Of a DNA stretch of 64,000 nt, positions 1 through 64,000 are shown piece after piece (within the stretch, counting starts at the first letter, position 1; every line of letters begins with the position of its first letter). The DNA comes from Candidatus Pantoea edessiphila (GTDB taxonomy: Bacteria; Pseudomonadota; Gammaproteobacteria; Enterobacterales; Enterobacteriaceae), in the NCBI RefSeq assembly GCF_002933335.1, contig NZ_PDKS01000001.1, positions 124,001 through 188,000 on the forward strand, written 5' to 3'. The notes under the pieces were generated by a model. The model did not search any database and was not told where the DNA came from. It worked only from the letters and a program-made list of their open reading frames with translations. Made by a program: the position numbers and the translations under genes.

Positions 1-151
1 AGTAAGAACAAGAGTATCTGAAGTTAATATTATCAGTAGAAATACACAAGGGGTAATTTTACTTCGTACTGCAGAAAACGAGAAGGTTGTTGGGCTTCAG
101 AGAATTGCTGAACAAGTAGTAGATGACATTAGTCTTGTTAAAGATACTTAA
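1..151 (+). CDS. gyrA: DNA gyrase subunit A, C-terminal end (partial)
   Basis: The window opens inside a gene read from base 2 and ending at TAA 149-151. The 49 visible residues contain [24 protein letters not shown] and [11 protein letters not shown], which match the last blade of the GyrA C-terminal DNA-wrapping beta-pinwheel. GyrA is the DNA cleavage and rejoining subunit of gyrase, which introduces negative supercoils. The long acidic tail that follows this point in E. coli GyrA is absent: the protein stops about ten residues after the last conserved motif. A strong hairpin terminator follows 30 bases downstream. The identification is firm; only the 3' end is present. Confidence 0.95.
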
Positions 152-180
152 CAAATCAAAATAAATTAATAAGTGAATCT

Positions 181-210
181 ATATTATTTTAGAAGAAAAT
201 AATATTTTTT
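181..210 (+). terminator. Rho-independent terminator of gyrA
   Basis: A perfect 10-bp inverted repeat, ATATTATTTT (181-190) and AAAATAATAT (196-205), has a 5-base loop and is followed directly by five more T residues. It lies 29 bases after the gyrA stop codon, where a terminator is expected. The stem is all A/T, so it may be weak. Confidence 0.7.
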
Positions 211-861
211 ATCTACTAGCACGTACAATTGAATTTTTAATTACAGTTGAAAACTGTTACACAGTGATGAGATTTTTTCAAAAAAATTCTTTTGATCTAA
301 TCAAATTATCGTATGAATAGATTTTGATAGAATTAAATCTTATGCCAATCATATTCACAATCTAAAAAAAAGCAATTACCTCTATTGTTCCTTCTAAAAA
401 AGGTATTCAACAAAAATAATGAATAAACTAACATTGATGAAATATCTTGTCATCAAAAAAATATTTTTTTTGATTTATATTAAGAATGATCACGATAAAA
501 TAAATAATATTAATTAACATATAGTATAGATAATCATAGTTTATATAACTTAGATATTATTGGTTAATAATATACTAAATGATATTTTCAGGTTTTTTGA
601 AAAATTTATTTAAAATATATATTATGTAGTACGTTATACAGAGATAATTATTACGAATAATGAAGATAAAAATTTATTATTGTAAGGCTATTTAAAATAT
701 CCAGCGATACTTGTAAATAAAAACCATACAAATATTTACATCATAATGAATAAAAACATTAATAATATTATATGTAATAGATGATAATAAAATTGCTTTA
801 AAAACATGAATTTTATGTGTAATAAAGCTATTCTAAATATCAAAATAAGGAAAAAATAAAA
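211..861. other. AT-rich spacer, no gene recognised
   Basis: About 650 bases between the gyrA terminator and yqhA. No open frame of useful length on either strand gives a recognisable protein, and no tRNA-like fold is visible. It is probably the eroded site of lost genes. The sequence AAGGAAAAAA just before 862 supplies the ribosome-binding site of yqhA. Confidence 0.5.
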
Positions 862-1359
862 ATGGAATGGTTATCTATTGAAAGAATCATATATGCATCA
901 CGATGGTTATTGTTTCCTGTATATATGGGATTATCTTTTGGATTTATATTGCTTACATTAAAATTTTTTCAACGCATTATTTATGTAATTCCTGTACTAT
1001 TTACTATATCGGAATCAGGTTTAATATTAATTGTATTATCTCTAATTGATATTGCATTGGTAGGAGGCTTACTAGTCATGGTAATGTTTTCAGGATATGA
1101 TAATTTTATTGAAAAAATGACTGTTGATGACCAACATCAAAAATTGAGCTGGATGGGAAAGATGGATGTTAATTCTATTAAAAATAAAGTAGGATCTTCT
1201 ATTGTTGCTATCTCTTCTGTCCATCTTTTGAGATTATTTATGGAAACAGAACAAGTAACTGATAATAAAATTATGTGGGGCGTTATAATTCATTTAGTAT
1301 TCGTTCTTTCAGCATTCGGCATGGCTTATATTGATAGAATGAGTAAAATATTAAAATAG
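862..1359 (+). CDS. yqhA: YqhA, UPF0114 family inner-membrane protein
   Basis: The 165-residue protein has about the usual family length (E. coli YqhA is 164 aa). It shows three to four hydrophobic stretches, near residues 15-35, 45-75 (including the conserved [18 protein letters not shown] region) and 135-155. Conserved features include RWLLFPVY near the start and LMETEQV before the last helix. The family is predicted to be an integral inner-membrane protein of unknown function. An AAGGAAAAAA purine run precedes the ATG. It stands alone between gyrA and a tRNA, not in its E. coli position. Identity is good; the function is not known. Confidence 0.9.
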
Positions 1360-1545
1360 TAATTTACATGAATTAAAATAACAATTATGTAATAAATCTA
1401 CTGATATTTACCCTAATTATATGTAATTTAAAATACTATTTTATATTTTAGTATTATATAAAATATAGAAATCATTATTTTTAATATCTCATATAAAAAT
1501 TAATCCTAATCTATTAAATTATATAAAAATATTTTATATTTATAT

Positions 1546-1619
1546 TCGGCACGAGAGGATTTGAACCTCTGACCACTGGCACCCCATGCCAGTGCGCTAC
1601 CAATCTGCGCTACGTGCCG
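1546..1619 (-). tRNA. proL: tRNA-Pro (anticodon GGG)
   Basis: The minus strand folds as a standard cloverleaf. The acceptor stem pairs CGGCACG with CGTGCCG, the anticodon stem CTGGC/GCCAG encloses loop ATGGGGT with anticodon GGG, and the T arm carries GGTTCAAATCC. It closely resembles E. coli tRNA-Pro(GGG). CCA is not encoded: the discriminator A is followed by ATATAA. As in E. coli it lies close to rplY. Confidence 0.95.
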
Positions 1620-1753
1620 CATAATGGTGTTAACTAACAATTATACAAATCACATTATATATTTATAACATATAATTTTAACATAAATGTAGTAAAATAA
1701 ATTCAATATGTAGAAGAAAAATTGAGTTTAAATTATTAAAAATATTTAATTAA

Positions 1754-2038
1754 TTAAACCATAACAAAATCTATATGAGTTATCTTAGTTTTAAAAGGGT
1801 GTCTCTGAATTTCCTTAACCTTAACTTTTCTCTCTATTCCATTTAATATTAATGTTATAATTTGTTCATAAAAATCTACATTAGATTGTAAATTCATTAT
1901 GATATTAAGGTCTAAAGACACAGAAATATTATTTATATCATTACCATAAATAATGGCTGGTAAATAGTTTTTATTTCTTAATCTTCTACTAGCTGATTTT
2001 CCTTTTTCCTTTCTTTCTATTGCATTTATAATTAACAT
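1754..2038 (-). CDS. rplY: 50S ribosomal protein L25
   Basis: The 94-residue protein has the same length as E. coli L25, the 5S rRNA-binding protein of the large subunit central protuberance. Family landmarks are the basic N-terminus (KSASRRLRNKNYLPAIIYG), the KVKVKEIQRHPFK strand and the IDFVMV ending. There is no C-terminal CTC extension, as expected for enteric bacteria. It is preceded by GGAGAAAA and is monocistronic. Confident call. Confidence 0.96.
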   Translation of the reverse strand: MLIINAIERKEKGKSASRRLRNKNYLPAIIYGNDINNISVSLDLNIIMNLQSNVDFYEQIITLILNGIERKVKVKEIQRHPFKTKITHIDFVMV

Positions 2039-2223
2039 TTTCTCTCCTATATAATATATATTTTATACTATATATGATAATTTCTAAGTTATTGTAGTTA
2101 ACTAACAACAATAAGACAAATACATACTATAACGAGTAAATATCTATAATACTAGTTTACTTCATACTATAACATATTTTATAAAACATAAAAATGTTAT
2201 AAACATATAATCTAAACTTATTG

Positions 2224-3879
2224 TTAATTAATTTTATTTTGTGAATATTTGATTAAATTTTCTATCTGTAATTTTTCAATTCTATGATATAATTTTTTAT
2301 ATTTATCAATCTTATGATTCAGTAATGGTTTTTGTATGCTATTTAAGTTTAATTTACTATGTAAAAAAACTTCAACACGATTACTTAGTGAAGGCATAAT
2401 AGGTGTCAAACAAAAAATCAATATACGGAACAAATTTATAGCCATCGAGCAAACCAGATGTAAATCATTGTGATATTTTTTATCTTTTGCTATAATCCAA
2501 GGAGCTTTTTTGTCTATATAAGAATTAGTAATATCAGCAATACATATGATTTTTTTTATTGCACAATTAAAGTTGCAATTTAATAAATCATCACCAATTT
2601 CTCTAGATATATCAAGAAAATTTTGATATAAATCAGGATTTTCTAACTCACCAGCAAGAATACTATCAAAGTACTTATTAATAAAACTTGAACTTCTAGC
2701 AGCTATATTAACTATTTTATTAACTATATCATTGTTTACTCGATTAACAAAATCATATAAATTCAGATTAATATCTTCAACATTTGATGATATTTTTGTT
2801 GCGTAATAATAACGTAAACTATCTGCATCCAAATATTTTAGCCACATCTTTGCAGTAATTAATGTACCTTTAGATTTAGAAATCTTATCCCCATTAATCA
2901 TAACATAACCGTGAACAAATATTTTGCTTGGTTTGCGAAAATTACTTCCTTCAAGGATGGCTGGCCAAAATAAACTATGAAAATAAACTATATCTTTACC
3001 AATAAAGTGAAAAAGTTGTGTTTTTGAATTTTGTTTCCAAAATTCTTCAAAAATTATTTCAGTATTTTTTTTACATAGATTTTTAAATGTGCTCATATAA
3101 CCGATTGGAGCATCTAACCAGACATAAAAATACTTATCAGGATAATTTGGGATCTTAAATCCAAAATATGGCGCATCTCGAGATATATCCCATCGCTTTA
3201 AACCTATATTAAACCATTCTTGGACTTTTTTAGCTATTGATTTTTGTAAAACTCCTGATTGTATCCATATATTTAACATATCACTGAATGATGGTAAGTC
3301 GAAAAAAAAGTGTTCCGATTTTTTCAGTGATGGTTTTGTATTTGATAATATTGATATTGGATCTATTAAACTTGTACTAGCATAAACAGCACTACAAATT
3401 TCACAATTATCCCCATATTGATCTGGTGATTTACATTTTGGACACTTTCCTTTAATGAAACGATCTGGTAAAAACATATTTTTTTCGCAATCAAAAAATT
3501 GAGTAATAATTTGACTTTTAATGAAATTATTTTTTTTGAGTCGCTTATATATTAAAGATACAAGTCTTCTATTTTCATCACTGTGAGTTGAATCATAATG
3601 ATCATAACTGATATTAAATTCTGCTAGATCCTGTTCATGTTTGATCTTGATATCAGCAATCATTTCTTCTGGTGAAATACCGATTTGTTGAGATTTCAGC
3701 ATAATCGGCGTGCCATGGGTATCGTCAGCACAAATAAAATATACCTGTTTTCCGATAATTTTTTGATATCTTACCCAAATATCTGCTTGTATATGTTCAA
3801 GCAAATGTCCTAAATGTATTTCTCCATTAGCGTAAGGAAAGGCACATGTAACTAAAATTTTTTCATCTGATTTAATCAT
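2224..3879 (-). CDS. metG: Methionyl-tRNA synthetase, lacking the C-terminal tRNA-binding domain
   Basis: This class I aminoacyl-tRNA synthetase charges tRNA-Met. The catalytic Rossmann domain carries the HIGH-type motif (HLGHLLEH near residue 22), a zinc-knuckle with two CxxC pairs (CPKC and CEIC near 150-165) and the KMSKS-type loop KISKSKG near residue 340. An alpha-helical anticodon-binding domain follows to about residue 530. At 551 aa the protein lacks the roughly 125-residue C-terminal EMAP-like dimerisation/tRNA-binding domain of E. coli MetG (677 aa). The same shortening is known in other small symbiont genomes, and the truncated core is active in E. coli. The gene is complete and monocistronic. 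Confidence 0.96.
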
Positions 3880-4127
3880 GTTTTAATATATTTGAGTTTT
3901 TTGTTTAAAATGTATTGAATACACTTTATATTAGTTAGATAATTACTTCAACATATAATATGTTATCATACGTAGATATATAATATAAATTTTTAATTTT
4001 AGTACTATTATATTATTGAATAATAGATATATAGTTTTGAATTGATTTGCATACCAATCAATAAAAAGATGACTTTTAATTCTGTCATAATTTTATATTT
4101 AAATCAAATTATTATGGGAAAAAATAT

Positions 4128-4691
4128 ATGTCTTTAATTAATACCAAAGTTAAACCATTTAAAAATACTGCATTTAAAAACAATAAATTTATTGAAGTAA
4201 CCGAAAAAGATCTAGAAGGTAAATGGAATATATTTATTTTTTATCCAGCTGATTTTACATTTGTTTGTCCAACTGAATTAAATGATATAGCTCAACAATA
4301 TATTGAATTACAAAGATTAGGAGTAGAAGTGTACTCAGTTTCTACAGATACCCATTTTTCTCATAAGGCTTGGCACGATTTATCTGATACCATAACTAAT
4401 ATTAAGTATGCGATGATAGGTGACCCTACAGGTAGGCTAACTCGTAACTTTGATATGATGCAAGAAAATAAAGGTTTAGCTAATCGAGGTACATTTATTA
4501 TAGATCCAGAAAGTATTATTCAGTCTATTGAAATAAATTCTGATGGTATTGGTCGTAATTCTTATGAGTTACTACGTAAAATTCAAGCAGCACAATACAT
4601 TTATAATAACCCAGGAAAAGTTTGCCCTGCAAGATGGCAATCAGGTGATGCAGCCTTAACTTTATCTATAAATTTAGTGGGTAAAATATAA
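4128..4691 (+). CDS. ahpC: Alkyl hydroperoxide reductase subunit C (2-Cys peroxiredoxin)
   Basis: The 187-residue product matches E. coli AhpC in length. It reduces hydrogen peroxide and organic hydroperoxides in the cytoplasm. The peroxidatic cysteine sits in FTFVCPTEL near residue 47, the resolving cysteine in GKVCPARW near residue 166, and [12 protein letters not shown] is conserved. The start ATG at 4128 follows a GGGAAAA purine run. The usual reducing partner ahpF is not adjacent, so the electron donor must be elsewhere or different. A 12-bp inverted repeat follows the gene. Confidence 0.97.
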
Positions 4692-4727
4692 TTTATACCT
4701 CAGTATTGTTTCATATTTAATATATCA

Positions 4728-4765
4728 ATATAAGTACTCAATTATTAAATAGCGAGTACTTATAT
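4728..4765 (+). terminator. Inverted repeat between ahpC and dcd, probable terminator
   Basis: Perfect 12-bp arms ATATAAGTACTC (4728-4739) and GAGTACTTATAT (4754-4765) flank a 14-base loop. It lies 36 bases after the ahpC stop and 59 bases before dcd. There is no clean T run afterwards, so a regulatory palindrome for dcd is also possible. Confidence 0.5.
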
Positions 4766-4824
4766 GTTATTATGTTATTATAACAATATATTTTTATAAA
4801 TTAAAATTTAAAGAGATAATGTAA

Positions 4825-5406
4825 ATGAGATTATGTGACAAAGATATTGAATCAATGCTAGACAGTGGTAAATTAGCTATAATACCCAGACCTCCCAATG
4901 ATAGGATAAATGGTGCGACAGTTGATTTAAGATTAGGAAATAAATTCCGTGTTTTTAACGATCATACTAATGCTTACATAGATTTAAGTGCATCGGAGCA
5001 TAAGATAAGTAATTCGATCAACCAAGTAATGAGCAATGAAATTGATTTAATTGAAAACGAACTATTTTTCCTGCACCCAGGAAATTTAGTATTAGCTATT
5101 ACATCAGAATCAATAATAATGCCAGATGACTTAGTAGGTTGGTTAGATGGACGTTCTTCATTAGCTAGGCTTGGTCTTATGGTTCATGCTACTGCTCATC
5201 GTATTGATCCTGGATGGGAAGGATGCATTGTCTTAGAATTTTATAACTTTGGTAAGTTGCCATTAGCACTATGTCCAGGTATGATAATTTGTGCTCTTAG
5301 TTTTGAACTGCTTTCAAATACGGCATTAAGACCTTATAATAACCGAAAAAATTCAAAATACTACCGACAGCAAGGAGTTGTTAAAAGCAGAATAGATAAA
5401 GATTAA
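4825..5406 (+). CDS. dcd: dCTP deaminase
   Basis: This enzyme deaminates dCTP to dUTP, the main route to dUMP for thymidylate synthesis in enteric bacteria. The protein is 193 aa, identical in length to E. coli Dcd. Conserved blocks include the N-terminal [21 protein letters not shown], the catalytic region [23 protein letters not shown] (general-base Glu lies in [10 protein letters not shown]) and the C-terminal YYRQQG. An AAGAG ribosome-binding site precedes the ATG. It is transcribed away from the his operon and converges on it. Confident call. Confidence 0.97.
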
Positions 5407-5543
5407 TTTTATTGAGATTAGACAAAATCATAAATTGTTATTATTTTTAATTACTATTATTTGTTGTCATGTTATATCACTTGTTTTTATTAAAAATAAT
5501 AATAAAATGATTAATTAATTTTACTTTTTTATAAGTTTAAAAT

Positions 5544-6185
5544 TTAAATAAAATTATCAAAATTATTATTTATATGCCGTTTTTTCAGGTTTTTAATTAT
5601 AACACTTAGATCTAAATTTTGATCATTTAACAACACTAGTAAATGATAAATTAAATCAGATGTTTCATTGATTAGTTCTTGATTATTATTTGATCTTGAT
5701 ATTGCTGCCAATGCACATTCAATTCCTTCTTCTCCTATTTTCTGAGCAATACGTTTAGTTCCTCTTGCATACAGCCTAGCTGTATAAGAAATTTCAGGAT
5801 TATCATTTTTTCTTTCAAATAACAATTTTTCTAATTTGTATAGAAATAGCAAATTAGTTTCTATATTAGAGAAACAACTAGTATTTCCTAAATGACAAGT
5901 TGGACCTGTTGGATTAACTAAAATTAATATAGAATCATGATCACAATCCATTTTAATATCAATTAATTTTAATACATTTCCTGATTTTTCTCCTTTAGTC
6001 CATAAACGTCTTTTAGTACGTGAAAAAAAAGTTATATTACCTTTTGTTAAACTATATTCTAATGCCTGTTTATTCATATAACCATGCATTAAAACTTGTC
6101 CAGAAACATAATGTTGAATAATTGTTGGTATCATGCCTTGTGTTTTTTTCCAGTCTAAGAAGGAAAGTTCATTTATATTTAACAC
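5544..6185 (-). CDS. hisI: Bifunctional phosphoribosyl-AMP cyclohydrolase / phosphoribosyl-ATP pyrophosphatase
   Basis: HisI (HisIE) carries out steps 2 and 3 of histidine synthesis. The cyclohydrolase half (about residues 1-115) has [22 protein letters not shown] and the metal-binding DCDHDSILI and CHLGNTSCF. The pyrophosphatase half (about 120-210) has [24 protein letters not shown] and [10 protein letters not shown]. At 213 aa it is about ten residues longer than the E. coli protein, mainly at the C-terminus. It is the last gene of hisGDCBHAFI and its start overlaps the end of hisF by 7 bases, which suggests translational coupling. Confidence 0.97.
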
Positions 6186-6952
6186 TTACGAATCTCCACT
6201 CCGTTGTCTATTAAAAATTTTTTTAATTCACCTATATTAATAATATTTTTATGAAAAACTGATGCAGCTAGAGCTCCATCTACATTAAGATTAAAAGCAT
6301 CCATAAAATGAGTTAATTTTCCAGCACCTCCTGATGCAATTAATGGCACTTTGCATACATTTCTTACTTTTTTCAACAGAACCAAATCATATCCATTAAG
6401 CATTCCATCTTGATTCATCATATTTAATACTATTTCACCAGCTCCTAATATTTGTACTTTTTTAATCCAATCAATGGTTTCCCACTGAGTTAAAACCATA
6501 TGAGATACATCACCTGTATACTGATAAACTAAATATTTATTTGTATTTTTATCGAACCATGTATCTATACCTACAACTATACACTGTACTCCAAAACGAT
6601 CTGCTAAATTTGTTATTAAAGATGGATTCAATAAAGCAGGAGAATTGATAGAAATTTTATCAGCGCCATATTGAAGAATATTAGCAGCAATTTCCAAACT
6701 ATTAATGCCTCCTGCTACACAAAAAGGTATATCAATTACTTTTGCAATATCAGAAATCCAGTTTTTATCTGGAATTCTAGATTCAATAGATGCATTAATA
6801 TCATAAAACACCAACTCATCAGCCCCTTCTGTAGAATAATATTTTGCTAGTGATATAATATCCCCTACAATTTGATGATTACGAAACTGTACACCCTTAA
6901 CCACTTGATTATTATAAACATCAAGACAAGGAATTATTCTTTTTGCCAGCAT
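6179..6952 (-). CDS. hisF: Imidazole glycerol phosphate synthase, cyclase subunit
   Basis: HisF is the TIM-barrel half of the HisH-HisF complex. It joins ammonia from HisH to PRFAR, giving imidazole glycerol phosphate and AICAR. The 257 residues show the two catalytic aspartates in PCLDV (near 11) and VVGIDTW (near 130). The phosphate-binding loops CVAGGI and LIASGGAG, and the [11 protein letters not shown] end, are also present. The start ATG overlaps the end of hisA by 19 bases. The enzyme appears complete. Confidence 0.97.
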
Positions 6953-7671
6953 CTTTTTGCCTCCGAAAATGTAAATTTATCTTCAAGTAATGCACGTCCA
7001 ATTACTACAGATTTCACACCACTATTACGAAGCAAAGCAACATCATTTAATGAACTAATACCTCCTGAAGCTTGAAATGTAATATCTGGAAATTTTGTTG
7101 TAATTTCTTGATATAATTTAATATTAGGACCAATTAGAGTGCCATCTCGATCAATATCTGTACATAGTACATGTTGTAATCCAACTGATTTAAATTTTTC
7201 TATTATATATTCTAGATTAATTTTGGATATACGTTGCCAACCATTAGTAGCCACTCTTTTAAAATTATTAGCATCAATTTTTATATCAACTGCTAGTACG
7301 ATATGTTCAGAACCAAAATTAATAAACCATGTTTTTACTTCTTCAAAATTTTGTACAGCCATAGATCCTATAATGACTCTAGTAGCCCCTGCATTAAGTA
7401 ATATTTCGATGTCATGGCTAGTACGAATACCACCTCCAATTTGTGTAACTATATTAATACTACCTAATAGATTTTTTAATAGATTAATTTGACGTTTATT
7501 AGGATCTTGTGTTCCATCTAGGTCAATCAGGTTTATTATTTCTGCATCTTGTTCGATATACTTTTTTATATATATTAATGGATTAATTTTATAGTTAATT
7601 TTTTTATGATAATTTCCTTGATATAATCTAACCACATTTCCTTTAATTAAATCTAATGCTGGAATAATCAT
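6934..7671 (-). CDS. hisA: ProFAR isomerase (HisA)
   Basis: HisA is a (beta/alpha)8 isomerase that converts ProFAR to PRFAR in histidine synthesis. The 245-residue length matches E. coli. Catalytic aspartates are seen in the N-terminal IIPALDLI motif and in CTDIDRDGT near residue 129-135 of the family. Phosphate-binding loops are QIGGGIR and QASGGI. The ATG at 7671 overlaps the final base of the hisH stop codon by one base. Flanked by hisH and hisF in the standard order. Confidence 0.97.
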
Positions 7672-8261
7672 TATATCTCCAAGAAGTTTTTTAGTAGCTG
7701 TAATCCTGCTTTGCTAGATCGTTCAGGATGGAATTGTACCCCAAAAAAATTATCTTTTTGCATAACAGCAGTAAAGGTTTTTCCATGATAAAATTGACCT
7801 ATGGTATTTGTGCTTAGTGGCATAGCATAACTATGCATAAAATAAAAATAGCTGTTATCTTGAATGTTTTTAAATAAATCATTATTAGATAGAAATTTGA
7901 TTTTATTCCATCCAGTATGTGGCAAAATCAAATTTTGATAATTCATTAATAAAACTGGTTCATTGATTATTCCTAATGTTTTAATACCCTCATTTTCTTC
8001 ACTATTTGATCCTAGTATTTGCATCCCAAGACATATACCTAAAACTGGTTTTTTATATGATTTGATTAAATTGATTAATTTTTTTTTATTAAGATGTTTC
8101 ATAACTGTTTTTACAGTACCAATTCCAGGTAAAATAAGTTTATCAGCAGATAACACAATATCTGGATCACAGCTAACATAAGTATTATAACCAATTCGCT
8201 TGAACGCCCATTTTATTGATAATATATTAGAACAACCAGTATCAATAATGACCACTTTCAT
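7671..8261 (-). CDS. hisH: Imidazole glycerol phosphate synthase, glutaminase subunit
   Basis: HisH is a class I glutamine amidotransferase that releases ammonia for HisF. The triad is present: the nucleophile cysteine in PVLGICLGMQ near residue 77, and His and Glu in VQFHPERSS near 178-180. The oxyanion-loop region LPGIGTV is also seen. The length, 196 aa, equals that of E. coli. Its start and stop each overlap a neighbour by a single base, so the gene is tightly packed between hisB and hisA. Confidence 0.97.
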   Translation of the reverse strand: MKVVIIDTGCSNILSIKWAFKRIGYNTYVSCDPDIVLSADKLILPGIGTVKTVMKHLNKKKLINLIKSYKKPVLGICLGMQILGSNSEENEGIKTLGIINEPVLLMNYQNLILPHTGWNKIKFLSNNDLFKNIQDNSYFYFMHSYAMPLSTNTIGQFYHGKTFTAVMQKDNFFGVQFHPERSSKAGLQLLKNFLEI

Positions 8262-9328
8262 TATATATATCCTTTAGAACTAGGAATAGCATTTCCTTCT
8301 GAACGAATAGCTTGTCTTAAAGTACGTCCAAAAGCTTTGAATAAACTTTCTGTTATATGATGATCATTTTTTCCTTTAGTTTTTAAGTGAATAGTACTCA
8401 TCATACCGTAAGCAAGAGATTTAAAAAAATGCTCTATCATTTCTGTGCTTAAGTCACCAACATGTTGATGATTGAATTTAGCTTTAAAGTCTATATAGGG
8501 ACGACCTGAAATATCTAATGCACATCTAGCTAAGCATTCATCCATTGGTAAAATAAAACCATAACGATTTATACCTATTTTATTACCTAGTGCTTTTAAC
8601 AGAGCTTGTCCTAAAACAATTCCAGTATCTTCTACCGTATGGTGATCATCAATATAAAGATCTCCAGTCACTGTAATATTCATACAAAAACCTCCATGTA
8701 TTGCAATTTGTTCCAACATATGATCGAAAAAACCTATACCAGTATTTATATTACTTTTACTTTCAACATCTAGCCAAATTTCAATAAAAACTTTTGTTTC
8801 TTTTGTATGTCTATGTACCAATGCATGGCGTTCTGTTTTTGTTAGTTCTATTTGAATTTCATTCCAGTTTTTTCCTTTTATTCCATACTTGATTGATTTT
8901 ATGTTCATATTATATGCTAATTGCATATCGCTTAGACGATCACCAATTACATAACTATTTTCTTTATCAAGTACACCTTCTATTAACCATTTTTCTACCA
9001 TTTTTGTTTTAGGTTTACGACAAGAACAATTATCTTCAGTTGTATGAGGACAAATTAATATATCGTCAAAAATAATGCCCTGTGATTCTAATATTTGCAA
9101 CATCAAATTATGTGGTACATCAAAATTTATTTTTGGAAATTTATCACTTCCAAGACCATCTTGATTAGTAATCATAACTAAACGATAACCATTATTTTTT
9201 AATTCTAGTAAAGCTGGAATAACATTTGGTTCGAAAAATAATTTATCTATTCTATCTATTTGAAAATTTCCAGCGGGTTCTTTTATAATAGTACCATCTC
9301 GATCAACGAAAATTATTTTTTGATTCAT
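8261..9328 (-). CDS. hisB: Bifunctional histidinol-phosphatase / imidazoleglycerol-phosphate dehydratase
   Basis: HisB is the enterobacterial fusion enzyme. The N-terminal HAD phosphatase (about residues 1-165) begins with the FVDRDGT nucleophile motif and has the zinc-binding cysteine/histidine cluster [15 protein letters not shown]. The C-terminal dehydratase (about 170-355) has the metal-binding motifs [26 protein letters not shown] and EHFFKSLA. The length, 355 aa, matches E. coli. Its start overlaps hisC by 4 bases (ATGA type). Confidence 0.97.
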
Positions 9329-10398
9329 ATTGATTCCTGAGATAAATCTTTTAGTGCAGAAATGACATATTCACATTCTTTAAGTGTTCCAATAGATATA
9401 CGTAAACATTGTGATAATCCTAGATTATTATTTTGATCACGTAATATGATTCCTTGATCACATAAATTTTCAAATACTTTTGATGAATTTTTAAATCTAA
9501 CTAAAACATAGTTAGATTCACTTAAAAATACTTTTTCAACACAATGACATTTTCTTAATTGTTGTGTGAACCATTCCTTGTTTTTATTTAATTGTTTTAC
9601 ATTATTATGCATTAAAATAATATTCTTCTGACTCAATGCCTGAGTTGCTATATCTGATACAGGTATTGCTATAGGATAAGGTGTTATCACCTTTAATAAG
9701 AGATTAATAATTTTATTATCAGCAAGTATAAAACCACACCTTAATCCTGCTAAAGCAAAAGCTTTTGATAAAGTACGTAAAATAATTAAATGTTTGTAAT
9801 TCTTTAATAATTTTACCAAATTAGCTTTGATGCAAAATTCAATATAAGCTTCATCTACTACTATAATTGCTCTACCATAAGTAATATCTAAAAGATAATA
9901 AATATCTTGTAAATCAACAATATTACCTGTAGGATTGTTTGGATTACAAATATAGATTACTTTTACATTATCTAAATTTTTAGCAATTGCTGTTAAATTT
10001 AGCTTCCAATTATCAACTGTAGGTACAGTTATATAATTAATACCAATAGTCTCTGCACTAACTTTATACATACCATATGTAGGAGGGCAGAATAGAATCA
10101 AATCTTTTCCTGGGTCACAAAATGTTTTCATTATTAATTCTATTGCTTCATCTGCTCCTCTAGTAGCTAAAATTTGATTAGAATCTAGATGAGCATATTT
10201 AGCATAGCGTTCGATCATTAATCTTGGTTGACATTCTGGATATCTATTCATTTGTTGATGCAATAAATTAAAAAGCACAGGAACAGGAAATTCATTAGCA
10301 TTAAGCCATGTATTGCCAGTTCCTCCTAATCTTCTTGCTGATTGATATGGCACTAGTGTTTGCACATTTTTACGTACTAATTTTTCAATATTATTCAT
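9325..10398 (-). CDS. hisC: Histidinol-phosphate aminotransferase
   Basis: HisC is a PLP-dependent fold-type I aminotransferase that converts imidazole acetol phosphate to L-histidinol phosphate. The 357-residue protein carries YQSARR near the start, the NPNNPTGN loop near 155-162, VDEAYIEF and the PLP lysine in [15 protein letters not shown] near residue 214. It overlaps hisD by 4 bases upstream and hisB by 4 bases downstream, typical of coupled translation in this operon. Confidence 0.97.
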
Positions 10399-11699
10399 AT
10401 AGCTTCCTTTAGTAGAGCAACACGTATTGCAACAGCTCTCTTATGAGCCTCTAATTTTTCAGCTTCAGATAGAATTTCAATTGTTGAAGACAAATTAAGT
10501 AAACCCTTAGGAGTTAATTCTTGTACTGTAATACGTTTTTGAAAATCTATTACGCTAATACCAGAAAAAGTTTTTGTATAACCATATGTTGGCAATACAT
10601 GGTTTGTTCCTGAAGCATAGTCTCCAGCAGATTCTGGAGACCATGGTCCAAGAAAAATTGATCCCGCATTAGTAATGAACTGTAATATATCTTTTGGTTT
10701 AGAGGTTTGTATCATCAAATGTTCTGGTCCATATATATTTGATACTTTAATACATTGATTAATATCAGGTAATACAATAATCAAGCTGTTATTTAATGCA
10801 GTAATTATAATATTTTGTCTTTCAAGAGTAGTTAGTTGTTTCTTGATATTTGCAGAAACTTTTTGTGCTAATTTTAAAGATGTTGTTAAAAGAATTACTT
10901 GAGAATTTAGCCCATGTTCTGCTTGAGACAATAAATCAGAAGCAATAAATTCTGGAATTGCTTTTTCATCAGCAATTATTAACAGTTCAGAAGGACCCGC
11001 TGGCATGTCAATTGCTACACCATTTTGTCTCTGATTTACTTGTTTTTTAGCTTCTGTTACATAAATATTTCCTGGACCAAAAATTTTATCAACCGGTGGT
11101 ATTGTTGCAGTACCAAAAGCAAGCGCACCTATTGCTTGAGAACCTCCTAATTGAAATATTTCTGTTATTTTGAATAAATCAGCTGTATATAAAATTTCAT
11201 CTGCAATCGGAGGAGGAGAACATAATACTATCTCTGAACAACCTGCAATGCGGGCAGGAATTGCTAACATTAAGACAGTAGAAAATAGAGGAGCAGAACC
11301 TGCTGGAATATATAGACCTATTGATTTTATAGGGCGGTTTATTTGTTGACATCTTACGCCTGGTTGAGTTTCTATATCAACAATATTAGGGATTTGTGCT
11401 GTATGAAAAGTACGTATATTATTAGCTGCAATATCTATAGCTTGTTTTAATTTATTATTGATACGTCTATTAGCTTCTTGTATTTGCTGTGATGTTACTC
11501 GAAAATTTTTCAATGATATGTTATCAAATTTTATTGTAAACTCATGTATAGCTTTATCACCTTTTATTTTAACTTGATTTAATATATTACTTACTGTTTT
11601 TTTGATGTTACCAGAAGATATAATGCGCGGACGTGTTAGTAATGATTTTTTCTCTAATGCAGTACAATTGCTCCATTCAATTGGAGTCAAGTATCCCAT
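10395..11699 (-). CDS. hisD: Histidinol dehydrogenase
   Basis: HisD performs the final two NAD-dependent oxidations of L-histidinol to L-histidine. The 434-residue protein equals the E. coli length. Diagnostic segments include GLYIPAGSAPLFSTVLML, FGPGNIYVTEAKKQV, the IDMPAGPSE motif, the zinc-ligand region LLSQAEHG and the catalytic Glu/His pair in IYGPEHL. It starts four bases after the hisG stop. The enzyme looks complete, so the pathway ends in free histidine. Confidence 0.97.
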   Translation of the reverse strand: MGYLTPIEWSNCTALEKKSLLTRPRIISSGNIKKTVSNILNQVKIKGDKAIHEFTIKFDNISLKNFRVTSQQIQEANRRINNKLKQAIDIAANNIRTFHTAQIPNIVDIETQPGVRCQQINRPIKSIGLYIPAGSAPLFSTVLMLAIPARIAGCSEIVLCSPPPIADEILYTADLFKITEIFQLGGSQAIGALAFGTATIPPVDKIFGPGNIYVTEAKKQVNQRQNGVAIDMPAGPSELLIIADEKAIPEFIASDLLSQAEHGLNSQVILLTTSLKLAQKVSANIKKQLTTLERQNIIITALNNSLIIVLPDINQCIKVSNIYGPEHLMIQTSKPKDILQFITNAGSIFLGPWSPESAGDYASGTNHVLPTYGYTKTFSGISVIDFQKRITVQELTPKGLLNLSSTIEILSEAEKLEAHKRAVAIRVALLKEAI

Positions 11700-11703
11700 G
11701 ATT

Positions 11704-12603
11704 TTACTCCATGATTTTTTCGATTGGTAATACTAAAATAGAGCTAGCTCCTAATTTTTTTAATTTTTCCATTGTTTCCCAAAATAAAGTTTCACTACTA
11801 ACCATATGCATTGCTACTCGGTCAATATTACCAGCTAAAGGCAACACAGTAGGACATTCTGCTCCTGGAAGTAAATTTATAACATCTTCTAACCGCTCAG
11901 TTGGTATATGAAGCATAATATATTTAGATTCACGTGCTTTAGTTACTCCTTGTATACGTATCATGATTTTTTTTATTAAATCTTGTTTAAAATCGATCAT
12001 TTCTCCGTGACGTTGAATAATTATAGCTTTAGATCGATAAATAACCTCTACTTCTTTTAACCCATTAGCTTCTAAAGTAGTACCTGTTGATATAAGATCA
12101 CAAATCGCATCAGCTAAGCTGGCACGTGGAGCAACTTCAACTGAACCATTTAACATACAAGTTCTAAAAGTAATACCCTTTTGATCAAGGTATTTTTTTA
12201 AAAGATAAGGATAAGAAGTAGCAATACGAGCATTATTTAAACATTTTAATCCAATATATTTAGCATTAACTGGCATTGCTATTGATAGACGACAAGTACC
12301 AAAATCAAGACGACGCAATACTACATATCCTGGGTTATCACCTTGTGCTAATCTTGTCAATAGTTCTTCTTCTAAAACATTTTCTCCTACAATACCTAAA
12401 TCTACTGCTCCATCCATTACCAGACCTGGAATGTCGTCATCTCGTACGCGTAAAATATCAATTGGCATGTTTTCTGCTAGTGCAATTAATCCTTGTTGTT
12501 CAAGGTTGATTTTTATTCCACATCGTATTAAAAGTTTTTTTGAATCATCGCTTAAACGGCCAGATTTTTGTATTGCTATGCGTATCCGCATGTTGTTTAA
12601 CAT
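11704..12603 (-). CDS. hisG: ATP phosphoribosyltransferase (long form)
   Basis: HisG commits ATP and PRPP to histidine synthesis. The 299-residue long form matches E. coli. The catalytic domains carry [35 protein letters not shown] in two parts and the PRPP-binding [18 protein letters not shown]. The C-terminal regulatory ACT-like domain (about 225-299) is present and includes ESKYIMLH and [12 protein letters not shown], so histidine feedback inhibition may be kept. It is the first gene of the operon, with a GGAAAT ribosome-binding site. Confidence 0.97.
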
Positions 12604-13067
12604 ATTTCCTATCTTCTTATTTAATTATAACTATTACAGTTATTATATATTTCCCTATTTAATTACTAGCAGAGAGAACATATATTAAAGTTACTAGAGT
12701 TTTAATAAATTTTATCTTTGTGTAAAAAAGATCGAGAAATGTGTTAATTCATAAATTTTTATCATGATAATTAAGATAAATTATATATTTGTCAAAATAT
12801 AAATTGTAGTTTTGATTCCAGTTGTACTACAGAACATAAATCTAATAAACTTTAAATATATTTATTATGATGGCGGCAAGTCAATTAAATTGCATTGGTA
12901 ATTATATAATGTTTTAACTATTAGGTATTTTAGTTACTATGATATATCGGTAATAATATAATATATTAATATTTTTTAATGATATAATTAGCAACATATG
13001 AATACGGTGTATATATATTCAATAAATATTTATTTGTTAATCGATTGTGTAACTCAGATAAGTTGTT
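12604..13067 (-). promoter_or_regulatory. his operon upstream region, without a visible attenuator leader
   Basis: This 464-base gap must hold the his promoter. A minus-strand TTGACA (12795-12790) followed after 17 bases by AATTAT is a possible but weak promoter; the exact start is uncertain. In E. coli this region encodes the leader peptide HisL with seven consecutive histidine codons. I looked on the minus strand and found no such histidine run and no GC-rich terminator/antiterminator set. The attenuator therefore appears lost and expression is probably constitutive. Confidence 0.35.
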
Positions 13068-14479
13068 TTATTTATTGACACGTAGTAATTGTTTCGCATA
13101 AAGATATAAAGATTTTAATATCTTGATTTTAACTGGATTATTATTATATAGTTGTTTTAATAATTTTATTTCCAATAAAAAGCTTGATATTTTTTTTTCA
13201 TTGAAAATATTTTTACGGTGTATTTCCCAATATTTTTTTTCAACTAGATTTAAAGTATCAGGAAAATTTCTAGCACGATAACGAAATAAAAGTTCCTTTA
13301 ATCTGATATTCTCAAATTTTAAATTTAGCCTTTCTAATAAACAGGGGTTTGTTTGTTGAATTATTTTCATTTTAAATCTATCTGAAATACTAAAAAAACC
13401 ATCATATAATTTAGTATCTACATTATCATTAGGAAAATCAGCTAATTTACTTTTACTTTTATTAAAAAGTATTAGGGCTTTTTTTCTTATTTCTGGATTA
13501 TGACGCAATAATTCTAAATTATCAAAGCAAAGTTTAATGTTAAGTTTTAACCTTATTATATCTTGATGACGCAAGGTATTTATAGAAACTAAAACAGGAC
13601 ATTTATTAAGATGAATTAATTTTAGAGGAATTTCTTCTAAAATGCTATTTTGCAGGGTGAAAATATCTGATTGTATTAAAGGATATAAATTCTTGGATAA
13701 ATCTACTACTATCAGATTGTTATTATTATTAGGATGCCAAGCTAAAGGTAATATTAAACTAATATTACTTCTTGATGAACCAAAAATATTCGATACATAT
13801 ACTAATGGTTTCATTCCAATAATATCAATCATTGATATTATTTTTTCTTTAATACGATTACTAAATAAAAACTCAAAAAGTTTAGGTTGTTTGTTTTTTA
13901 CTAGCTTAGCTACTCCTATAGTAGCATATACATCAGAGATTGCGTTATGAATATTTGAATGAATTATACTATTGGCATGAGTAAGATGCTTTAACTTAAA
14001 GCTAGCATAGCCATCTTTATTCTTTGGCCAATTTATACCATCAGGACGTAATGCATAACAAGCACGAACTACATTTAATATATCCCATCGAGAATTACTG
14101 TTCTTCCAACTCCAACTATATGGATCGTAAAAATTACGATAAAAAATATTACGTGTTACCTCATCATCAAATTGTATATTGTTATAACCTACTATACAAA
14201 TTCTTTTAATTGTTAATATATTATAAATACGCTTAGCAAATTCTGCTTCATTAAAACCTTTTTTTATTACAAATTGAGGCGTGATTCCATTTATTAAAAC
14301 GGCTTTTGGTTCCGGTAAATAATCATTTGGTATACGACAATAAAATATCTCTGGTTTTTTTATGGGATTAAATTCACTATCAGTATAGATACCAGCGAAT
14401 TGGGCAGGACGATCAATAGCAGGATTAGTACCAAAAGTTTCGTAATCATAAAAAAAAAATTAATTTTAGAAAAACTCAT
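13068..14479 (-). CDS. sbcB: Exonuclease I, one-base frameshift in an A10 run near the start
   Basis: SbcB degrades single-stranded DNA 3' to 5' and takes part in recombination and mismatch repair. From 14449 down to 13068 one frame is open. It contains the DEDD exonuclease motif YDYETFGTNPAIDRPAQF, then GYNNIQFDDEVTRNIFYRNFYDPY, HSNIHNAISDVYAT, and the SH3-like and helical C-terminal part (ARNFPDTLNL). This frame has no start codon. The only good start, ATG at 14479-14477 (MSFSKIN), is separated from it by ten A residues on the plus strand (14450-14459). One base more or two fewer would join the frames. Without a correction, only a 254-aa C-terminal product from an internal ATG at 13832 is possible. 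Either a slippage-rescued gene, an early pseudogene, or a sequencing indel. Confidence 0.85.
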
Positions 14480-14741
14480 AATCTATTACCACATTAATAA
14501 TACATTAAAAATAAAATAATTTATTATTAAATAAATATTTTTGATTTAATTTTAAATAAATTACAAACATTTTTATTTAATAAAATTGCATTATTATTAA
14601 TAATAATTTTTAATTACTATTGTATATTATTATATACAATCATAATATCAACTATAAAATGATAAACGAATACTCTAAAGGTAAGATGATATTCCAAATA
14701 AATTTTTTATTTTTTTATAAAAAGAAACGCCAACTAATAAT

Positions 14742-14773
14742 AATTTAATTATCTATCAATAGATAATTAAATT
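14742..14773. repeat. Perfect 15-bp palindrome downstream of tRNA-Asn
   Basis: Arms AATTTAATTATCTAT (14742-14756) and ATAGATAATTAAATT (14759-14773) are perfectly complementary, with a 2-base spacer. It lies 58 bases beyond the 3' end of tRNA-Asn and upstream of sbcB. On the minus strand it is followed by ATTATTATT, so it may terminate the tRNA transcript. The remainder of 14480-14831 holds no gene that I can see. Confidence 0.5.
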
Positions 14774-14831
14774 TATATATTTATTGTTAGTAATCCTAAA
14801 TAAACTTACATCAAATAAAATTAAATCACTG

Positions 14832-14907
14832 TGGCTCCTCCGACTGGACTCGAACCAGTGACATACGGATTAACAGTCCGTCGTTCTACCAACTGAACTA
14901 CAGAGGA
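14832..14907 (-). tRNA. asnT: tRNA-Asn (anticodon GTT)
   Basis: The minus strand folds as a cloverleaf. Acceptor TCCTCTG pairs imperfectly with CGGAGGA, the D arm contains AGTTCAGTTGGTAGA, the anticodon loop CTGTTAA has anticodon GTT, and the T arm contains GGTTCGAGTCC. The 3' CCA is encoded at 14834-14832. It is very similar to E. coli tRNA-Asn. Confidence 0.95.
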
Positions 14908-15207
14908 ATAATTTTTAAAATAAAAATTTTAGATATCAGTATTTAAAATATTTCTATTATCATATAGAATATAATTAAAAAATACTCATTTTTAACCTAA
15001 AAATTTATTATAATGCAATTTTTAAAAAAAATAAACATATATTTTATATACTAGTTTTCATTATATTAAAAAATAAGTAAATAAAAATATATAATTAAAA
15101 TTTAATATTTTAAAATATATAAAATCACCTATCATGATGATTATGAATGAATATAAATATTAATTATATAATTAAATTAAAAATTAATTTCAACAGGTAA
15201 ATAAATA
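14908..15207. other. AT-rich spacer between tRNA-Asn and dsrB
   Basis: Three hundred bases of nearly pure A/T sequence. It should contain divergent promoters for tRNA-Asn and dsrB, but no promoter can be picked out by eye with confidence. No open frame of note. Confidence 0.4.
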
Positions 15208-15375
15208 ATGAAAATTGGTGACTATGTCACTATAAAATGTGAATGTAATTACAACGACACAGGAAGGATTATAGCAATTGAAACATTTAACAAAAAACCA
15301 ATGTATTTGATAATATTAGAAGATTATCCTATAGGAGTCTGGTTTTTTAACGAGGGTAATATTATAAAAAAATAG
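15208..15375 (+). CDS. dsrB: DsrB family small protein
   Basis: A 55-codon gene, ATG 15208 to TAG 15375, encodes a protein starting MKIGDYVTIKCE and containing MYLIILEDYPIGVWFFNE. It aligns with E. coli DsrB (62 aa: MKVNDRVTVK, MYLVSLEDYPLGIWFFNE), missing about seven C-terminal residues. In E. coli DsrB is a poorly characterised protein next to the DsrA small RNA, and its function is unknown. The sequence AACAGGTAAATAA before the ATG contains a weak AGG ribosome-binding site. No DsrA-like RNA is evident nearby. The strong conservation in such an AT-rich background argues that it is expressed and selected. Confidence 0.85.
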   Translation: MKIGDYVTIKCECNYNDTGRIIAIETFNKKPMYLIILEDYPIGVWFFNEGNIIKK

Positions 15376-15497
15376 TGTATTAATGTAAAAGATCATCTAT
15401 AAACTATATTTAAAACATTATATCTTATATATATAAACAATTACTTTATAAATACTAATATATCTCTGCATCTTTAACTCAAAAAAGATTAAAGTAC

Positions 15498-15530
15498 GCC
15501 ATGGAATAACAATTAAATTTATGCCATGGC
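15498..15530 (-). terminator. putA terminator
   Basis: On the minus strand, GCCATGG (15530-15524) and CCATGGC (15504-15498) form a 7-bp stem. The loop side contains an additional ATAA/TTAT pairing, and the stem is followed by ACTTTAATCTTTTTT. It starts 8 bases beyond the putA stop codon and is GC-rich for this genome. Confidence 0.65.
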
Positions 15531-15537
15531 TGTTAAT

Positions 15538-18500
15538 TTAATTGAGACTCATAAGTGTTGTATTACCACCAGAAGCTGTAGTATTAATACTGACACAACG
15601 TTCCACTAAAAATCTTTCAAGCAATATATTGGTTTCTCCAGAATGAAACCCTATAATTGAGATTATTGAATTGATTTTTTCTGCTATTGTCTTAGAAATG
15701 CGTGTTAAATCATCACTATTACCATGAAAAATGACAGCATCAAAACAAGAAGAAAAAGGATCTAAATCAAGAGAAATACTGTTTTTAACTTTATCTGGTA
15801 AATTATTAAATATATCCCGATTTAATTTGTTATCTTGCCAAAGAATTTTGCTGCCGATACTGAGAATAGCTGCCAGTTGAATTAATATATCTTTTTTATT
15901 ATCAGCAATACAAAAAACTCTTTCTCTGGGCAATAATGTAATAGTATTTTCTTCTCCCGTAGGTCCTATTAATTTAAACGATAATCTTGAACGAGATAGG
16001 TTAGAATATGCTAGACATAAAGGTGAAATTAGTGGTTCATTTTCATCAGCCCATTTACTAAAAATAGAATATAGTTCACTGATATTTTGATTTGATTTAT
16101 TTTCTATATAGGAATTATTACTATTGTATTTATTAAATATTGAACATATTGTATCATTTGGATAATCTGATAATAAGCGATAAAGATATAATGGACCTCC
16201 TGCTTTTGGACCTGTTCCTGATAATCCTTCTCCACCGAATGGCTGTACTCCAACTACTGCACCAATCATATTACGATTAATATACAAATTGCCAACTTTC
16301 GCTTTTGAAATTACTTGATTAATAGTATCATCTACTCTAGTATGTAAACCTAATGTTAATCCATATCCTAATATGTTAATTTCTTCAATTAATTTTAATA
16401 AACGATCCTTGTTGAATCTTACTATATGCAATACTGGACCAAATACTTCTTCTTTTAAATCACTTACTTTATCTATTTCAATTATAGTAGGTTTTATGAA
16501 ATTATTGCTTAATTTTGGTCTATTGTGATACTTATTATTTAGCGCTGCTTGATATATTTTAAACCCCTTGTTGCGCATATATGCTATGTAATCTTTTATA
16601 TGATTTGTAGATTTTGAATTTATTATAGGACCAATATCAGTACATAATTTATCAGGATTGCCTATTGTGTATTCTGCTATTGCACCTAATAACATTTCTA
16701 TAGTTCGATCAGCAACTTCTTCTTGTATACATAATATACGTAAAGCTGAACATCTTTGACCTGCACTATCAAATGCTGATGATATAACATCTATAACGAC
16801 CTGTTCAGTGAGAGCTGATGAATCAACAATCATAGCGTTGATTCCGCCAGTTTCTGCAATTAATGGTATATGATGCCCTTGTTTATCCAAACGACCAGCT
16901 ATATTCTTTTGTATGTTTTTTGCTACTGAATTTGAACCAGTAAATAAAACTCCTTTGAGTTTTTCATTGCTTACTAATATTTTCCCTACTGTTTTGCCAG
17001 ATCCAGTTATTAGTTGTAGGGAACCTTTAGATATACCAGCACTCAAAAAAATATCAACAACTTGTGCAGCAATCAATGGTGTTTGTTCTGCTGGTTTAGC
17101 TAAAACGGTATTACCTGTAGCTAATGCAGCAGTGATTTGTCCTGTAAAAATAGCCAAAGGAAAATTCCAAGGACTAATACATACCACTGGTCCTAAAGGT
17201 AAGTGTGTTTCATTCTTAAAGTTATTTTTTATTATGCTAGCATAATAAAAAATGAAATCAATCGCTTCGCGAACTTCAGCTATAGCATTACTGTAAGTCT
17301 TACCTGATTCTCGTATTAAAATTCCTACTAGCATGTTTATTTTGCTTTGCATAATTTTAGCAGCATTTTCTAAAATTATAGCTCTTTCTCGAGGTGGTTT
17401 TGCAAACCAAATGGGTCCTGTGTTTACTGATTCTTCTATTGCTTTAGATACTTCTTCAGTATTAGATTCACGAACTTGTCCTACTATGTCAACTGGAATA
17501 GCAGGATTGATTATAAAACGATTCTTAGTATTCATTAAATCAATACACTTAAAATTAACTATAGGCTCTGCTATATAGAAATTTTCGGTACTTTTTAATA
17601 GATCTTTAGCTACTGTATTTAATGTGTGTTCATTACTTATATTAATCCCTTTAGAATTTGTTCTATTTACACCATATAAATTAACAGGCAAAGAAATTTT
17701 GGGATGAGAGAGACCTATGATCCCTTCACTACTCCCCATTTTTTCTGCTATAGAGACTGGATCAGCAATTAGTTGCTCAATAGGAATTGATTTATCTACT
17801 ATTTTATTAACAAACGAATTATTAGCTCCATTTTCTAATAAACGACGTACTAAATAAGCCAATAATTTTTCATGCGTGCCAACCGGAGCATATATACGAC
17901 AGGGGCGATTGATATTATTTGAATTTTTAACTATTTCTTGATACATAGGTTCACCCATACCATATAAACACTGAAATTCATATTGTCCTGGATAGAAATC
18001 ATTTCCAGCTACATGATAAATTGTTGCTAAAGTATGTGCATTATGAGTAGCAAATTGTGGATATATTAATTTAGGTACAGATAATAATTTACGAGCACAA
18101 GCTATATATGAAATATCAGTATATGTTTTTCTAGTATAAACTGGATAATCCTCTAAACCTTCTATTTGAGCACGTTTAATTTCAGTATCCCAATAAGCTC
18201 CTTTTACAAGACGTACCATAATACGATGTTTACTACGTTGTGCTAGACTAATCAATTCATCTATTACAAAAGGACATCTTTTCATATAGGCTTGAATAAC
18301 AAATCCAATACCATTCCAGCTAGCTAATTCTGATTCAAAACATAGTTTTTCTAGTAAATCTAAAGATAATTCAAGGCGATCAGATTCTTCTGCATCGATA
18401 TTTATTCCTATGTTATAAAAACGTGCCATCAATATTAGTGATTTTAATTTGGGATAAAGTTCCTCTATAATCCGTGAATACTGTGCGCGGTTATAACGCG

Positions 18501-19503
18501 GATGAAGAGCAGATAATTTTATTGAAATTCCTGGACTATTATAAATATCAAGACCTTTCGAAGATTTTCCTATAGCATGGATGGCTTGCATATAAGATGT
18601 TAAATAATTATCAGCATCACGAGAAGTTAAAGCTGCTTCACCTAACATATCATAAGAAAAACTAAAACCTATTTTTTCTAAATTACGAGCATTTTTAAGT
18701 GCAGAATTTATATTTTCACCTATCACGAACTGTTTGCCCATAAGACGTATTGTTGCGTTCACTGCTATACGAATTAATGGATTGCTATTTTTATATATTA
18801 CGTATACGATTTTTTTATAAACAGGCATTGTTAATGTATCTGTGTTATTAATACATTTTTTTATAAACATCAAACCTCGAGTTACAATGTTAACTAATAA
18901 AGAATCATTTTTACCTGCATGTAAATGCCATTCACCTTTTTTGATTTTATCATGAATTAATAAATCTCTTGTTTGATTGTCAGGTATACGTAATAATGAT
19001 TCAGCTAAACACATCAAAGCAATACCTTCTGAAGATGACAATGGAAATTCTTTGAGTAAACTTTGTGCTATTGTAGAAATTTTCTTTTTACTCTTAATAT
19101 CATTTCTTAATTTATTGGATAATTTTAAAGCCAAATTGTGAATTTCTTGATTCAGATCCTTATCAATACGAGCTTGCTCCAATAATATAGGTACTAGCTC
19201 TGTTTCGGCAATACACCATTTTTCTGTTACTATTGATCTAGTTGGTGTTTGTACTAAAATTTGCTCAGCAAACTCTGAAAAAGGTTGATATATTTGATCT
19301 AATATTATTTCATTATTATTTTTAATATCAGTACAAGAATATGAAATTTCTGGTAAAACAATGCCTTCCTCAATTTTAATTAAATAATTAAGAATAGCCT
19401 GTTTTATTAACCAATATGTTGTTTTATTTATATTTCGAGCTGCAATTTTAATACGATTATTAATATTATTATCTAATTTTATACCCATGGTACTTGTTGC
19501 CAT
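15538..19503 (-). CDS. putA: Trifunctional proline dehydrogenase / P5C dehydrogenase / put repressor
   Basis: PutA oxidises proline to P5C (FAD) and then to glutamate (NAD+), at the inner membrane. The 1321 residues match E. coli PutA (1320). Domains in order: ribbon-helix-helix DNA-binding domain (1-47, GIKLDNNINNRIKIAARNINKTTYWLIKQAI). The proline dehydrogenase barrel (about 240-590) has IKLSALHPRY, MVRLVKGAYWD and ATHNAHTLAT. The aldehyde dehydrogenase domain (about 630-1110) has ISPWNFPLAIFTGQ, the catalytic Cys in SAGQRCSALR and EEVFGPVLH. The C-terminal domain ends NTTASGGNTTLMSLN. The start is fixed by the family-conserved N-terminus and an AGGAG site 8 bases upstream. Divergent from putP. 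Retention of the whole enzyme, including its repressor domain, is unusual for a small genome. Confidence 0.98.
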   Translation of the reverse strand: MATSTMGIKLDNNINNRIKIAARNINKTTYWLIKQAILNYLIKIEEGIVLPEISYSCTDIKNNNEIILDQIYQPFSEFAEQILVQTPTRSIVTEKWCIAETELVPILLEQARIDKDLNQEIHNLALKLSNKLRNDIKSKKKISTIAQSLLKEFPLSSSEGIALMCLAESLLRIPDNQTRDLLIHDKIKKGEWHLHAGKNDSLLVNIVTRGLMFIKKCINNTDTLTMPVYKKIVYVIYKNSNPLIRIAVNATIRLMGKQFVIGENINSALKNARNLEKIGFSFSYDMLGEAALTSRDADNYLTSYMQAIHAIGKSSKGLDIYNSPGISIKLSALHPRYNRAQYSRIIEELYPKLKSLILMARFYNIGINIDAEESDRLELSLDLLEKLCFESELASWNGIGFVIQAYMKRCPFVIDELISLAQRSKHRIMVRLVKGAYWDTEIKRAQIEGLEDYPVYTRKTYTDISYIACARKLLSVPKLIYPQFATHNAHTLATIYHVAGNDFYPGQYEFQCLYGMGEPMYQEIVKNSNNINRPCRIYAPVGTHEKLLAYLVRRLLENGANNSFVNKIVDKSIPIEQLIADPVSIAEKMGSSEGIIGLSHPKISLPVNLYGVNRTNSKGINISNEHTLNTVAKDLLKSTENFYIAEPIVNFKCIDLMNTKNRFIINPAIPVDIVGQVRESNTEEVSKAIEESVNTGPIWFAKPPRERAIILENAAKIMQSKINMLVGILIRESGKTYSNAIAEVREAIDFIFYYASIIKNNFKNETHLPLGPVVCISPWNFPLAIFTGQITAALATGNTVLAKPAEQTPLIAAQVVDIFLSAGISKGSLQLITGSGKTVGKILVSNEKLKGVLFTGSNSVAKNIQKNIAGRLDKQGHHIPLIAETGGINAMIVDSSALTEQVVIDVISSAFDSAGQRCSALRILCIQEEVADRTIEMLLGAIAEYTIGNPDKLCTDIGPIINSKSTNHIKDYIAYMRNKGFKIYQAALNNKYHNRPKLSNNFIKPTIIEIDKVSDLKEEVFGPVLHIVRFNKDRLLKLIEEINILGYGLTLGLHTRVDDTINQVISKAKVGNLYINRNMIGAVVGVQPFGGEGLSGTGPKAGGPLYLYRLLSDYPNDTICSIFNKYNSNNSYIENKSNQNISELYSIFSKWADENEPLISPLCLAYSNLSRSRLSFKLIGPTGEENTITLLPRERVFCIADNKKDILIQLAAILSIGSKILWQDNKLNRDIFNNLPDKVKNSISLDLDPFSSCFDAVIFHGNSDDLTRISKTIAEKINSIISIIGFHSGETNILLERFLVERCVSINTTASGGNTTLMSLN

Positions 19504-19818
19504 GATTCTAAGACTCCTAAGAGTATTTTATTAATACTCCTTAATTTATAAAATTTTATTTTCTATATTAGTAAATATCCTGTAAAAATGAATTTTTATG
19601 CTATTATATTACATTTTTATTCTTATATTTAAGAAATAATATTTTTAACTATTTATAATATAGCAATAAAACCTATTTAATTGTTAAAAATATTTTTACA
19701 GTATAAATTTTTAACTTTTTGTAATTAAATATCATTTATGAGCTATTATTGCTAATAATTCAAATTAAATTAGCAAGTAATTTATTAAAAAAAATTCAGA
19801 TACATTGGAGATCATATT
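19504..19818. promoter_or_regulatory. putA-putP divergent control region
   Basis: This 315-base gap separates divergent putA and putP and should hold both promoters. In E. coli PutA represses both genes at sites with core GTTGCA; I find no GTTGCA or TGCAAC here. A short inverted repeat, GAGTATT (19521-19527) and AATACTC (19533-19539), sits in the putA leader just upstream of its ribosome-binding site. It could be an operator or a leader hairpin. TTGGAGATCATATT before 19819 gives putP a good ribosome-binding site. Confidence 0.45.
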
Positions 19819-21300
19819 ATGACTTTAATGGTGCCAATGGTAGTGACTTTTGTCATTTATATTTTTGCAATGATAATCATAGGTTTTATAGGTTATTATT
19901 CAACAAAAAATTTTAATGATTATATTTTAGGAGGAAGAAGGTTAGGGAGTGTAGTAACAGCACTGTCAGCTGGTGCATCAGATATGAGTGGATGGTTATT
20001 AATGGGATTACCTGGAGCTATTTTTATTTCAGGAATTTCTGAAAGCTGGATAGCCATTGGTCTAATAATTGGAGCCTGGCTTAATTGGAAAATAGTAGCT
20101 AGTAGATTACGTTTACAAACTGAACATCATAATAATGCATTAACATTACCAGATTTTTTTGCCAATCGTTTTGAAGATCACAGTAAAATCTTAAGAGTTA
20201 TATCTGCTATTATTATTTTGGTGTTTTTTACGATTTACTGCTCTTCTGGTATTGTAGCTGGAGCGAGATTATTTGAGACGACTTTTCATGTCAGTTACAA
20301 ATATGCTTTGATAGCTGGTGCAATTACTACTATTATTTATACTCTTATTGGTGGATTTCTAGCGGTTAGTTGGACCGATACTGTACAAGCTAGTTTGATG
20401 ATTTTTGCATTAATACTTACTCCTATTACAGTAATTATTTCATCAGGTGGATTAACTAATGCATTTTCTATAATTGAAGCCAAGGGTATGTCAAATATTG
20501 ATATGCTTAAAGATCTAAGCATTGTACAAATAATTTCTCTATTGGGATGGGGGTTAGGTTACTTTGGTCAACCTCATATTTTAGCACGTTTTATGGCAGC
20601 TAAATCTCATCGCTCAATATTAATGGCTCGTAGAATTAGTATGACATGGATGATACTATGTTTGATAGGCGCAATATCTGTTGGTTTTTTTAGTATTGCA
20701 TACTTTGAAAATAATCCTGAACAATCAACTTCAGTTATTGAAAATAGTGAACGTGTATTTATTGAAATAGCTCGCATATTATTTAATCCCTGGATTTCCG
20801 GTATTTTACTTTCTGCAATTCTTGCCGCTATAATGTCAACTTTAAGTTGTCAATTATTAGTATGTTCAAGCGCCCTAACTGAAGATCTTTATAAAAGTTT
20901 TTTACGCACAAATGCCAGTCAGAAAGAACTAGTATGGGTTGGGCGTTTTATGGTTTTATTAATAGCAATTATTGCAATAATTTTAGCTTTGGATCCTAAC
21001 AACCTCATATTAAGTTTAGTAAGTTATGCGTGGGCTGGATTTGGTGCTGCTTTTGGTCCTGTAGTACTTTTTAGCGTATGCTGGAGACACATGAATCGCA
21101 ACGGTGCGTTAGCAGGTATGATAGTAGGTGCTCTTACTGTATTGTTATGGAAAAATTACGGTTGGACTCAATTATATGAAATAGTTCCTGGATTTATATT
21201 TTCTAGCATAGCTATTATAATATTTAGTTTTGTAGGAGATAAACCATCTAGTAAAATCATTAAACGTTTTGATAATGCAGTAAAAATTCATTCAGAATGA
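19819..21300 (+). CDS. putP: Sodium/proline symporter
   Basis: PutP is a sodium:solute symporter family protein of the inner membrane, importing proline with Na+. The 493 residues (E. coli 502) include about 13 hydrophobic segments. Family landmarks are YILGGRRLGSVVTALSAGASDMSGWLLMGLPGAI, DFFANRFEDHSKILR, GWGLGYFGQPHILARFMA and LAAIMSTLSCQLLVCSSAL, with SSALTEDLYK. The sodium-site residues of the N-terminal SAGASDMSGW stretch are preserved. It supplies substrate for PutA and is transcribed divergently from it. A hairpin follows the stop. Confidence 0.97.
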   Translation: MTLMVPMVVTFVIYIFAMIIIGFIGYYSTKNFNDYILGGRRLGSVVTALSAGASDMSGWLLMGLPGAIFISGISESWIAIGLIIGAWLNWKIVASRLRLQTEHHNNALTLPDFFANRFEDHSKILRVISAIIILVFFTIYCSSGIVAGARLFETTFHVSYKYALIAGAITTIIYTLIGGFLAVSWTDTVQASLMIFALILTPITVIISSGGLTNAFSIIEAKGMSNIDMLKDLSIVQIISLLGWGLGYFGQPHILARFMAAKSHRSILMARRISMTWMILCLIGAISVGFFSIAYFENNPEQSTSVIENSERVFIEIARILFNPWISGILLSAILAAIMSTLSCQLLVCSSALTEDLYKSFLRTNASQKELVWVGRFMVLLIAIIAIILALDPNNLILSLVSYAWAGFGAAFGPVVLFSVCWRHMNRNGALAGMIVGALTVLLWKNYGWTQLYEIVPGFIFSSIAIIIFSFVGDKPSSKIIKRFDNAVKIHSE

Positions 21301-21314
21301 ACATAATATTATAG

Positions 21315-21339
21315 GTCTGCTTTTAAAACAAAGGCAGAC
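21315..21339 (+). terminator. putP terminator hairpin
   Basis: GTCTGCTTTT (21315-21324) and AAAGGCAGAC (21330-21339) pair with a single G-U wobble around a 5-base loop. It starts 14 bases after the putP stop. It lacks a long T run, so it may also act on the opposite strand to end the tRNA-Ser transcript. Confidence 0.55.
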
Positions 21340-21427
21340 TATATAAAATACTTATAATCAATAATATATATTTTGTTTTATGAATGATTATTAATATAAA
21401 TATTTTTAGTATTCGTTTGCTTGTTTT

Positions 21428-21518
21428 TGGCGGTGAGAGAGGGATTCGAACCCTCGATACGTTTAATTAGTATACACATTTTCCAGACGCGTTCCTTAAG
21501 CCACTCGGACATCTCACC
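21428..21518 (-). tRNA. serX: tRNA-Ser (anticodon GGA)
   Basis: Class II tRNA with a long variable arm on the minus strand. It begins GGTGAGATGTCCGAGTGGC, has anticodon loop CTGGAAA (anticodon GGA), a T arm with GGTTCGAATCC, and an encoded CCA end (21430-21428). It closely resembles E. coli tRNA-Ser(GGA), which maps in the same general region as putA/putP. Confidence 0.95.
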
Positions 21519-21565
21519 TATTATTTATAATGTTTTCAATTTTAATAAAAACATTTAGTACATTT

Positions 21566-23299
21566 TTACATATAACTTAAAATTTTAATACCTAGTATAT
21601 TAAGACATTGATTTAACACTTTTGAAGTTAAAAAAGATAATTGCAATCTACTATATCTAATTGACTCATCTTCAGCTTTTAAAATGGGACAACTTTCATA
21701 AAAACTAGAAAATTTATTGGTTAAATTATAAAGATAGTTACAAATTACATGAGGTGTTCCTTTCTTTGCAACATGCATGATTGCTTCTTCAAATTGCAAT
21801 ATACACATAACCAATATTTTTTCTTGATTATTTGTAATTATTATTTTTTCATCTAATAAATCAACTTGTATTCCTGATTTATGGAATATAGACATTAAAC
21901 GTGTATAAGCATATTGCATATATGGAGCAGTATTGCCTTCAAATGTTAACATTTGATCCCAGTTAAAAACATAATCAGTTGTTCTGTTTTTAGATAATTC
22001 CGAATATTTAATTGCACTGCTTCCTATAGCTTCTGCTAAATACTTTGCTTGATCATGATTAATATCAGGATTTTTGTTTTTTACTAATATATAAGCTCTT
22101 CGAAATGCTTCATCTAGTAACTCAGATAATTTAATTGTCTCACCAGATCTAGTTTTAAATGGATTGTTGTTGTTATCTAAAATCATACCAAACATATGAT
22201 GCTCAAAAACAACAGAATCAGGCACATATTTTGCTTTTCTTACAATAGACCAAACTTGTAGTAAATGTTGATGTTGTCGTGAATCTGTATAATATATAAT
22301 ACGATCTGCTTTTAATTGTTCATATCTGTATTTAGCACAAGCAACATCAACAGTAGCATACAGGAATGCTCCATCTTTTTTTTGAATAATTACTCCCATA
22401 GATTTGCCTTGCTTATTTTTAAATTCATTTAGAATTACAACAACAGCACCATTATTATTTATTGCTAAACCACGTAATTTTAAATCATTAACAATTCCTG
22501 GCAACATATGATTATATGTGCTTTCCCCTTTAATATCTTTGTAACTTAGCGTTACATGCAAACGGTCATATATTTTTTGATTTTGTTCAATACTTATATT
22601 TACTATTTTTTTCCATATAACAAGACATTCTTTATCACCTTTTTGTAACTTTAACACATATTTTCTAGACATGTCTGCAAATAATGGATCTCGTTCATAA
22701 TAGTATTTTGCTTTGCGATAACATTCTTCAAGATCTTTTAATAGCAGCTCCGTAAAATTGTTTTTATGCTTGTCTTTAAGAAAAGCAATTAACATACCGA
22801 ATTGTGTTCCCCAATCTCCAATGTGATTAGCTCTAATAACTTTATGACCTAAAAACTCCAATGTACGAGCCATAGCATCACCGATAATTGTTGATCTTAA
22901 ATGGCCAACATGCATTTCTTTAGCTACATTTGGAGAAGAATAGTCTAATACTACTGTTTGCGGTTTAATGTTTTTTACATCCAATTTTGGTGAAATCAAC
23001 ATGTTTTTTGCTTGTTTTTCCATCCATTTAATATCAAGAAAAATATTAATAAAACCTATGCCAGCAACTTCTATTTTTGTGGATATATCTTTTAAATCAA
23101 GGTGAAACATAATGTTATTGGCCAACAATATAGATGGCATACCCATTTTTTTCGCCAAATATATAATCCCATCTACTTGATAATGACCAAATTTTATTGT
23201 TGATGTCTGACGAACCTGTGGCTTGCAATTGATTTCAGGTATACCAGATAAAGTCATTGCCTGAACAACTCTTTCTGAAATTAAATCTTTAATATTCAA
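21566..23299 (-). CDS. argS: Arginyl-tRNA synthetase
   Basis: Class I synthetase that charges tRNA-Arg. The 577-residue length equals E. coli ArgS. The N-terminal tRNA D-loop-binding domain (about 1-110) contains GHYQVDGI and GPGFIN-like GIGFINIFL. The HIGH motif is HVGHLRS in VAKEMHVGHLRSTIIGD near residue 130, and GDWGTQFG follows. As in most ArgS there is no canonical KMSKS; the region FKTRSGETIKLSELLDEA is conserved. The C-terminal DALR anticodon-binding domain has YAYTRLMSI. The gene appears complete. Confidence 0.97.
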   Translation of the reverse strand: MNIKDLISERVVQAMTLSGIPEINCKPQVRQTSTIKFGHYQVDGIIYLAKKMGMPSILLANNIMFHLDLKDISTKIEVAGIGFINIFLDIKWMEKQAKNMLISPKLDVKNIKPQTVVLDYSSPNVAKEMHVGHLRSTIIGDAMARTLEFLGHKVIRANHIGDWGTQFGMLIAFLKDKHKNNFTELLLKDLEECYRKAKYYYERDPLFADMSRKYVLKLQKGDKECLVIWKKIVNISIEQNQKIYDRLHVTLSYKDIKGESTYNHMLPGIVNDLKLRGLAINNNGAVVVILNEFKNKQGKSMGVIIQKKDGAFLYATVDVACAKYRYEQLKADRIIYYTDSRQHQHLLQVWSIVRKAKYVPDSVVFEHHMFGMILDNNNNPFKTRSGETIKLSELLDEAFRRAYILVKNKNPDINHDQAKYLAEAIGSSAIKYSELSKNRTTDYVFNWDQMLTFEGNTAPYMQYAYTRLMSIFHKSGIQVDLLDEKIIITNNQEKILVMCILQFEEAIMHVAKKGTPHVICNYLYNLTNKFSSFYESCPILKAEDESIRYSRLQLSFLTSKVLNQCLNILGIKILSYM

Positions 23300-23503
23300 A
23301 TAATAGAACCTTATATTTTAAGTTTTCAATAAAACTTTTTAATAATTCAATATACTTATTAAATGATTGTAAAAAGCTAATTATAATATAAATATTGCCA
23401 TCTAGTATATAGAATTATCATTTAAAATTAAATCGTGCAGAATTAGATAATATTATGCTGAATATAATAAGGAAATAATGTTCATATTTTAACATGATAT
23501 AAA

Positions 23504-24661
23504 TTAAAACTTAGATATGTTATATTGTTCTAAAGCTCGTTTAAGTCGCCTTATTGCTTTTTTTAACGTAATACGAGTACAACCAAAATTAAAACGTATA
23601 AAATTATTATTACCAAATTCCATTCCAGATGAGAAACCTAATCCATGATTTTCAAAATACATTTGTGGATTATTAATATTTAAATTACTTACATCTATCC
23701 AACCTAAGTATGTTGCTTCTGGTGATACCATTGATAATTCGGGCATTAAATTTAATTGAGATACTAAGAAATCCCTGTTATTACGTAAATAATCGATCAA
23801 ATATTTTAACCATGTGTGACCATTAAGCCATGCTGCTTCAGCAGCTACAATAGCAAGAATATTAACTTCTGGTATGATGCCTTGTCTTGCTTGTACAAAT
23901 CTATTTCTTAAAGACCTATTTGGAATAATTGCTATAGAAGCTCCTAATCCAGCAATATTAAAAGATTTTGAAGGAGACATTAATGTAATACTACGCTGTG
24001 CAGCATCAGAACTTAAAGAGCCAAAAGGTATGTGTTTTATCTTTGGTTCTAGTATTAAATCGCAATGAATTTCATCTGAACAAACTATTAAATTATTTTG
24101 CTGTGCAAAATTTAACTGATCCATTAGTTCTTTACGTGTATAAACAGTACCTCCTGGATTTTGTGGGTTACATAACATAAGTAATTTTTCTTTATGGTTT
24201 ATCTTAGATTCAGTAATATTTAAGTCTAATACCCAACGTCTGTTTTTTAATACTAAAGGTATATTTAATTGGTCTCTATTAGCTAGTTTAGCAGCATTAC
24301 GAAATGGAGGATAAATTGGAATAGGAGTAATAATTCTTTCGTGATCACAAGTAAAAGTGCGTACAGATAAATGTAATCCACTTACTATACCTGGTAATAC
24401 TACAATCCATTCAGGATCTAAACTCCAATTAAATTTTTTACTAATATAATTAATAAAAATATCAATCAATAAAGTTGGTTTTTTTCCATATCCAAAAATA
24501 CCATGTGATACTCTATTATTAATTGCATCTATAATACATTTAGGTGATTTAAAATCTGTATCAGCAACCCACAGTGGTATAATATCTTTACCTTTATATT
24601 TATTCCATTTCGCACTGTCACTAAAACGACGTTCTATTTGTTGATCAAAATTAGATATCAT
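23504..24661 (-). CDS. PatB/MalY-type PLP-dependent C-S beta-lyase
   Basis: A fold-type I PLP enzyme of 385 aa. It has the family opening DIIPLWVADTDFKSP, GIFGYG, LCNPQNPGGTVYTR, the phosphate/cofactor segment CSDEIHCDL and the Schiff-base lysine in SPSKSFNIAGLGAS. These motifs place it with PatB/MalY cystathionine beta-lyases rather than general aminotransferases. Cleavage of cystathionine to homocysteine for methionine synthesis is the likely role here (inference). The MalY regulatory function is improbable because no maltose genes are present. It stands alone between argS and the cmo remnants. Family assignment is secure; the exact orthologue and substrate are not. Confidence 0.85.
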   Translation of the reverse strand: MISNFDQQIERRFSDSAKWNKYKGKDIIPLWVADTDFKSPKCIIDAINNRVSHGIFGYGKKPTLLIDIFINYISKKFNWSLDPEWIVVLPGIVSGLHLSVRTFTCDHERIITPIPIYPPFRNAAKLANRDQLNIPLVLKNRRWVLDLNITESKINHKEKLLMLCNPQNPGGTVYTRKELMDQLNFAQQNNLIVCSDEIHCDLILEPKIKHIPFGSLSSDAAQRSITLMSPSKSFNIAGLGASIAIIPNRSLRNRFVQARQGIIPEVNILAIVAAEAAWLNGHTWLKYLIDYLRNNRDFLVSQLNLMPELSMVSPEATYLGWIDVSNLNINNPQMYFENHGLGFSSGMEFGNNNFIRFNFGCTRITLKKAIRRLKRALEQYNISKF

Positions 24662-24892
24662 TTTTATTTCCTATATAATTCGTAATTTTTTATACAAAAT
24701 AAATTGTTAATTATTTCAATAGCAGAACGTATCAACAAATAATTTATTTATTGACAATACATAATTTTTAATTAAACATTAAAAAATGTTTTAATATTTA
24801 ATATATACATTTAAGATGATTTTTAAAATTACATAATTATTTAATTATTAAGATTTTGTAGCTATTATCATGGAATAAAAAGGTGATGGATA

Positions 24893-25790
24893 CTATTCAA
24901 TAGTCTGAGAAAAATTATTCGGATTTAGAAATGAATTTAAAGATCTAATAGTCATCCGTGATGTTGTACGTTGTTCTTCACAAGTAGTAGTTGTACAGTT
25001 AACTATTTTTACATTTATAAAATTAATTTTTTCTAGTAGTTCCTTTAGCAAATCAGTTATAAGAATAAAATATATATTATGCATTTGTGCATATCTTTTT
25101 TCCGGGAATATCTTATTAGAACTATCTTTGATAACAAGTGTTTCTAAAACAAGTTATCCTACTTTTTTAATTGATTTTTTAGTTTTATAACATGTTCAAT
25201 AGGAAATATTCTATGATACAAAACTCCTATTGAAAAATAATGTATCAAATGCTTTTAATTCTAGTTTATTTATCAAGTCTTAAGGGTAATAAATATAATT
25301 TGCAATTATTGAGCAATTTGCGTATTGATTCAAATTGTAGCAGAAATAATTGGTGAAAGATCTATTCCAATTACCAGGCGAGTATCATATGCTATCATTC
25401 TCTACCTATAATATCCATTCCCGCAACCTATAATCTAAAATTGTTAACGAAGAAATATGTGGTAGAAGTTCTCCCATTTCCAATCTGAACGCCATTCACT
25501 GTCAATTTTTATACCAAAGGTCCTTTTCTCCATGGTATAAGATTATACAATAATTTCTTTATTCCTTATCTTGAGTAATACTCACAATACTATTATTTGC
25601 TTTAATACGAGATAATAGGTCTGAGTATTATGTTTCTAATAAAGGAAGATATTCTACTGATTTTAACCATTCAAAAAAATTGCCTTATAGTTTTTTTATT
25701 CCAATTATTGATTTGCAATTTTAATGATGTCAACCAATGTGACAAAGGAGTAGATTCTAACTGTATATAAAATTCTCTAAAATTAATCAT
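24893..25790 (-). pseudogene. cmoB: cmoB pseudogene (tRNA U34 carboxymethyltransferase)
   Basis: Minus-strand remains of CmoB, which uses carboxy-SAM to make cmo5U34 in tRNAs. The 5' end (ATG 25790) reads MINFREFYIQLESTPLSHW, then breaks at a run of seven T (plus-strand A 25673-25679). The frame shifts to EWLKSVEYLPLLE. Later fragments PWRKGP, EWRSDWKWE and ILD-GCGNGY appear in changing frames. The last 63 codons are open and match the CmoB C-terminus (MHNIYFI, TTTCEEQRTTSRM, SFLNPNNFSQTIE). Multiple frameshifts and stops make it clearly non-functional. Its ATG overlaps the cmoA stop (ATGA), as a relic of coupling. Confidence 0.85.
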
Positions 25791-26425
25791 TTTAATGCTA
25801 TTAACGAACCAAAATTAAACAATTAAAACCAAACATCTACATGTAAAAAACCAGCTTGTGCTAAAGCAATTGATTTTTTTGCTCAATTTGCAAAACACTA
25901 TAATCATTGGCAATTTTAAAATTATAATTAATACTGGATATTAATTTGTTAATTTTATTATCCTCAAAATTTGATTTTTCTGATAGTATTAGTATACTAT
26001 CTTGGGTTTAATCCTCCTCAATATTCTTTATTAATTTTAAACGCTTTGAAGGTTTTAAAAATTGTAAAGTAAAATTCAGGATTAACCATAGAAGCATTTT
26101 CAATTTTGAAATCTAAAATATCAGATTCTATATAACGACGACATTCTTTAATCATATCTGCATAGTTATCAATAGCAAGATAAGTAATAGTGCAATTAAA
26201 TTGGTATTATAAGAAATTAGATAATGCTGATGATTCTAAGAAACAACTCAAATCAGATATATTGTTTTAGATTTAACAAAATCTATTGCTAATATACCAA
26301 TCTATAAAAATGATATTTGAATATCCAGTGCTGAACTTTGTATCATTAAGCTATTTTTTTGTCAAATATCTAATTACCTATTTTTGAAAGGGGTGTCGAA
26401 TATAATGTGTCTATTCTTTCATTTT
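25787..26425 (-). pseudogene. cmoA: cmoA pseudogene (carboxy-SAM synthase)
   Basis: Degraded minus-strand copy of CmoA, the enzyme that makes carboxy-SAM from SAM and prephenate. Recognisable pieces in order are IDTLYSTPLSKIGN, then IFDKKIA after a stop. IAIDNYADMIKECRRYIE follows, then ILDFKIENASMV and LILSEKSNFEDNKINKLI. AQAGF-HVDVWF and the end FNFGSLIALK complete the series, matching the E. coli order. Several stops and frame changes interrupt it, so it cannot encode a working enzyme. Upstream of cmoB as in E. coli. Both genes have decayed together. Confidence 0.85.
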
Positions 26426-26668
26426 AAAAATCACTGAAAACCAAAAAATAATATTAATTTCTATTTCTTTTATTGATTTAATAATATAAGGATATAACAA
26501 ATCGATTAACAAGAAAATATCATATATTTTATTTGATTATATAAAAATACAATACCAACTAATAATATTTAACTAAAAAATCTTACTAAGATTATTGATT
26601 TCAATGTACAATATACATAAAATTGTATTTATTATTTGTAGAAACAAATTAAAGGATGACCATTTTTT

Positions 26669-28429
26669 ATGCGTACTATATACTGTGGACAAATAAATAC
26701 TATTCATATAGGAAAACAAGTAACTATTTGTGGATGGGTAAATAGTTTTCGCAATTTTGGTAATATAATGTTTATAGAAATTAGGGATCGTGAAGGTTTA
26801 GTTCAAGTATTTTTTGATTGCAATACTTTTAAAAATGTTTTTAAATTAGCTTCTCAGGTAAGAAACGAGTTTTGTGTTCAAATTGCTGGTATAGTACGTG
26901 CTAGAGAAGAAAAGAACATAAATTTAAAGCTGTCTACAGGAACAATAGAAATTGTTGCTGACTATTTAAAAATAATAAATAAATCTAAGCCTTTACCTTT
27001 AGATTTCCATCAACATAGTAAAGAAGAAACTTATCTTAAATATAGATATTTGGATTTACGCCGTCTAGAATTTACTAAACGATTAATGTCTCGTTCTAAA
27101 ATTTCTCATTTCATTCGTTGTTTTATGCATAATGAAGGTTTTTTAGATATTGAAACTCCAATTTTAACTAAAACAACTCCTGAAGGTGCACGTGATTATT
27201 TAGTTCCAAGCCGTATATATAAAGGTAAATTCTATTCTTTACCGCAATCTCCTCAGTTGTTTAAACAATTACTTATGATCGGAGGACTTGATCGGTACTA
27301 CCAAATTGTTAAATGCTTTCGTGATGAAGATTTAAGATCAGATCGTCAACAAGAATTTACTCAAATTGATATAGAAGCTTCATTTCTTGAATCACATCAA
27401 ATACGCGAAATTACTGAAAGATTAATCAGAAATATTTGGAAACATGTCAAAGGAATAGATTTAGGTAAATTTCCAGAAATAACTTTTCAAGAAGCAATAT
27501 GTCGTTATGGATCAGATAAACCAGATTTGCGTAATCCTATACAGATGGTAGATATTAGTGATATTTTAAAAAATAATTATTTTGAATTATTTAAATTACA
27601 AATCAATGACGCAAAAAATCGTATTGCTGCTATCTGTATACCTAATGGAAATCAACTGAGTAGAAAACAAATTAATGAATATGAAGATTTAGTTAAAAAA
27701 CATGGAGAAAAAAGATTAATTTATATTAAAGTAAATAAACGTGTAGATGGTTTAAAAGGTATTCAGGGATCGATCATAAAATTTTTTAATCAAGAAATTG
27801 TTGAAAATATTCTTATAAGAACTAAAGCAAATGATGGGGATATAATAGTCATTATCGCTAATACTATTAAAATAATAACAAATATATTAAGTGCAATGCG
27901 TATTAAATTAAGTGAATATTTAAAAATATCTAATAATATTTTTGCTCCTGTTTGGGTAATTGATTTTCCAATGTTTACTAAAGATATTAATAGATGTATA
28001 TGTTCAACACATCATCCATTTACTGCGCCAAAAGCTGATTGTTTAAATACATTATCTAGTGATCCAATTTCTGTTATATCTAATTCTTATGATTTAGTAA
28101 TTAATGGATATGAAATTGGTAGCGGATCAGTTAGAATTGATAATTTTAAAACACAGAAAGCTGTATTTGATATTTTGGGTATTCCAGAACATGAACAGAA
28201 CATTAAATTTGGATTTTTTCTCGAGGCACTGAAATTTGGTACTCCACCTCATGCAGGTATTGCCTTAGGTTTAGATCGTTTAATAATGTTATTAACAAAT
28301 ACAAATAACATACGTGATGTTATTGCATTTCCTAAAACTACAGCTGCTACTTGTTTAATGACAAACACTCCTGCAGAGATAGATGCAGATTCTTTATTGG
28401 AATTAGGTATTAAAATCATAAAAAAATAA
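26669..28429 (+). CDS. aspS: Aspartyl-tRNA synthetase
   Basis: Class II synthetase charging tRNA-Asp, 586 aa (E. coli 590). The N-terminal OB-fold anticodon-binding domain (1-110) includes [24 protein letters not shown] in two parts. Class II motif 1 lies in the [25 protein letters not shown] stretch. Motif 2 is [18 protein letters not shown], the bacterial GAD insertion domain occupies about 290-420, and motif 3 is [13 protein letters not shown]. The start ATG follows AAAGGATGACC. No yebC/nudB homologues follow, though these lie beside aspS in E. coli. Complete gene. Confidence 0.97.
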
Positions 28430-28710
28430 AGATTAGATATATATTTAGATATAGTAATTTGTTTATGAGTATAAAACCTGTAAAAACATAAATTAAAAAT
28501 GTTGCCATTCCTATAATTAATACTATATTTTATAGAATTTATTTTGCAATTTATTAATTGCATTACTGTAATATTAACTCTTTAATTATAAATATATTTT
28601 ATTCGAAATTTATTTATATATAAATGTCCTTATAATGTAAAATATTTAATGATTATAAAATAAATAAAAACTTTATGTGTAAAATATATCAATTTAGGTT
28701 TAGAGATTTT

Positions 28711-29205
28711 ATGTCTATCATTTTAGGTATTGATCCTGGTTGTCGTTTTACTGGATATGGGATTATCTGTCAACATAATCGTAAGGTTAGCTATGTTAGT
28801 AGTGGTTGTATTTTTACAAATACCACAGAACTATCTGTCAGTTTAAAATTAATTTATACTGGTTTGAATGAAATTATTACAGAATTTTCACCAGATTGTT
28901 TTGCTATCGAACAAATTTTTATGTCTAAAAATGCATATTCAGCATTGAAACTAGGACAAGCTAGAGGTGCAGCAATAGTTGCTGCTATAAAATTTAATCT
29001 ACCAATGTTTGAATATACCGCTAATCAGGTAAAAAAAACTATAGTAGGAATTGGACATGCAAAAAAAAATCAAGTGCAATACATGGTTAGAATGTTATTA
29101 AAATTATCTAATCATCTTTCAGTTGATGCTGCTGATGCATTAGCAGTTGCTATTACACATCATTACATTTCTGAAAATGTAAAATATTTTAATATTGATA
29201 AATAA
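28711..29205 (+). CDS. ruvC: Holliday junction resolvase RuvC
   Basis: RuvC is the dimeric endonuclease that resolves Holliday junctions moved by RuvAB. I choose ATG 28711 ([10 protein letters not shown]) because the family begins there; an in-frame ATG 36 bases earlier would add 12 unconserved residues. The acidic active-site residues are seen in LGIDPG (Asp7), FAIEQIF (Glu near 66) and the [13 protein letters not shown] region (Asp near 138-141). At 164 aa it is slightly shorter than E. coli (173). ruvA and ruvB follow on the same strand after 89 bases. Confidence 0.95.
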
Positions 29206-29294
29206 TTTTAAAAATTACAAGTTAAATTAATTATCTGCATTAACAAATAATATATAATATTTTAAATAAATTTATTCTTAAGGAAATTAATTTG

Positions 29295-29912
29295 GTGATA
29301 GGTCAATTAAAAGGTAATATTCTAGACAAGCATCCTCCAATAGTTTTAATTGAAGTTTATGGTATAGGTTATGAAATAAACATGCCCATAACTTGTTTTT
29401 ATAAACTACCTGCACTTAATAATGAAGTAATAATTTTTACTCATTTTATAGTACAAAAAGATATGCAGTTATTATTTGGATTTACTAGTAAAAAAGAACG
29501 TGCATTATTTCGAGAATTAATAAAACTCAATGGTGTTGGTCCTAAATTAGCTTTATCTATACTTTCTAGTATGTCTTCAAAAGAATTTATCTTGGCAATA
29601 GAAAAAGAAGAAATAAATACTTTAATTAAACTGCCCGGCATTGGTAAAAAAACTGCCAAACATTTAATCATTGAAATGAAAGATATTTTACAAAAAATAC
29701 AAAATGATTTATTTAAAGATAATATGAAATTTAATAAAATTGATTCAACTATTTTATCCCATATTAGTCATGTAGAAGCTGAAGCAATTACAGCACTGAT
29801 AGCTTTAGGATATAAATCTCAAGACGCTAAAAATATGATTATTAAATTAGACAAGTCAAATGAAACAAGCTGTGAAACATTAATCAAATCTGCTCTACGT
29901 AATATTCTTTAA
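29295..29912 (+). CDS. ruvA: Holliday junction branch migration protein RuvA
   Basis: RuvA binds four-way junctions and loads the RuvB motor. The 205-residue protein begins [12 protein letters not shown] 29295 is preferred as the start because the family starts M-IG; TTG 29292 is possible, and AAGGA at 29280-29284 fits either. The N-terminal OB domain (1-64, [12 protein letters not shown]), the two helix-hairpin-helix motifs ([26 protein letters not shown]) and the C-terminal RuvB-binding domain ([15 protein letters not shown]) are all present. ruvB follows 11 bases downstream. Confidence 0.95.
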
Positions 29913-29923
29913 GGCAGCATATT

Positions 29924-30931
29924 ATGCTAAAACATGACAATTTAATTAATCATTCTGTTATCGATAAAGAAGAGGAAAATATTGAATGTAATGTTCGTCC
30001 TAAACTTCTTAAAGAATATATAGGTCAAAAACAAGTATGTAACCAAATGGAGATATTTATACGAGCAGCGAAATTACGTGGTCAAGCTCTAGATCATTTG
30101 TTAATTTTTGGCCCTCCTGGATTAGGAAAAACAACATTAGCTAATGTTGTTGCTAATGAAATGAATACTAAATTATGCATTACTTCAGGACCAGTATTAG
30201 AAAAAGCAGGAGATCTTGCCGCAATATTAACTAATCTAGAACCAAATGGTGTTCTTTTTATTGATGAAATTCATCGTCTATCTCCTACTCTAGAAGAGAT
30301 GCTTTATCCTGCTATGGAAGATTATAGACTAGATATTATACTTGGTGAAGGTCCATCAGCACGTTCAATTAAACTTGAATTACCACCTTTTACTCTTATT
30401 GGAGCGACTACTCGTGCAGGATCTTTAACATCACCGCTACATGATAGATTTGGTATTATTCAACGTTTAGAGTTTTATTATATACAAGACCTAAAAAATC
30501 TTGTAATTAGGAGTGCTAATTGCTTAGGTTTTTCATTAAGCGAAGAAGGTGCATTAGAAATAGCATATCGTTCACGTGGTACTCCTCGTATTGCAAATCG
30601 TTTATTACGTCGTATCAGAGATTTTGCTGATGTTTATGCCAATGGAAATATAAGTAAGTCTGTATCAATTAGTGCTCTTGAGATGTTAGATATTGATAAA
30701 GAAGGTTTTGATTACATGGATCGTAAATTTATGTTAGTAATTATAGATAAGTTTAGGGGAGGGCCTGTGGGATTAGATAACATTGCATCAGCTATTGGTG
30801 AAGAACGAGAAATGGTAGAAGAAGTAATTGAACCATTTTTAATTTACAAAGGTTTTATTAAACGTACTCCTAGAGGTCGAATAGCAACACGTCAGGCTTT
30901 CAACCATTTTGGTGTTTCATATGACAGATAA
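29924..30931 (+). CDS. ruvB: Holliday junction branch migration ATPase RuvB
   Basis: RuvB is the hexameric AAA+ motor that drives branch migration with RuvA. The 335-residue protein has Walker [10 protein letters not shown] near residue 65, Walker [10 protein letters not shown], sensor 1 region [20 protein letters not shown] and the arginine finger in [16 protein letters not shown] winged-helix C-terminal domain ends at [11 protein letters not shown]. It is 11 bases after ruvA and converges with znuB, whose stop codon lies only 5 bases away. Confidence 0.97.
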
Positions 30932-30936
30932 AAATG

Positions 30937-31719
30937 TTAACTTTTACCATATAACAAACTAAAAATGAAAAGACAGGTAGAACATAATACTACAGAAGGA
31001 GCAGCTGGTGTATCATAGTATGCCGATATAATCAAACCAAATGTAACAGAAGTAATTCCTATTAACACTGCTATAATAGCCATTTGTTCTGGAGATTTAG
31101 CAAAGTATCGAGCAGTAGCAGCTGGAATAATAAGCAATGCAGTAACAATTAATGCTCCCACAAATTTTATTGCAACACTGATTAACATTGCTGTTAAAAA
31201 CATTAAAATCAAACGATTATATTTAACATTTATACCATCCACTGTTGCCATTTCTTTGTTTATTGTAATTAATAACAAAGGACGCCATTTCCAGGTTAAT
31301 ATTACTAATACTAAAGTTGTAACAATAAGGATTATCCATATATCGTTGTAATTAATTGCTAATAAATCTCCAAATAAATAAACAATCAAATCTACTCTAA
31401 TATTTGGTATTAAACTAATAATTACTAAACCCAGAGATAATGTACTATATGCTACAATTCCTAAAAAAGTGTCCATAGTTAATTGAGGGCGATTTTCAAT
31501 CGTTATCAAACTGAAAGTTATCATTATCACAAGAATAATCAAAGTATAATATGGATTGATATTTAATAATAAGCCAAATGCAATACCTAGTATTGAAGAA
31601 TGAGCTAATGTATCACCAAAACAAGATAATTTATGCCAAATAATAAAACAGCCCAAAGGACCTGCTGCTAGTACTAATATTACTGCTCCTAACCAGGCTG
31701 GAAATAAAATATCAATCAT
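30937..31719 (-). CDS. znuB: Zinc ABC transporter permease ZnuB
   Basis: ZnuB is the inner-membrane permease of the high-affinity zinc importer. The start is set at ATG 31719 ([12 protein letters not shown]), where the family begins; it has an AAGGA site and overlaps the znuC end by 8 bases. An upstream in-frame extension of 15 residues has no support. About eight hydrophobic segments span 260 residues, with [34 protein letters not shown] and [20 protein letters not shown] matching E. coli. Converges with ruvB. Confidence 0.95.
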
Positions 31720-32470
31720 TATATTCCTTATTTTTTTTGCTATGATTATCTTTATGAATTTCACAGTAATTACTATGATGATGACGATAGATTGCTAATT
31801 GTTGAATATCTTGTAAACCAAACATAGATATAAATTCTGGATGTTGTGATACTGATTTTGCACTACCAGAGCAACATATATGGTTATTAAGGCAAATTAC
31901 TTCATTAGTTTTTGCCATTACTAAATGCAAATCATGAGAAACTATTAAAACCCCACAACTAAATTCTCGACGTAAATCATCAATTAAATCGTAAATCGCA
32001 ATTTGACCTTGTGTATCCATACATTGTGTAGGTTCGTCTAGAACTAATAATTGTGGTTTATTTAAAATTGATCTAGATATTAAAATACGTTGAATTTCTC
32101 CTCCTGATAGTGTTTGCAATGGCAAATTAATTAAATGACAGGCATTAACTCTTTGAAGAGCTAATAAAATATCTTCATATTTATTGATATTAATTAGATT
32201 CATAAATCCTTTAACTGTAATAGGTAACGTTTGGTCAATATAGATATTCTGTGGAACATAACCAATTTTCAGTCCTTTAATTCTATCAACCTTCCCTCCT
32301 GAAGGAGATAACAATCCCAATATTACCCTTACTAAAGTAGATTTTCCTGCTCCATTAGGTCCAATTAAGGTTAAAATGTGATCTGATTTTAATGAGATAT
32401 TAATATTAGATAATACAGATCTATTATTATATATAACAGATACATTTTCAAGTTTTACTAGTGTTTTCAT
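31712..32470 (-). CDS. znuC: Zinc ABC transporter ATP-binding protein ZnuC
   Basis: ZnuC powers zinc import with ZnuB and ZnuA. ABC motifs are Walker [11 protein letters not shown]-loop GYVPQN, signature LSGGEIQR and Walker B LLVLDEPT, with the switch histidine in [10 protein letters not shown] histidine-rich tail ([12 protein letters not shown]) is kept, as in E. coli. I place the start at ATG 32470 ([12 protein letters not shown]) by family alignment; ATG 32482 would add four residues. Divergent from znuA, separated by a palindromic region. Confidence 0.95.
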
Positions 32471-32499
32471 TTTATTATACATTAACTAAAAATATATAA

Positions 32500-32529
32500 A
32501 TATAGTACAATCATATTATTGTACTATAT
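32500..32529. promoter_or_regulatory. Perfect palindrome in the znuA/znuC control region, candidate Zur operator
   Basis: Twelve-base perfect arms ATATAGTACAAT (32500-32511) and ATTGTACTATAT (32518-32529) surround a 6-base centre. It lies in the 77 bases between the divergent znuC and znuA starts. In E. coli this position carries the Zur box that represses both genes when zinc is plentiful. The Zur box is also an AT-rich palindrome, but the sequence here differs, so the regulator is an inference. Confidence 0.55.
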
Positions 32530-32547
32530 AATATGAACTGACTTATT

Positions 32548-33492
32548 ATGATTTATAATAAAAAAATTTTTTATATACTAATTAATTTAGTTTTATCTAA
32601 TCTGATTGTATTTTTCGTAAATGCAAATGTAGTAGTATCAATTAAGCCTATAGGATTTATCACATCAGCAATTATTGACAATATATTGCCCGTTGATGTT
32701 ATAGTTCCCGATGGATCATCTGGACATGACTATGTTTTACGTCCATCAGATGAAAAGAAAATAAAAAACACTGATTTCTTAATTTGGAGCGGATCTGAAA
32801 TAGAGGCTTTTATGTCTAAATCAGTATTACATGTTCCAATAAATAAAATTCTTGTTGTTACAGAAATACCAGCAGTGAAAAAATTATTAATTAAAATCAA
32901 GGAAGATAACTGTATACATCAACTCAAAAAACAATGCATTCAAGATCCTAAATTGCCTCTAAATAGTAAAAAATACAATATGCATTTTTGGACTTCTCCC
33001 GATATAGCAAAGATTATCGCAATTGAAATTTACAAAAAATTATCAGAAATCATGCCTCAATATAAAGAAAAACTCAATCAAAACTTAAAACAATTTGAAA
33101 TATCATTAAATAATATAGACAAACAAATTATGATGCAACTTGCACCTATAAAAAACAAGAAATATTTTGTTTTCCACGATGCATATATATATTTTGAAAA
33201 ACATTATGGATTATCTTCATTGGGACATTTTACTATAAATCCTGAAATTCAACCAGGAGTAAAAAGTTTATATAATATAAGAAAACAAATAAAGGAAAAA
33301 CAAGTTACTTGTGTTTTTGCTGAACCTCAATTTAAACCAGCTATTATTGATACCGTTACTAGGGGAATCAAAATAAATAAAGGAGTTTTAGATCCATTGG
33401 GCTGTAATATTAAATTATCTAAAGACAGCTATTTAAAGTTTCTTTTACAATTATCTAGTCAATATAATACTTGTTTAAAAGATAAAATATAG
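32548..33492 (+). CDS. znuA: Zinc-binding periplasmic protein ZnuA, without the His-rich loop
   Basis: ZnuA captures zinc in the periplasm for ZnuBC. The 314-residue protein has an N-terminal hydrophobic signal (about residues 6-26) ending near VNANVVVS. The three zinc-ligand histidines are in SGHDYVLRPSD, NMHFWTSPDIA and VFHDAYIYFEKHYG. The C-lobe has LGHFTINPEIQPG and FAEPQFKPA. The charged histidine-rich loop that E. coli ZnuA carries before the second ligand is replaced by a lysine-rich stretch with one histidine. Divergent from znuC; mepM follows 15 bases later. Confidence 0.95.
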   Translation: MIYNKKIFYILINLVLSNLIVFFVNANVVVSIKPIGFITSAIIDNILPVDVIVPDGSSGHDYVLRPSDEKKIKNTDFLIWSGSEIEAFMSKSVLHVPINKILVVTEIPAVKKLLIKIKEDNCIHQLKKQCIQDPKLPLNSKKYNMHFWTSPDIAKIIAIEIYKKLSEIMPQYKEKLNQNLKQFEISLNNIDKQIMMQLAPIKNKKYFVFHDAYIYFEKHYGLSSLGHFTINPEIQPGVKSLYNIRKQIKEKQVTCVFAEPQFKPAIIDTVTRGIKINKGVLDPLGCNIKLSKDSYLKFLLQLSSQYNTCLKDKI

Positions 33493-33507
33493 GGAATAAA
33501 TTAAAAA

Positions 33508-34365
33508 ATGCACAAGAATACAATTAAAAAATATATCATATGTAAATCTAATTATTTGTTGTTTTCAAGTTATTTGATAATAGTTGTTGTACACATTTGT
33601 CTCTCGAAAATAAATGAATATAATGCTTATAAATATAAAACATTCGCTATTAATAATTTTATAATATCAAAAAAAAATCAAAAAAAAATTATCAAACAAA
33701 GAAACAATAACCTATTATATGTAACATGGTATAATAAAATTAAAATTACTAATAGCATACAAAATGCAGAATCAAATTTTCATAAATATGTTAAATTATT
33801 GAAATATTATAGACATGTACCAATAAATAAACATGATAATTTGTTGTTTGTTAATAATTATATTAAAAATACAAATCATCAAAATATTATAATAAAAAAC
33901 AATATATCGTATAAATTATATGATACCATTTCATTAAATAGTTTAATTTGTTTTTTAACAACAAAAAAACGACTAAGAGTTTCTTCTAATTTTAGTATGC
34001 ATCGCTTAAATCCAATTACAGGCCATATTAGACCACATAGAGGTATAGATATTGCTTTACCAACAGATACACCAATCTTTGCAATTAATAAAGGTGAGGT
34101 CATAATAGTTAAAACAGGTAATATTTCTTCTGCTGGAAACTATGTCGCTATTTTTCATAAGAATGGTTATATTACTCGTTACATGCATATGAACAAGATA
34201 TTTGTCAGAAAAGGACAAAAAATAAAATATGGAGATACTATAGGATTATCCGGTAATACAGGGTATTCTACAGGTCCTCATTTACATTTTGAACTCTGGA
34301 TTAACAATAAAGCGATTGATCCATTGAAAGTACATTTACCAATTAAATCAATAATAATAAAATAA
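33508..34365 (+). CDS. mepM: Shortened MepM-like M23 peptidase (murein endopeptidase)
   Basis: In E. coli MepM (440 aa) cuts peptide cross-links so that new murein strands can be inserted. Only 285 residues are present. An N-terminal membrane anchor is at about 17-33. A long asparagine/lysine/isoleucine-rich, weakly conserved stretch (about 40-165) then replaces the OapA/LysM region. The M23 domain (about 170-280) is intact, with zinc and catalytic motifs HRGIDIALP and HLHFELW plus GNYVAIFHKNGY and YMHMNKI. Position next to znuA supports orthology. lpxM, its other E. coli neighbour, is missing. Confidence 0.9.
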   Translation: MHKNTIKKYIICKSNYLLFSSYLIIVVVHICLSKINEYNAYKYKTFAINNFIISKKNQKKIIKQRNNNLLYVTWYNKIKITNSIQNAESNFHKYVKLLKYYRHVPINKHDNLLFVNNYIKNTNHQNIIIKNNISYKLYDTISLNSLICFLTTKKRLRVSSNFSMHRLNPITGHIRPHRGIDIALPTDTPIFAINKGEVIIVKTGNISSAGNYVAIFHKNGYITRYMHMNKIFVRKGQKIKYGDTIGLSGNTGYSTGPHLHFELWINNKAIDPLKVHLPIKSIIIK

Positions 34366-34438
34366 GAAATAATTAAGTTAACACATATTACATGAATAAT
34401 CAATTAATTTATTAAAGTTTTTGTTGATATTTAATATT

Positions 34439-35881
34439 TTAAATAACACGTAAAACTCGATTTGTGTTTGTAGTACCGGGTGCACCCATTACATCTCCTT
34501 GTGTTACAATTACTAGATCTCCGTAAACAAGATATTTTTTTTCTAGTAATAAATTTATAGCATCGTAAGCAGCTGCAACCCCCTCATTATTACTTATAAA
34601 CAATACTGGTGTAACACCTCTGTACATAGAAGTTAAATTCAAAGTTCTTATATGACGTGACATAGCAAAAATTGGTAATCCAGATGTAATACGTGAAGTT
34701 ATTAATGGAGTTCTACCAGATTCTGTCATAGTTATAATTGCTGTTACACCAAGCAGATGATTTGCTGTATACATAGCTGACATAGCAATAGCTTCTTCTA
34801 TACTTTTAAACTTTGTATCTAACCTATGTTTTGAAACATTAACGCTAGGAACCTTTTCGGCTCCTAAACATACTTTTGCCATTATGGAAACAGTTTCTTC
34901 TGGATAATTACCAACTGCTGTCTCAGCCGAGAGCATTACAGCATCTGTTCCATCAAGAACTGCATTGGCGACATCCATAACTTCTGCTCTAGTAGGCATA
35001 GGATTGTTTATCATTGATTCCATCATCTGAGTTGCAGTAATAATTATTCGGTTCAATTGACGAGCACGTCTTATTAAATTTTTTTGAATTCCAACTAGTT
35101 CTGGATCGCCAATTTCTACTCCTAAATCACCTCGTGCAATCATTATTGCATCTGATGCTAATATTATATCATCTATATTACTTTGCGTAGTAACTGTTTC
35201 CGCACGTTCAATTTTAGCTACCAATTTAGCATTACAACCTGCTTTATTAGATAGATAACGAGCATAATTTATATCTTTTCCACAACGAGGAAATGATATT
35301 GCTAAGTAATCAACATTAATTTTAGAAGCCATGATAATATCTAATTTATCTTTTTTTGTTAAAATTTCTGCTGATAAACCACCATGTAATTTATTAATAC
35401 CTTTATTATTAGATAGAAAACCTCCAGCTAATACTCTAGTAAATATTATTGTATTATCAACTTTGATTACCTTTAATTGAATTCTTCCGTCATCTAGTAA
35501 AAGAATATCTCCAGATACTACATCATTTGGTAGATTTTTATAATCAATACCAACTTTATCTTTAGTACCTTCATTTTCATTTAAATTAGCATCTAATGCA
35601 AACTTATCTCCAATTTTAAGCAGTATTTTACTATCTTTAAATTTAGATATTCTAATTTTAGGTCCTTGCAAATCACCTAAAATGGCAATATTGTGACCTA
35701 ATCTATTTGCAATCTTACGTACTCGTTCCGCTCGTAATTGATGATCGCTTGCAGTACCATGAGAAAAATTCAATCTCATGACATTAGCTCCTGCTATAAT
35801 AATTTTTTCTATAATGTTTTCTTGATCAGTAGCTGGACCTAGAGTAGTTACGATTTTGGTTCTTCTCAATCTTTGTAACAT
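34439..35881 (-). CDS. pykA: Pyruvate kinase (PykA type)
   Basis: Pyruvate kinase makes ATP and pyruvate from phosphoenolpyruvate. The 480 aa length equals E. coli PykA, and the position near mepM/ptrB is that of pykA rather than pykF. Motifs include [38 protein letters not shown] and the active-site signature KIERAETV, with the catalytic Lys. [13 protein letters not shown] and ATQMMESM are also present. The C-terminal regulatory domain (about 350-480) is complete, ending [10 protein letters not shown]. Monocistronic. Confidence 0.96.
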
Positions 35882-36309
35882 ACATTAATTTCCTAAGCCA
35901 TATTAAATATTTTAATTTGTTTTTTTCTTATTTTTGCTTTATCATATTTGATAACATTTTTTATAATATAAATTTCATTTCTATATATGTAATATAAATG
36001 TAATTAAATATTGCGATATCTATATATCCAATATAAACATAAACAATATTTAGAATTATATATGTTTTTGTATATTTATATCAATTTTTATAATCTAAAA
36101 TTACATTATTAGTACCTGTATATCATAAAAAAATAATTTTTGTTTTTTTTATGATTAATCAAATAAAATAAAAATTTATTGATAATTATCAATGTTACGT
36201 GATGATAAACATCATAACATTATATGTTATCAAACTTTTAGATCATGTAAAAATAATTATACAAAACATATTTTAAAATCACAGAAAGGTTTAAAAAATA
36301 CAATTCTAT
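35882..36309. other. AT-rich spacer upstream of pykA and the ptrB remnant
   Basis: Holds the pykA promoter region on the minus strand and perhaps the decayed first 60 codons of ptrB on the plus strand, which I cannot recognise. No other gene is visible. Confidence 0.4.
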
Positions 36310-37960
36310 AAGAAATTACTGATCGGATACCTATCGTTGATTACTCCGTACCTTATATATGAAAATGGTAAAAAACATCCAGCATAAGGAATATTAAATA
36401 TTAGTCTAGATAATCAATTGATTGCGATATCTGAAGATTTGATTTCTGGATTTCAATATAATATTTTGTTCTTCAATATTAATAATAATTATTGGCATAC
36501 AGAAATATTATATGCTTCATATTCCAGAAATAGTTTGACATAAAAAATTATTTGCAGACTTTAAGATCTTATCAAATATGGTGCTATAAAATAGGTGCAT
36601 TACAGTTATAAGATATATTAATATATGAAAAAAGATGATTCATATTGTTTAAGTATAAGCTAAACAACATCAGAAAAGTTATGATAATATATATCTATAG
36701 CAATATTACTACTGAAATTAGATTAATTGATAATAATTCAAACAACAAACATCCTCAAGTTATCTAGAAGAGGTGATCACAAGTACAGCATAGATTATTA
36801 TAATAATACATTTGTTGTTTGTTCCAATCGTGATATAGAAAATTATATGATTTACTATACAGTATGATTTACTATACAGTAAGATATGTAAGAATGTAAT
36901 TGGCAAGAACTTATAAAGTATAGATAACGAAACAACTTTGGCGAATTTTCAATGATTTCATGATTGGATTGTCATAGAAAAAAGAAAATGAATTAACTAG
37001 TTTAAGACGAATTTATTGGAAACACAAAAATATTACAATAAATTTAAATGATCCTATACACAAAATTTGGTTAGAAGATAATTGTACTCCATTGCATAAT
37101 AATCATAAGTTATGTATACGCTTCAATGACAGATCTTGATACTATATTTGAAATTAACCTAAATAACGGTGAGAAATTTATATTAAAACAAACTATTGAA
37201 AACAACTTTAATTCGTATAACTATAGGATTGAATATCATTTAATACCTGTCAATGATGGGACTAAGATTCCAGTGTCTTTAGTATATAATCGTAATTACT
37301 ATAATTTAGACCAAAATCCGGCGCTAATTTATGGTTATAGTGCATATGGAAATAGTATAGAGGCTAATTTTTGTATTGGTCGTTTAAGTCTTCTAGACAG
37401 AGGGTTTGTTTATCAATCCATGTTTGAGGGGACAAAGAATTAGGGGAAAAATGGCATAGTTCAGTAAACTCTGTAATTGGGAATCCTAAAAAATTATATG
37501 CAAAGGGAAGAAGTGTAGGAGGATTATTAATAGTGGGTCGTTATTAATTTGGCACCTAAAATTTTTATGGGGTTATAGCTCAAGTACCATATCGTTGATT
37601 GATAACAACTATGTCAGGTAAATCAATGCCTATTACTAATTATTAATATAATGAGTGTGATAATACTGAGCAAATTAATTTTTATAATTATATGAAAAAA
37701 TATAGCTCTTATGATAATGTTGAAGCCAAATTTATCCTCATATTTTTATAACCTCTGGTTTTTATGATTCTCAAGTACAATATTGGGAACCAGCCAAATG
37801 GATAGCAAAATTAAGAGAATTAAAGACTAAAAAAAATTATTGTTGCTATATACAGATATGGAATCAGGGCATTTAGTAAAATCACGAAGATATGAAAAAT
37901 ATTAAATGCTATCATTGTAGTTTACTTTTATAATTGCGCTATCAAAAAACTTTTTGACAT
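36310..37960 (+). pseudogene. ptrB: ptrB pseudogene (oligopeptidase B)
   Basis: Plus-strand remains of the S9 serine oligopeptidase PtrB. Recognisable pieces follow the E. coli order: EITDRIPIVDYSVPYLI (36330 region), then NYMIYYTVRYVRM and NWQELIKY. TDLDTIFEINLNNGEKFILKQT follows. A 105-codon open piece at 37126-37443 contains IPVSLVYNRNYY and RLSLLDRGFVY. After it come GRSVGGLLIVGRY (the catalytic-serine loop), GVIAQVPY and YTDMESGH. Stops and frameshifts separate them, including a 17-bp tandem duplication at 36847-36880. About 60 N-terminal codons are not recognisable. Not functional. Confidence 0.88.
36847..36880. repeat. 17-bp tandem duplication inside ptrB
   Basis: ATGATTTACTATACAGT occurs twice in direct succession (36847-36863 and 36864-36880). 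Removing one copy restores the reading NYMIYYTVRYVRM, which aligns to KNFGLYRTRMRDE of E. coli PtrB. The duplication is therefore a disrupting mutation. Confidence 0.85.
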
Positions 37961-38523
37961 AATTTTATATTTTTATTTAATTAAAAATTGTTAATAATAG
38001 TTTATTCATATAACAAATAATTTTTTTTATTTATTATATTAAATTAACATAATAAATTTTATAACATTTTATTTAAAAAATGACTTTATTTTTCAGTAAG
38101 TTAATATTTTTAGGCATGAATTATAAATTTGTATAATTAATATAAAACTAATATCTGTTGTAATTACAAAAAATATCAATGTTATTATTTAAATAATTTT
38201 TGTTTTTGAATAAAATTGCATATCGTTTTTTATGAATGTATAAATAAGTTTTTTAATTATTTATATAGAATATATTTTTATTAAAATTTTCTGAATTTTA
38301 TTTATATTATTACAATAATATTTTATTTCCAGAAGTAATAGATTAATAGAAACTATATTTGATATTATTACTTAAATAAGTACACATTTTTACAATTATA
38401 TATATCCTATATTTAAAAACAATAACCTTCAGGTAACAGCTAACAAATTTTGAATATATTATAATATTCACGATATTTCTATTTATTTGAGATAAACTTA
38501 ACAAGTAAGGGAAAAGTAAGATT
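37961..38523. other. AT-rich spacer before htpX
   Basis: About 560 bases with no recognisable gene on either strand. Probably eroded DNA plus the htpX promoter. GGGAAAAGTAAGATT just before 38524 provides the htpX ribosome-binding site. Confidence 0.4.
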
Positions 38524-39420
38524 ATGATGCGTATTATTATTTTTGTATTTACCAATTTTGCAGTCATGTTGTTCATAGGATTATTTCTTAGTATCTCCGG
38601 AGTATATCCACATCACGTTATGGGAATGATGATTAGCGCATGTCTTATTGGTTTCGGCGGCTCATTTTTTTCTCTTATATTTTCACAATGGATTGCTTTA
38701 CGTTCTGTAAATGGTAGAATCATTGAAGTACCAAATAACGCAACTGAATCTTGGTTGATAAATACTATTAAAAATCAAGTTGATCAAATTGGTATTGTAA
38801 TGCCAAAAGTTGCTATTTATCCTGCATATAACATCAATGCATTTGCTACTGGAGCAAAAAAAAATGAATCCTTGATAGCTGTTTCAAGTGGTTTATTACA
38901 ATACATGACTCATGATGAAGTAGAAGCAGTTTTAGCTCATGAATTAGCACATATTTATAATGGTGACATGGTAACCATGACTTTAATACAAGGAGTTTTA
39001 AATACATTTGTAATATTCATTTCCAATGCGCTAGCTATAGTTATAACCAAAATATTATCAAATATGCTTATTCCAAATGAAGATTCTAAAAATCCTAAGC
39101 ATATACGTACTAGCGCAACAATACATACTACTATTTCTACAGCATTAAGCACCATGCTTGGTGCATGTGCCAGTATGATTACCATGTGGTTTTCAAGAAA
39201 AAGAGAGTTCTATGCTGATGCAGGTGCAGCCAGAATAGTTGGAATAAACAAAATGATTGCTGCTTTAGAAAGATTAAAAACAAGCTATGAACCTCAAGAA
39301 CCAAAAAACATTATAACACTTTGTATTAACGGAAAAAATAATGCGTTATGTGAATTATTTATGTCACATCCATCAATAGAAAAAAGAATTGACGCTTTAC
39401 GTGGAAAATATATTTATTAA
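38524..39420 (+). CDS. htpX: Membrane-bound zinc metalloprotease HtpX
   Basis: HtpX (M48 family) degrades misfolded inner-membrane proteins together with FtsH. The 298-residue protein (E. coli 293) has N-terminal membrane segments at about 4-25 and 33-55. The zinc motif HELAH is in VEAVLAHELAHIYNGD near residue 140, further membrane segments lie at about 155-175 and 195-220, and the third ligand is in REFYADAGAA. TSYEPQEP and ELFMSHPSIEKRI are conserved near the end. It converges with manZ, with a shared terminator between them. Confidence 0.96.
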   Translation: MMRIIIFVFTNFAVMLFIGLFLSISGVYPHHVMGMMISACLIGFGGSFFSLIFSQWIALRSVNGRIIEVPNNATESWLINTIKNQVDQIGIVMPKVAIYPAYNINAFATGAKKNESLIAVSSGLLQYMTHDEVEAVLAHELAHIYNGDMVTMTLIQGVLNTFVIFISNALAIVITKILSNMLIPNEDSKNPKHIRTSATIHTTISTALSTMLGACASMITMWFSRKREFYADAGAARIVGINKMIAALERLKTSYEPQEPKNIITLCINGKNNALCELFMSHPSIEKRIDALRGKYIY

Positions 39421-39488
39421 ATATTACATGCAGTACCAAGTTATAAATTTAGTTGTTTTTTGAATTTATCTCTATAGAATAAAATTAA

Positions 39489-39511
39489 GGGAGCTGTATC
39501 TTTTAGCTCCC
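39489..39511. terminator. Bidirectional terminator between htpX and manZ
   Basis: GGGAGCT (39489-39495) and AGCTCCC (39505-39511) form a perfect GC-rich 7-bp stem with a 9-base loop. On the minus strand it is followed by TTAATTTTATT; on the plus strand by AAAACTGTTTTT. It lies between two convergent stop codons. Confidence 0.75.
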
Positions 39512-39527
39512 AAAACTGTTTTTGTAA

Positions 39528-40379
39528 TTATGGTTCTAATAAGTGTGTTTCATAACCAACAATACCTATTATAAAAAAACCTAGAATAATCCATAAAGGA
39601 TTCACTCTACGATTTAATAACCACATACATAAAAAAGTAAGTAAAAGCGGTACTATACCAGGCATTAATTGATCTAAAATTGATTGCACTGTGGTTACTT
39701 TAACTGTGCCTGTTGATGAATTATCAACACGTGATAATACAATTGGGATATTAACATGGGTCCATTTATTAACTAATGCACCCATAACAAATAGACCAAG
39801 AATGGAAGCTCCTTCAGTTAGTTTCTGCAAAAAATTACTACCTACGTCTTTAATAATGTTTATGCCTTTTTTATAACCATAAACCACGCCATAGTAACGT
39901 ACTGCTAAGCGTGTTATATTAAACAACATAAAAAATAACAATGGACCTAATAAGCTTCCACTCATTGCTATGCCAGCACCTACAGCTGCAGATATAGGAC
40001 GAACAGTACCCCAAAAAATTGGATCTCCTATGCCAGCTAATGGTCCCATTAAACCTATTTTTATTCCATTAATTGCACCGTCATCAATTTTTGCACCGTT
40101 TGCTCGTTCTTCTTCCATTGCCGCTGTGATTCCTAAAATAGGAGCAGCCATGTAAGGGTGTGTATTAAAAAATTCCAATTGTCTTTTTATTGCTTGTTTA
40201 CGATCATCATCATTTTTCGGATATAAACGACTTATTATAGGCAACATAGCAAAGCAAAAACCAAGAGCTTGCATCCTCTCAAAGTTCCAAGAACCCTGAA
40301 GGAAATTTGATCTTATAAATACAGCACGTAAGTCACTAATAGTTAATTTTTTTTCTTTTTTTACATTAGTATCTGTCAT
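39528..40379 (-). CDS. manZ: Mannose PTS enzyme IID component
   Basis: ManZ pairs with ManY as the membrane channel of the mannose-family phosphotransferase system, importing mannose, glucose and related hexoses. I choose ATG 40379 (MTDTNVKKEKKLT), which gives 283 aa, the same as E. coli, and has GAGAG upstream; ATG 40394 would add five residues. Conserved blocks are FLQGSWNFERMQALGFC, APILGITAAMEEERANG, GPLAGIGDPIFWGT and FLQKLTEGASILGLFVMGALVN. C-terminal membrane segments end VGYETHLLEP. Last gene of manXYZ. Confidence 0.96.
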   Translation of the reverse strand: MTDTNVKKEKKLTISDLRAVFIRSNFLQGSWNFERMQALGFCFAMLPIISRLYPKNDDDRKQAIKRQLEFFNTHPYMAAPILGITAAMEEERANGAKIDDGAINGIKIGLMGPLAGIGDPIFWGTVRPISAAVGAGIAMSGSLLGPLLFFMLFNITRLAVRYYGVVYGYKKGINIIKDVGSNFLQKLTEGASILGLFVMGALVNKWTHVNIPIVLSRVDNSSTGTVKVTTVQSILDQLMPGIVPLLLTFLCMWLLNRRVNPLWIILGFFIIGIVGYETHLLEP

Positions 40380-40400
40380 ATAACTAGCTCTCATATATTT

Positions 40401-41204
40401 TTAATCAAGTTCATTATCACAATTATTTGCTAAATTATTATTTATAGGTAAAACAGCTGTTTTATTATATTTAGGGCTAAGTTGTATATATATTACAGCC
40501 ATTATGATCCCTATTATACCTAATGCTATCAAATTAAAATTTGCAAAAGCAGCTATAACAAAACCAAGATAAAAGAAAGGCATTAAATAACCAGTGCGCA
40601 TCATATTAATCACCATAGCATAACCTACTACTACTATCATTCCTCCAGCAATATTTAAACCATGAGTGACGACTTCTGGTATTGAATTAAATATGTTACG
40701 AACAACACCAATATTCACCGAAACTGCTATAATTACAGATGGAATTGCAACTCGTATTGCTTGTAAGAATATAGCGAAAATATGAATCCACGAAACAGCA
40801 TTTATATTACCTTTATTTGCTGCTTTATCAGCTGCATGTTGTAATGCAACTGTAATAGTACGTACTATAATAGTCAGAACTTGTCCTGCTGCAGCTAATG
40901 GAATAGCTAGTGCTATTCCAGCACCTTTACTTTGACCACCTGAAATAACTAGAATAGTTGAAATAATTGAAGCAAGAGCAGCATCAGGTGCAATAGCAGC
41001 GCCAATATTCATCCAACCCAAGGCAATCATCTCTAAAGTACCGCCTATCATGATACCTGTTTTCATATCACCTAATACAGCACCAATTAAAGTGCATGCG
41101 ATGATAGGTCTGTGAAATTGAAATTCATCCAATACTGATCCAATACCAGCGATACAGGAAATTATAAATATTAATGAAATCTGCAGAAAACTTATATCTA
41201 TCAT
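40401..41204 (-). CDS. manY: Mannose PTS enzyme IIC component
   Basis: ManY is the polytopic IIC subunit, 267 aa (E. coli 266). It has about six to eight hydrophobic segments. Family motifs include FQFHRPIIACTLIGAVLGD, GGTLEMIALGWMNIGAAIAPDAALASI, the SGGQSKGAGIALAIPLA stretch and AGGMIVVVGYAMVINMM. The E. coli complex also serves as a receptor for phage lambda DNA entry, which is unlikely to matter here. Located between manX and manZ. Confidence 0.96.
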   Translation of the reverse strand: MIDISFLQISLIFIISCIAGIGSVLDEFQFHRPIIACTLIGAVLGDMKTGIMIGGTLEMIALGWMNIGAAIAPDAALASIISTILVISGGQSKGAGIALAIPLAAAGQVLTIIVRTITVALQHAADKAANKGNINAVSWIHIFAIFLQAIRVAIPSVIIAVSVNIGVVRNIFNSIPEVVTHGLNIAGGMIVVVGYAMVINMMRTGYLMPFFYLGFVIAAFANFNLIALGIIGIIMAVIYIQLSPKYNKTAVLPINNNLANNCDNELD

Positions 41205-41249
41205 ATTATTACTCTCATGATAATAATCATTATTTAATAAATATATAAA

Positions 41250-42233
41250 TCAACATTTCAGTTCAATATTATTTGTATTATGAATCAAGTCCATAATATT
41301 AACTTTAGGATCATTGGAAACCTTTCTAACTTCTAATTCAATATTAAGTTCATTAAGTTTATTAAATGCTGTAATATCTTTTTCATCTAATGATACAGCT
41401 TTACTCACTTGAAGTTTCCCTTCTTTAAATGCCATGCCTCCAATATTAACAGCTTTAATATTTACACCTTTTTCAACAACTCTAAGTACATCAATTGGAT
41501 TGGTAAATAAAAGCATTACGCGATCTTGACTATATTTTGGGTTATTCCATACACGTATCATTTTGTCAACATTTATAACATGTGCAGTAATCCCTGGTGG
41601 TGAGGACTGCTTTAATAGAGTAGTTCGTATATCATCTTGTGATATTTCATCGTTTACTACAATTATTCTTTGTACTTTAGTTTCTTTTGTCCATCTGGTC
41701 GTTATTTGACCGTGAATAAGACGATCGTCAATACGTACTAAAGATATCTGCATATTTTTATTTAGTTTTTTTTGTGTAATATTATGCATTGTATGACTAC
41801 TGGTAGTATTTTGAATATTTTGTGTTTGATTTTGAAATGATTTAATACTCTCTCGTCCAGTTTTTACTGCTATTGATACTAATTCATTAAAGCTAATATT
41901 TTCTTCCCTTTTCATTAAAATTTCTATTAATATTGGAATATTAACTCCAACTATTATATCATGATTTTCTTTTTCAAAAACTAATCTACTTGCAGCATTA
42001 AAAGGGCTACCACCCCAAGTATCAATTAAGAAAAGCATACCTTTTGAAGTACACATTTTTTTAATTTTATCTTTGTATTTTTCAACAAGTATTTCTGTGT
42101 TTTCTCCAACTATAAATTCAACAAATTCAATATTATCTTGATTCCCTAATATCATTTCTGCTGTTTTAATTAGTTGTTCTGCTGCACAACCATGCATGCC
42201 TACTAGAATTGCAACGGTCACTTTTTGCCTCAT
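41250..42233 (-). CDS. manX: Mannose PTS enzyme IIAB component
   Basis: ManX is the cytoplasmic fusion of IIA and IIB that passes phosphate from HPr to sugar. The IIA domain (about 1-135) has the phospho-histidine in VGMHGCAAEQL near residue 14 and FLIDTWGGSPFNAASR. A polar linker (about 135-160, rich in Q/N/T/H) replaces the Ala/Pro linker of E. coli. The IIB domain has the second phospho-histidine in RIDDRLIHGQITTRWTKE, and LLFTNPIDVLR. At 327 aa it is four longer than E. coli; a GTG at codon 5 would match the E. coli start better. First gene of manXYZ. Confidence 0.95.
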   Translation of the reverse strand: MRQKVTVAILVGMHGCAAEQLIKTAEMILGNQDNIEFVEFIVGENTEILVEKYKDKIKKMCTSKGMLFLIDTWGGSPFNAASRLVFEKENHDIIVGVNIPILIEILMKREENISFNELVSIAVKTGRESIKSFQNQTQNIQNTTSSHTMHNITQKKLNKNMQISLVRIDDRLIHGQITTRWTKETKVQRIIVVNDEISQDDIRTTLLKQSSPPGITAHVINVDKMIRVWNNPKYSQDRVMLLFTNPIDVLRVVEKGVNIKAVNIGGMAFKEGKLQVSKAVSLDEKDITAFNKLNELNIELEVRKVSNDPKVNIMDLIHNTNNIELKC

Positions 42234-42604
42234 AATGAATTAATATATTTGGTTATATAATATAGTTAATTATTAAAATTATAGCTATACTTCATCATTA
42301 TAAAAAATTATAAAATAGCAATATTAATAAGTAATATATAAATAATAAAAATATTAAATTGTTTTGCTGTCTGACAAACGTAAGTCATGTTTGTTTAGAT
42401 TTTTAATATTGTATTTATAATTATGAAATTAGATGATATCTAAACATAATAAAACGATTTAATTTAAAAACTTTTAATTAATAATATTTTTTGTTTTTTT
42501 TAATAATATTCATTATTAATACATTGATAATAGATGTTGTTGAATTTTTATCAAATTTATATTTTTATTTTATTATCTTTGTATTTTACATGTAAGAGTT
42601 GATT
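42234..42604. other. Divergent control region of manX and yoaE
   Basis: About 370 bases between divergent manX and yoaE, as in E. coli. It should contain both promoters. A small inverted repeat ACAAAC (42374-42379) and GTTTGT (42389-42394) is visible. I see no clear Mlc or Crp site. Confidence 0.4.
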
Positions 42605-43267
42605 ATGGAGATCATGTTAAATCCATCTATCTGGATAGGTCTATTAGCTCTTGTGGTATTAGAAATTGTATTGGGCATTGATAATTTAGTTTTTATTGCA
42701 ATACTAACTGAAAATTTACCTATTAAACAACGTGATAAAGCTAGATTAATTGGTTTGTCATTAGCATTAATAATACGTATATTCTTAATTTTTTTTATTT
42801 ATTGGCTTATGACTTTAAATAATTATTTATGGAAATCAGAAAATTTTGATTTTTCTATACGTAATGTGATTCTATTGATCGGAGGTGTTTTTTTAACATT
42901 TAAAGCGATAATAGAACTTTATAGAAGAGCAAAAGATAGGGGGAAAACAATTTCAAGTAGTAAAACATATAGTAATTTTTGGGTAATTATTACTCAAATT
43001 GTATTTTTAGATATAGTATTTTCTCTGGATGCTATAATTACTGCTGTAGGTATTATTAATAATTTATTTTTGATCATCATAGCTGTAATAATTTCAAATA
43101 TTATTATGTTTTTCGCATCAAAGCCACTAGTTAGCTATCTCAATTTATATCCTAATATAGCTATAATATGTTTGAGTTTCTTATTAATAATTGGATTGTC
43201 TTTAATAGCCGAAAGCTTTAACTTTTCTGTTCCGAAAAGTTATTTATATTCTATAATGGTTTTTTAA
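42605..43267 (+). CDS. yoaE: YoaE-like TerC family membrane protein, lacking CBS/CorC domains
   Basis: The 220-residue protein matches the N-terminal TerC domain of E. coli YoaE (518 aa), starting MEIMLNPSIWIGLLALVVLE. It has VLGIDNLVFIAIL, KQRDKARLIGLSLALIIR, IVFLDIVFSLDAIITAVG and LSFLLIIGLSLIAE, with about seven membrane segments and conserved aspartates in GIDN and SLDA. It stops at PKSYLYSIMVF, just where the CBS-pair and CorC_HlyC domains would begin. No trace of those domains is found downstream. Start ATG 42605 is preferred over TTG 42599; AAGAG precedes it. TerC proteins are implicated in metal handling; the role here is unknown. Confidence 0.88.
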   Translation: MEIMLNPSIWIGLLALVVLEIVLGIDNLVFIAILTENLPIKQRDKARLIGLSLALIIRIFLIFFIYWLMTLNNYLWKSENFDFSIRNVILLIGGVFLTFKAIIELYRRAKDRGKTISSSKTYSNFWVIITQIVFLDIVFSLDAIITAVGIINNLFLIIIAVIISNIIMFFASKPLVSYLNLYPNIAIICLSFLLIIGLSLIAESFNFSVPKSYLYSIMVF

Positions 43268-43597
43268 AATTTCTTTGATATGCAAACAAAATTTTCAATA
43301 ATCATTGATAATTAATTAAAATTACATACTAAATATTTAGCAATAACATGAAATTATAACAATTATACTTAATGTCATTCTTTGAATGAAATAATTCAAT
43401 AAAATTTATCAAAAACCATAATAAAGTATCTTTTAAATACAAGTAAATATTATATCATCTGAGAGATAAGATTTTTTGTATTTATATGACTGATATTTCT
43501 CTATATCTTGATTAAGAACAAAAATTATTAATTTATACTGTAAAACAAACAATAACATATGATATATCATCAATAATAAAAATTAAGGTGTTTTTTA
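43268..43597. other. Spacer between yoaE and tsaB
   Basis: Three hundred and thirty AT-rich bases with no recognisable coding remains of the missing YoaE domains. AAGGTG at 43586-43591 serves tsaB as a ribosome-binding site. Confidence 0.4.
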
Positions 43598-44287
43598 ATG
43601 TCTGTTAGAATTTTAGCATTTATTACTTCTATAGATACTTGCTCAGTAGCATTATTAAATAATGGGGAAATTTATACTCGTTGTGTGATCGCACAACAAC
43701 AAAGCTATAATTGTATTCTGACTTTAATAAATGAATTATTGCAAATTACCAATTGTAAATTAATTGATATTGATGTAATTGCAATTAGCATTGGACCAGG
43801 AAATTTCACTGGCATTCGTATAGGAATTAGTGTAGCACAAGGTTTAGCTTTAGGTAAGAGTACAAAAATAATTTGTATTTCTACGTTACAAATATTAGCT
43901 CAAGGTGTATTGAGACATGATAAAAAAGCTCGACGTGTACTTGCTTCTATTAATGCACGTAAAGATGAAGTTTATTGGGGTGAATACCAACTAGATGTTA
44001 ACAACTCATGGTGTTTAACAAATGAAACAGAAAACGTTTTTTCTCTTAATAATGCCATAAAACGTATGAAATTATTAAATGGAAATTGGATAACAGCCGG
44101 AAACAGTTGGAAGATTTATCCTTTTCTATATCATGGACATGGATTGTGTCTTGATCCTTATGTTATTACAACACCCCTTGCAGAAGATATGTTACCACTT
44201 GCAAAAAACTTATTATATAAGGATAATTTTGTAAAACCAGAAAATATTCAAGCTGTATATTTAAGAAATCATATAATACAGAAATAG
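43598..44287 (+). CDS. tsaB: tRNA threonylcarbamoyladenosine synthesis protein TsaB
   Basis: TsaB (YeaZ) is the non-catalytic partner that binds TsaD and TsaE to make t6A37 in ANN-decoding tRNAs. The 229-residue protein (E. coli 231) has the ASKHA fold opening ILAFITSIDTCSVALLNNGE, SIGPGNFTGIRIGISVAQGLALG and ASINARKDEVYWGEYQ. It ends PENIQAVYLRN. The first strand carries an S before IDT, where E. coli has a simple IDTATE. tsaD and tsaE are not in the window. It converges with minE. Confidence 0.95.
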   Translation: MSVRILAFITSIDTCSVALLNNGEIYTRCVIAQQQSYNCILTLINELLQITNCKLIDIDVIAISIGPGNFTGIRIGISVAQGLALGKSTKIICISTLQILAQGVLRHDKKARRVLASINARKDEVYWGEYQLDVNNSWCLTNETENVFSLNNAIKRMKLLNGNWITAGNSWKIYPFLYHGHGLCLDPYVITTPLAEDMLPLAKNLLYKDNFVKPENIQAVYLRNHIIQK

Positions 44288-44343
44288 TACATTGTTTAAT
44301 AAAAATATATTCAGATCTTATATTAAATTACTTTACTTACAAC

Positions 44344-44601
44344 TTACATATCCTTAGATACAATTACATTTAATTTCAAAATAAAATCTTTGTTATCTTG
44401 GTTATCTAGACTAATAATAACCTTCTTAGGATCAATATTTATATATCTAATAATCGTTTTTAAAATATCTTCTTTAAGTTCTTGCAAAGACAATTTTTTA
44501 CTATTATGTTGTTTTTGTTGTGTTAATATAACTTTTAGTCTTTCTTTTGCAAGATTAGCAGTGTGCTTTTTTTTAGGCATAAAGAAATTAATTAGAGACA
44601 T
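44344..44601 (-). CDS. minE: Cell division topological specificity factor MinE
   Basis: MinE drives pole-to-pole MinD oscillation so that division occurs at mid-cell. The 85-residue protein (E. coli 88) has the membrane-targeting and MinD-binding N-terminus MSLINFFMPKKKHTANLAKERLKVIL and the dimerisation domain with ILKTIIRYINIDPKKVIISLD. It ends shortly after KLNVIV. It is the last gene of minCDE, 11 bases after minD. Confidence 0.95.
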   Translation of the reverse strand: MSLINFFMPKKKHTANLAKERLKVILTQQKQHNSKKLSLQELKEDILKTIIRYINIDPKKVIISLDNQDNKDFILKLNVIVSKDM

Positions 44602-44612
44602 ATTTTATTCAT

Positions 44613-45425
44613 CTAACCTCTAAATAAACGTCTAAAAAATCCTTTTTTATCTTCTTCAATAAAGCGAAGAGGTATCGATTTGCCAAGCAATCTATTAACT
44701 GTATCTGCATATGCTTTTCCTGCATTAGATTTAACGTCTAATATAATTGGTTCTCCTTTATTAGAAGCACGAAGAACAGACTGATCTTCTGGTATGATGC
44801 CTATCAAAGGAATATGTAAAATATCTAATACATCTTGCATACTGAGCATATCTCCCTTATTTACACGAGTAGGATTATAACGTGTTAATAGCAAATGTTC
44901 TTTAACTGGTTCTTGGTTATTTATAGCTCTTTTCGATTTTGAAGCAATTATTCCTAGAATTCTATCTGAATCCCTTACTGATGATATCTCTGGATTAGTA
45001 GTGATAACTGCCTCATCCGCAAAATAGATAGACATGAGAGCTCCGGTTTCAATACCAGCTGGTGAATCACATATAATGAAGTCAAATGACATATCATTTA
45101 GTTCGTCTAGTATTTTTTCTACTCCTTTAAGAGTTAGTGATTCTTTATCGCGCGTTTGAGAAGCAGGTAAAATATATAATAGATCTGTATGTTTATCTCT
45201 AATTAAAGCTTGATTTAAATTAACATCATCTTGAATCACATTAATAAAATCATAAACAACACGTCTCTCGCAACCCATAGCTAAATCAAGATTACGCAAC
45301 CCTATATCGAAATCCACAACTACTGTTTTTTTACCACTTCTAGCTAATCCAGTAGCAATTGCCGCACTTGTAGTTGTTTTACCAACCCCTCCCTTGCCTG
45401 ATGTAACTACAATAATACGCGCCAT
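44613..45425 (-). CDS. minD: Septum site-determining ATPase MinD
   Basis: MinD is the membrane-cycling ATPase that carries MinC and responds to MinE. The 270-residue protein, the same length as in E. coli, has the deviant Walker A GKGGVGKTT near residue 10, switch I VVDFDIGLRNLDL, switch II FIICDSPAGIE and the C-terminal amphipathic membrane-targeting helix KKGFFRRLFRG. Spacing to minC is 13 bases. The whole Min system is retained. Confidence 0.97.
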   Translation of the reverse strand: MARIIVVTSGKGGVGKTTTSAAIATGLARSGKKTVVVDFDIGLRNLDLAMGCERRVVYDFINVIQDDVNLNQALIRDKHTDLLYILPASQTRDKESLTLKGVEKILDELNDMSFDFIICDSPAGIETGALMSIYFADEAVITTNPEISSVRDSDRILGIIASKSKRAINNQEPVKEHLLLTRYNPTRVNKGDMLSMQDVLDILHIPLIGIIPEDQSVLRASNKGEPIILDVKSNAGKAYADTVNRLLGKSIPLRFIEEDKKGFFRRLFRG

Positions 45426-45438
45426 AAATAAAAAATAC

Positions 45439-46149
45439 CTAATTAAGTTCTTGAATATTAAGCATTCCCTTTTTAAGGCAAATGCGAGTTGATTTATAAG
45501 AAAAAATTTTTGGTATTTGATCCATTACCCAATACTTACCAGCAATTGAAACAAGTTCTGCATCTAAATTACTACAGAAAATATAACAATTATGATCACC
45601 ATTAGCTCCTGCTAATGCTCGACCTCTCATAATGCCATAAATATGAATGTTACCATCTGATATTAATTCAGCTCCAGTGCTAACATTTCCAACTATTACT
45701 AAATCTGCATTACGTGCATAAATCTGTTGACCAGATCTAACAGGCAGGTTAATCACGCGAGTCTTATTATAAACTAATTCATCGATGCAAACAGATCCTA
45801 ACTTACTTATTGAATGTTCATTATTATCATATCTCGCATATGATTTTCTCATTTCCGTAAGGATAGGCAAACCAATGTTATCTATTTTTTTGATTAATGA
45901 AATTTCTTTACATCCACTTATACCTATAATACATAGACCTGTAGCTAATAAAGCCTGTTTCATATGTTCCCAATCAACTTCATGATTTAAACCTTCAATA
46001 TTTAATACTATAGGCAAGTGTCTTGTAAAAACAGGAAGTTGTTTAAGTTTATTTTTAATAGCTTTACATATTACATCAGGTTCATGATTATAAAGGTATA
46101 TAACTGAAAACCTAAAATTACTACCTTTAAACTTTATTGGTTGTGACAT
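45439..46149 (-). CDS. minC: Septum site-determining protein MinC
   Basis: MinC inhibits FtsZ assembly away from mid-cell. The 236-residue protein (E. coli 231) has an N-terminal FtsZ-binding domain (about 1-110, FKGSNFRFSVIYLYN) and a C-terminal right-handed beta-helix domain (about 130-236). The latter has RSGQQIYARNADLVIVG, GAELISDGNIHIYG, RGRALAGANGD and the MinD-binding IFCSNLDAELVSIAG. It heads the minCDE operon. Confident call. Confidence 0.95.
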   Translation of the reverse strand: MSQPIKFKGSNFRFSVIYLYNHEPDVICKAIKNKLKQLPVFTRHLPIVLNIEGLNHEVDWEHMKQALLATGLCIIGISGCKEISLIKKIDNIGLPILTEMRKSYARYDNNEHSISKLGSVCIDELVYNKTRVINLPVRSGQQIYARNADLVIVGNVSTGAELISDGNIHIYGIMRGRALAGANGDHNCYIFCSNLDAELVSIAGKYWVMDQIPKIFSYKSTRICLKKGMLNIQELN

Positions 46150-46474
46150 CTATCCTGACTCTCTATTTAATTATATTTTTATAAATTGTCAAGCTAATTA
46201 AAATTAAAAACTATATACTTATAATATACTTAATAAAAACCCGAATAGTATTTATATCAATACTAAAATTATATAATTATTTATTCTATATATTTTATAT
46301 CATATCAAACAAAATTATTATCTTACTATAATATATATATTAGTTTATAATATATATATTAGTTTAAATATAATACTTCTGCAATATAACTTATTTAAGA
46401 CACATATATTGTGTTATATCAGATATTGCAAAAAATAATATTAGTTTATAACTTTTATGTTTAATTATATATTA
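46150..46474. other. Spacer upstream of minC
   Basis: This 325-base gap lies between minC and the end of nhaB, both on the minus strand. It should hold the min promoter and the nhaB 3' region. It contains a 19-bp tandem repeat listed separately and no recognisable gene. Confidence 0.4.
46329..46366. repeat. 19-bp tandem repeat
   Basis: TAATATATATATTAGTTTA occurs twice in direct succession (46329-46347 and 46348-46366). It is simple AT-rich sequence that could vary in copy number by replication slippage. It lies between nhaB and minC. Confidence 0.8.
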
Positions 46475-47995
46475 TTAATAGTTATGAGATATGATTAAAC
46501 CGCTATTAATTAAAAAATTGGTATAACTACTTAAAAAAAACTTAATACAGCAATATGCTACTGCTGATAAAATCAAAGAAAAAGGCAATGCCATCATGAC
46601 CATGCGTTTATATGATAAATTGATTAGTGATGATAAATTTGATGTTAATAAAAACAGAAAAGATGCTTGTCCATTAGGTGTAGCAATTGAAGGAATATTA
46701 GTTCCAACATTAACCACTATTGCTAATAGTTCGAATTGGTGATGATTAATAAGTTCTTTTTCAAAGGCATGCTTAAGTTCACTAATATACACGGTACCGA
46801 TAAAAACATTATCTGCAATAGAAGAAAGAAATCCATTAAATATAAACAGCCATTTTAGTTGATTATCAGAATCAAAATGTAAAATGAAATTAATTATAGG
46901 TACAAATATTTTTTGATCAAAAATAACTGCAGTTATAGCACAAAATACTATTAATAAAGATGCAAAAGGCAATGCTTCTGTAAAGGCTCTACTAATATCT
47001 TGCTCATCTGTAATACCCAAAAAGGATGTAGATATTATAATAATTGATAATCCTATAAGTCCTGCTTCACTAAACTGAAATATTAATGAAATTAATAACC
47101 AAATAATAATTAATCCCTGAATAATTAATTCAATTTTATCCTGAATTCCCATCTCACTATTTTTATAAATGTTTTTTAATAACTTGTTAATTTCAGTAGG
47201 GATTGTTGCACCGTATCCAAACAACTTAAAATGCTCTAGTATAAAAACAGTACATATGCCAGCTATAAATACCGAAATAGAAATTGGCAACATACGTAAA
47301 ATGAATTCAACAAAATTCCATTCAGCAGAATGAGCAATAATTAAATTTTGCGGTTCTCCAATCATGGTCATTATTCCACCTAAAGCAGTACCAATTCCTG
47401 CATGCATCACTAAACTACGCAAGAAAGAACGAAATTGCTTTAAAGCTGCTTTTTTTGTCGTCAATAATGATTGATGATCATCAATCATTATTTGTTTACA
47501 TTGTTTATATAATGTAACAAATACTGTGATTATTACTGCTAAAACTGTCAGCGCATCAATGAAAGCTGATAGTAAGCTAGAGATCAAACAAAAAACTACA
47601 GCTAATTTTGTTTTTGAATCAATGCGCAATATTAATTTTGTAAAACAAAATAATAATAATTTTTTTATAAAGAAAATTGCAGATACCATGAAAATCAACA
47701 ATAAAAGTACTTCAATATTATTATATAATTCTATTTTAACTCTCGCTGAACTAGACATGCCAATCATAATAGCTTCTAAAGATAATAATCCACCGGGTAA
47801 TAAAGGATAGCATTTCAAAGACATGCTTAAAGTAAAAATAAACTCGATTACTAAAAACCAAGCAGCAACATACGAACTTATATATAAGTAAAATACAGGA
47901 TTTATAATTAAAAAGATTAATATTAACAATTTATACCAATTTGGTGATTTACCTAAAAATTTTTGTCTAACAATATCTAAGTAGGTTACATCCAT
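46475..47995 (-). CDS. nhaB: Sodium/proton antiporter NhaB
   Basis: NhaB exports Na+ in exchange for protons across the inner membrane. The 506-residue protein from ATG 47995 (MDVTYLDIVRQKFLG) matches E. coli (513). A TTG start at 48019 would add eight unconserved residues. About twelve hydrophobic segments are present, with MALKCYPLLPGG-like LKCYPLLPGGLLSLEA and LSAFIDALTVLAV. Also conserved are MHAGIGTALGGIMTMIGEPQNLII, SSIADNVFIGTVYI and TNIPSIATPNGQASFLF. It could maintain the sodium gradient used by PutP. Next to dadX, as in the E. coli neighbourhood. Confidence 0.95.
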   Translation of the reverse strand: MDVTYLDIVRQKFLGKSPNWYKLLILIFLIINPVFYLYISSYVAAWFLVIEFIFTLSMSLKCYPLLPGGLLSLEAIMIGMSSSARVKIELYNNIEVLLLLIFMVSAIFFIKKLLLFCFTKLILRIDSKTKLAVVFCLISSLLSAFIDALTVLAVIITVFVTLYKQCKQIMIDDHQSLLTTKKAALKQFRSFLRSLVMHAGIGTALGGIMTMIGEPQNLIIAHSAEWNFVEFILRMLPISISVFIAGICTVFILEHFKLFGYGATIPTEINKLLKNIYKNSEMGIQDKIELIIQGLIIIWLLISLIFQFSEAGLIGLSIIIISTSFLGITDEQDISRAFTEALPFASLLIVFCAITAVIFDQKIFVPIINFILHFDSDNQLKWLFIFNGFLSSIADNVFIGTVYISELKHAFEKELINHHQFELLAIVVNVGTNIPSIATPNGQASFLFLLTSNLSSLINLSYKRMVMMALPFSLILSAVAYCCIKFFLSSYTNFLINSGLIISHNY

Positions 47996-48344
47996 AACTT
48001 GAAAACACCTCATGATCAATTAAGTAACATAATTAAAATTAATCTATTAATATAATCCTTTTATTTAAATAATTTAACGCATTGTATTGCTCTATAATTA
48101 ATAAAAACATAATCCAATAAGTGTTAATTTAATTTTAATAATATTTATAATATTATATTACTAATAAAGGTTTTTATCTGAAATAATTAGATGATAATAA
48201 ATACTCAATATTTATGAGTAACATAATTTTATTATTTTTTAATGGTAAATTATCATAGTAAATAATATAAGACATATATGTTATATTATATATATTAATC
48301 ATGTAATTAAATTTAACTAATTTTTGATAAAAATAAATTATATT
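47996..48344. other. Divergent control region of nhaB and dadX
   Basis: About 350 AT-rich bases. It should carry the nhaB and dadX promoters, but no site stands out. No open frame of interest. Confidence 0.35.
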
Positions 48345-49418
48345 ATGTCACGTCCAATTATAGCTACTATTAATCAAAAAGCACTAAAACACAATTTATC
48401 AATTGTTCGTAGTTTAACGCCAAAATTAAAAATTTGGGCAGTAATAAAAGCTAATGCCTATGGTCATGGTATTAATAATGTATGGAGTTTATCAGATACA
48501 GATGGGTTTGCATTATTAAATATAGAAGAAGCAGTAATGTTACGTGAACATGGATGGGAAAAACCTATTTTATTACTAGAAGGATTTTTTCATCCTAAAG
48601 ATTTATACATTATTGATCGTTATCAATTAACAACTACTATACATAGTCAATGGCAAATTAAAGCATTAGAAAATATCAGATTACTTAATCCTATAAGTAT
48701 TTACCTAAAGATCAATAGTGGAATGAATAGACTAGGTTTCCACCAAAAATTATTTAATACAATTTGGAATAAATTGATTTATTTAAAAAATATTCGTGAT
48801 ATAACATTAATGATGCATTGCAGTAACACGAATAATATTAGCAAAGTTAATAAATATTTTAAAAATATTCAGAATTTAATAAAGGGAAGAAATTGTTTAT
48901 GCTCTATATCCAATTCAGCTTGTTTATTGTGGCATCAAACTGTTAGTTATGATTGTTGGGTTCGTGTAGGAATATTGTTGTATGGTGCATCACCAAGTGG
49001 TAATTGGTTTGATATATCTAATATTAATTTAGAGCCAGCTATGACGTTATCTAGTAAAATCATAGGTATTCAAACATTAAAGACAGGTGACACTATAGGA
49101 TATGGTGATAGTTATACTGTAAAAAAACCTCAGCGTATAGGAATTGTAGCTTGTGGTTATGCTGACGGTTATCCACGTCATGCGCCTACTGGTACTCCTG
49201 TATTAGTAGATGGCAACATGACACATTTAGTTGGTACTGTATCTATGGATATGATTACTATAGATTTAACAAACTGTCCACGAGCCTCTATAGGTTCGAA
49301 TGTAGAATTATGGGGTAATATAATAAAAATTGATCAAGTAGCTAAAGCTGCAGGGACATTAGGATATCACCTAATGTGCTCTCTTGCACCTCGTGTTCCT
49401 ATTAAAATTATTTGTTAA
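48345..49418 (+). CDS. dadX: Alanine racemase (DadX type)
   Basis: Converts L-alanine to D-alanine for peptidoglycan. The 357-residue protein from ATG 48345 (MSRPIIATINQKALKHNL) matches DadX best; TTG 48324 would add seven residues. The PLP lysine is in VIKANAYGHG near residue 35, and the second catalytic base Tyr is in TIGYGDSY near residue 255. GYADGYPRHAPTGTPVLVDG and VSMDMITIDL are characteristic. The partner dadA is not adjacent, so it probably serves as the biosynthetic racemase rather than for alanine catabolism. Confidence 0.93.
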   Translation: MSRPIIATINQKALKHNLSIVRSLTPKLKIWAVIKANAYGHGINNVWSLSDTDGFALLNIEEAVMLREHGWEKPILLLEGFFHPKDLYIIDRYQLTTTIHSQWQIKALENIRLLNPISIYLKINSGMNRLGFHQKLFNTIWNKLIYLKNIRDITLMMHCSNTNNISKVNKYFKNIQNLIKGRNCLCSISNSACLLWHQTVSYDCWVRVGILLYGASPSGNWFDISNINLEPAMTLSSKIIGIQTLKTGDTIGYGDSYTVKKPQRIGIVACGYADGYPRHAPTGTPVLVDGNMTHLVGTVSMDMITIDLTNCPRASIGSNVELWGNIIKIDQVAKAAGTLGYHLMCSLAPRVPIKIIC

Positions 49419-49437
49419 TAATTTACCGATCATGAAC

Positions 49438-49488
49438 AAAAACGCAAATCAATTAATTTGTTTTAAGTTGGTTATGATTTGCGTTTTT
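49438..49488. terminator. Bidirectional terminator between dadX and gapA
   Basis: Perfect 14-bp arms AAAAACGCAAATCA (49438-49451) and TGATTTGCGTTTTT (49475-49488) give a stem flanked by A and T runs. This is the classic form for ending transcription from both sides. It lies between the convergent dadX and gapA stop codons. Confidence 0.85.
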
Positions 49489-49508
49489 ATTAATTGGTTT
49501 AAATATTT

Positions 49509-50525
<1,017 letters not shown>

Positions 50526-50708
50526 TTAATAATTCTATTTAATCAATGGGTCTATTTATATAAATTTACAGAAATAGATTATATCGTCAAGAAAATAAAT
50601 GAATTAATTGTAATAATTTAATCTATTAAAGATAGGTTGATAATTGTAATGATGGTAAATGTAATACTTATTATAATAATCAAATATTATATATAATTTA
50701 AATAAATA

Positions 50709-50779
50709 AACTGAACTATATTTAAAAAAATAATTGATATAATAAATTATCAATTAATAATAAAAACAATAGTTCAGTT
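50709..50779 (-). repeat. Nested inverted repeats after sppA, probable terminator
   Basis: The outer arms AACTGAACTAT (50709-50719) and ATAGTTCAGTT (50769-50779) are perfect. Inside them lies a second perfect pair, TAATTGATA (50731-50739) and TATCAATTA (50748-50756). Read on the minus strand, the outer arm is followed by TATTTATTTA. It begins 38 bases after the sppA stop, so termination of sppA is the likely role. Confidence 0.6.
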
Positions 50780-50816
50780 ATAATAAATTACAAAGTAAAT
50801 TTTTAGTTAAAATAAT

Positions 50817-52667
50817 CTATTGATTTACTATATTACAATTTAAACAAAAAGCATATTGGTTTTGTGGATCATCTAAATTATCTAAAAAATTATACTGCTT
50901 AGCTATATTATTAATTATAGGAGTATTAAATCTATCCTTTAATAAATTAAATAATATATTACTAATAGAAGCATTATTGGACATTAAATCAATTATGGTA
51001 GAATTATCTTGGTACCAAATCAATTTAGGATTAGTAACATTACCTAATTCTTGTGCTTTTTTTACTGCATCATCAAAATCACCTAACGCATCTACTAAAC
51101 CATTTTGTTTAGCATCTGTGCCTACCCATATTCTTCCTTGTGCTAACGCATCGATTTGTTTGAAAGTTTTTTTGCGAGAATGTGCCACCAGATTAACAAA
51201 TCTATCATATCCTTTTTGTATGCTAAGCTGCATTAGCTCATGAACTTCTTTAGGAAGAGGTTGAGTTATAAATGTTTTTGCAAAAGGAGAAGTGCTAACA
51301 CCGTCTGCGTGTATTCCAATAATATCCAAGCTTTTTTCTACTGTATTAATTAAACCAAAAATACCAATAGAACCAGTTAAAGTATTTGGGTTGGCTATTA
51401 TATAATCAGCTGGAGTAGAAATCCAATAACCTCCGGATGCTGCTATATTACCCATAGAGACAACTATAGGCTTTACTCTATGTAAAGCTAACAATTCTTG
51501 ACGAATTACCTCTGAAGCTAATACACTACCTCCAGGACTATTAACATATAAAATAACAGATTTAATATTTGGATTTAATCGTACATTTTTTATATGATCA
51601 ATAATATTATTACTAATAAAACTATTTGGGTTTGAAACATTATTTACAATAGGACCATTAATCATGATAACTGCTATGTTTGGTTTTTGATTATTTACCT
51701 TAGTTCTGTAAGAGTAAATACTGGTATTATAATATTGATTAGTTCTAGAGTTATAACCAAATTTTTTTTCTAGTACTTTTTCTATAGATTCTTGGGATGC
51801 AATATAATCAACTAAATTTCTATCCAAAGCATATTTTGCTGTATCACCATTAAATTTTTTTAATTTTGAAATTATTTTTTGAGCACTTGGAAAAACTTGT
51901 TTTACGTCAACATTCCGATTATAAGCAACTTCAGATAAATAATTTTTCCATATTGTATTAATCCATTGGTTATCAGCTTGACGCACTTTATCTGACATCT
52001 TATCTGATAAAAATGGTTCAACAGCCGATTTGTAAGTACCTACTCTAAATACATGTGGCGTAATTTTTAATCTCTTTAACAGAGAATGATAGTATAAAGT
52101 ATTGGTTGCAAAACCCCTTAAATCTACTGCACCTAGAGGAGACAAATAAATTTTATTAGCAAAACTAGCAAGGTAATATTGTGATTGATTATAATTGTTA
52201 CCTGTTGCATAAACAGGTTTACCAGCTGAACGAAATTCAGTCAATGTCTTTCCAAGATATTGCAATGAAACCTGATCAGCTCCTAAAAAACTTTGTAAAT
52301 CTAGTACAATACCAGTAATATTGTCATCATCTTTTGCTTGACGAATTGCTCGAACTAAATCGAATAATAAATTTTGATGTATATCATATTTTTTATTAAT
52401 TTTACTTAATATCTGATTTTCAATTTTACTTATATAACTATTACCAGATAGTTTATCTACAATGACACCTCTAAGATCTAACTTTAACGCTCCTTTTGTA
52501 ACTGGTATAACATTAATAACATTATGCCTATTCATATGAGATATAAATTTTCCAACAAATATAAATACAACTAATAAAGCAAAATTAAGTATAAATGCTC
52601 TAATGAAATTCAACATATACCATATATATCTAAATATATCAGCTGTTGTTCGCAATAGTCCTTTCAT
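50817..52667 (-). CDS. sppA: Signal peptide peptidase SppA (protease IV)
   Basis: SppA is an inner-membrane serine protease that degrades cleaved signal peptides from the periplasmic side. I place the start at ATG 52667 (MKGLLRTTADIFRYIWYMLNF), which has GGAG 6 bases upstream and gives 616 aa (E. coli 618). Upstream in-frame ATGs are less likely. One transmembrane helix lies at about 22-42. The tandem protease domains carry the catalytic lysine in VGTYKSAVEPF near 205 and the serine in NIAASGGYWIS near 400. The end DPQNQYAFCLNC is conserved. Confidence 0.95.
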   Translation of the reverse strand: MKGLLRTTADIFRYIWYMLNFIRAFILNFALLVVFIFVGKFISHMNRHNVINVIPVTKGALKLDLRGVIVDKLSGNSYISKIENQILSKINKKYDIHQNLLFDLVRAIRQAKDDDNITGIVLDLQSFLGADQVSLQYLGKTLTEFRSAGKPVYATGNNYNQSQYYLASFANKIYLSPLGAVDLRGFATNTLYYHSLLKRLKITPHVFRVGTYKSAVEPFLSDKMSDKVRQADNQWINTIWKNYLSEVAYNRNVDVKQVFPSAQKIISKLKKFNGDTAKYALDRNLVDYIASQESIEKVLEKKFGYNSRTNQYYNTSIYSYRTKVNNQKPNIAVIMINGPIVNNVSNPNSFISNNIIDHIKNVRLNPNIKSVILYVNSPGGSVLASEVIRQELLALHRVKPIVVSMGNIAASGGYWISTPADYIIANPNTLTGSIGIFGLINTVEKSLDIIGIHADGVSTSPFAKTFITQPLPKEVHELMQLSIQKGYDRFVNLVAHSRKKTFKQIDALAQGRIWVGTDAKQNGLVDALGDFDDAVKKAQELGNVTNPKLIWYQDNSTIIDLMSNNASISNILFNLLKDRFNTPIINNIAKQYNFLDNLDDPQNQYAFCLNCNIVNQ

Positions 52668-52813
52668 AAAGGTCTCCATTATAAAACAATCAAATATTAA
52701 TAAATTATCCAAGAATTATTGAATTAAATAATTTATTGAAAATTTTTATATTAATAAATAATTTCATATTAAATATCATGTAATATTATAATTAATATCT
52801 AACACTAAAATAA

Positions 52814-53620
52814 CTAAAATTGAAATTTCAACCAAACAGGAGCATGATCGGACGATTTATCCATGCTTCTTATAGCATAATCGATACCAGTTGCAATACA
52901 ATAAGATGCTAATTCTTTAGTTACAAGTAATAAGTCAATACGAAGTCCGCGATTTTCATAAAATCCTTTAGAACGATAATCAAACCAAGAAAAACAATTA
53001 TTAATTTTTGGATGTTGTTGTCTCCAAATATCAATCATACCAACCTTAAATAAGCTACTGATCCATTCTCTTTCTTCAGGAAGGAAACCACATTTACCCA
53101 TTTGCAACCATCTTTTTCTATTTTGCTCACCAATTCCAATATCAAGATCGGTGCCAGTAATATTAATATCTCCCATAATCAAAACAAATTTATTCATTAT
53201 TAGTATTTCTAATAAATAATTTCTTAAATCGCAAAAAAATTTCTTTTTAGCTGAAAATTTTGTAGGATGATTGCGGTTTTCACCCTGAGGAAAGTATCCA
53301 TTGATCACAACAATATTACCAATAGGGCTAGGTATCTCTACTATTATTAGTCTGCGTTCAGAATATATATTATCAGTTGGAAATCCTTTTAATATTGTAA
53401 CTGGCATTATTTTAGTAAATATTGCAACACCGTAGTGTTTTTTTTGACCATAGTAAAAAAATTCATAACCTAAATTCATTAAATCTCTAATTGGAAACAT
53501 AGTATCATCTACTTTTGTTTCCTGTAATCCTATTATATCAGGTGTGTGAAATTTTATTATCTCTTTAAGCTGATGTATTCTAGCCCTTAATCCATTGATA
53601 TTAAAAGAAACAATCTTCAT
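52814..53620 (-). CDS. xthA: Exodeoxyribonuclease III
   Basis: XthA is the main AP endonuclease and 3'-phosphodiesterase of base excision repair. The 268-residue length equals E. coli. Active-site segments are [15 protein letters not shown], the [12 protein letters not shown] loop, [34 protein letters not shown] and the final SDHAPVW with the catalytic Asp-His pair. One conservative change is visible: MGDMNI is MGDINI here. Monocistronic. Confidence 0.97.
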
Positions 53621-54184
53621 AATATCTCTTGTTTAATAATTAATTTAAGTTTATCAGTTATATGTATAATAAATGTTATTACATAATTGATATAAAAATA
53701 TTATCGTTAATTTCATCATATTTTATTATGAATAATTTAACATATTAACGTTTCCATAAATAAAAAATACATTTGTTATATTTAATAATAAACCATAATA
53801 TATCATAAAGAATAAGTAATTACTTATAATTGTTTATTTTATAGTAACTAATATGTAGCAAATATAATTAAGATAATTATTTATTATCAAGCAGATTTAT
53901 TATAAATTTGCTTGATTGCTCAATCATGTATTATTAAATATAATAAATACTTGTTAAAATATATCCAAACTCAAATTAGTAATAATGTGTAGTATTTAAG
54001 TCAAATTATCTTAAAACAATTTAAATAAATATTATTGATTGATGAAATTAATTATTATTTTAAATTTATTTGTAATAATAATTATCTTGATAATTATTGT
54101 ATAATTACTTTAATACTATCTGATAATAATAATTAGAGTTATTATAAGAACATGTTCGTTATTATTAAATCAATAATATGTTAT
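53621..54184. other. AT-rich spacer with small palindromes
   Basis: Between xthA and cls, 564 bases with no gene recognised. Two palindromes are visible. One is ATCAAGCAGATTTA (53886-53899) with TAAATTTGCTTGAT (53903-53916), which pairs with one G-U. The other is a perfect 10-bp pair AATAATTATC (54077-54086) and GATAATTATT (54089-54098). Neither is followed by a clear T run on either strand; the second may end cls transcription. Confidence 0.4.
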
Positions 54185-55644
54185 TTATAACAAGGGGCTA
54201 AACAAATAAAACATCATTTCTAAAAACTTTTTCCAAAATGCACGTTTTGACCAAATTTGCTTGTCTATCAAACGAGAATTAGCAATATACTTATCTTGTA
54301 AGCAAGATACATTTTTACTAAAACTATAATCATCTACAATTAAAGTTATTTCAAAATTAAGCCATATACTTCTCATATCTAAATTAAACGTTCCTAAAAG
54401 CGTTAATTGTTTGTCTACTAATACACTTTTAGTATGTAGCAATCCTCCTTCGAATTGATAAATATTTACACCTGCTTCTAATAATTCACTGAAAAAAGCG
54501 CGACTAGCCCAGCTAACTAATATAGAATCATTGTAAAGAGGAAGTACAATAGCAACATTGACACCTCTTAATGCTGCTGTACAAATCGCACGCAATAAAT
54601 CTTCGCTAGGAATAAAATAGGGTGTAGTCATAATCAAATGTTCTCGAGCAGAATAGACAGCTGTTAAAAGCAATTGATGCATCATATCTTTAGGAAAAAC
54701 AGGACCAGAAGCAACTACATGTGCAATACAAGAATTTTTTTCATTTAATGTTGTTTTTTTATTTGTTTTGTAAAATGATGAAATACGATTTCCGGTTTCT
54801 ATTTCCCAATCACTGTTGAATATAATACTGATTAATGCAGAAACAGGACCTTCTATACGCACCATTAAATCAATCCACTTTCCAACACCGATATGCTGTT
54901 TAAAGAAACAAGGATCAACTAAATTCATACTACCAGTATAAGCAGTATAATTGTCTATTAATACCAATTTGCGATGTTGACGAAGATCCATTCTACGTAA
55001 AAAACACTGTAATATATTTATTTTTAAAGCTTCTATTACCTCAATACCTGCATTACGCATTTTTTTTGCCCAGTGACTATGAAAAAATGATATACTTCCT
55101 GCTGAATCTAATATAAGTCGACATTTTACCCCTCGATAAGATGCTTTAATTAATGATTCAGCTACTTCATCAGCTAATCCACCTGGATGCCATATATAAA
55201 ATATCATCTTTATATTATGACGTGCAATTTTAATATCGTTAATTAATGATTTTATAGCATCATTAGCATCAGATATTAATTGTATATTGTTACCTTTAAT
55301 ACCAGGGATACCTTGTCTTTCGCTACATAATTGAAATAAAGAATGTGCTGCATTGCTATGTGCTGTAGTGAAAATTTCTCCATGTTTTTTTAGTTTTTTA
55401 AGAAAATCATTTGTATGAATCCACGTAGAACGTGTTCTTTTAATTCTGATTCTTTCCAGATACAATTCACCAAACGACAAATAGGTGATTATACCTAATA
55501 CAGGAAGAACATAAATAGCTAGCAACCAAGCCATTGATAAGTTAACTTCTTGGCGTCTCATTAATATACGGAATGTAATATTAGCTACTAATAACCAGTA
55601 AATACACAGAAAAAAAAATCTATAATATTATAGAAACTAATCAT
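54185..55644 (-). CDS. cls: Cardiolipin synthase A, with a one-base frameshift in an A9 run near the start
   Basis: ClsA joins two phosphatidylglycerols into cardiolipin at the inner membrane. From ATG 55561 downward, 458 residues are open. They have a membrane segment at about 9-28 and two PLD catalytic motifs, [20 protein letters not shown] near residue 190 and [20 protein letters not shown] near 370. The end FYLFSPLL is conserved. The normal N-terminus lies upstream: ATG 55644 reads MISFYNIID. The codons just before 55561 read [16 protein letters not shown], aligning to E. coli LGYWLLIAGVTLRIL. The two parts are out of frame by one base at nine A residues (55610-55618). With ten the match to E. 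coli spacing is exact. Either the internal ATG is used, losing the first membrane helix, or slippage restores the full protein. Confidence 0.88.
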
Positions 55645-56100
55645 TAATTTAATATCCTATTAATACTGTAATTTATAAGATATAATTTATAAATATTTAT
55701 TAGCAACAGTATACTTCAGAGTACAAAACTAATTATCATCAATCTATAATTAGTTTTAATACTGAAATTTGCGATTTGAATAAATTTTTAGATTACAAAT
55801 ATAAAAACATAAATATTATTTATTAGTCAATATTGATTAAAGCTGTAATAATAATAAATTTCATATAATATAACAATTATTATTCTTATGTTTTATTAAA
55901 ATCAAAATTAAATAAAATCATTAAAATAATCAGAAACACAGAAAGTAATTATAATACATATATTGTGCAATATTTTCCGCACAAATATTGTTTTAATAAA
56001 GTAATTCATTATTAATTGATTTATTACAAAATATAATATATCACTAATCGGTGGTATTACTCTACTATAAATCTATTAATTAAATAGGTATAGAATCTAT
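55645..56100. other. Spacer between cls and yciC
   Basis: This stretch of 456 AT-rich bases has no recognisable gene; E. coli keeps tonB, yciA and others here, all absent. A hairpin CAATATTT (55968-55975) with AAATATTG (55983-55990), loop TCCGCAC, followed on the plus strand by TTTT, lies 111 bases past the yciC stop. It may mark the end of the trp-yciC transcript. Confidence 0.4.
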
Positions 56101-56847
56101 TTATTCAATATGATTTAACAAAATGTAAAATCTATAAAAATAAATAATCAAAAATGCTAAAACAAGATTATTACAAAAAAGAAATAAAAATGGGATAATA
56201 TTTTTTGAAAAAACTGTCATAGGAGAGAAAAACATAACAAGAATAATTTTAGTTAAAAACCAAAAAGTAATTGCAGGAGCAATTATGTTTATATTTTTTA
56301 ATACTATACATATGCTATGTTTTATAGATGTATAAATATCTACTCTATCATGAACCAATATTATAGGAGCAATTGATAATAAAGCAGTTAGTAAAATTCC
56401 TGGAAAAACTAAAATTAAAAAACCAATTTGAATGATTAAATTTAATATTAATACTAATATTGTCAATTTTGGTAATATTATAATAATTTTATGAATAGCT
56501 GCCAACAAAGTAGTTGTTTTTTTTTCAGATACAGCAGCAATTAGATATAATATACTCCCTAATAATATAGAATTACCTGTTAATACAGCAATACTAATGA
56601 ATATAAAAGTAGCTATTAGTTTATATTTTTGTTCAGTTGATTGACTATTTATATTATTTAAAGATGAAGATTTACTTATATTATCATGCTCAGAAAACGT
56701 TAATTGTTTTTTACCAAAATGAGCAAAAAAATGTACCATAATAGTAGTAGTTGATGTAGCTAATATAGCAATAAATATTAAATTAAATAATTGATTTCGA
56801 AAAAAACACTTGCTTTCACAGTATAATGATTTTGCCGTGATATGCAT
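56101..56847 (-). CDS. yciC: YciC, UPF0259 family inner-membrane protein
   Basis: The 248-residue protein matches E. coli YciC (247 aa), starting MHITAKSLYCESKCFFRNQLF. Six hydrophobic segments are apparent. The LPKLTILVLILNLIIQIGFLI region (in two parts), VFPGILLTALLSIAPIILVHD and the end FYRFYILL align well. The loop after the first membrane segment is low-complexity. The function is unknown. It lies 77 bases after trpA on the same strand, as the map neighbour of the trp operon in E. coli, and may be co-transcribed. Confidence 0.9.
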   Translation of the reverse strand: MHITAKSLYCESKCFFRNQLFNLIFIAILATSTTTIMVHFFAHFGKKQLTFSEHDNISKSSSLNNINSQSTEQKYKLIATFIFISIAVLTGNSILLGSILYLIAAVSEKKTTTLLAAIHKIIIILPKLTILVLILNLIIQIGFLILVFPGILLTALLSIAPIILVHDRVDIYTSIKHSICIVLKNINIIAPAITFWFLTKIILVMFFSPMTVFSKNIIPFLFLFCNNLVLAFLIIYFYRFYILLNHIE

Positions 56848-56924
56848 AAAAATCCCTTATTATTTTAGATACTAATCTTTGATCATGTTTGTTGGCAATT
56901 TCTTTTATAAAGATCATGCAAGTA

Positions 56925-57737
56925 TTAACAAAATTTAATGCTAGCAGATTTAAATTTAGTTGCCATAATTTTTATCTCTCTGAGCATTATATCAATTGTA
57001 TTAAAATAATCTTCGATAATTTTTATTAATGCGGAACCAACAATTATACCATCAATTCCTGAAGCAATAATTTGTTTTACTTGATTATCATCATAGATAC
57101 CAAATCCCTGTATCAATGGGGAAGATTTATATGAATGTAATTTATCTATCACTATTTTAGGGGTTAAATTAGCTGGTTTTTCAATACCAGTTACTCCTGT
57201 ACGTGATAATAAATAAATATATCCATAACTTTGTGTTGCAATCTTATATAACAGGTCATCACTAGGATTTGGCGGACAAATAAATATTTGATCTATACCA
57301 TGATATAATGCTGTTTCTCTAAAGGGTTTAGATTCTTCTATAGGTAAATCAGCAATTAATATGGAATCCACACCCAATTTAGAGCAATTAATATAAAAAT
57401 TTTCGATTCCTCTAGAGAAAACAAGATTAGCATATATTAATAAACCTATAGGTAATTGGAAATATTTATGCCGTATTTTGGAAATCATTTCAAAGCATTG
57501 TATAACAGTATTACCTGCGTTTAATGCTCGAAAATTAGAATTTTGAATAATAGGACCATCAGCTAGCGGATCTGAAAAAGGTATTCCTAATTCTAAAGCA
57601 TCTGCTCCAGCTAAAATCAATGTATCTATAATTTTTAATGATATTTCTGGAGTTGGATCTCCTAACACGATAAAAGGCAAGAATGCTCCTTGCTTATTAT
57701 TTTTTAGTTTGTTAAAAAGTTGTTTATAACGTTTCAT
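56925..57737 (-). CDS. trpA: Tryptophan synthase alpha subunit
   Basis: TrpA cleaves indole-3-glycerol phosphate and channels indole to TrpB. The 270-residue TIM barrel (E. coli 268) has the catalytic glutamate in ADALELGIPFSDPLADGP near residue 49 and the catalytic aspartate in ILIADLPIEES near 130, replacing the Asp60 region SDP as usual. The phosphate-binding loops are LLSRTGVTG and GIIVGSALIKII. It follows trpB after 9 bases and completes the pathway. Confidence 0.97.
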   Translation of the reverse strand: MKRYKQLFNKLKNNKQGAFLPFIVLGDPTPEISLKIIDTLILAGADALELGIPFSDPLADGPIIQNSNFRALNAGNTVIQCFEMISKIRHKYFQLPIGLLIYANLVFSRGIENFYINCSKLGVDSILIADLPIEESKPFRETALYHGIDQIFICPPNPSDDLLYKIATQSYGYIYLLSRTGVTGIEKPANLTPKIVIDKLHSYKSSPLIQGFGIYDDNQVKQIIASGIDGIIVGSALIKIIEDYFNTIDIMLREIKIMATKFKSASIKFC

Positions 57738-57746
57738 TATATATCC

Positions 57747-58931
57747 TTATGGAATTGTACTAGATCGATTTTTGACAACAGAAATATCCTTATCACCTCT
57801 ACCAGAAAGATTTACTACTAAAAGTTGTTCTTTTTGCGGGTTTAAAGTAATAAGTTTCAATGCATATGCTAAAGCATGTGATGATTCTAGAGCAGGAATA
57901 ATTCCTTCTAAGGTACATAATTTTTTAAACGCTACTAATGCTTCCTGATCCGTAATAGATACATAATTGGCACGTCCTATGCTATTTAAATATGCAAGTT
58001 CAGGACCCACCGCTGGAAAATCTAAACCTGCAGAAATAGAATAAGATTGTTTTATTTGTCCTTCATCAGTCTGCATTATAGGTGATTTCATACCGAAGTA
58101 TATGCCTGTTCTCCCATGTTTTAATGCTGCACCATGTTTACCCGATTTAATACCTTGACCAGCGGGTTCAACACCAATTAATTCTACATGTTTATCTTTA
58201 ATAAAATCTGAAAAAATACCTATTGCATTTGATCCACCACCTACACATGCAATAATTTTATCTGGCAATCGATTCTTTTTCTTCAAAATTTGTTCTTTGG
58301 CTTCTTTACCAATTATACTCTGAAATTCGCGAACTATGGTTGGGAACGGATGGGGACCTGCAGCCGTACCAATTATATAGTGTGTGTCATGGTAACTATC
58401 AGTCCATTCACGTAATACCTCATTACAGGCATCCTTTAGGGTTGCAGAACCATTGTGAACTGGAATGACCTTGGCTCCCATAAGATGCATTCGCGTTACA
58501 TTAGGTTGTTGACGTTCTATATCCTTAGAACCCATATAAATACAACACTGCATATCTAGTAATGCACATGTTAATGCTACTGATACACCATGTTGTCCAG
58601 CACCAGTTTCTGCAATAATTCTAGTTTTACCCATACGTTTAGCTAATAAACCTTGACCCAAAACTTGATTGGTTTTGTGAGCTCCTCCATGTAACAAATC
58701 CTCACGTTTTAAATATAGACACGTTTTTGTGCCTTTTGTTAAATTTTTACATAATGTTAATGGAGTAGGACGACCAGCATAACTTTTTAGCAACTCATCA
58801 AACTCAAATTTAAAATTATCATCATGGTCTGCATCAATAAATGCTTTCTCGAGTTGTAAAAGCGCTGACATTAATATTTGGGGTATATACATACCTCCAA
58901 ATTCACCAAAATAAGGATTCAATAAAGTCAT
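57747..58931 (-). CDS. trpB: Tryptophan synthase beta subunit
   Basis: TrpB is the PLP enzyme that condenses indole with serine to give tryptophan. The 394-residue protein (E. coli 397) has [17 protein letters not shown] at the start, the PLP lysine in [15 protein letters not shown] near residue 87, [14 protein letters not shown], the phosphate loop [12 protein letters not shown] and the C-terminal LSGRGDKDI. It is well conserved and complete. It starts 36 bases after trpCF. Confidence 0.98.
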
Positions 58932-58967
58932 TGTTATATATCCTTTGAAATCAATGTAATATTAAAA

Positions 58968-60335
58968 CTAATAATCACGAAGTATTTTAAATATGGATTG
59001 AATTTTATTTACATCTTTGATACCAGGTGCACTTTCAACACCTGAATTAAAATCAAGCCCTGAACAACCTATTTTAGATGCTACCATACAATTACTAATA
59101 TTTAGTCCTCCGGCTAACATTACATTGTTAAGTTCTTGATCTTTTAATAAATTCCAATTAAATTTTTTTCCTGAACCACCATGTTCATTATCAAACAAGT
59201 ATAAATCAACCCCTGATAAATCACGTTTAGGAATTTTATCCGATATACTTAGTGCTTTCCATATTTGTGTATCAGAAGGCAAATAATGACGTAATTTAAC
59301 AATGAAATCTTGATTTTCGTCTCCATTTAACTGAATAGCTGCTAGACCTAATTTATTAGTATCTTCTACGATTTCATTAATTTTAGCATTCTTATATACT
59401 CCTACATATTGAAGAGGTGGGGTATGAGTAATAATTCTTTTTGCTTGTATAGAGTTAATCTTACGGGGAGAACCATCAACGAAAATTAATCCGCCAAAAA
59501 TAGCACCAGCATTATATGCTGCATATGCGTCTTCAGAACGAGAAAGCCCACAAATCTTATTGTTACCTAATAACATCCGACGTACTGCTAGTTCTAAGTT
59601 ATCTTCTTCCATCAGCTTAGAACCAATTAAAAATCCATTAACTAAATGGCTGAATTTTCTAATATTAGAATAGCTATCTATACCAGATTCACTAATGACT
59701 ATTATCTCGCTATTTGATATGGATGCAACTAATTCACGTGTGCGTTCTAAATCAACTGATAAATCTTGGAAACTGCGATTATTAATACCTATTACTTTAG
59801 CTTTTAGAGCAATAGCACGTTCAATTTCTTTCTGATTGCTTACTTCTGTTAAGATTCCCATATTTAATTCATTAGCAATGGCTGCAAATTGACAATATTT
59901 TTCATCATCTAAAATTGATAACATTAGCAAAACAGCATCTGCATAATAATTACGTGCTAAATAAATTTGATAAGGATCAATAATAAAATCTTTACAAAGA
60001 ACTGGTTGTTTAATTACAGAACTAACTACTGAAAGGAAAGAAAAATCTCCTTGAAAATATTTTTCATCAGTTAAAACAGAAACTACTGATGCATAATGTC
60101 TATAAATTCTGGCTATTTTTAAAGGATTAAAACCTTTCCTAATTAATCCTTTAGATGGAGATGCTTTTTTACACTCAAGAATAAATTTGGTGTTTGTACC
60201 TTTTAGTGCATCATAAAAATTACGAATCGAAGATTTAATTTTTTTTTGGAAACTGCTAATTGGTTGTTTTTTTTTACGAGTTTCAATCCAAACAATTTTG
60301 TCTTGAATAATTTTATTTAACACAGTACCTTGCAT
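58968..60335 (-). CDS. trpCF: Bifunctional indole-3-glycerol-phosphate synthase / phosphoribosylanthranilate isomerase
   Basis: The enteric TrpC-TrpF fusion, 455 aa (E. coli 453). The N-terminal IGPS barrel (about 1-255) has FILECKKASPSKGLIR, VSVLTDEKYFQGDFSFL, LCKDFIIDPYQIY, IGINNRSFQDLSVDL and ISESGID. The C-terminal PRAI barrel (about 257-455) starts ICGLSRSEDAYAA, where the catalytic cysteine is kept, and has AIQLNGDENQDF and LAGGLNISN. Both halves look complete. It follows trpD after 2 bases. Confidence 0.97.
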   Translation of the reverse strand: MQGTVLNKIIQDKIVWIETRKKKQPISSFQKKIKSSIRNFYDALKGTNTKFILECKKASPSKGLIRKGFNPLKIARIYRHYASVVSVLTDEKYFQGDFSFLSVVSSVIKQPVLCKDFIIDPYQIYLARNYYADAVLLMLSILDDEKYCQFAAIANELNMGILTEVSNQKEIERAIALKAKVIGINNRSFQDLSVDLERTRELVASISNSEIIVISESGIDSYSNIRKFSHLVNGFLIGSKLMEEDNLELAVRRMLLGNNKICGLSRSEDAYAAYNAGAIFGGLIFVDGSPRKINSIQAKRIITHTPPLQYVGVYKNAKINEIVEDTNKLGLAAIQLNGDENQDFIVKLRHYLPSDTQIWKALSISDKIPKRDLSGVDLYLFDNEHGGSGKKFNWNLLKDQELNNVMLAGGLNISNCMVASKIGCSGLDFNSGVESAPGIKDVNKIQSIFKILRDY

Positions 60336-60337
60336 AG

Positions 60338-61339
60338 TTATCCTCTTGATGCTAAAGCTAATAAAAGTTTATATACTTGACCACTATGGATTATATTGAG
60401 TGCATGTTGTGCATTATCACGTAAATTTTCATATCCAAAAATTTTAAGTAGCAGAGCTACATTAGCTGCTATAGTTTCTTCATGTAACGTATTACCATAA
60501 CCTTTGATTAATTTTATAAAACTATTGCAGCTTTCTTCTATTGAATTTACAGTTAATGCTTTTATATTTGAATGATACTTAAATCCAAAATCTTTGGCGG
60601 TTAAATGATATAATGTGATTTTACCATTTTGCAATTCAGCAACATGATTTATATCATGTAATATTACCTCATCCATTCCTCCTCCATGAACTACTATTGC
60701 GCGTTTATATTCCAGAACTTTCAATATATTAATCACTGGTAATAAAAGTTTTGGGCTATATACACCGACAACAGATAAAGGTGGTCTAGCAGGATTAACT
60801 AATGGTCCTAATATATTAAATATGGTACGGGTTTTTAGCTGTTGACGTACTTCAATTGCATGGTAAAAGCCAGTATGATATATTGGTGCAAATATAAAAC
60901 ATATATTTAATTCATCCAGGATTTTACGTGCATTATCTGGTGTAATATTTAAATTAATTCCTAAGGATGTTAATGTTTCAGATGATCCAAAGTTATTTGC
61001 ATTACCTTTACTGCCATGTTTTACTATTTTTAAACCACAAGAAGCAGCTACTAAAGCACTAGCTGTAGAAATATTTAAACTTCGGCTTAGATCTCCACCT
61101 GTTCCTACTATATCTGCAAAAATATATTTTGGGCGAGGGAATGGTTTAGCATTATCTAATAAAGCTTTTACTGCTCCAAGAATTTCTTCTTGACTTTCTC
61201 CTCTTGTTTTCATTGCTATTAAAGCCGCTGTTAGTTGGATTGAACTAAGCTGACCATTAATAATATTTTCAAACAACTGATAACTTTCTAATTTAGTAAG
61301 AATTTTTGATTGATATAATTTTTCTAAAATAACATTCAT
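60338..61339 (-). CDS. trpD: Anthranilate phosphoribosyltransferase
   Basis: TrpD transfers phosphoribosyl from PRPP to anthranilate. The 333-residue protein is a stand-alone enzyme, unlike the E. coli TrpGD fusion. Motifs are ALIAMKTRGESQEEILGA, DIVGTGGDLSRSLNISTASA (PRPP binding), KHGSKGNANNFGSSE, RTIFNILGPLVNPARP and VVHGGGMDEV. It starts 2 bases after the trpG stop, so translation is probably coupled. Confidence 0.96.
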   Translation of the reverse strand: MNVILEKLYQSKILTKLESYQLFENIINGQLSSIQLTAALIAMKTRGESQEEILGAVKALLDNAKPFPRPKYIFADIVGTGGDLSRSLNISTASALVAASCGLKIVKHGSKGNANNFGSSETLTSLGINLNITPDNARKILDELNICFIFAPIYHTGFYHAIEVRQQLKTRTIFNILGPLVNPARPPLSVVGVYSPKLLLPVINILKVLEYKRAIVVHGGGMDEVILHDINHVAELQNGKITLYHLTAKDFGFKYHSNIKALTVNSIEESCNSFIKLIKGYGNTLHEETIAANVALLLKIFGYENLRDNAQHALNIIHSGQVYKLLLALASRG

Positions 61340-61341
61340 GT

Positions 61342-61923
61342 CTATTTATCTAACGCCCAATTTATTGTTTGTTTAATTAATAGTGATCCTTGTACAGTTA
61401 ATATAGACTCAGGATGAAATTGAAACCCACATACTTTGTTTGTATTATGTCTTACTGCCATCACAATATTTCCATATTTAGCATTTATATTAAGACATAC
61501 TGGGATATTATTCCCTATAAGAGAATGATAACGCGCTACTAACATTGGAGTGCTAATATTTCTAAACATAGCTTTACTATCATGATCTATTAAAGAAGTT
61601 TTTCCATGTAAAATTTCCCCAGATTGACAAACATTACCACCATAAAATTCTATGATAGCTTGATGACCTAGACAAATACCTATAATTGGTATATGTTCAG
61701 AAAATATTCTGATTATTTCTAACATGCATCCAGAATCTCTAGGAGATCCAGGACCAGCTGATAAAACAATGATTTGACTTTTTGTGTTTTTAATCTTCTT
61801 GATTAAGAAATCAACAGGAATATTATTCCTATAAACACATACATCATGATTAAAGATTCTTAATTGCTCAACAAAGTTATACGTAAAGGAATCAATATTA
61901 TCAATAAGCATAATATTAGCCAT
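61342..61923 (-). CDS. trpG: Anthranilate synthase glutaminase component
   Basis: TrpG supplies ammonia to TrpE for anthranilate synthesis. The 193-residue class I amidotransferase has LIDNIDSFTYNFVEQLR, VLSAGPGSPRDSG, the nucleophile cysteine in IGICLGHQAI near residue 84 and the His/Glu pair in FQFHPESILT near 168-170. It is not fused to TrpD, in contrast to E. coli but like Serratia. Its start overlaps the trpE stop by one base. Confidence 0.96.
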   Translation of the reverse strand: MANIMLIDNIDSFTYNFVEQLRIFNHDVCVYRNNIPVDFLIKKIKNTKSQIIVLSAGPGSPRDSGCMLEIIRIFSEHIPIIGICLGHQAIIEFYGGNVCQSGEILHGKTSLIDHDSKAMFRNISTPMLVARYHSLIGNNIPVCLNINAKYGNIVMAVRHNTNKVCGFQFHPESILTVQGSLLIKQTINWALDK

Positions 61924-63482
61924 TAGAAAACTTCCTTACAGCTATGTGCAGTTGCAATGGCATTTAATACTGCTCTAGCTTTATTACGACTTTCATCTGC
62001 TTCTTCTTGTGGGTTGGAATCTAATACTATACCCGCTCCAGCTTGAACTGTAGCAATTCCATTTTTAACATAAGCAGAACGAATCACTATACATGTATCT
62101 AGATCTCCTTGTGGTGTCAAATATCCTACGGAACCACCATAGCTACCTCTTCTTTCTCCCTCTACAGATGCTATTATTTGCATAGCACGTACTTTGGGTG
62201 CCCCGCTGAGAGTACCCATATTAAGACAAGCTCGATATGCATGTAATGCATCTAGATCTGATCGAAGCACACCAATCACTCGAGAAACTAAATGCATTAC
62301 ATAAGCATAACGATCAACTTTAATCAAATTAGCTACATGTCTGGTACCGGGTGTACATATTCTAGCTAAATCACTGCGTGCTAAATCAACTAACATAAGA
62401 TGTTCTGATAGTTCTTTGTGATTTGTTCGCATTTCAAGTTCAATCCTATTATCGAGATCCATATCTAAAGATCCATCGGCAAAACGACCCCTAGGACGTG
62501 TTCCTGCTATCGGATATATTTCAATTTGACGCGAAGTAGCATCATATTTAAGTGAACTTTCAGGCGAAGCACCAAATAATGAAAAATCTTTATCTTGCAT
62601 AAAAAACATATAAGGACTTAAATTGTTCTTTTTAAGAGTATTATATGCATTTAATGGAGAAGGACATGGTAAATAAAAACGCCTTGATGGTACCACTTGA
62701 AATATTTCTCCCAAGCGTATTGATTTTTGCATTTTTCTAATGATCCTACAATAGGATTTGTCATCATGGTTCATAGTAAGTTGCATATCCCTGATTTTTT
62801 TTGCAGGTAATTTTGGAAATTTTCCTAACATTTTTTTTTGCAATTTATGTATACGAAATTTTAATTTTTGAAATTCATCTTTAGAATTACAAAAGATACT
62901 TCCTCGTAAACAAGCAGTTTTTTTCTGATGATCTAATATTAATAGTACTTCAGATAAATAAAAACAATAATCTGGACAATTATGTTCATTGTTAATTTTA
63001 GGTAATTTTTCAAAATTTGAAACTACATCATAAGCAAATAAACCTCCAAGTAAAAATGCTTCTTTTTTGTCTGAAGAAAATTTTATTAATTGTAAAATTG
63101 TTCTAAGTGGATCAAATATTGATGAGTTTTTTAAACGACTATCTTCATCTTGTATCTTGTCATTGACTGAAAATATTAAAATACGTTCATTGATCTTAAC
63201 ACCGTTTTTTATATTAGGTAATATATTATCTAGTAATGATAGTAAAGTAAGACCATTATTTGATAAAGCTTGTAGATAAACATAGTTGTCTATTGCTATA
63301 ATACGTAATGCACTATCTACAATTAACAAGCTCTTTAGATTTTGTTTGTTATCTATGTTTGCAGATTCAAGTAATAAAGTTGACGGTCTTGATCCGCAAA
63401 GTTGATGAAACAACATTCCTGGATTATCATGATATGGTACATTAATGTTTATCGTTTTTACTTCAAGTTTATCATTTGACAT
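61923..63482 (-). CDS. trpE: Anthranilate synthase component I
   Basis: TrpE makes anthranilate from chorismate with TrpG. The 519-residue length matches E. coli (520). The N-terminal tryptophan-binding motif LLLESAN near residue 37 is retained, suggesting that feedback inhibition by tryptophan still operates. Catalytic-domain motifs include GEIFQVVPSRRFYLP, IAGTRPRGR, LMLVDLARSDLARI, GTLSGAPKVRAM and GGSVGYLTP. TTAAGAGAAAA precedes the ATG. First gene of trpEGDCBA, with no leader peptide visible. Confidence 0.97.
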   Translation of the reverse strand: MSNDKLEVKTININVPYHDNPGMLFHQLCGSRPSTLLLESANIDNKQNLKSLLIVDSALRIIAIDNYVYLQALSNNGLTLLSLLDNILPNIKNGVKINERILIFSVNDKIQDEDSRLKNSSIFDPLRTILQLIKFSSDKKEAFLLGGLFAYDVVSNFEKLPKINNEHNCPDYCFYLSEVLLILDHQKKTACLRGSIFCNSKDEFQKLKFRIHKLQKKMLGKFPKLPAKKIRDMQLTMNHDDKSYCRIIRKMQKSIRLGEIFQVVPSRRFYLPCPSPLNAYNTLKKNNLSPYMFFMQDKDFSLFGASPESSLKYDATSRQIEIYPIAGTRPRGRFADGSLDMDLDNRIELEMRTNHKELSEHLMLVDLARSDLARICTPGTRHVANLIKVDRYAYVMHLVSRVIGVLRSDLDALHAYRACLNMGTLSGAPKVRAMQIIASVEGERRGSYGGSVGYLTPQGDLDTCIVIRSAYVKNGIATVQAGAGIVLDSNPQEEADESRNKARAVLNAIATAHSCKEVF

Positions 63483-64000
63483 AATAATTTTCTCTTAATT
63501 ATATTTAAATAACTTACTTATAATATAGGGAGTTTAGAAAAAAATATTATTATATTTAAATGGTTTTAATAAATAGATTGTTTTTTGTTATTACATAAAA
63601 AACACACATATCGTATATTTAAGATAAATTATTAATATAATCAAATAGAATTATAATTTTTTGCAATTTAATATATATAATTATATGTATAGTAATAATA
63701 TTTTTTATATACTTACTTAAATAAATCATGTGATATTGAAGAGTAATTAATGCTTAATTTTAAACTAAAATATCAATATTAGCTAATGAATAACATATTA
63801 AATAACATGTTTTACTTAATATTAAGTGATAGTTCAGTTATTATATTGCTATATATAATAATTAATTATACAAATTATATAATTTAGTAAATTATTTCAT
63901 AATCAAAATTTTATTTAATGAAATTAAAATTGTAATCATATTGTATAATCCACTAGATAACTTATACAAAAAAATGTAGAATTCATACAATGTATAAATC
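63483..64000. other. Region upstream of trpE, no leader peptide or gene seen
   Basis: This 518-base AT-rich stretch must contain the trp promoter. On the minus strand I find no short ORF with adjacent Trp codons like TrpL. I see no GC-rich attenuator hairpin followed by a T run, and no good match to the TrpR operator. No other gene is recognised up to the window edge. Confidence 0.4.

Follow-up and report, generated by a model that had tools for sequence, protein, structure and literature searches.

The sbcB gene of Candidatus Pantoea edessiphila very probably (we put this at about 70%) still works as a gene for exonuclease I, in spite of a net −1 break, real and old, that lies within or next to a T run near its start; slippage of RNA polymerase would yield full-length SbcB. 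RNA polymerase would slip on the ten-base run, adding one U in part of the sbcB transcripts, and ribosomes starting at the ATG (14479) would pass into the frame of the gene body on these +U transcripts, giving full-length SbcB at reduced yield. From the conservation of the gene and the form of its break, we infer that the extra-U transcripts exist and that SbcB protein is made; RNA polymerase, rather than the ribosome, is the presumed slipping machine. The new observation reported here is the presence of the identical T10 break in sbcB of a related genome, SoEX.

Structure of the sbcB locus

The window (the whole stretch of DNA analysed, 64,000 nucleotides) comes from a genome of 841 kb, assembled into 11 contigs, of the Candidatus Pantoea edessiphila group. 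The related genomes include Candidatus Pantoea edessiphila and Pantoea sp. SoEX, both from Edessa. The following features of the sbcB locus were delimited within the window:

14460..14479, minus strand: start of sbcB, made up of the ATG with the coding sequence leading up to the run, in a frame differing from that of the body; a similar leader precedes the run in SoEX (G002) and in G001
14450..14459, minus strand: T10 run (A10 on the plus strand), the proposed slippage site; the same T10 is found in SoEX
13068..14459, minus strand: frame of the sbcB body (exonuclease I), with 463 codons and a terminal stop but no start codon, identified by Pfam and PDB matches
13068..13832, minus strand: the sole sbcB ORF under ordinary start-codon rules (ORF list), 254 aa, without the nuclease domain

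The sequence-only reading had described an exonuclease I frame open over about 460 codons, with the DEDD motifs but no start codon, and had placed its natural start in another frame, across ten A residues. Both descriptions held. The open frame has 463 codons and carries the two Pfam domains RNase_T (PF00929) and Exonuc_X-T_C (PF08411) at full length; it aligned with E. coli exonuclease I from end to end (E ~6e-173; PDB 4hcb and 1fxx; residues 11-475 of 4hcb), and its DYETFG and H-x4-D motifs, which we take to be catalytic residues of the DEDD fold, aligned with their E. coli ExoI counterparts. The ATG was confirmed at 14479-14477 and the run at 14450-14459. The position given for the break, codon 10 in the A10 run, was correct in that there is a single break there, but the run spans codons 7 to 10 and the frame switches after codon 10.

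The frame opened by the ATG exits the gene past the run and is closed by a stop at its codon 40. The body frame has a TAA directly 5' of the run, and its earliest ATG, GTG or TTG is codon 210, so ordinary annotation recovers only the 254-aa C-terminal piece. The gene is followed by hisG, on the same strand, and preceded by tRNA-Asn and putA.

A frame break common to two genomes

Six genomes of the genus were compared: the window genome (G000), SoEX (G002) and four others (G001, G003, G004 and G005). The T10 of SoEX is identical, and both the bases after it and the shift agree with those of the window genome; sbcB is in frame from its start in the four other congeners. The SbcB bodies encoded by the two broken copies are 75% identical. 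In an unrooted tree based on 80 concatenated proteins from the five genomes other than G003, the window genome and SoEX (81% identical) grouped together with full support. The simplest reading of these sequences would be a single break event predating the split between the two lineages. At the corresponding place in G001, the T10 is followed by a His codon; a single base lost from the run or next to it is therefore enough to produce the break.

The sbcB body has probably been under purifying selection since the break, changing no faster than intact genes. Pairwise maximum likelihood estimation for the two broken copies gave an omega of 0.063-0.064 (0.042-0.091), against a median of 0.066 for 240 intact orthologs from the main contig, 53% of which lie above sbcB; these sbcB values are rough, because dS is saturated (about 2.3 for this pair). 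An omega of 1 was rejected (2dlnL 232), and 20% of the 240 intact orthologs were less conserved in identity than sbcB. The in-frame pairs among G001, G004 and G005 had omega values of 0.069, 0.069 and 0.103, and those with the distant G003 had lower values (0.036-0.052), which are also rough, at a higher dS (5-7). Simulated neutral change soon closed the frame, with a probability of 0.05 of no stop, and a mean of 2.7 stops, at 0.02 substitutions per site; none of the 400 runs was still open at 0.08 substitutions per site. Given the sharing of the break with SoEX, an omega at the median and the early appearance of stops under simulated neutral drift, the sbcB frame break is probably old and tolerated. 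An ordinary pseudogene was rejected on the shared break, omega and the stop simulation.

Other frame breaks at long A/T runs

The search for further breaks covered the main contigs of G000, G001, G002, G004 and G005, together with contigs C5-C9 of G000 compared with C7 and C8 of G002; the remaining contigs of G001, G002, G004 and G005, and nearly all of G003, lay outside this comparison. On the remaining contigs of G000, the reading frames on either side of each run of at least 10 bases were inspected for breaks, and any breaks elsewhere on these contigs would hence be missed. Automated detection missed sbcB and the ribE of SoEX, both of which were added after runs of at least 10 bases had been inspected singly.

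The window genome contains 19 separate A/T runs of at least 10 bases, six of which lie at a single frame break, in the C-terminal domain of thiI and in sbcB, nadK, accA, rluD and fdhD. A further break, in ispE, falls at an A9. The case of fdhD is weaker, the part before the run being short and its identity inferred, and thiI may be a remnant, as only its last 90 residues were found. The positions of the breaks in three of the companion genes are as follows:

G000:C4:27822: nadK, single frame break at an A/T run
G000:C4:242106: ispE, single frame break at an A/T run
G000:C5:4590, G002:C7:148198 and G001:C6:146203: accA, frame break at an A10

The accA gene is thus broken in three of the six genomes, and its body is strongly conserved (omega 0.022-0.051 among the broken copies). 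The rluD gene is broken in the window genome, in SoEX and, judging from coordinates only, in G004; its omega for the first two genomes is 0.111, a value exceeded by 15% of the 240 intact genes. The omega table has no rows for accA of G003-G005 or for rluD of G003 and G001. A broken ispE was found in the window genome, in SoEX and, again from coordinates only, in G003; the breaks in congeners also include ribE in SoEX, and murI and ppk in G005. Neither nadK nor ispE has a second full copy in any of the six genomes, and the E. coli counterparts of nadK, ispE, accA, ribE and murI are essential genes.

The direction of the break was read in 15 gene-genome cases (a set excluding ispE of G003 and rluD of G004), and in every one of them one extra RNA base (+1) would be needed to restore the frame. 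Across the main contigs of five genomes, single frame breaks were found at 7 of the 36 coding A/T runs of at least 10 bases vs 1 of the 1008 runs of 8-9 bases, more than would be expected by chance; the contrast is somewhat inflated, because the list of broken runs was curated by hand and the longer runs were inspected singly, whereas the shorter ones were not. Genes with several breaks (cmoA, oligopeptidase B and yciC) were omitted from the number of broken cases. The suggestion of the sequence-only reading that sbcB is too intact for a gene long dead is therefore strengthened from several sides: a diverged relative that carries this very break, an omega like that of intact genes, companion breaks in genes essential in E. 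coli and the +1 requirement in every case read.

Single breaks away from long runs also occur, at least in nfsA and manA of the window genome and in one gene of G004. In the window genome, cmoA, oligopeptidase B, manA and nfsA, all dispensable in E. coli, are broken away from runs of at least 9 bases, and cmoA and oligopeptidase B carry multiple breaks:

window, about 25300-26400 and 35600-37800: decaying cmoA and oligopeptidase B, with two breaks each and nearby runs of 6-8 bases at most

In another symbiont-sized genome (500 kb), sbcB likewise appears in two frames, which meet near codon 36-41 (G015:C1:415380-416770, from coordinates only).

Alternative explanations of the break

The ribosome might itself restore the frame, by a −1 shift on U UUU UUU with re-pairing of tRNA-Phe, so that unedited mRNA would be translated into the same protein. 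The run does contain this slippery heptamer in the right phase, and the net −1 reading needed in all 15 cases fits −1 ribosomal shifting as well as it fits +1 insertion into RNA. However, the 80 nt 3' of the run folded no better than shuffled sequences (z −0.04, pseudoknots being outside the scope of that fold), a result on which a structured ribosomal shift site was rejected, and no Shine-Dalgarno-like stretch was seen in the 20 bases 5' of the run; we therefore regard a ribosomal shift as unlikely. Translation might instead begin inside the gene, 3' of the run, at a non-standard start, and symbionts do sometimes use odd starts, but the body frame offers little to begin from: a stop stands directly before the run, codon 210 is the first ATG, GTG or TTG, and even ATT, ATC, ATA and CTG occur no earlier than codon 15, past the catalytic DYE motif. 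The pre-run leader is, moreover, similar in three genomes. Such a start was rejected on these codon positions and is extremely improbable.

It is also quite improbable that the break is an assembly or sequencing error, with no shift at the true sbcB run of either genome. Errors are frequent in long homopolymers, every break read has the same direction, nadK, ispE and accA would be expected to be intact, and the sole 11-base run in 571 kb of SoEX is itself at a break (ribE). Nevertheless, the error would have had to strike both assemblies, which are credited to different papers in a table of PMC8032781, the entry that fits the window genome (0.841 Mb, 11 scaffolds) at 172x and SoEX, listed there as SoEOx, at 940x; the paper gives MiSeq 2 x 300 as the sequencing method for the 2021 samples. 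In-frame runs of 11 bases are, moreover, present in the window genome (in ribE and at the start of folate cyclo-ligase), in G004 and in G005, which also has one of 16 bases. The uniform −1 direction of the DNA breaks counts against the main reading in that it would also be expected if replication slippage favoured deletions, if ribosomes shifted by −1 or if long runs were systematically undercalled. Replication slippage, for which long runs are also hot spots, could have inactivated sbcB recently and in parallel in the two lineages, leaving a gene that is dead but fresh, and truly decaying genes do exist in the window genome (cmoA, oligopeptidase B, manA and nfsA). Yet two independent events would be required, each within about 0.02 neutral substitutions per site and with identical flanks, and the breaks in nadK, ispE and accA would go unexplained, making parallel inactivation very unlikely.

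Evidence bearing on transcriptional slippage

In sbcB, there is a single break at a long A/T run, the rest of the frame is open and the break is kept between diverged lineages, as in homopolymers at which slippage is tolerated. Frameshifted genes with poly(A) or poly(T) runs in Buchnera and Blochmannia, rescued by transcriptional slippage, were reportedly described by Tamas in 2008 and Wernegreen in 2010. One point against rescue by slippage is that sbcB is not essential in E. coli.

The sequence-only reading had cited such rescue in Buchnera and Blochmannia, in agreement with PMC3017870, PMC4389277 and PMC5009743. According to PMC5574713, RNA polymerase errors at homopolymers are mostly insertions, that is, in the +1 direction; in Buchnera, 151 of the 157 transcription insertions lay within homopolymers, and their frequency climbed with run length. 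The same paper reports no frame-restoring event in a survey including Buchnera, which counts against a high efficiency of slippage everywhere. PMC5009743 cites corrected transcripts at 12-50% in endosymbionts of aphids and ants, and PMC3017870 describes eight genes of Blochmannia vafer as being of the slippage-tolerated frameshift type. Baranov and colleagues placed the length at which selection against slippage is usually visible at nine A or T, with variation among bacteria (PMC1088944). Among the matches listed in a literature search, none dealt with frameshifts rescued by slippage in symbionts of stink bugs, and neither "homopolymer" nor "sbcB" occurs in the main text of PMC8032781.

Repair genes and the retention of SbcB

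Mismatch repair in E. coli employs SbcB among its exonucleases for the 3'-5' direction. In the 816 of 841 kb of the window genome searched, mutS, mutL, mutH and uvrD were present, there was no match to xseA, xseB, dam, recF, recO, recR, sbcC or sbcD, and the one match to exoX was weak (26% identity), at another gene of the RNase_T family; recJ was found in all six genomes. As xseA and xseB had no match and exoX only this weak one, mismatch repair may have no 3'-5' exonuclease other than SbcB in the 816 kb searched, a plausible reason for the constraint on its sequence. Over the same 816 kb, mutH is present with no match to dam, and recA with no match to recF, recO or recR.

RecB ends near residue 860 in the window genome and in SoEX, lacking its C-terminal part, presumably the nuclease domain, and is full-length in the other four genomes:

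G000:C7:41246-43828 (outside the window) and G002:C8:40373-42937: shortened RecB, about 860 aa

The coincidence of this loss with the sbcB break is weak evidence, because it concerns one branch only. No match to recD was obtained in any of the six genomes, and recD therefore does not explain the difference. In E. coli, sbcB is known as a suppressor of recBC acting through the RecF pathway; a reading of the break along these lines is weakened by the lack of a match to recF, recO, recR, sbcC and sbcD in the 816 kb searched and by the single branch on which the recB and sbcB differences coincide. The break has been found in only two of the six genomes, both with a RecB lacking its C-terminal part, and ExoI is perhaps the last 3'-5' exonuclease of mismatch repair. 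It is conceivable on these grounds, though we think it very doubtful, that the break, beyond being tolerated, determines the dose of exonuclease I, as a self-regulating homopolymer switch acting on mutation rate. If so, the run setting the yield of ExoI would itself be guarded by ExoI-dependent repair.

Significance and comparison with known systems

Judging from the DNA sequence, sbcB carries a shared, probably old and tolerated frame break, for which rescue by slippage is very likely and the expression of SbcB is predicted. The phenomenon itself is already known in Buchnera and Blochmannia; the lineage is new, and slippage-tolerated frameshifts would thereby extend to another reduced symbiont lineage, living in the gut. 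As common breaks (sbcB, rluD and accA) occur beside private ones (nadK, ribE, murI and ppk) within one genus, both the gain and the persistence of such breaks can be traced. Ordinary start-and-stop annotation would misread sbcB, nadK, ispE and accA as damaged or lost in these symbionts.

The locus resembles that of E. coli K-12, in which a few genes likewise separate sbcB and hisG, and the body is homologous to E. coli exonuclease I (SbcB) over its full length; unlike its E. coli counterpart, the symbiont sbcB has its start and its body in separate frames. With the slippage genes of Buchnera and Blochmannia, it shares an otherwise intact sequence with one net indel, placed in a long A/T run, and, according to PMC3017870, PMC4389277 and PMC5009743, the keeping of such breaks across diverged lineages, with essential genes included, in an AT-rich reduced genome. 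It differs from them in its bearer, a Pantoea-derived gut symbiont of stink bugs, in the gene concerned, sbcB, and in that its corrected transcripts are predicted. The tssM of Citrobacter rodentium is, like sbcB, an interrupted gene, and its rescue by transcriptional frameshifting is reported in PMC4256274, but it belongs to another organism and another system, and its rescue, unlike that predicted for sbcB, is reported from experiment.
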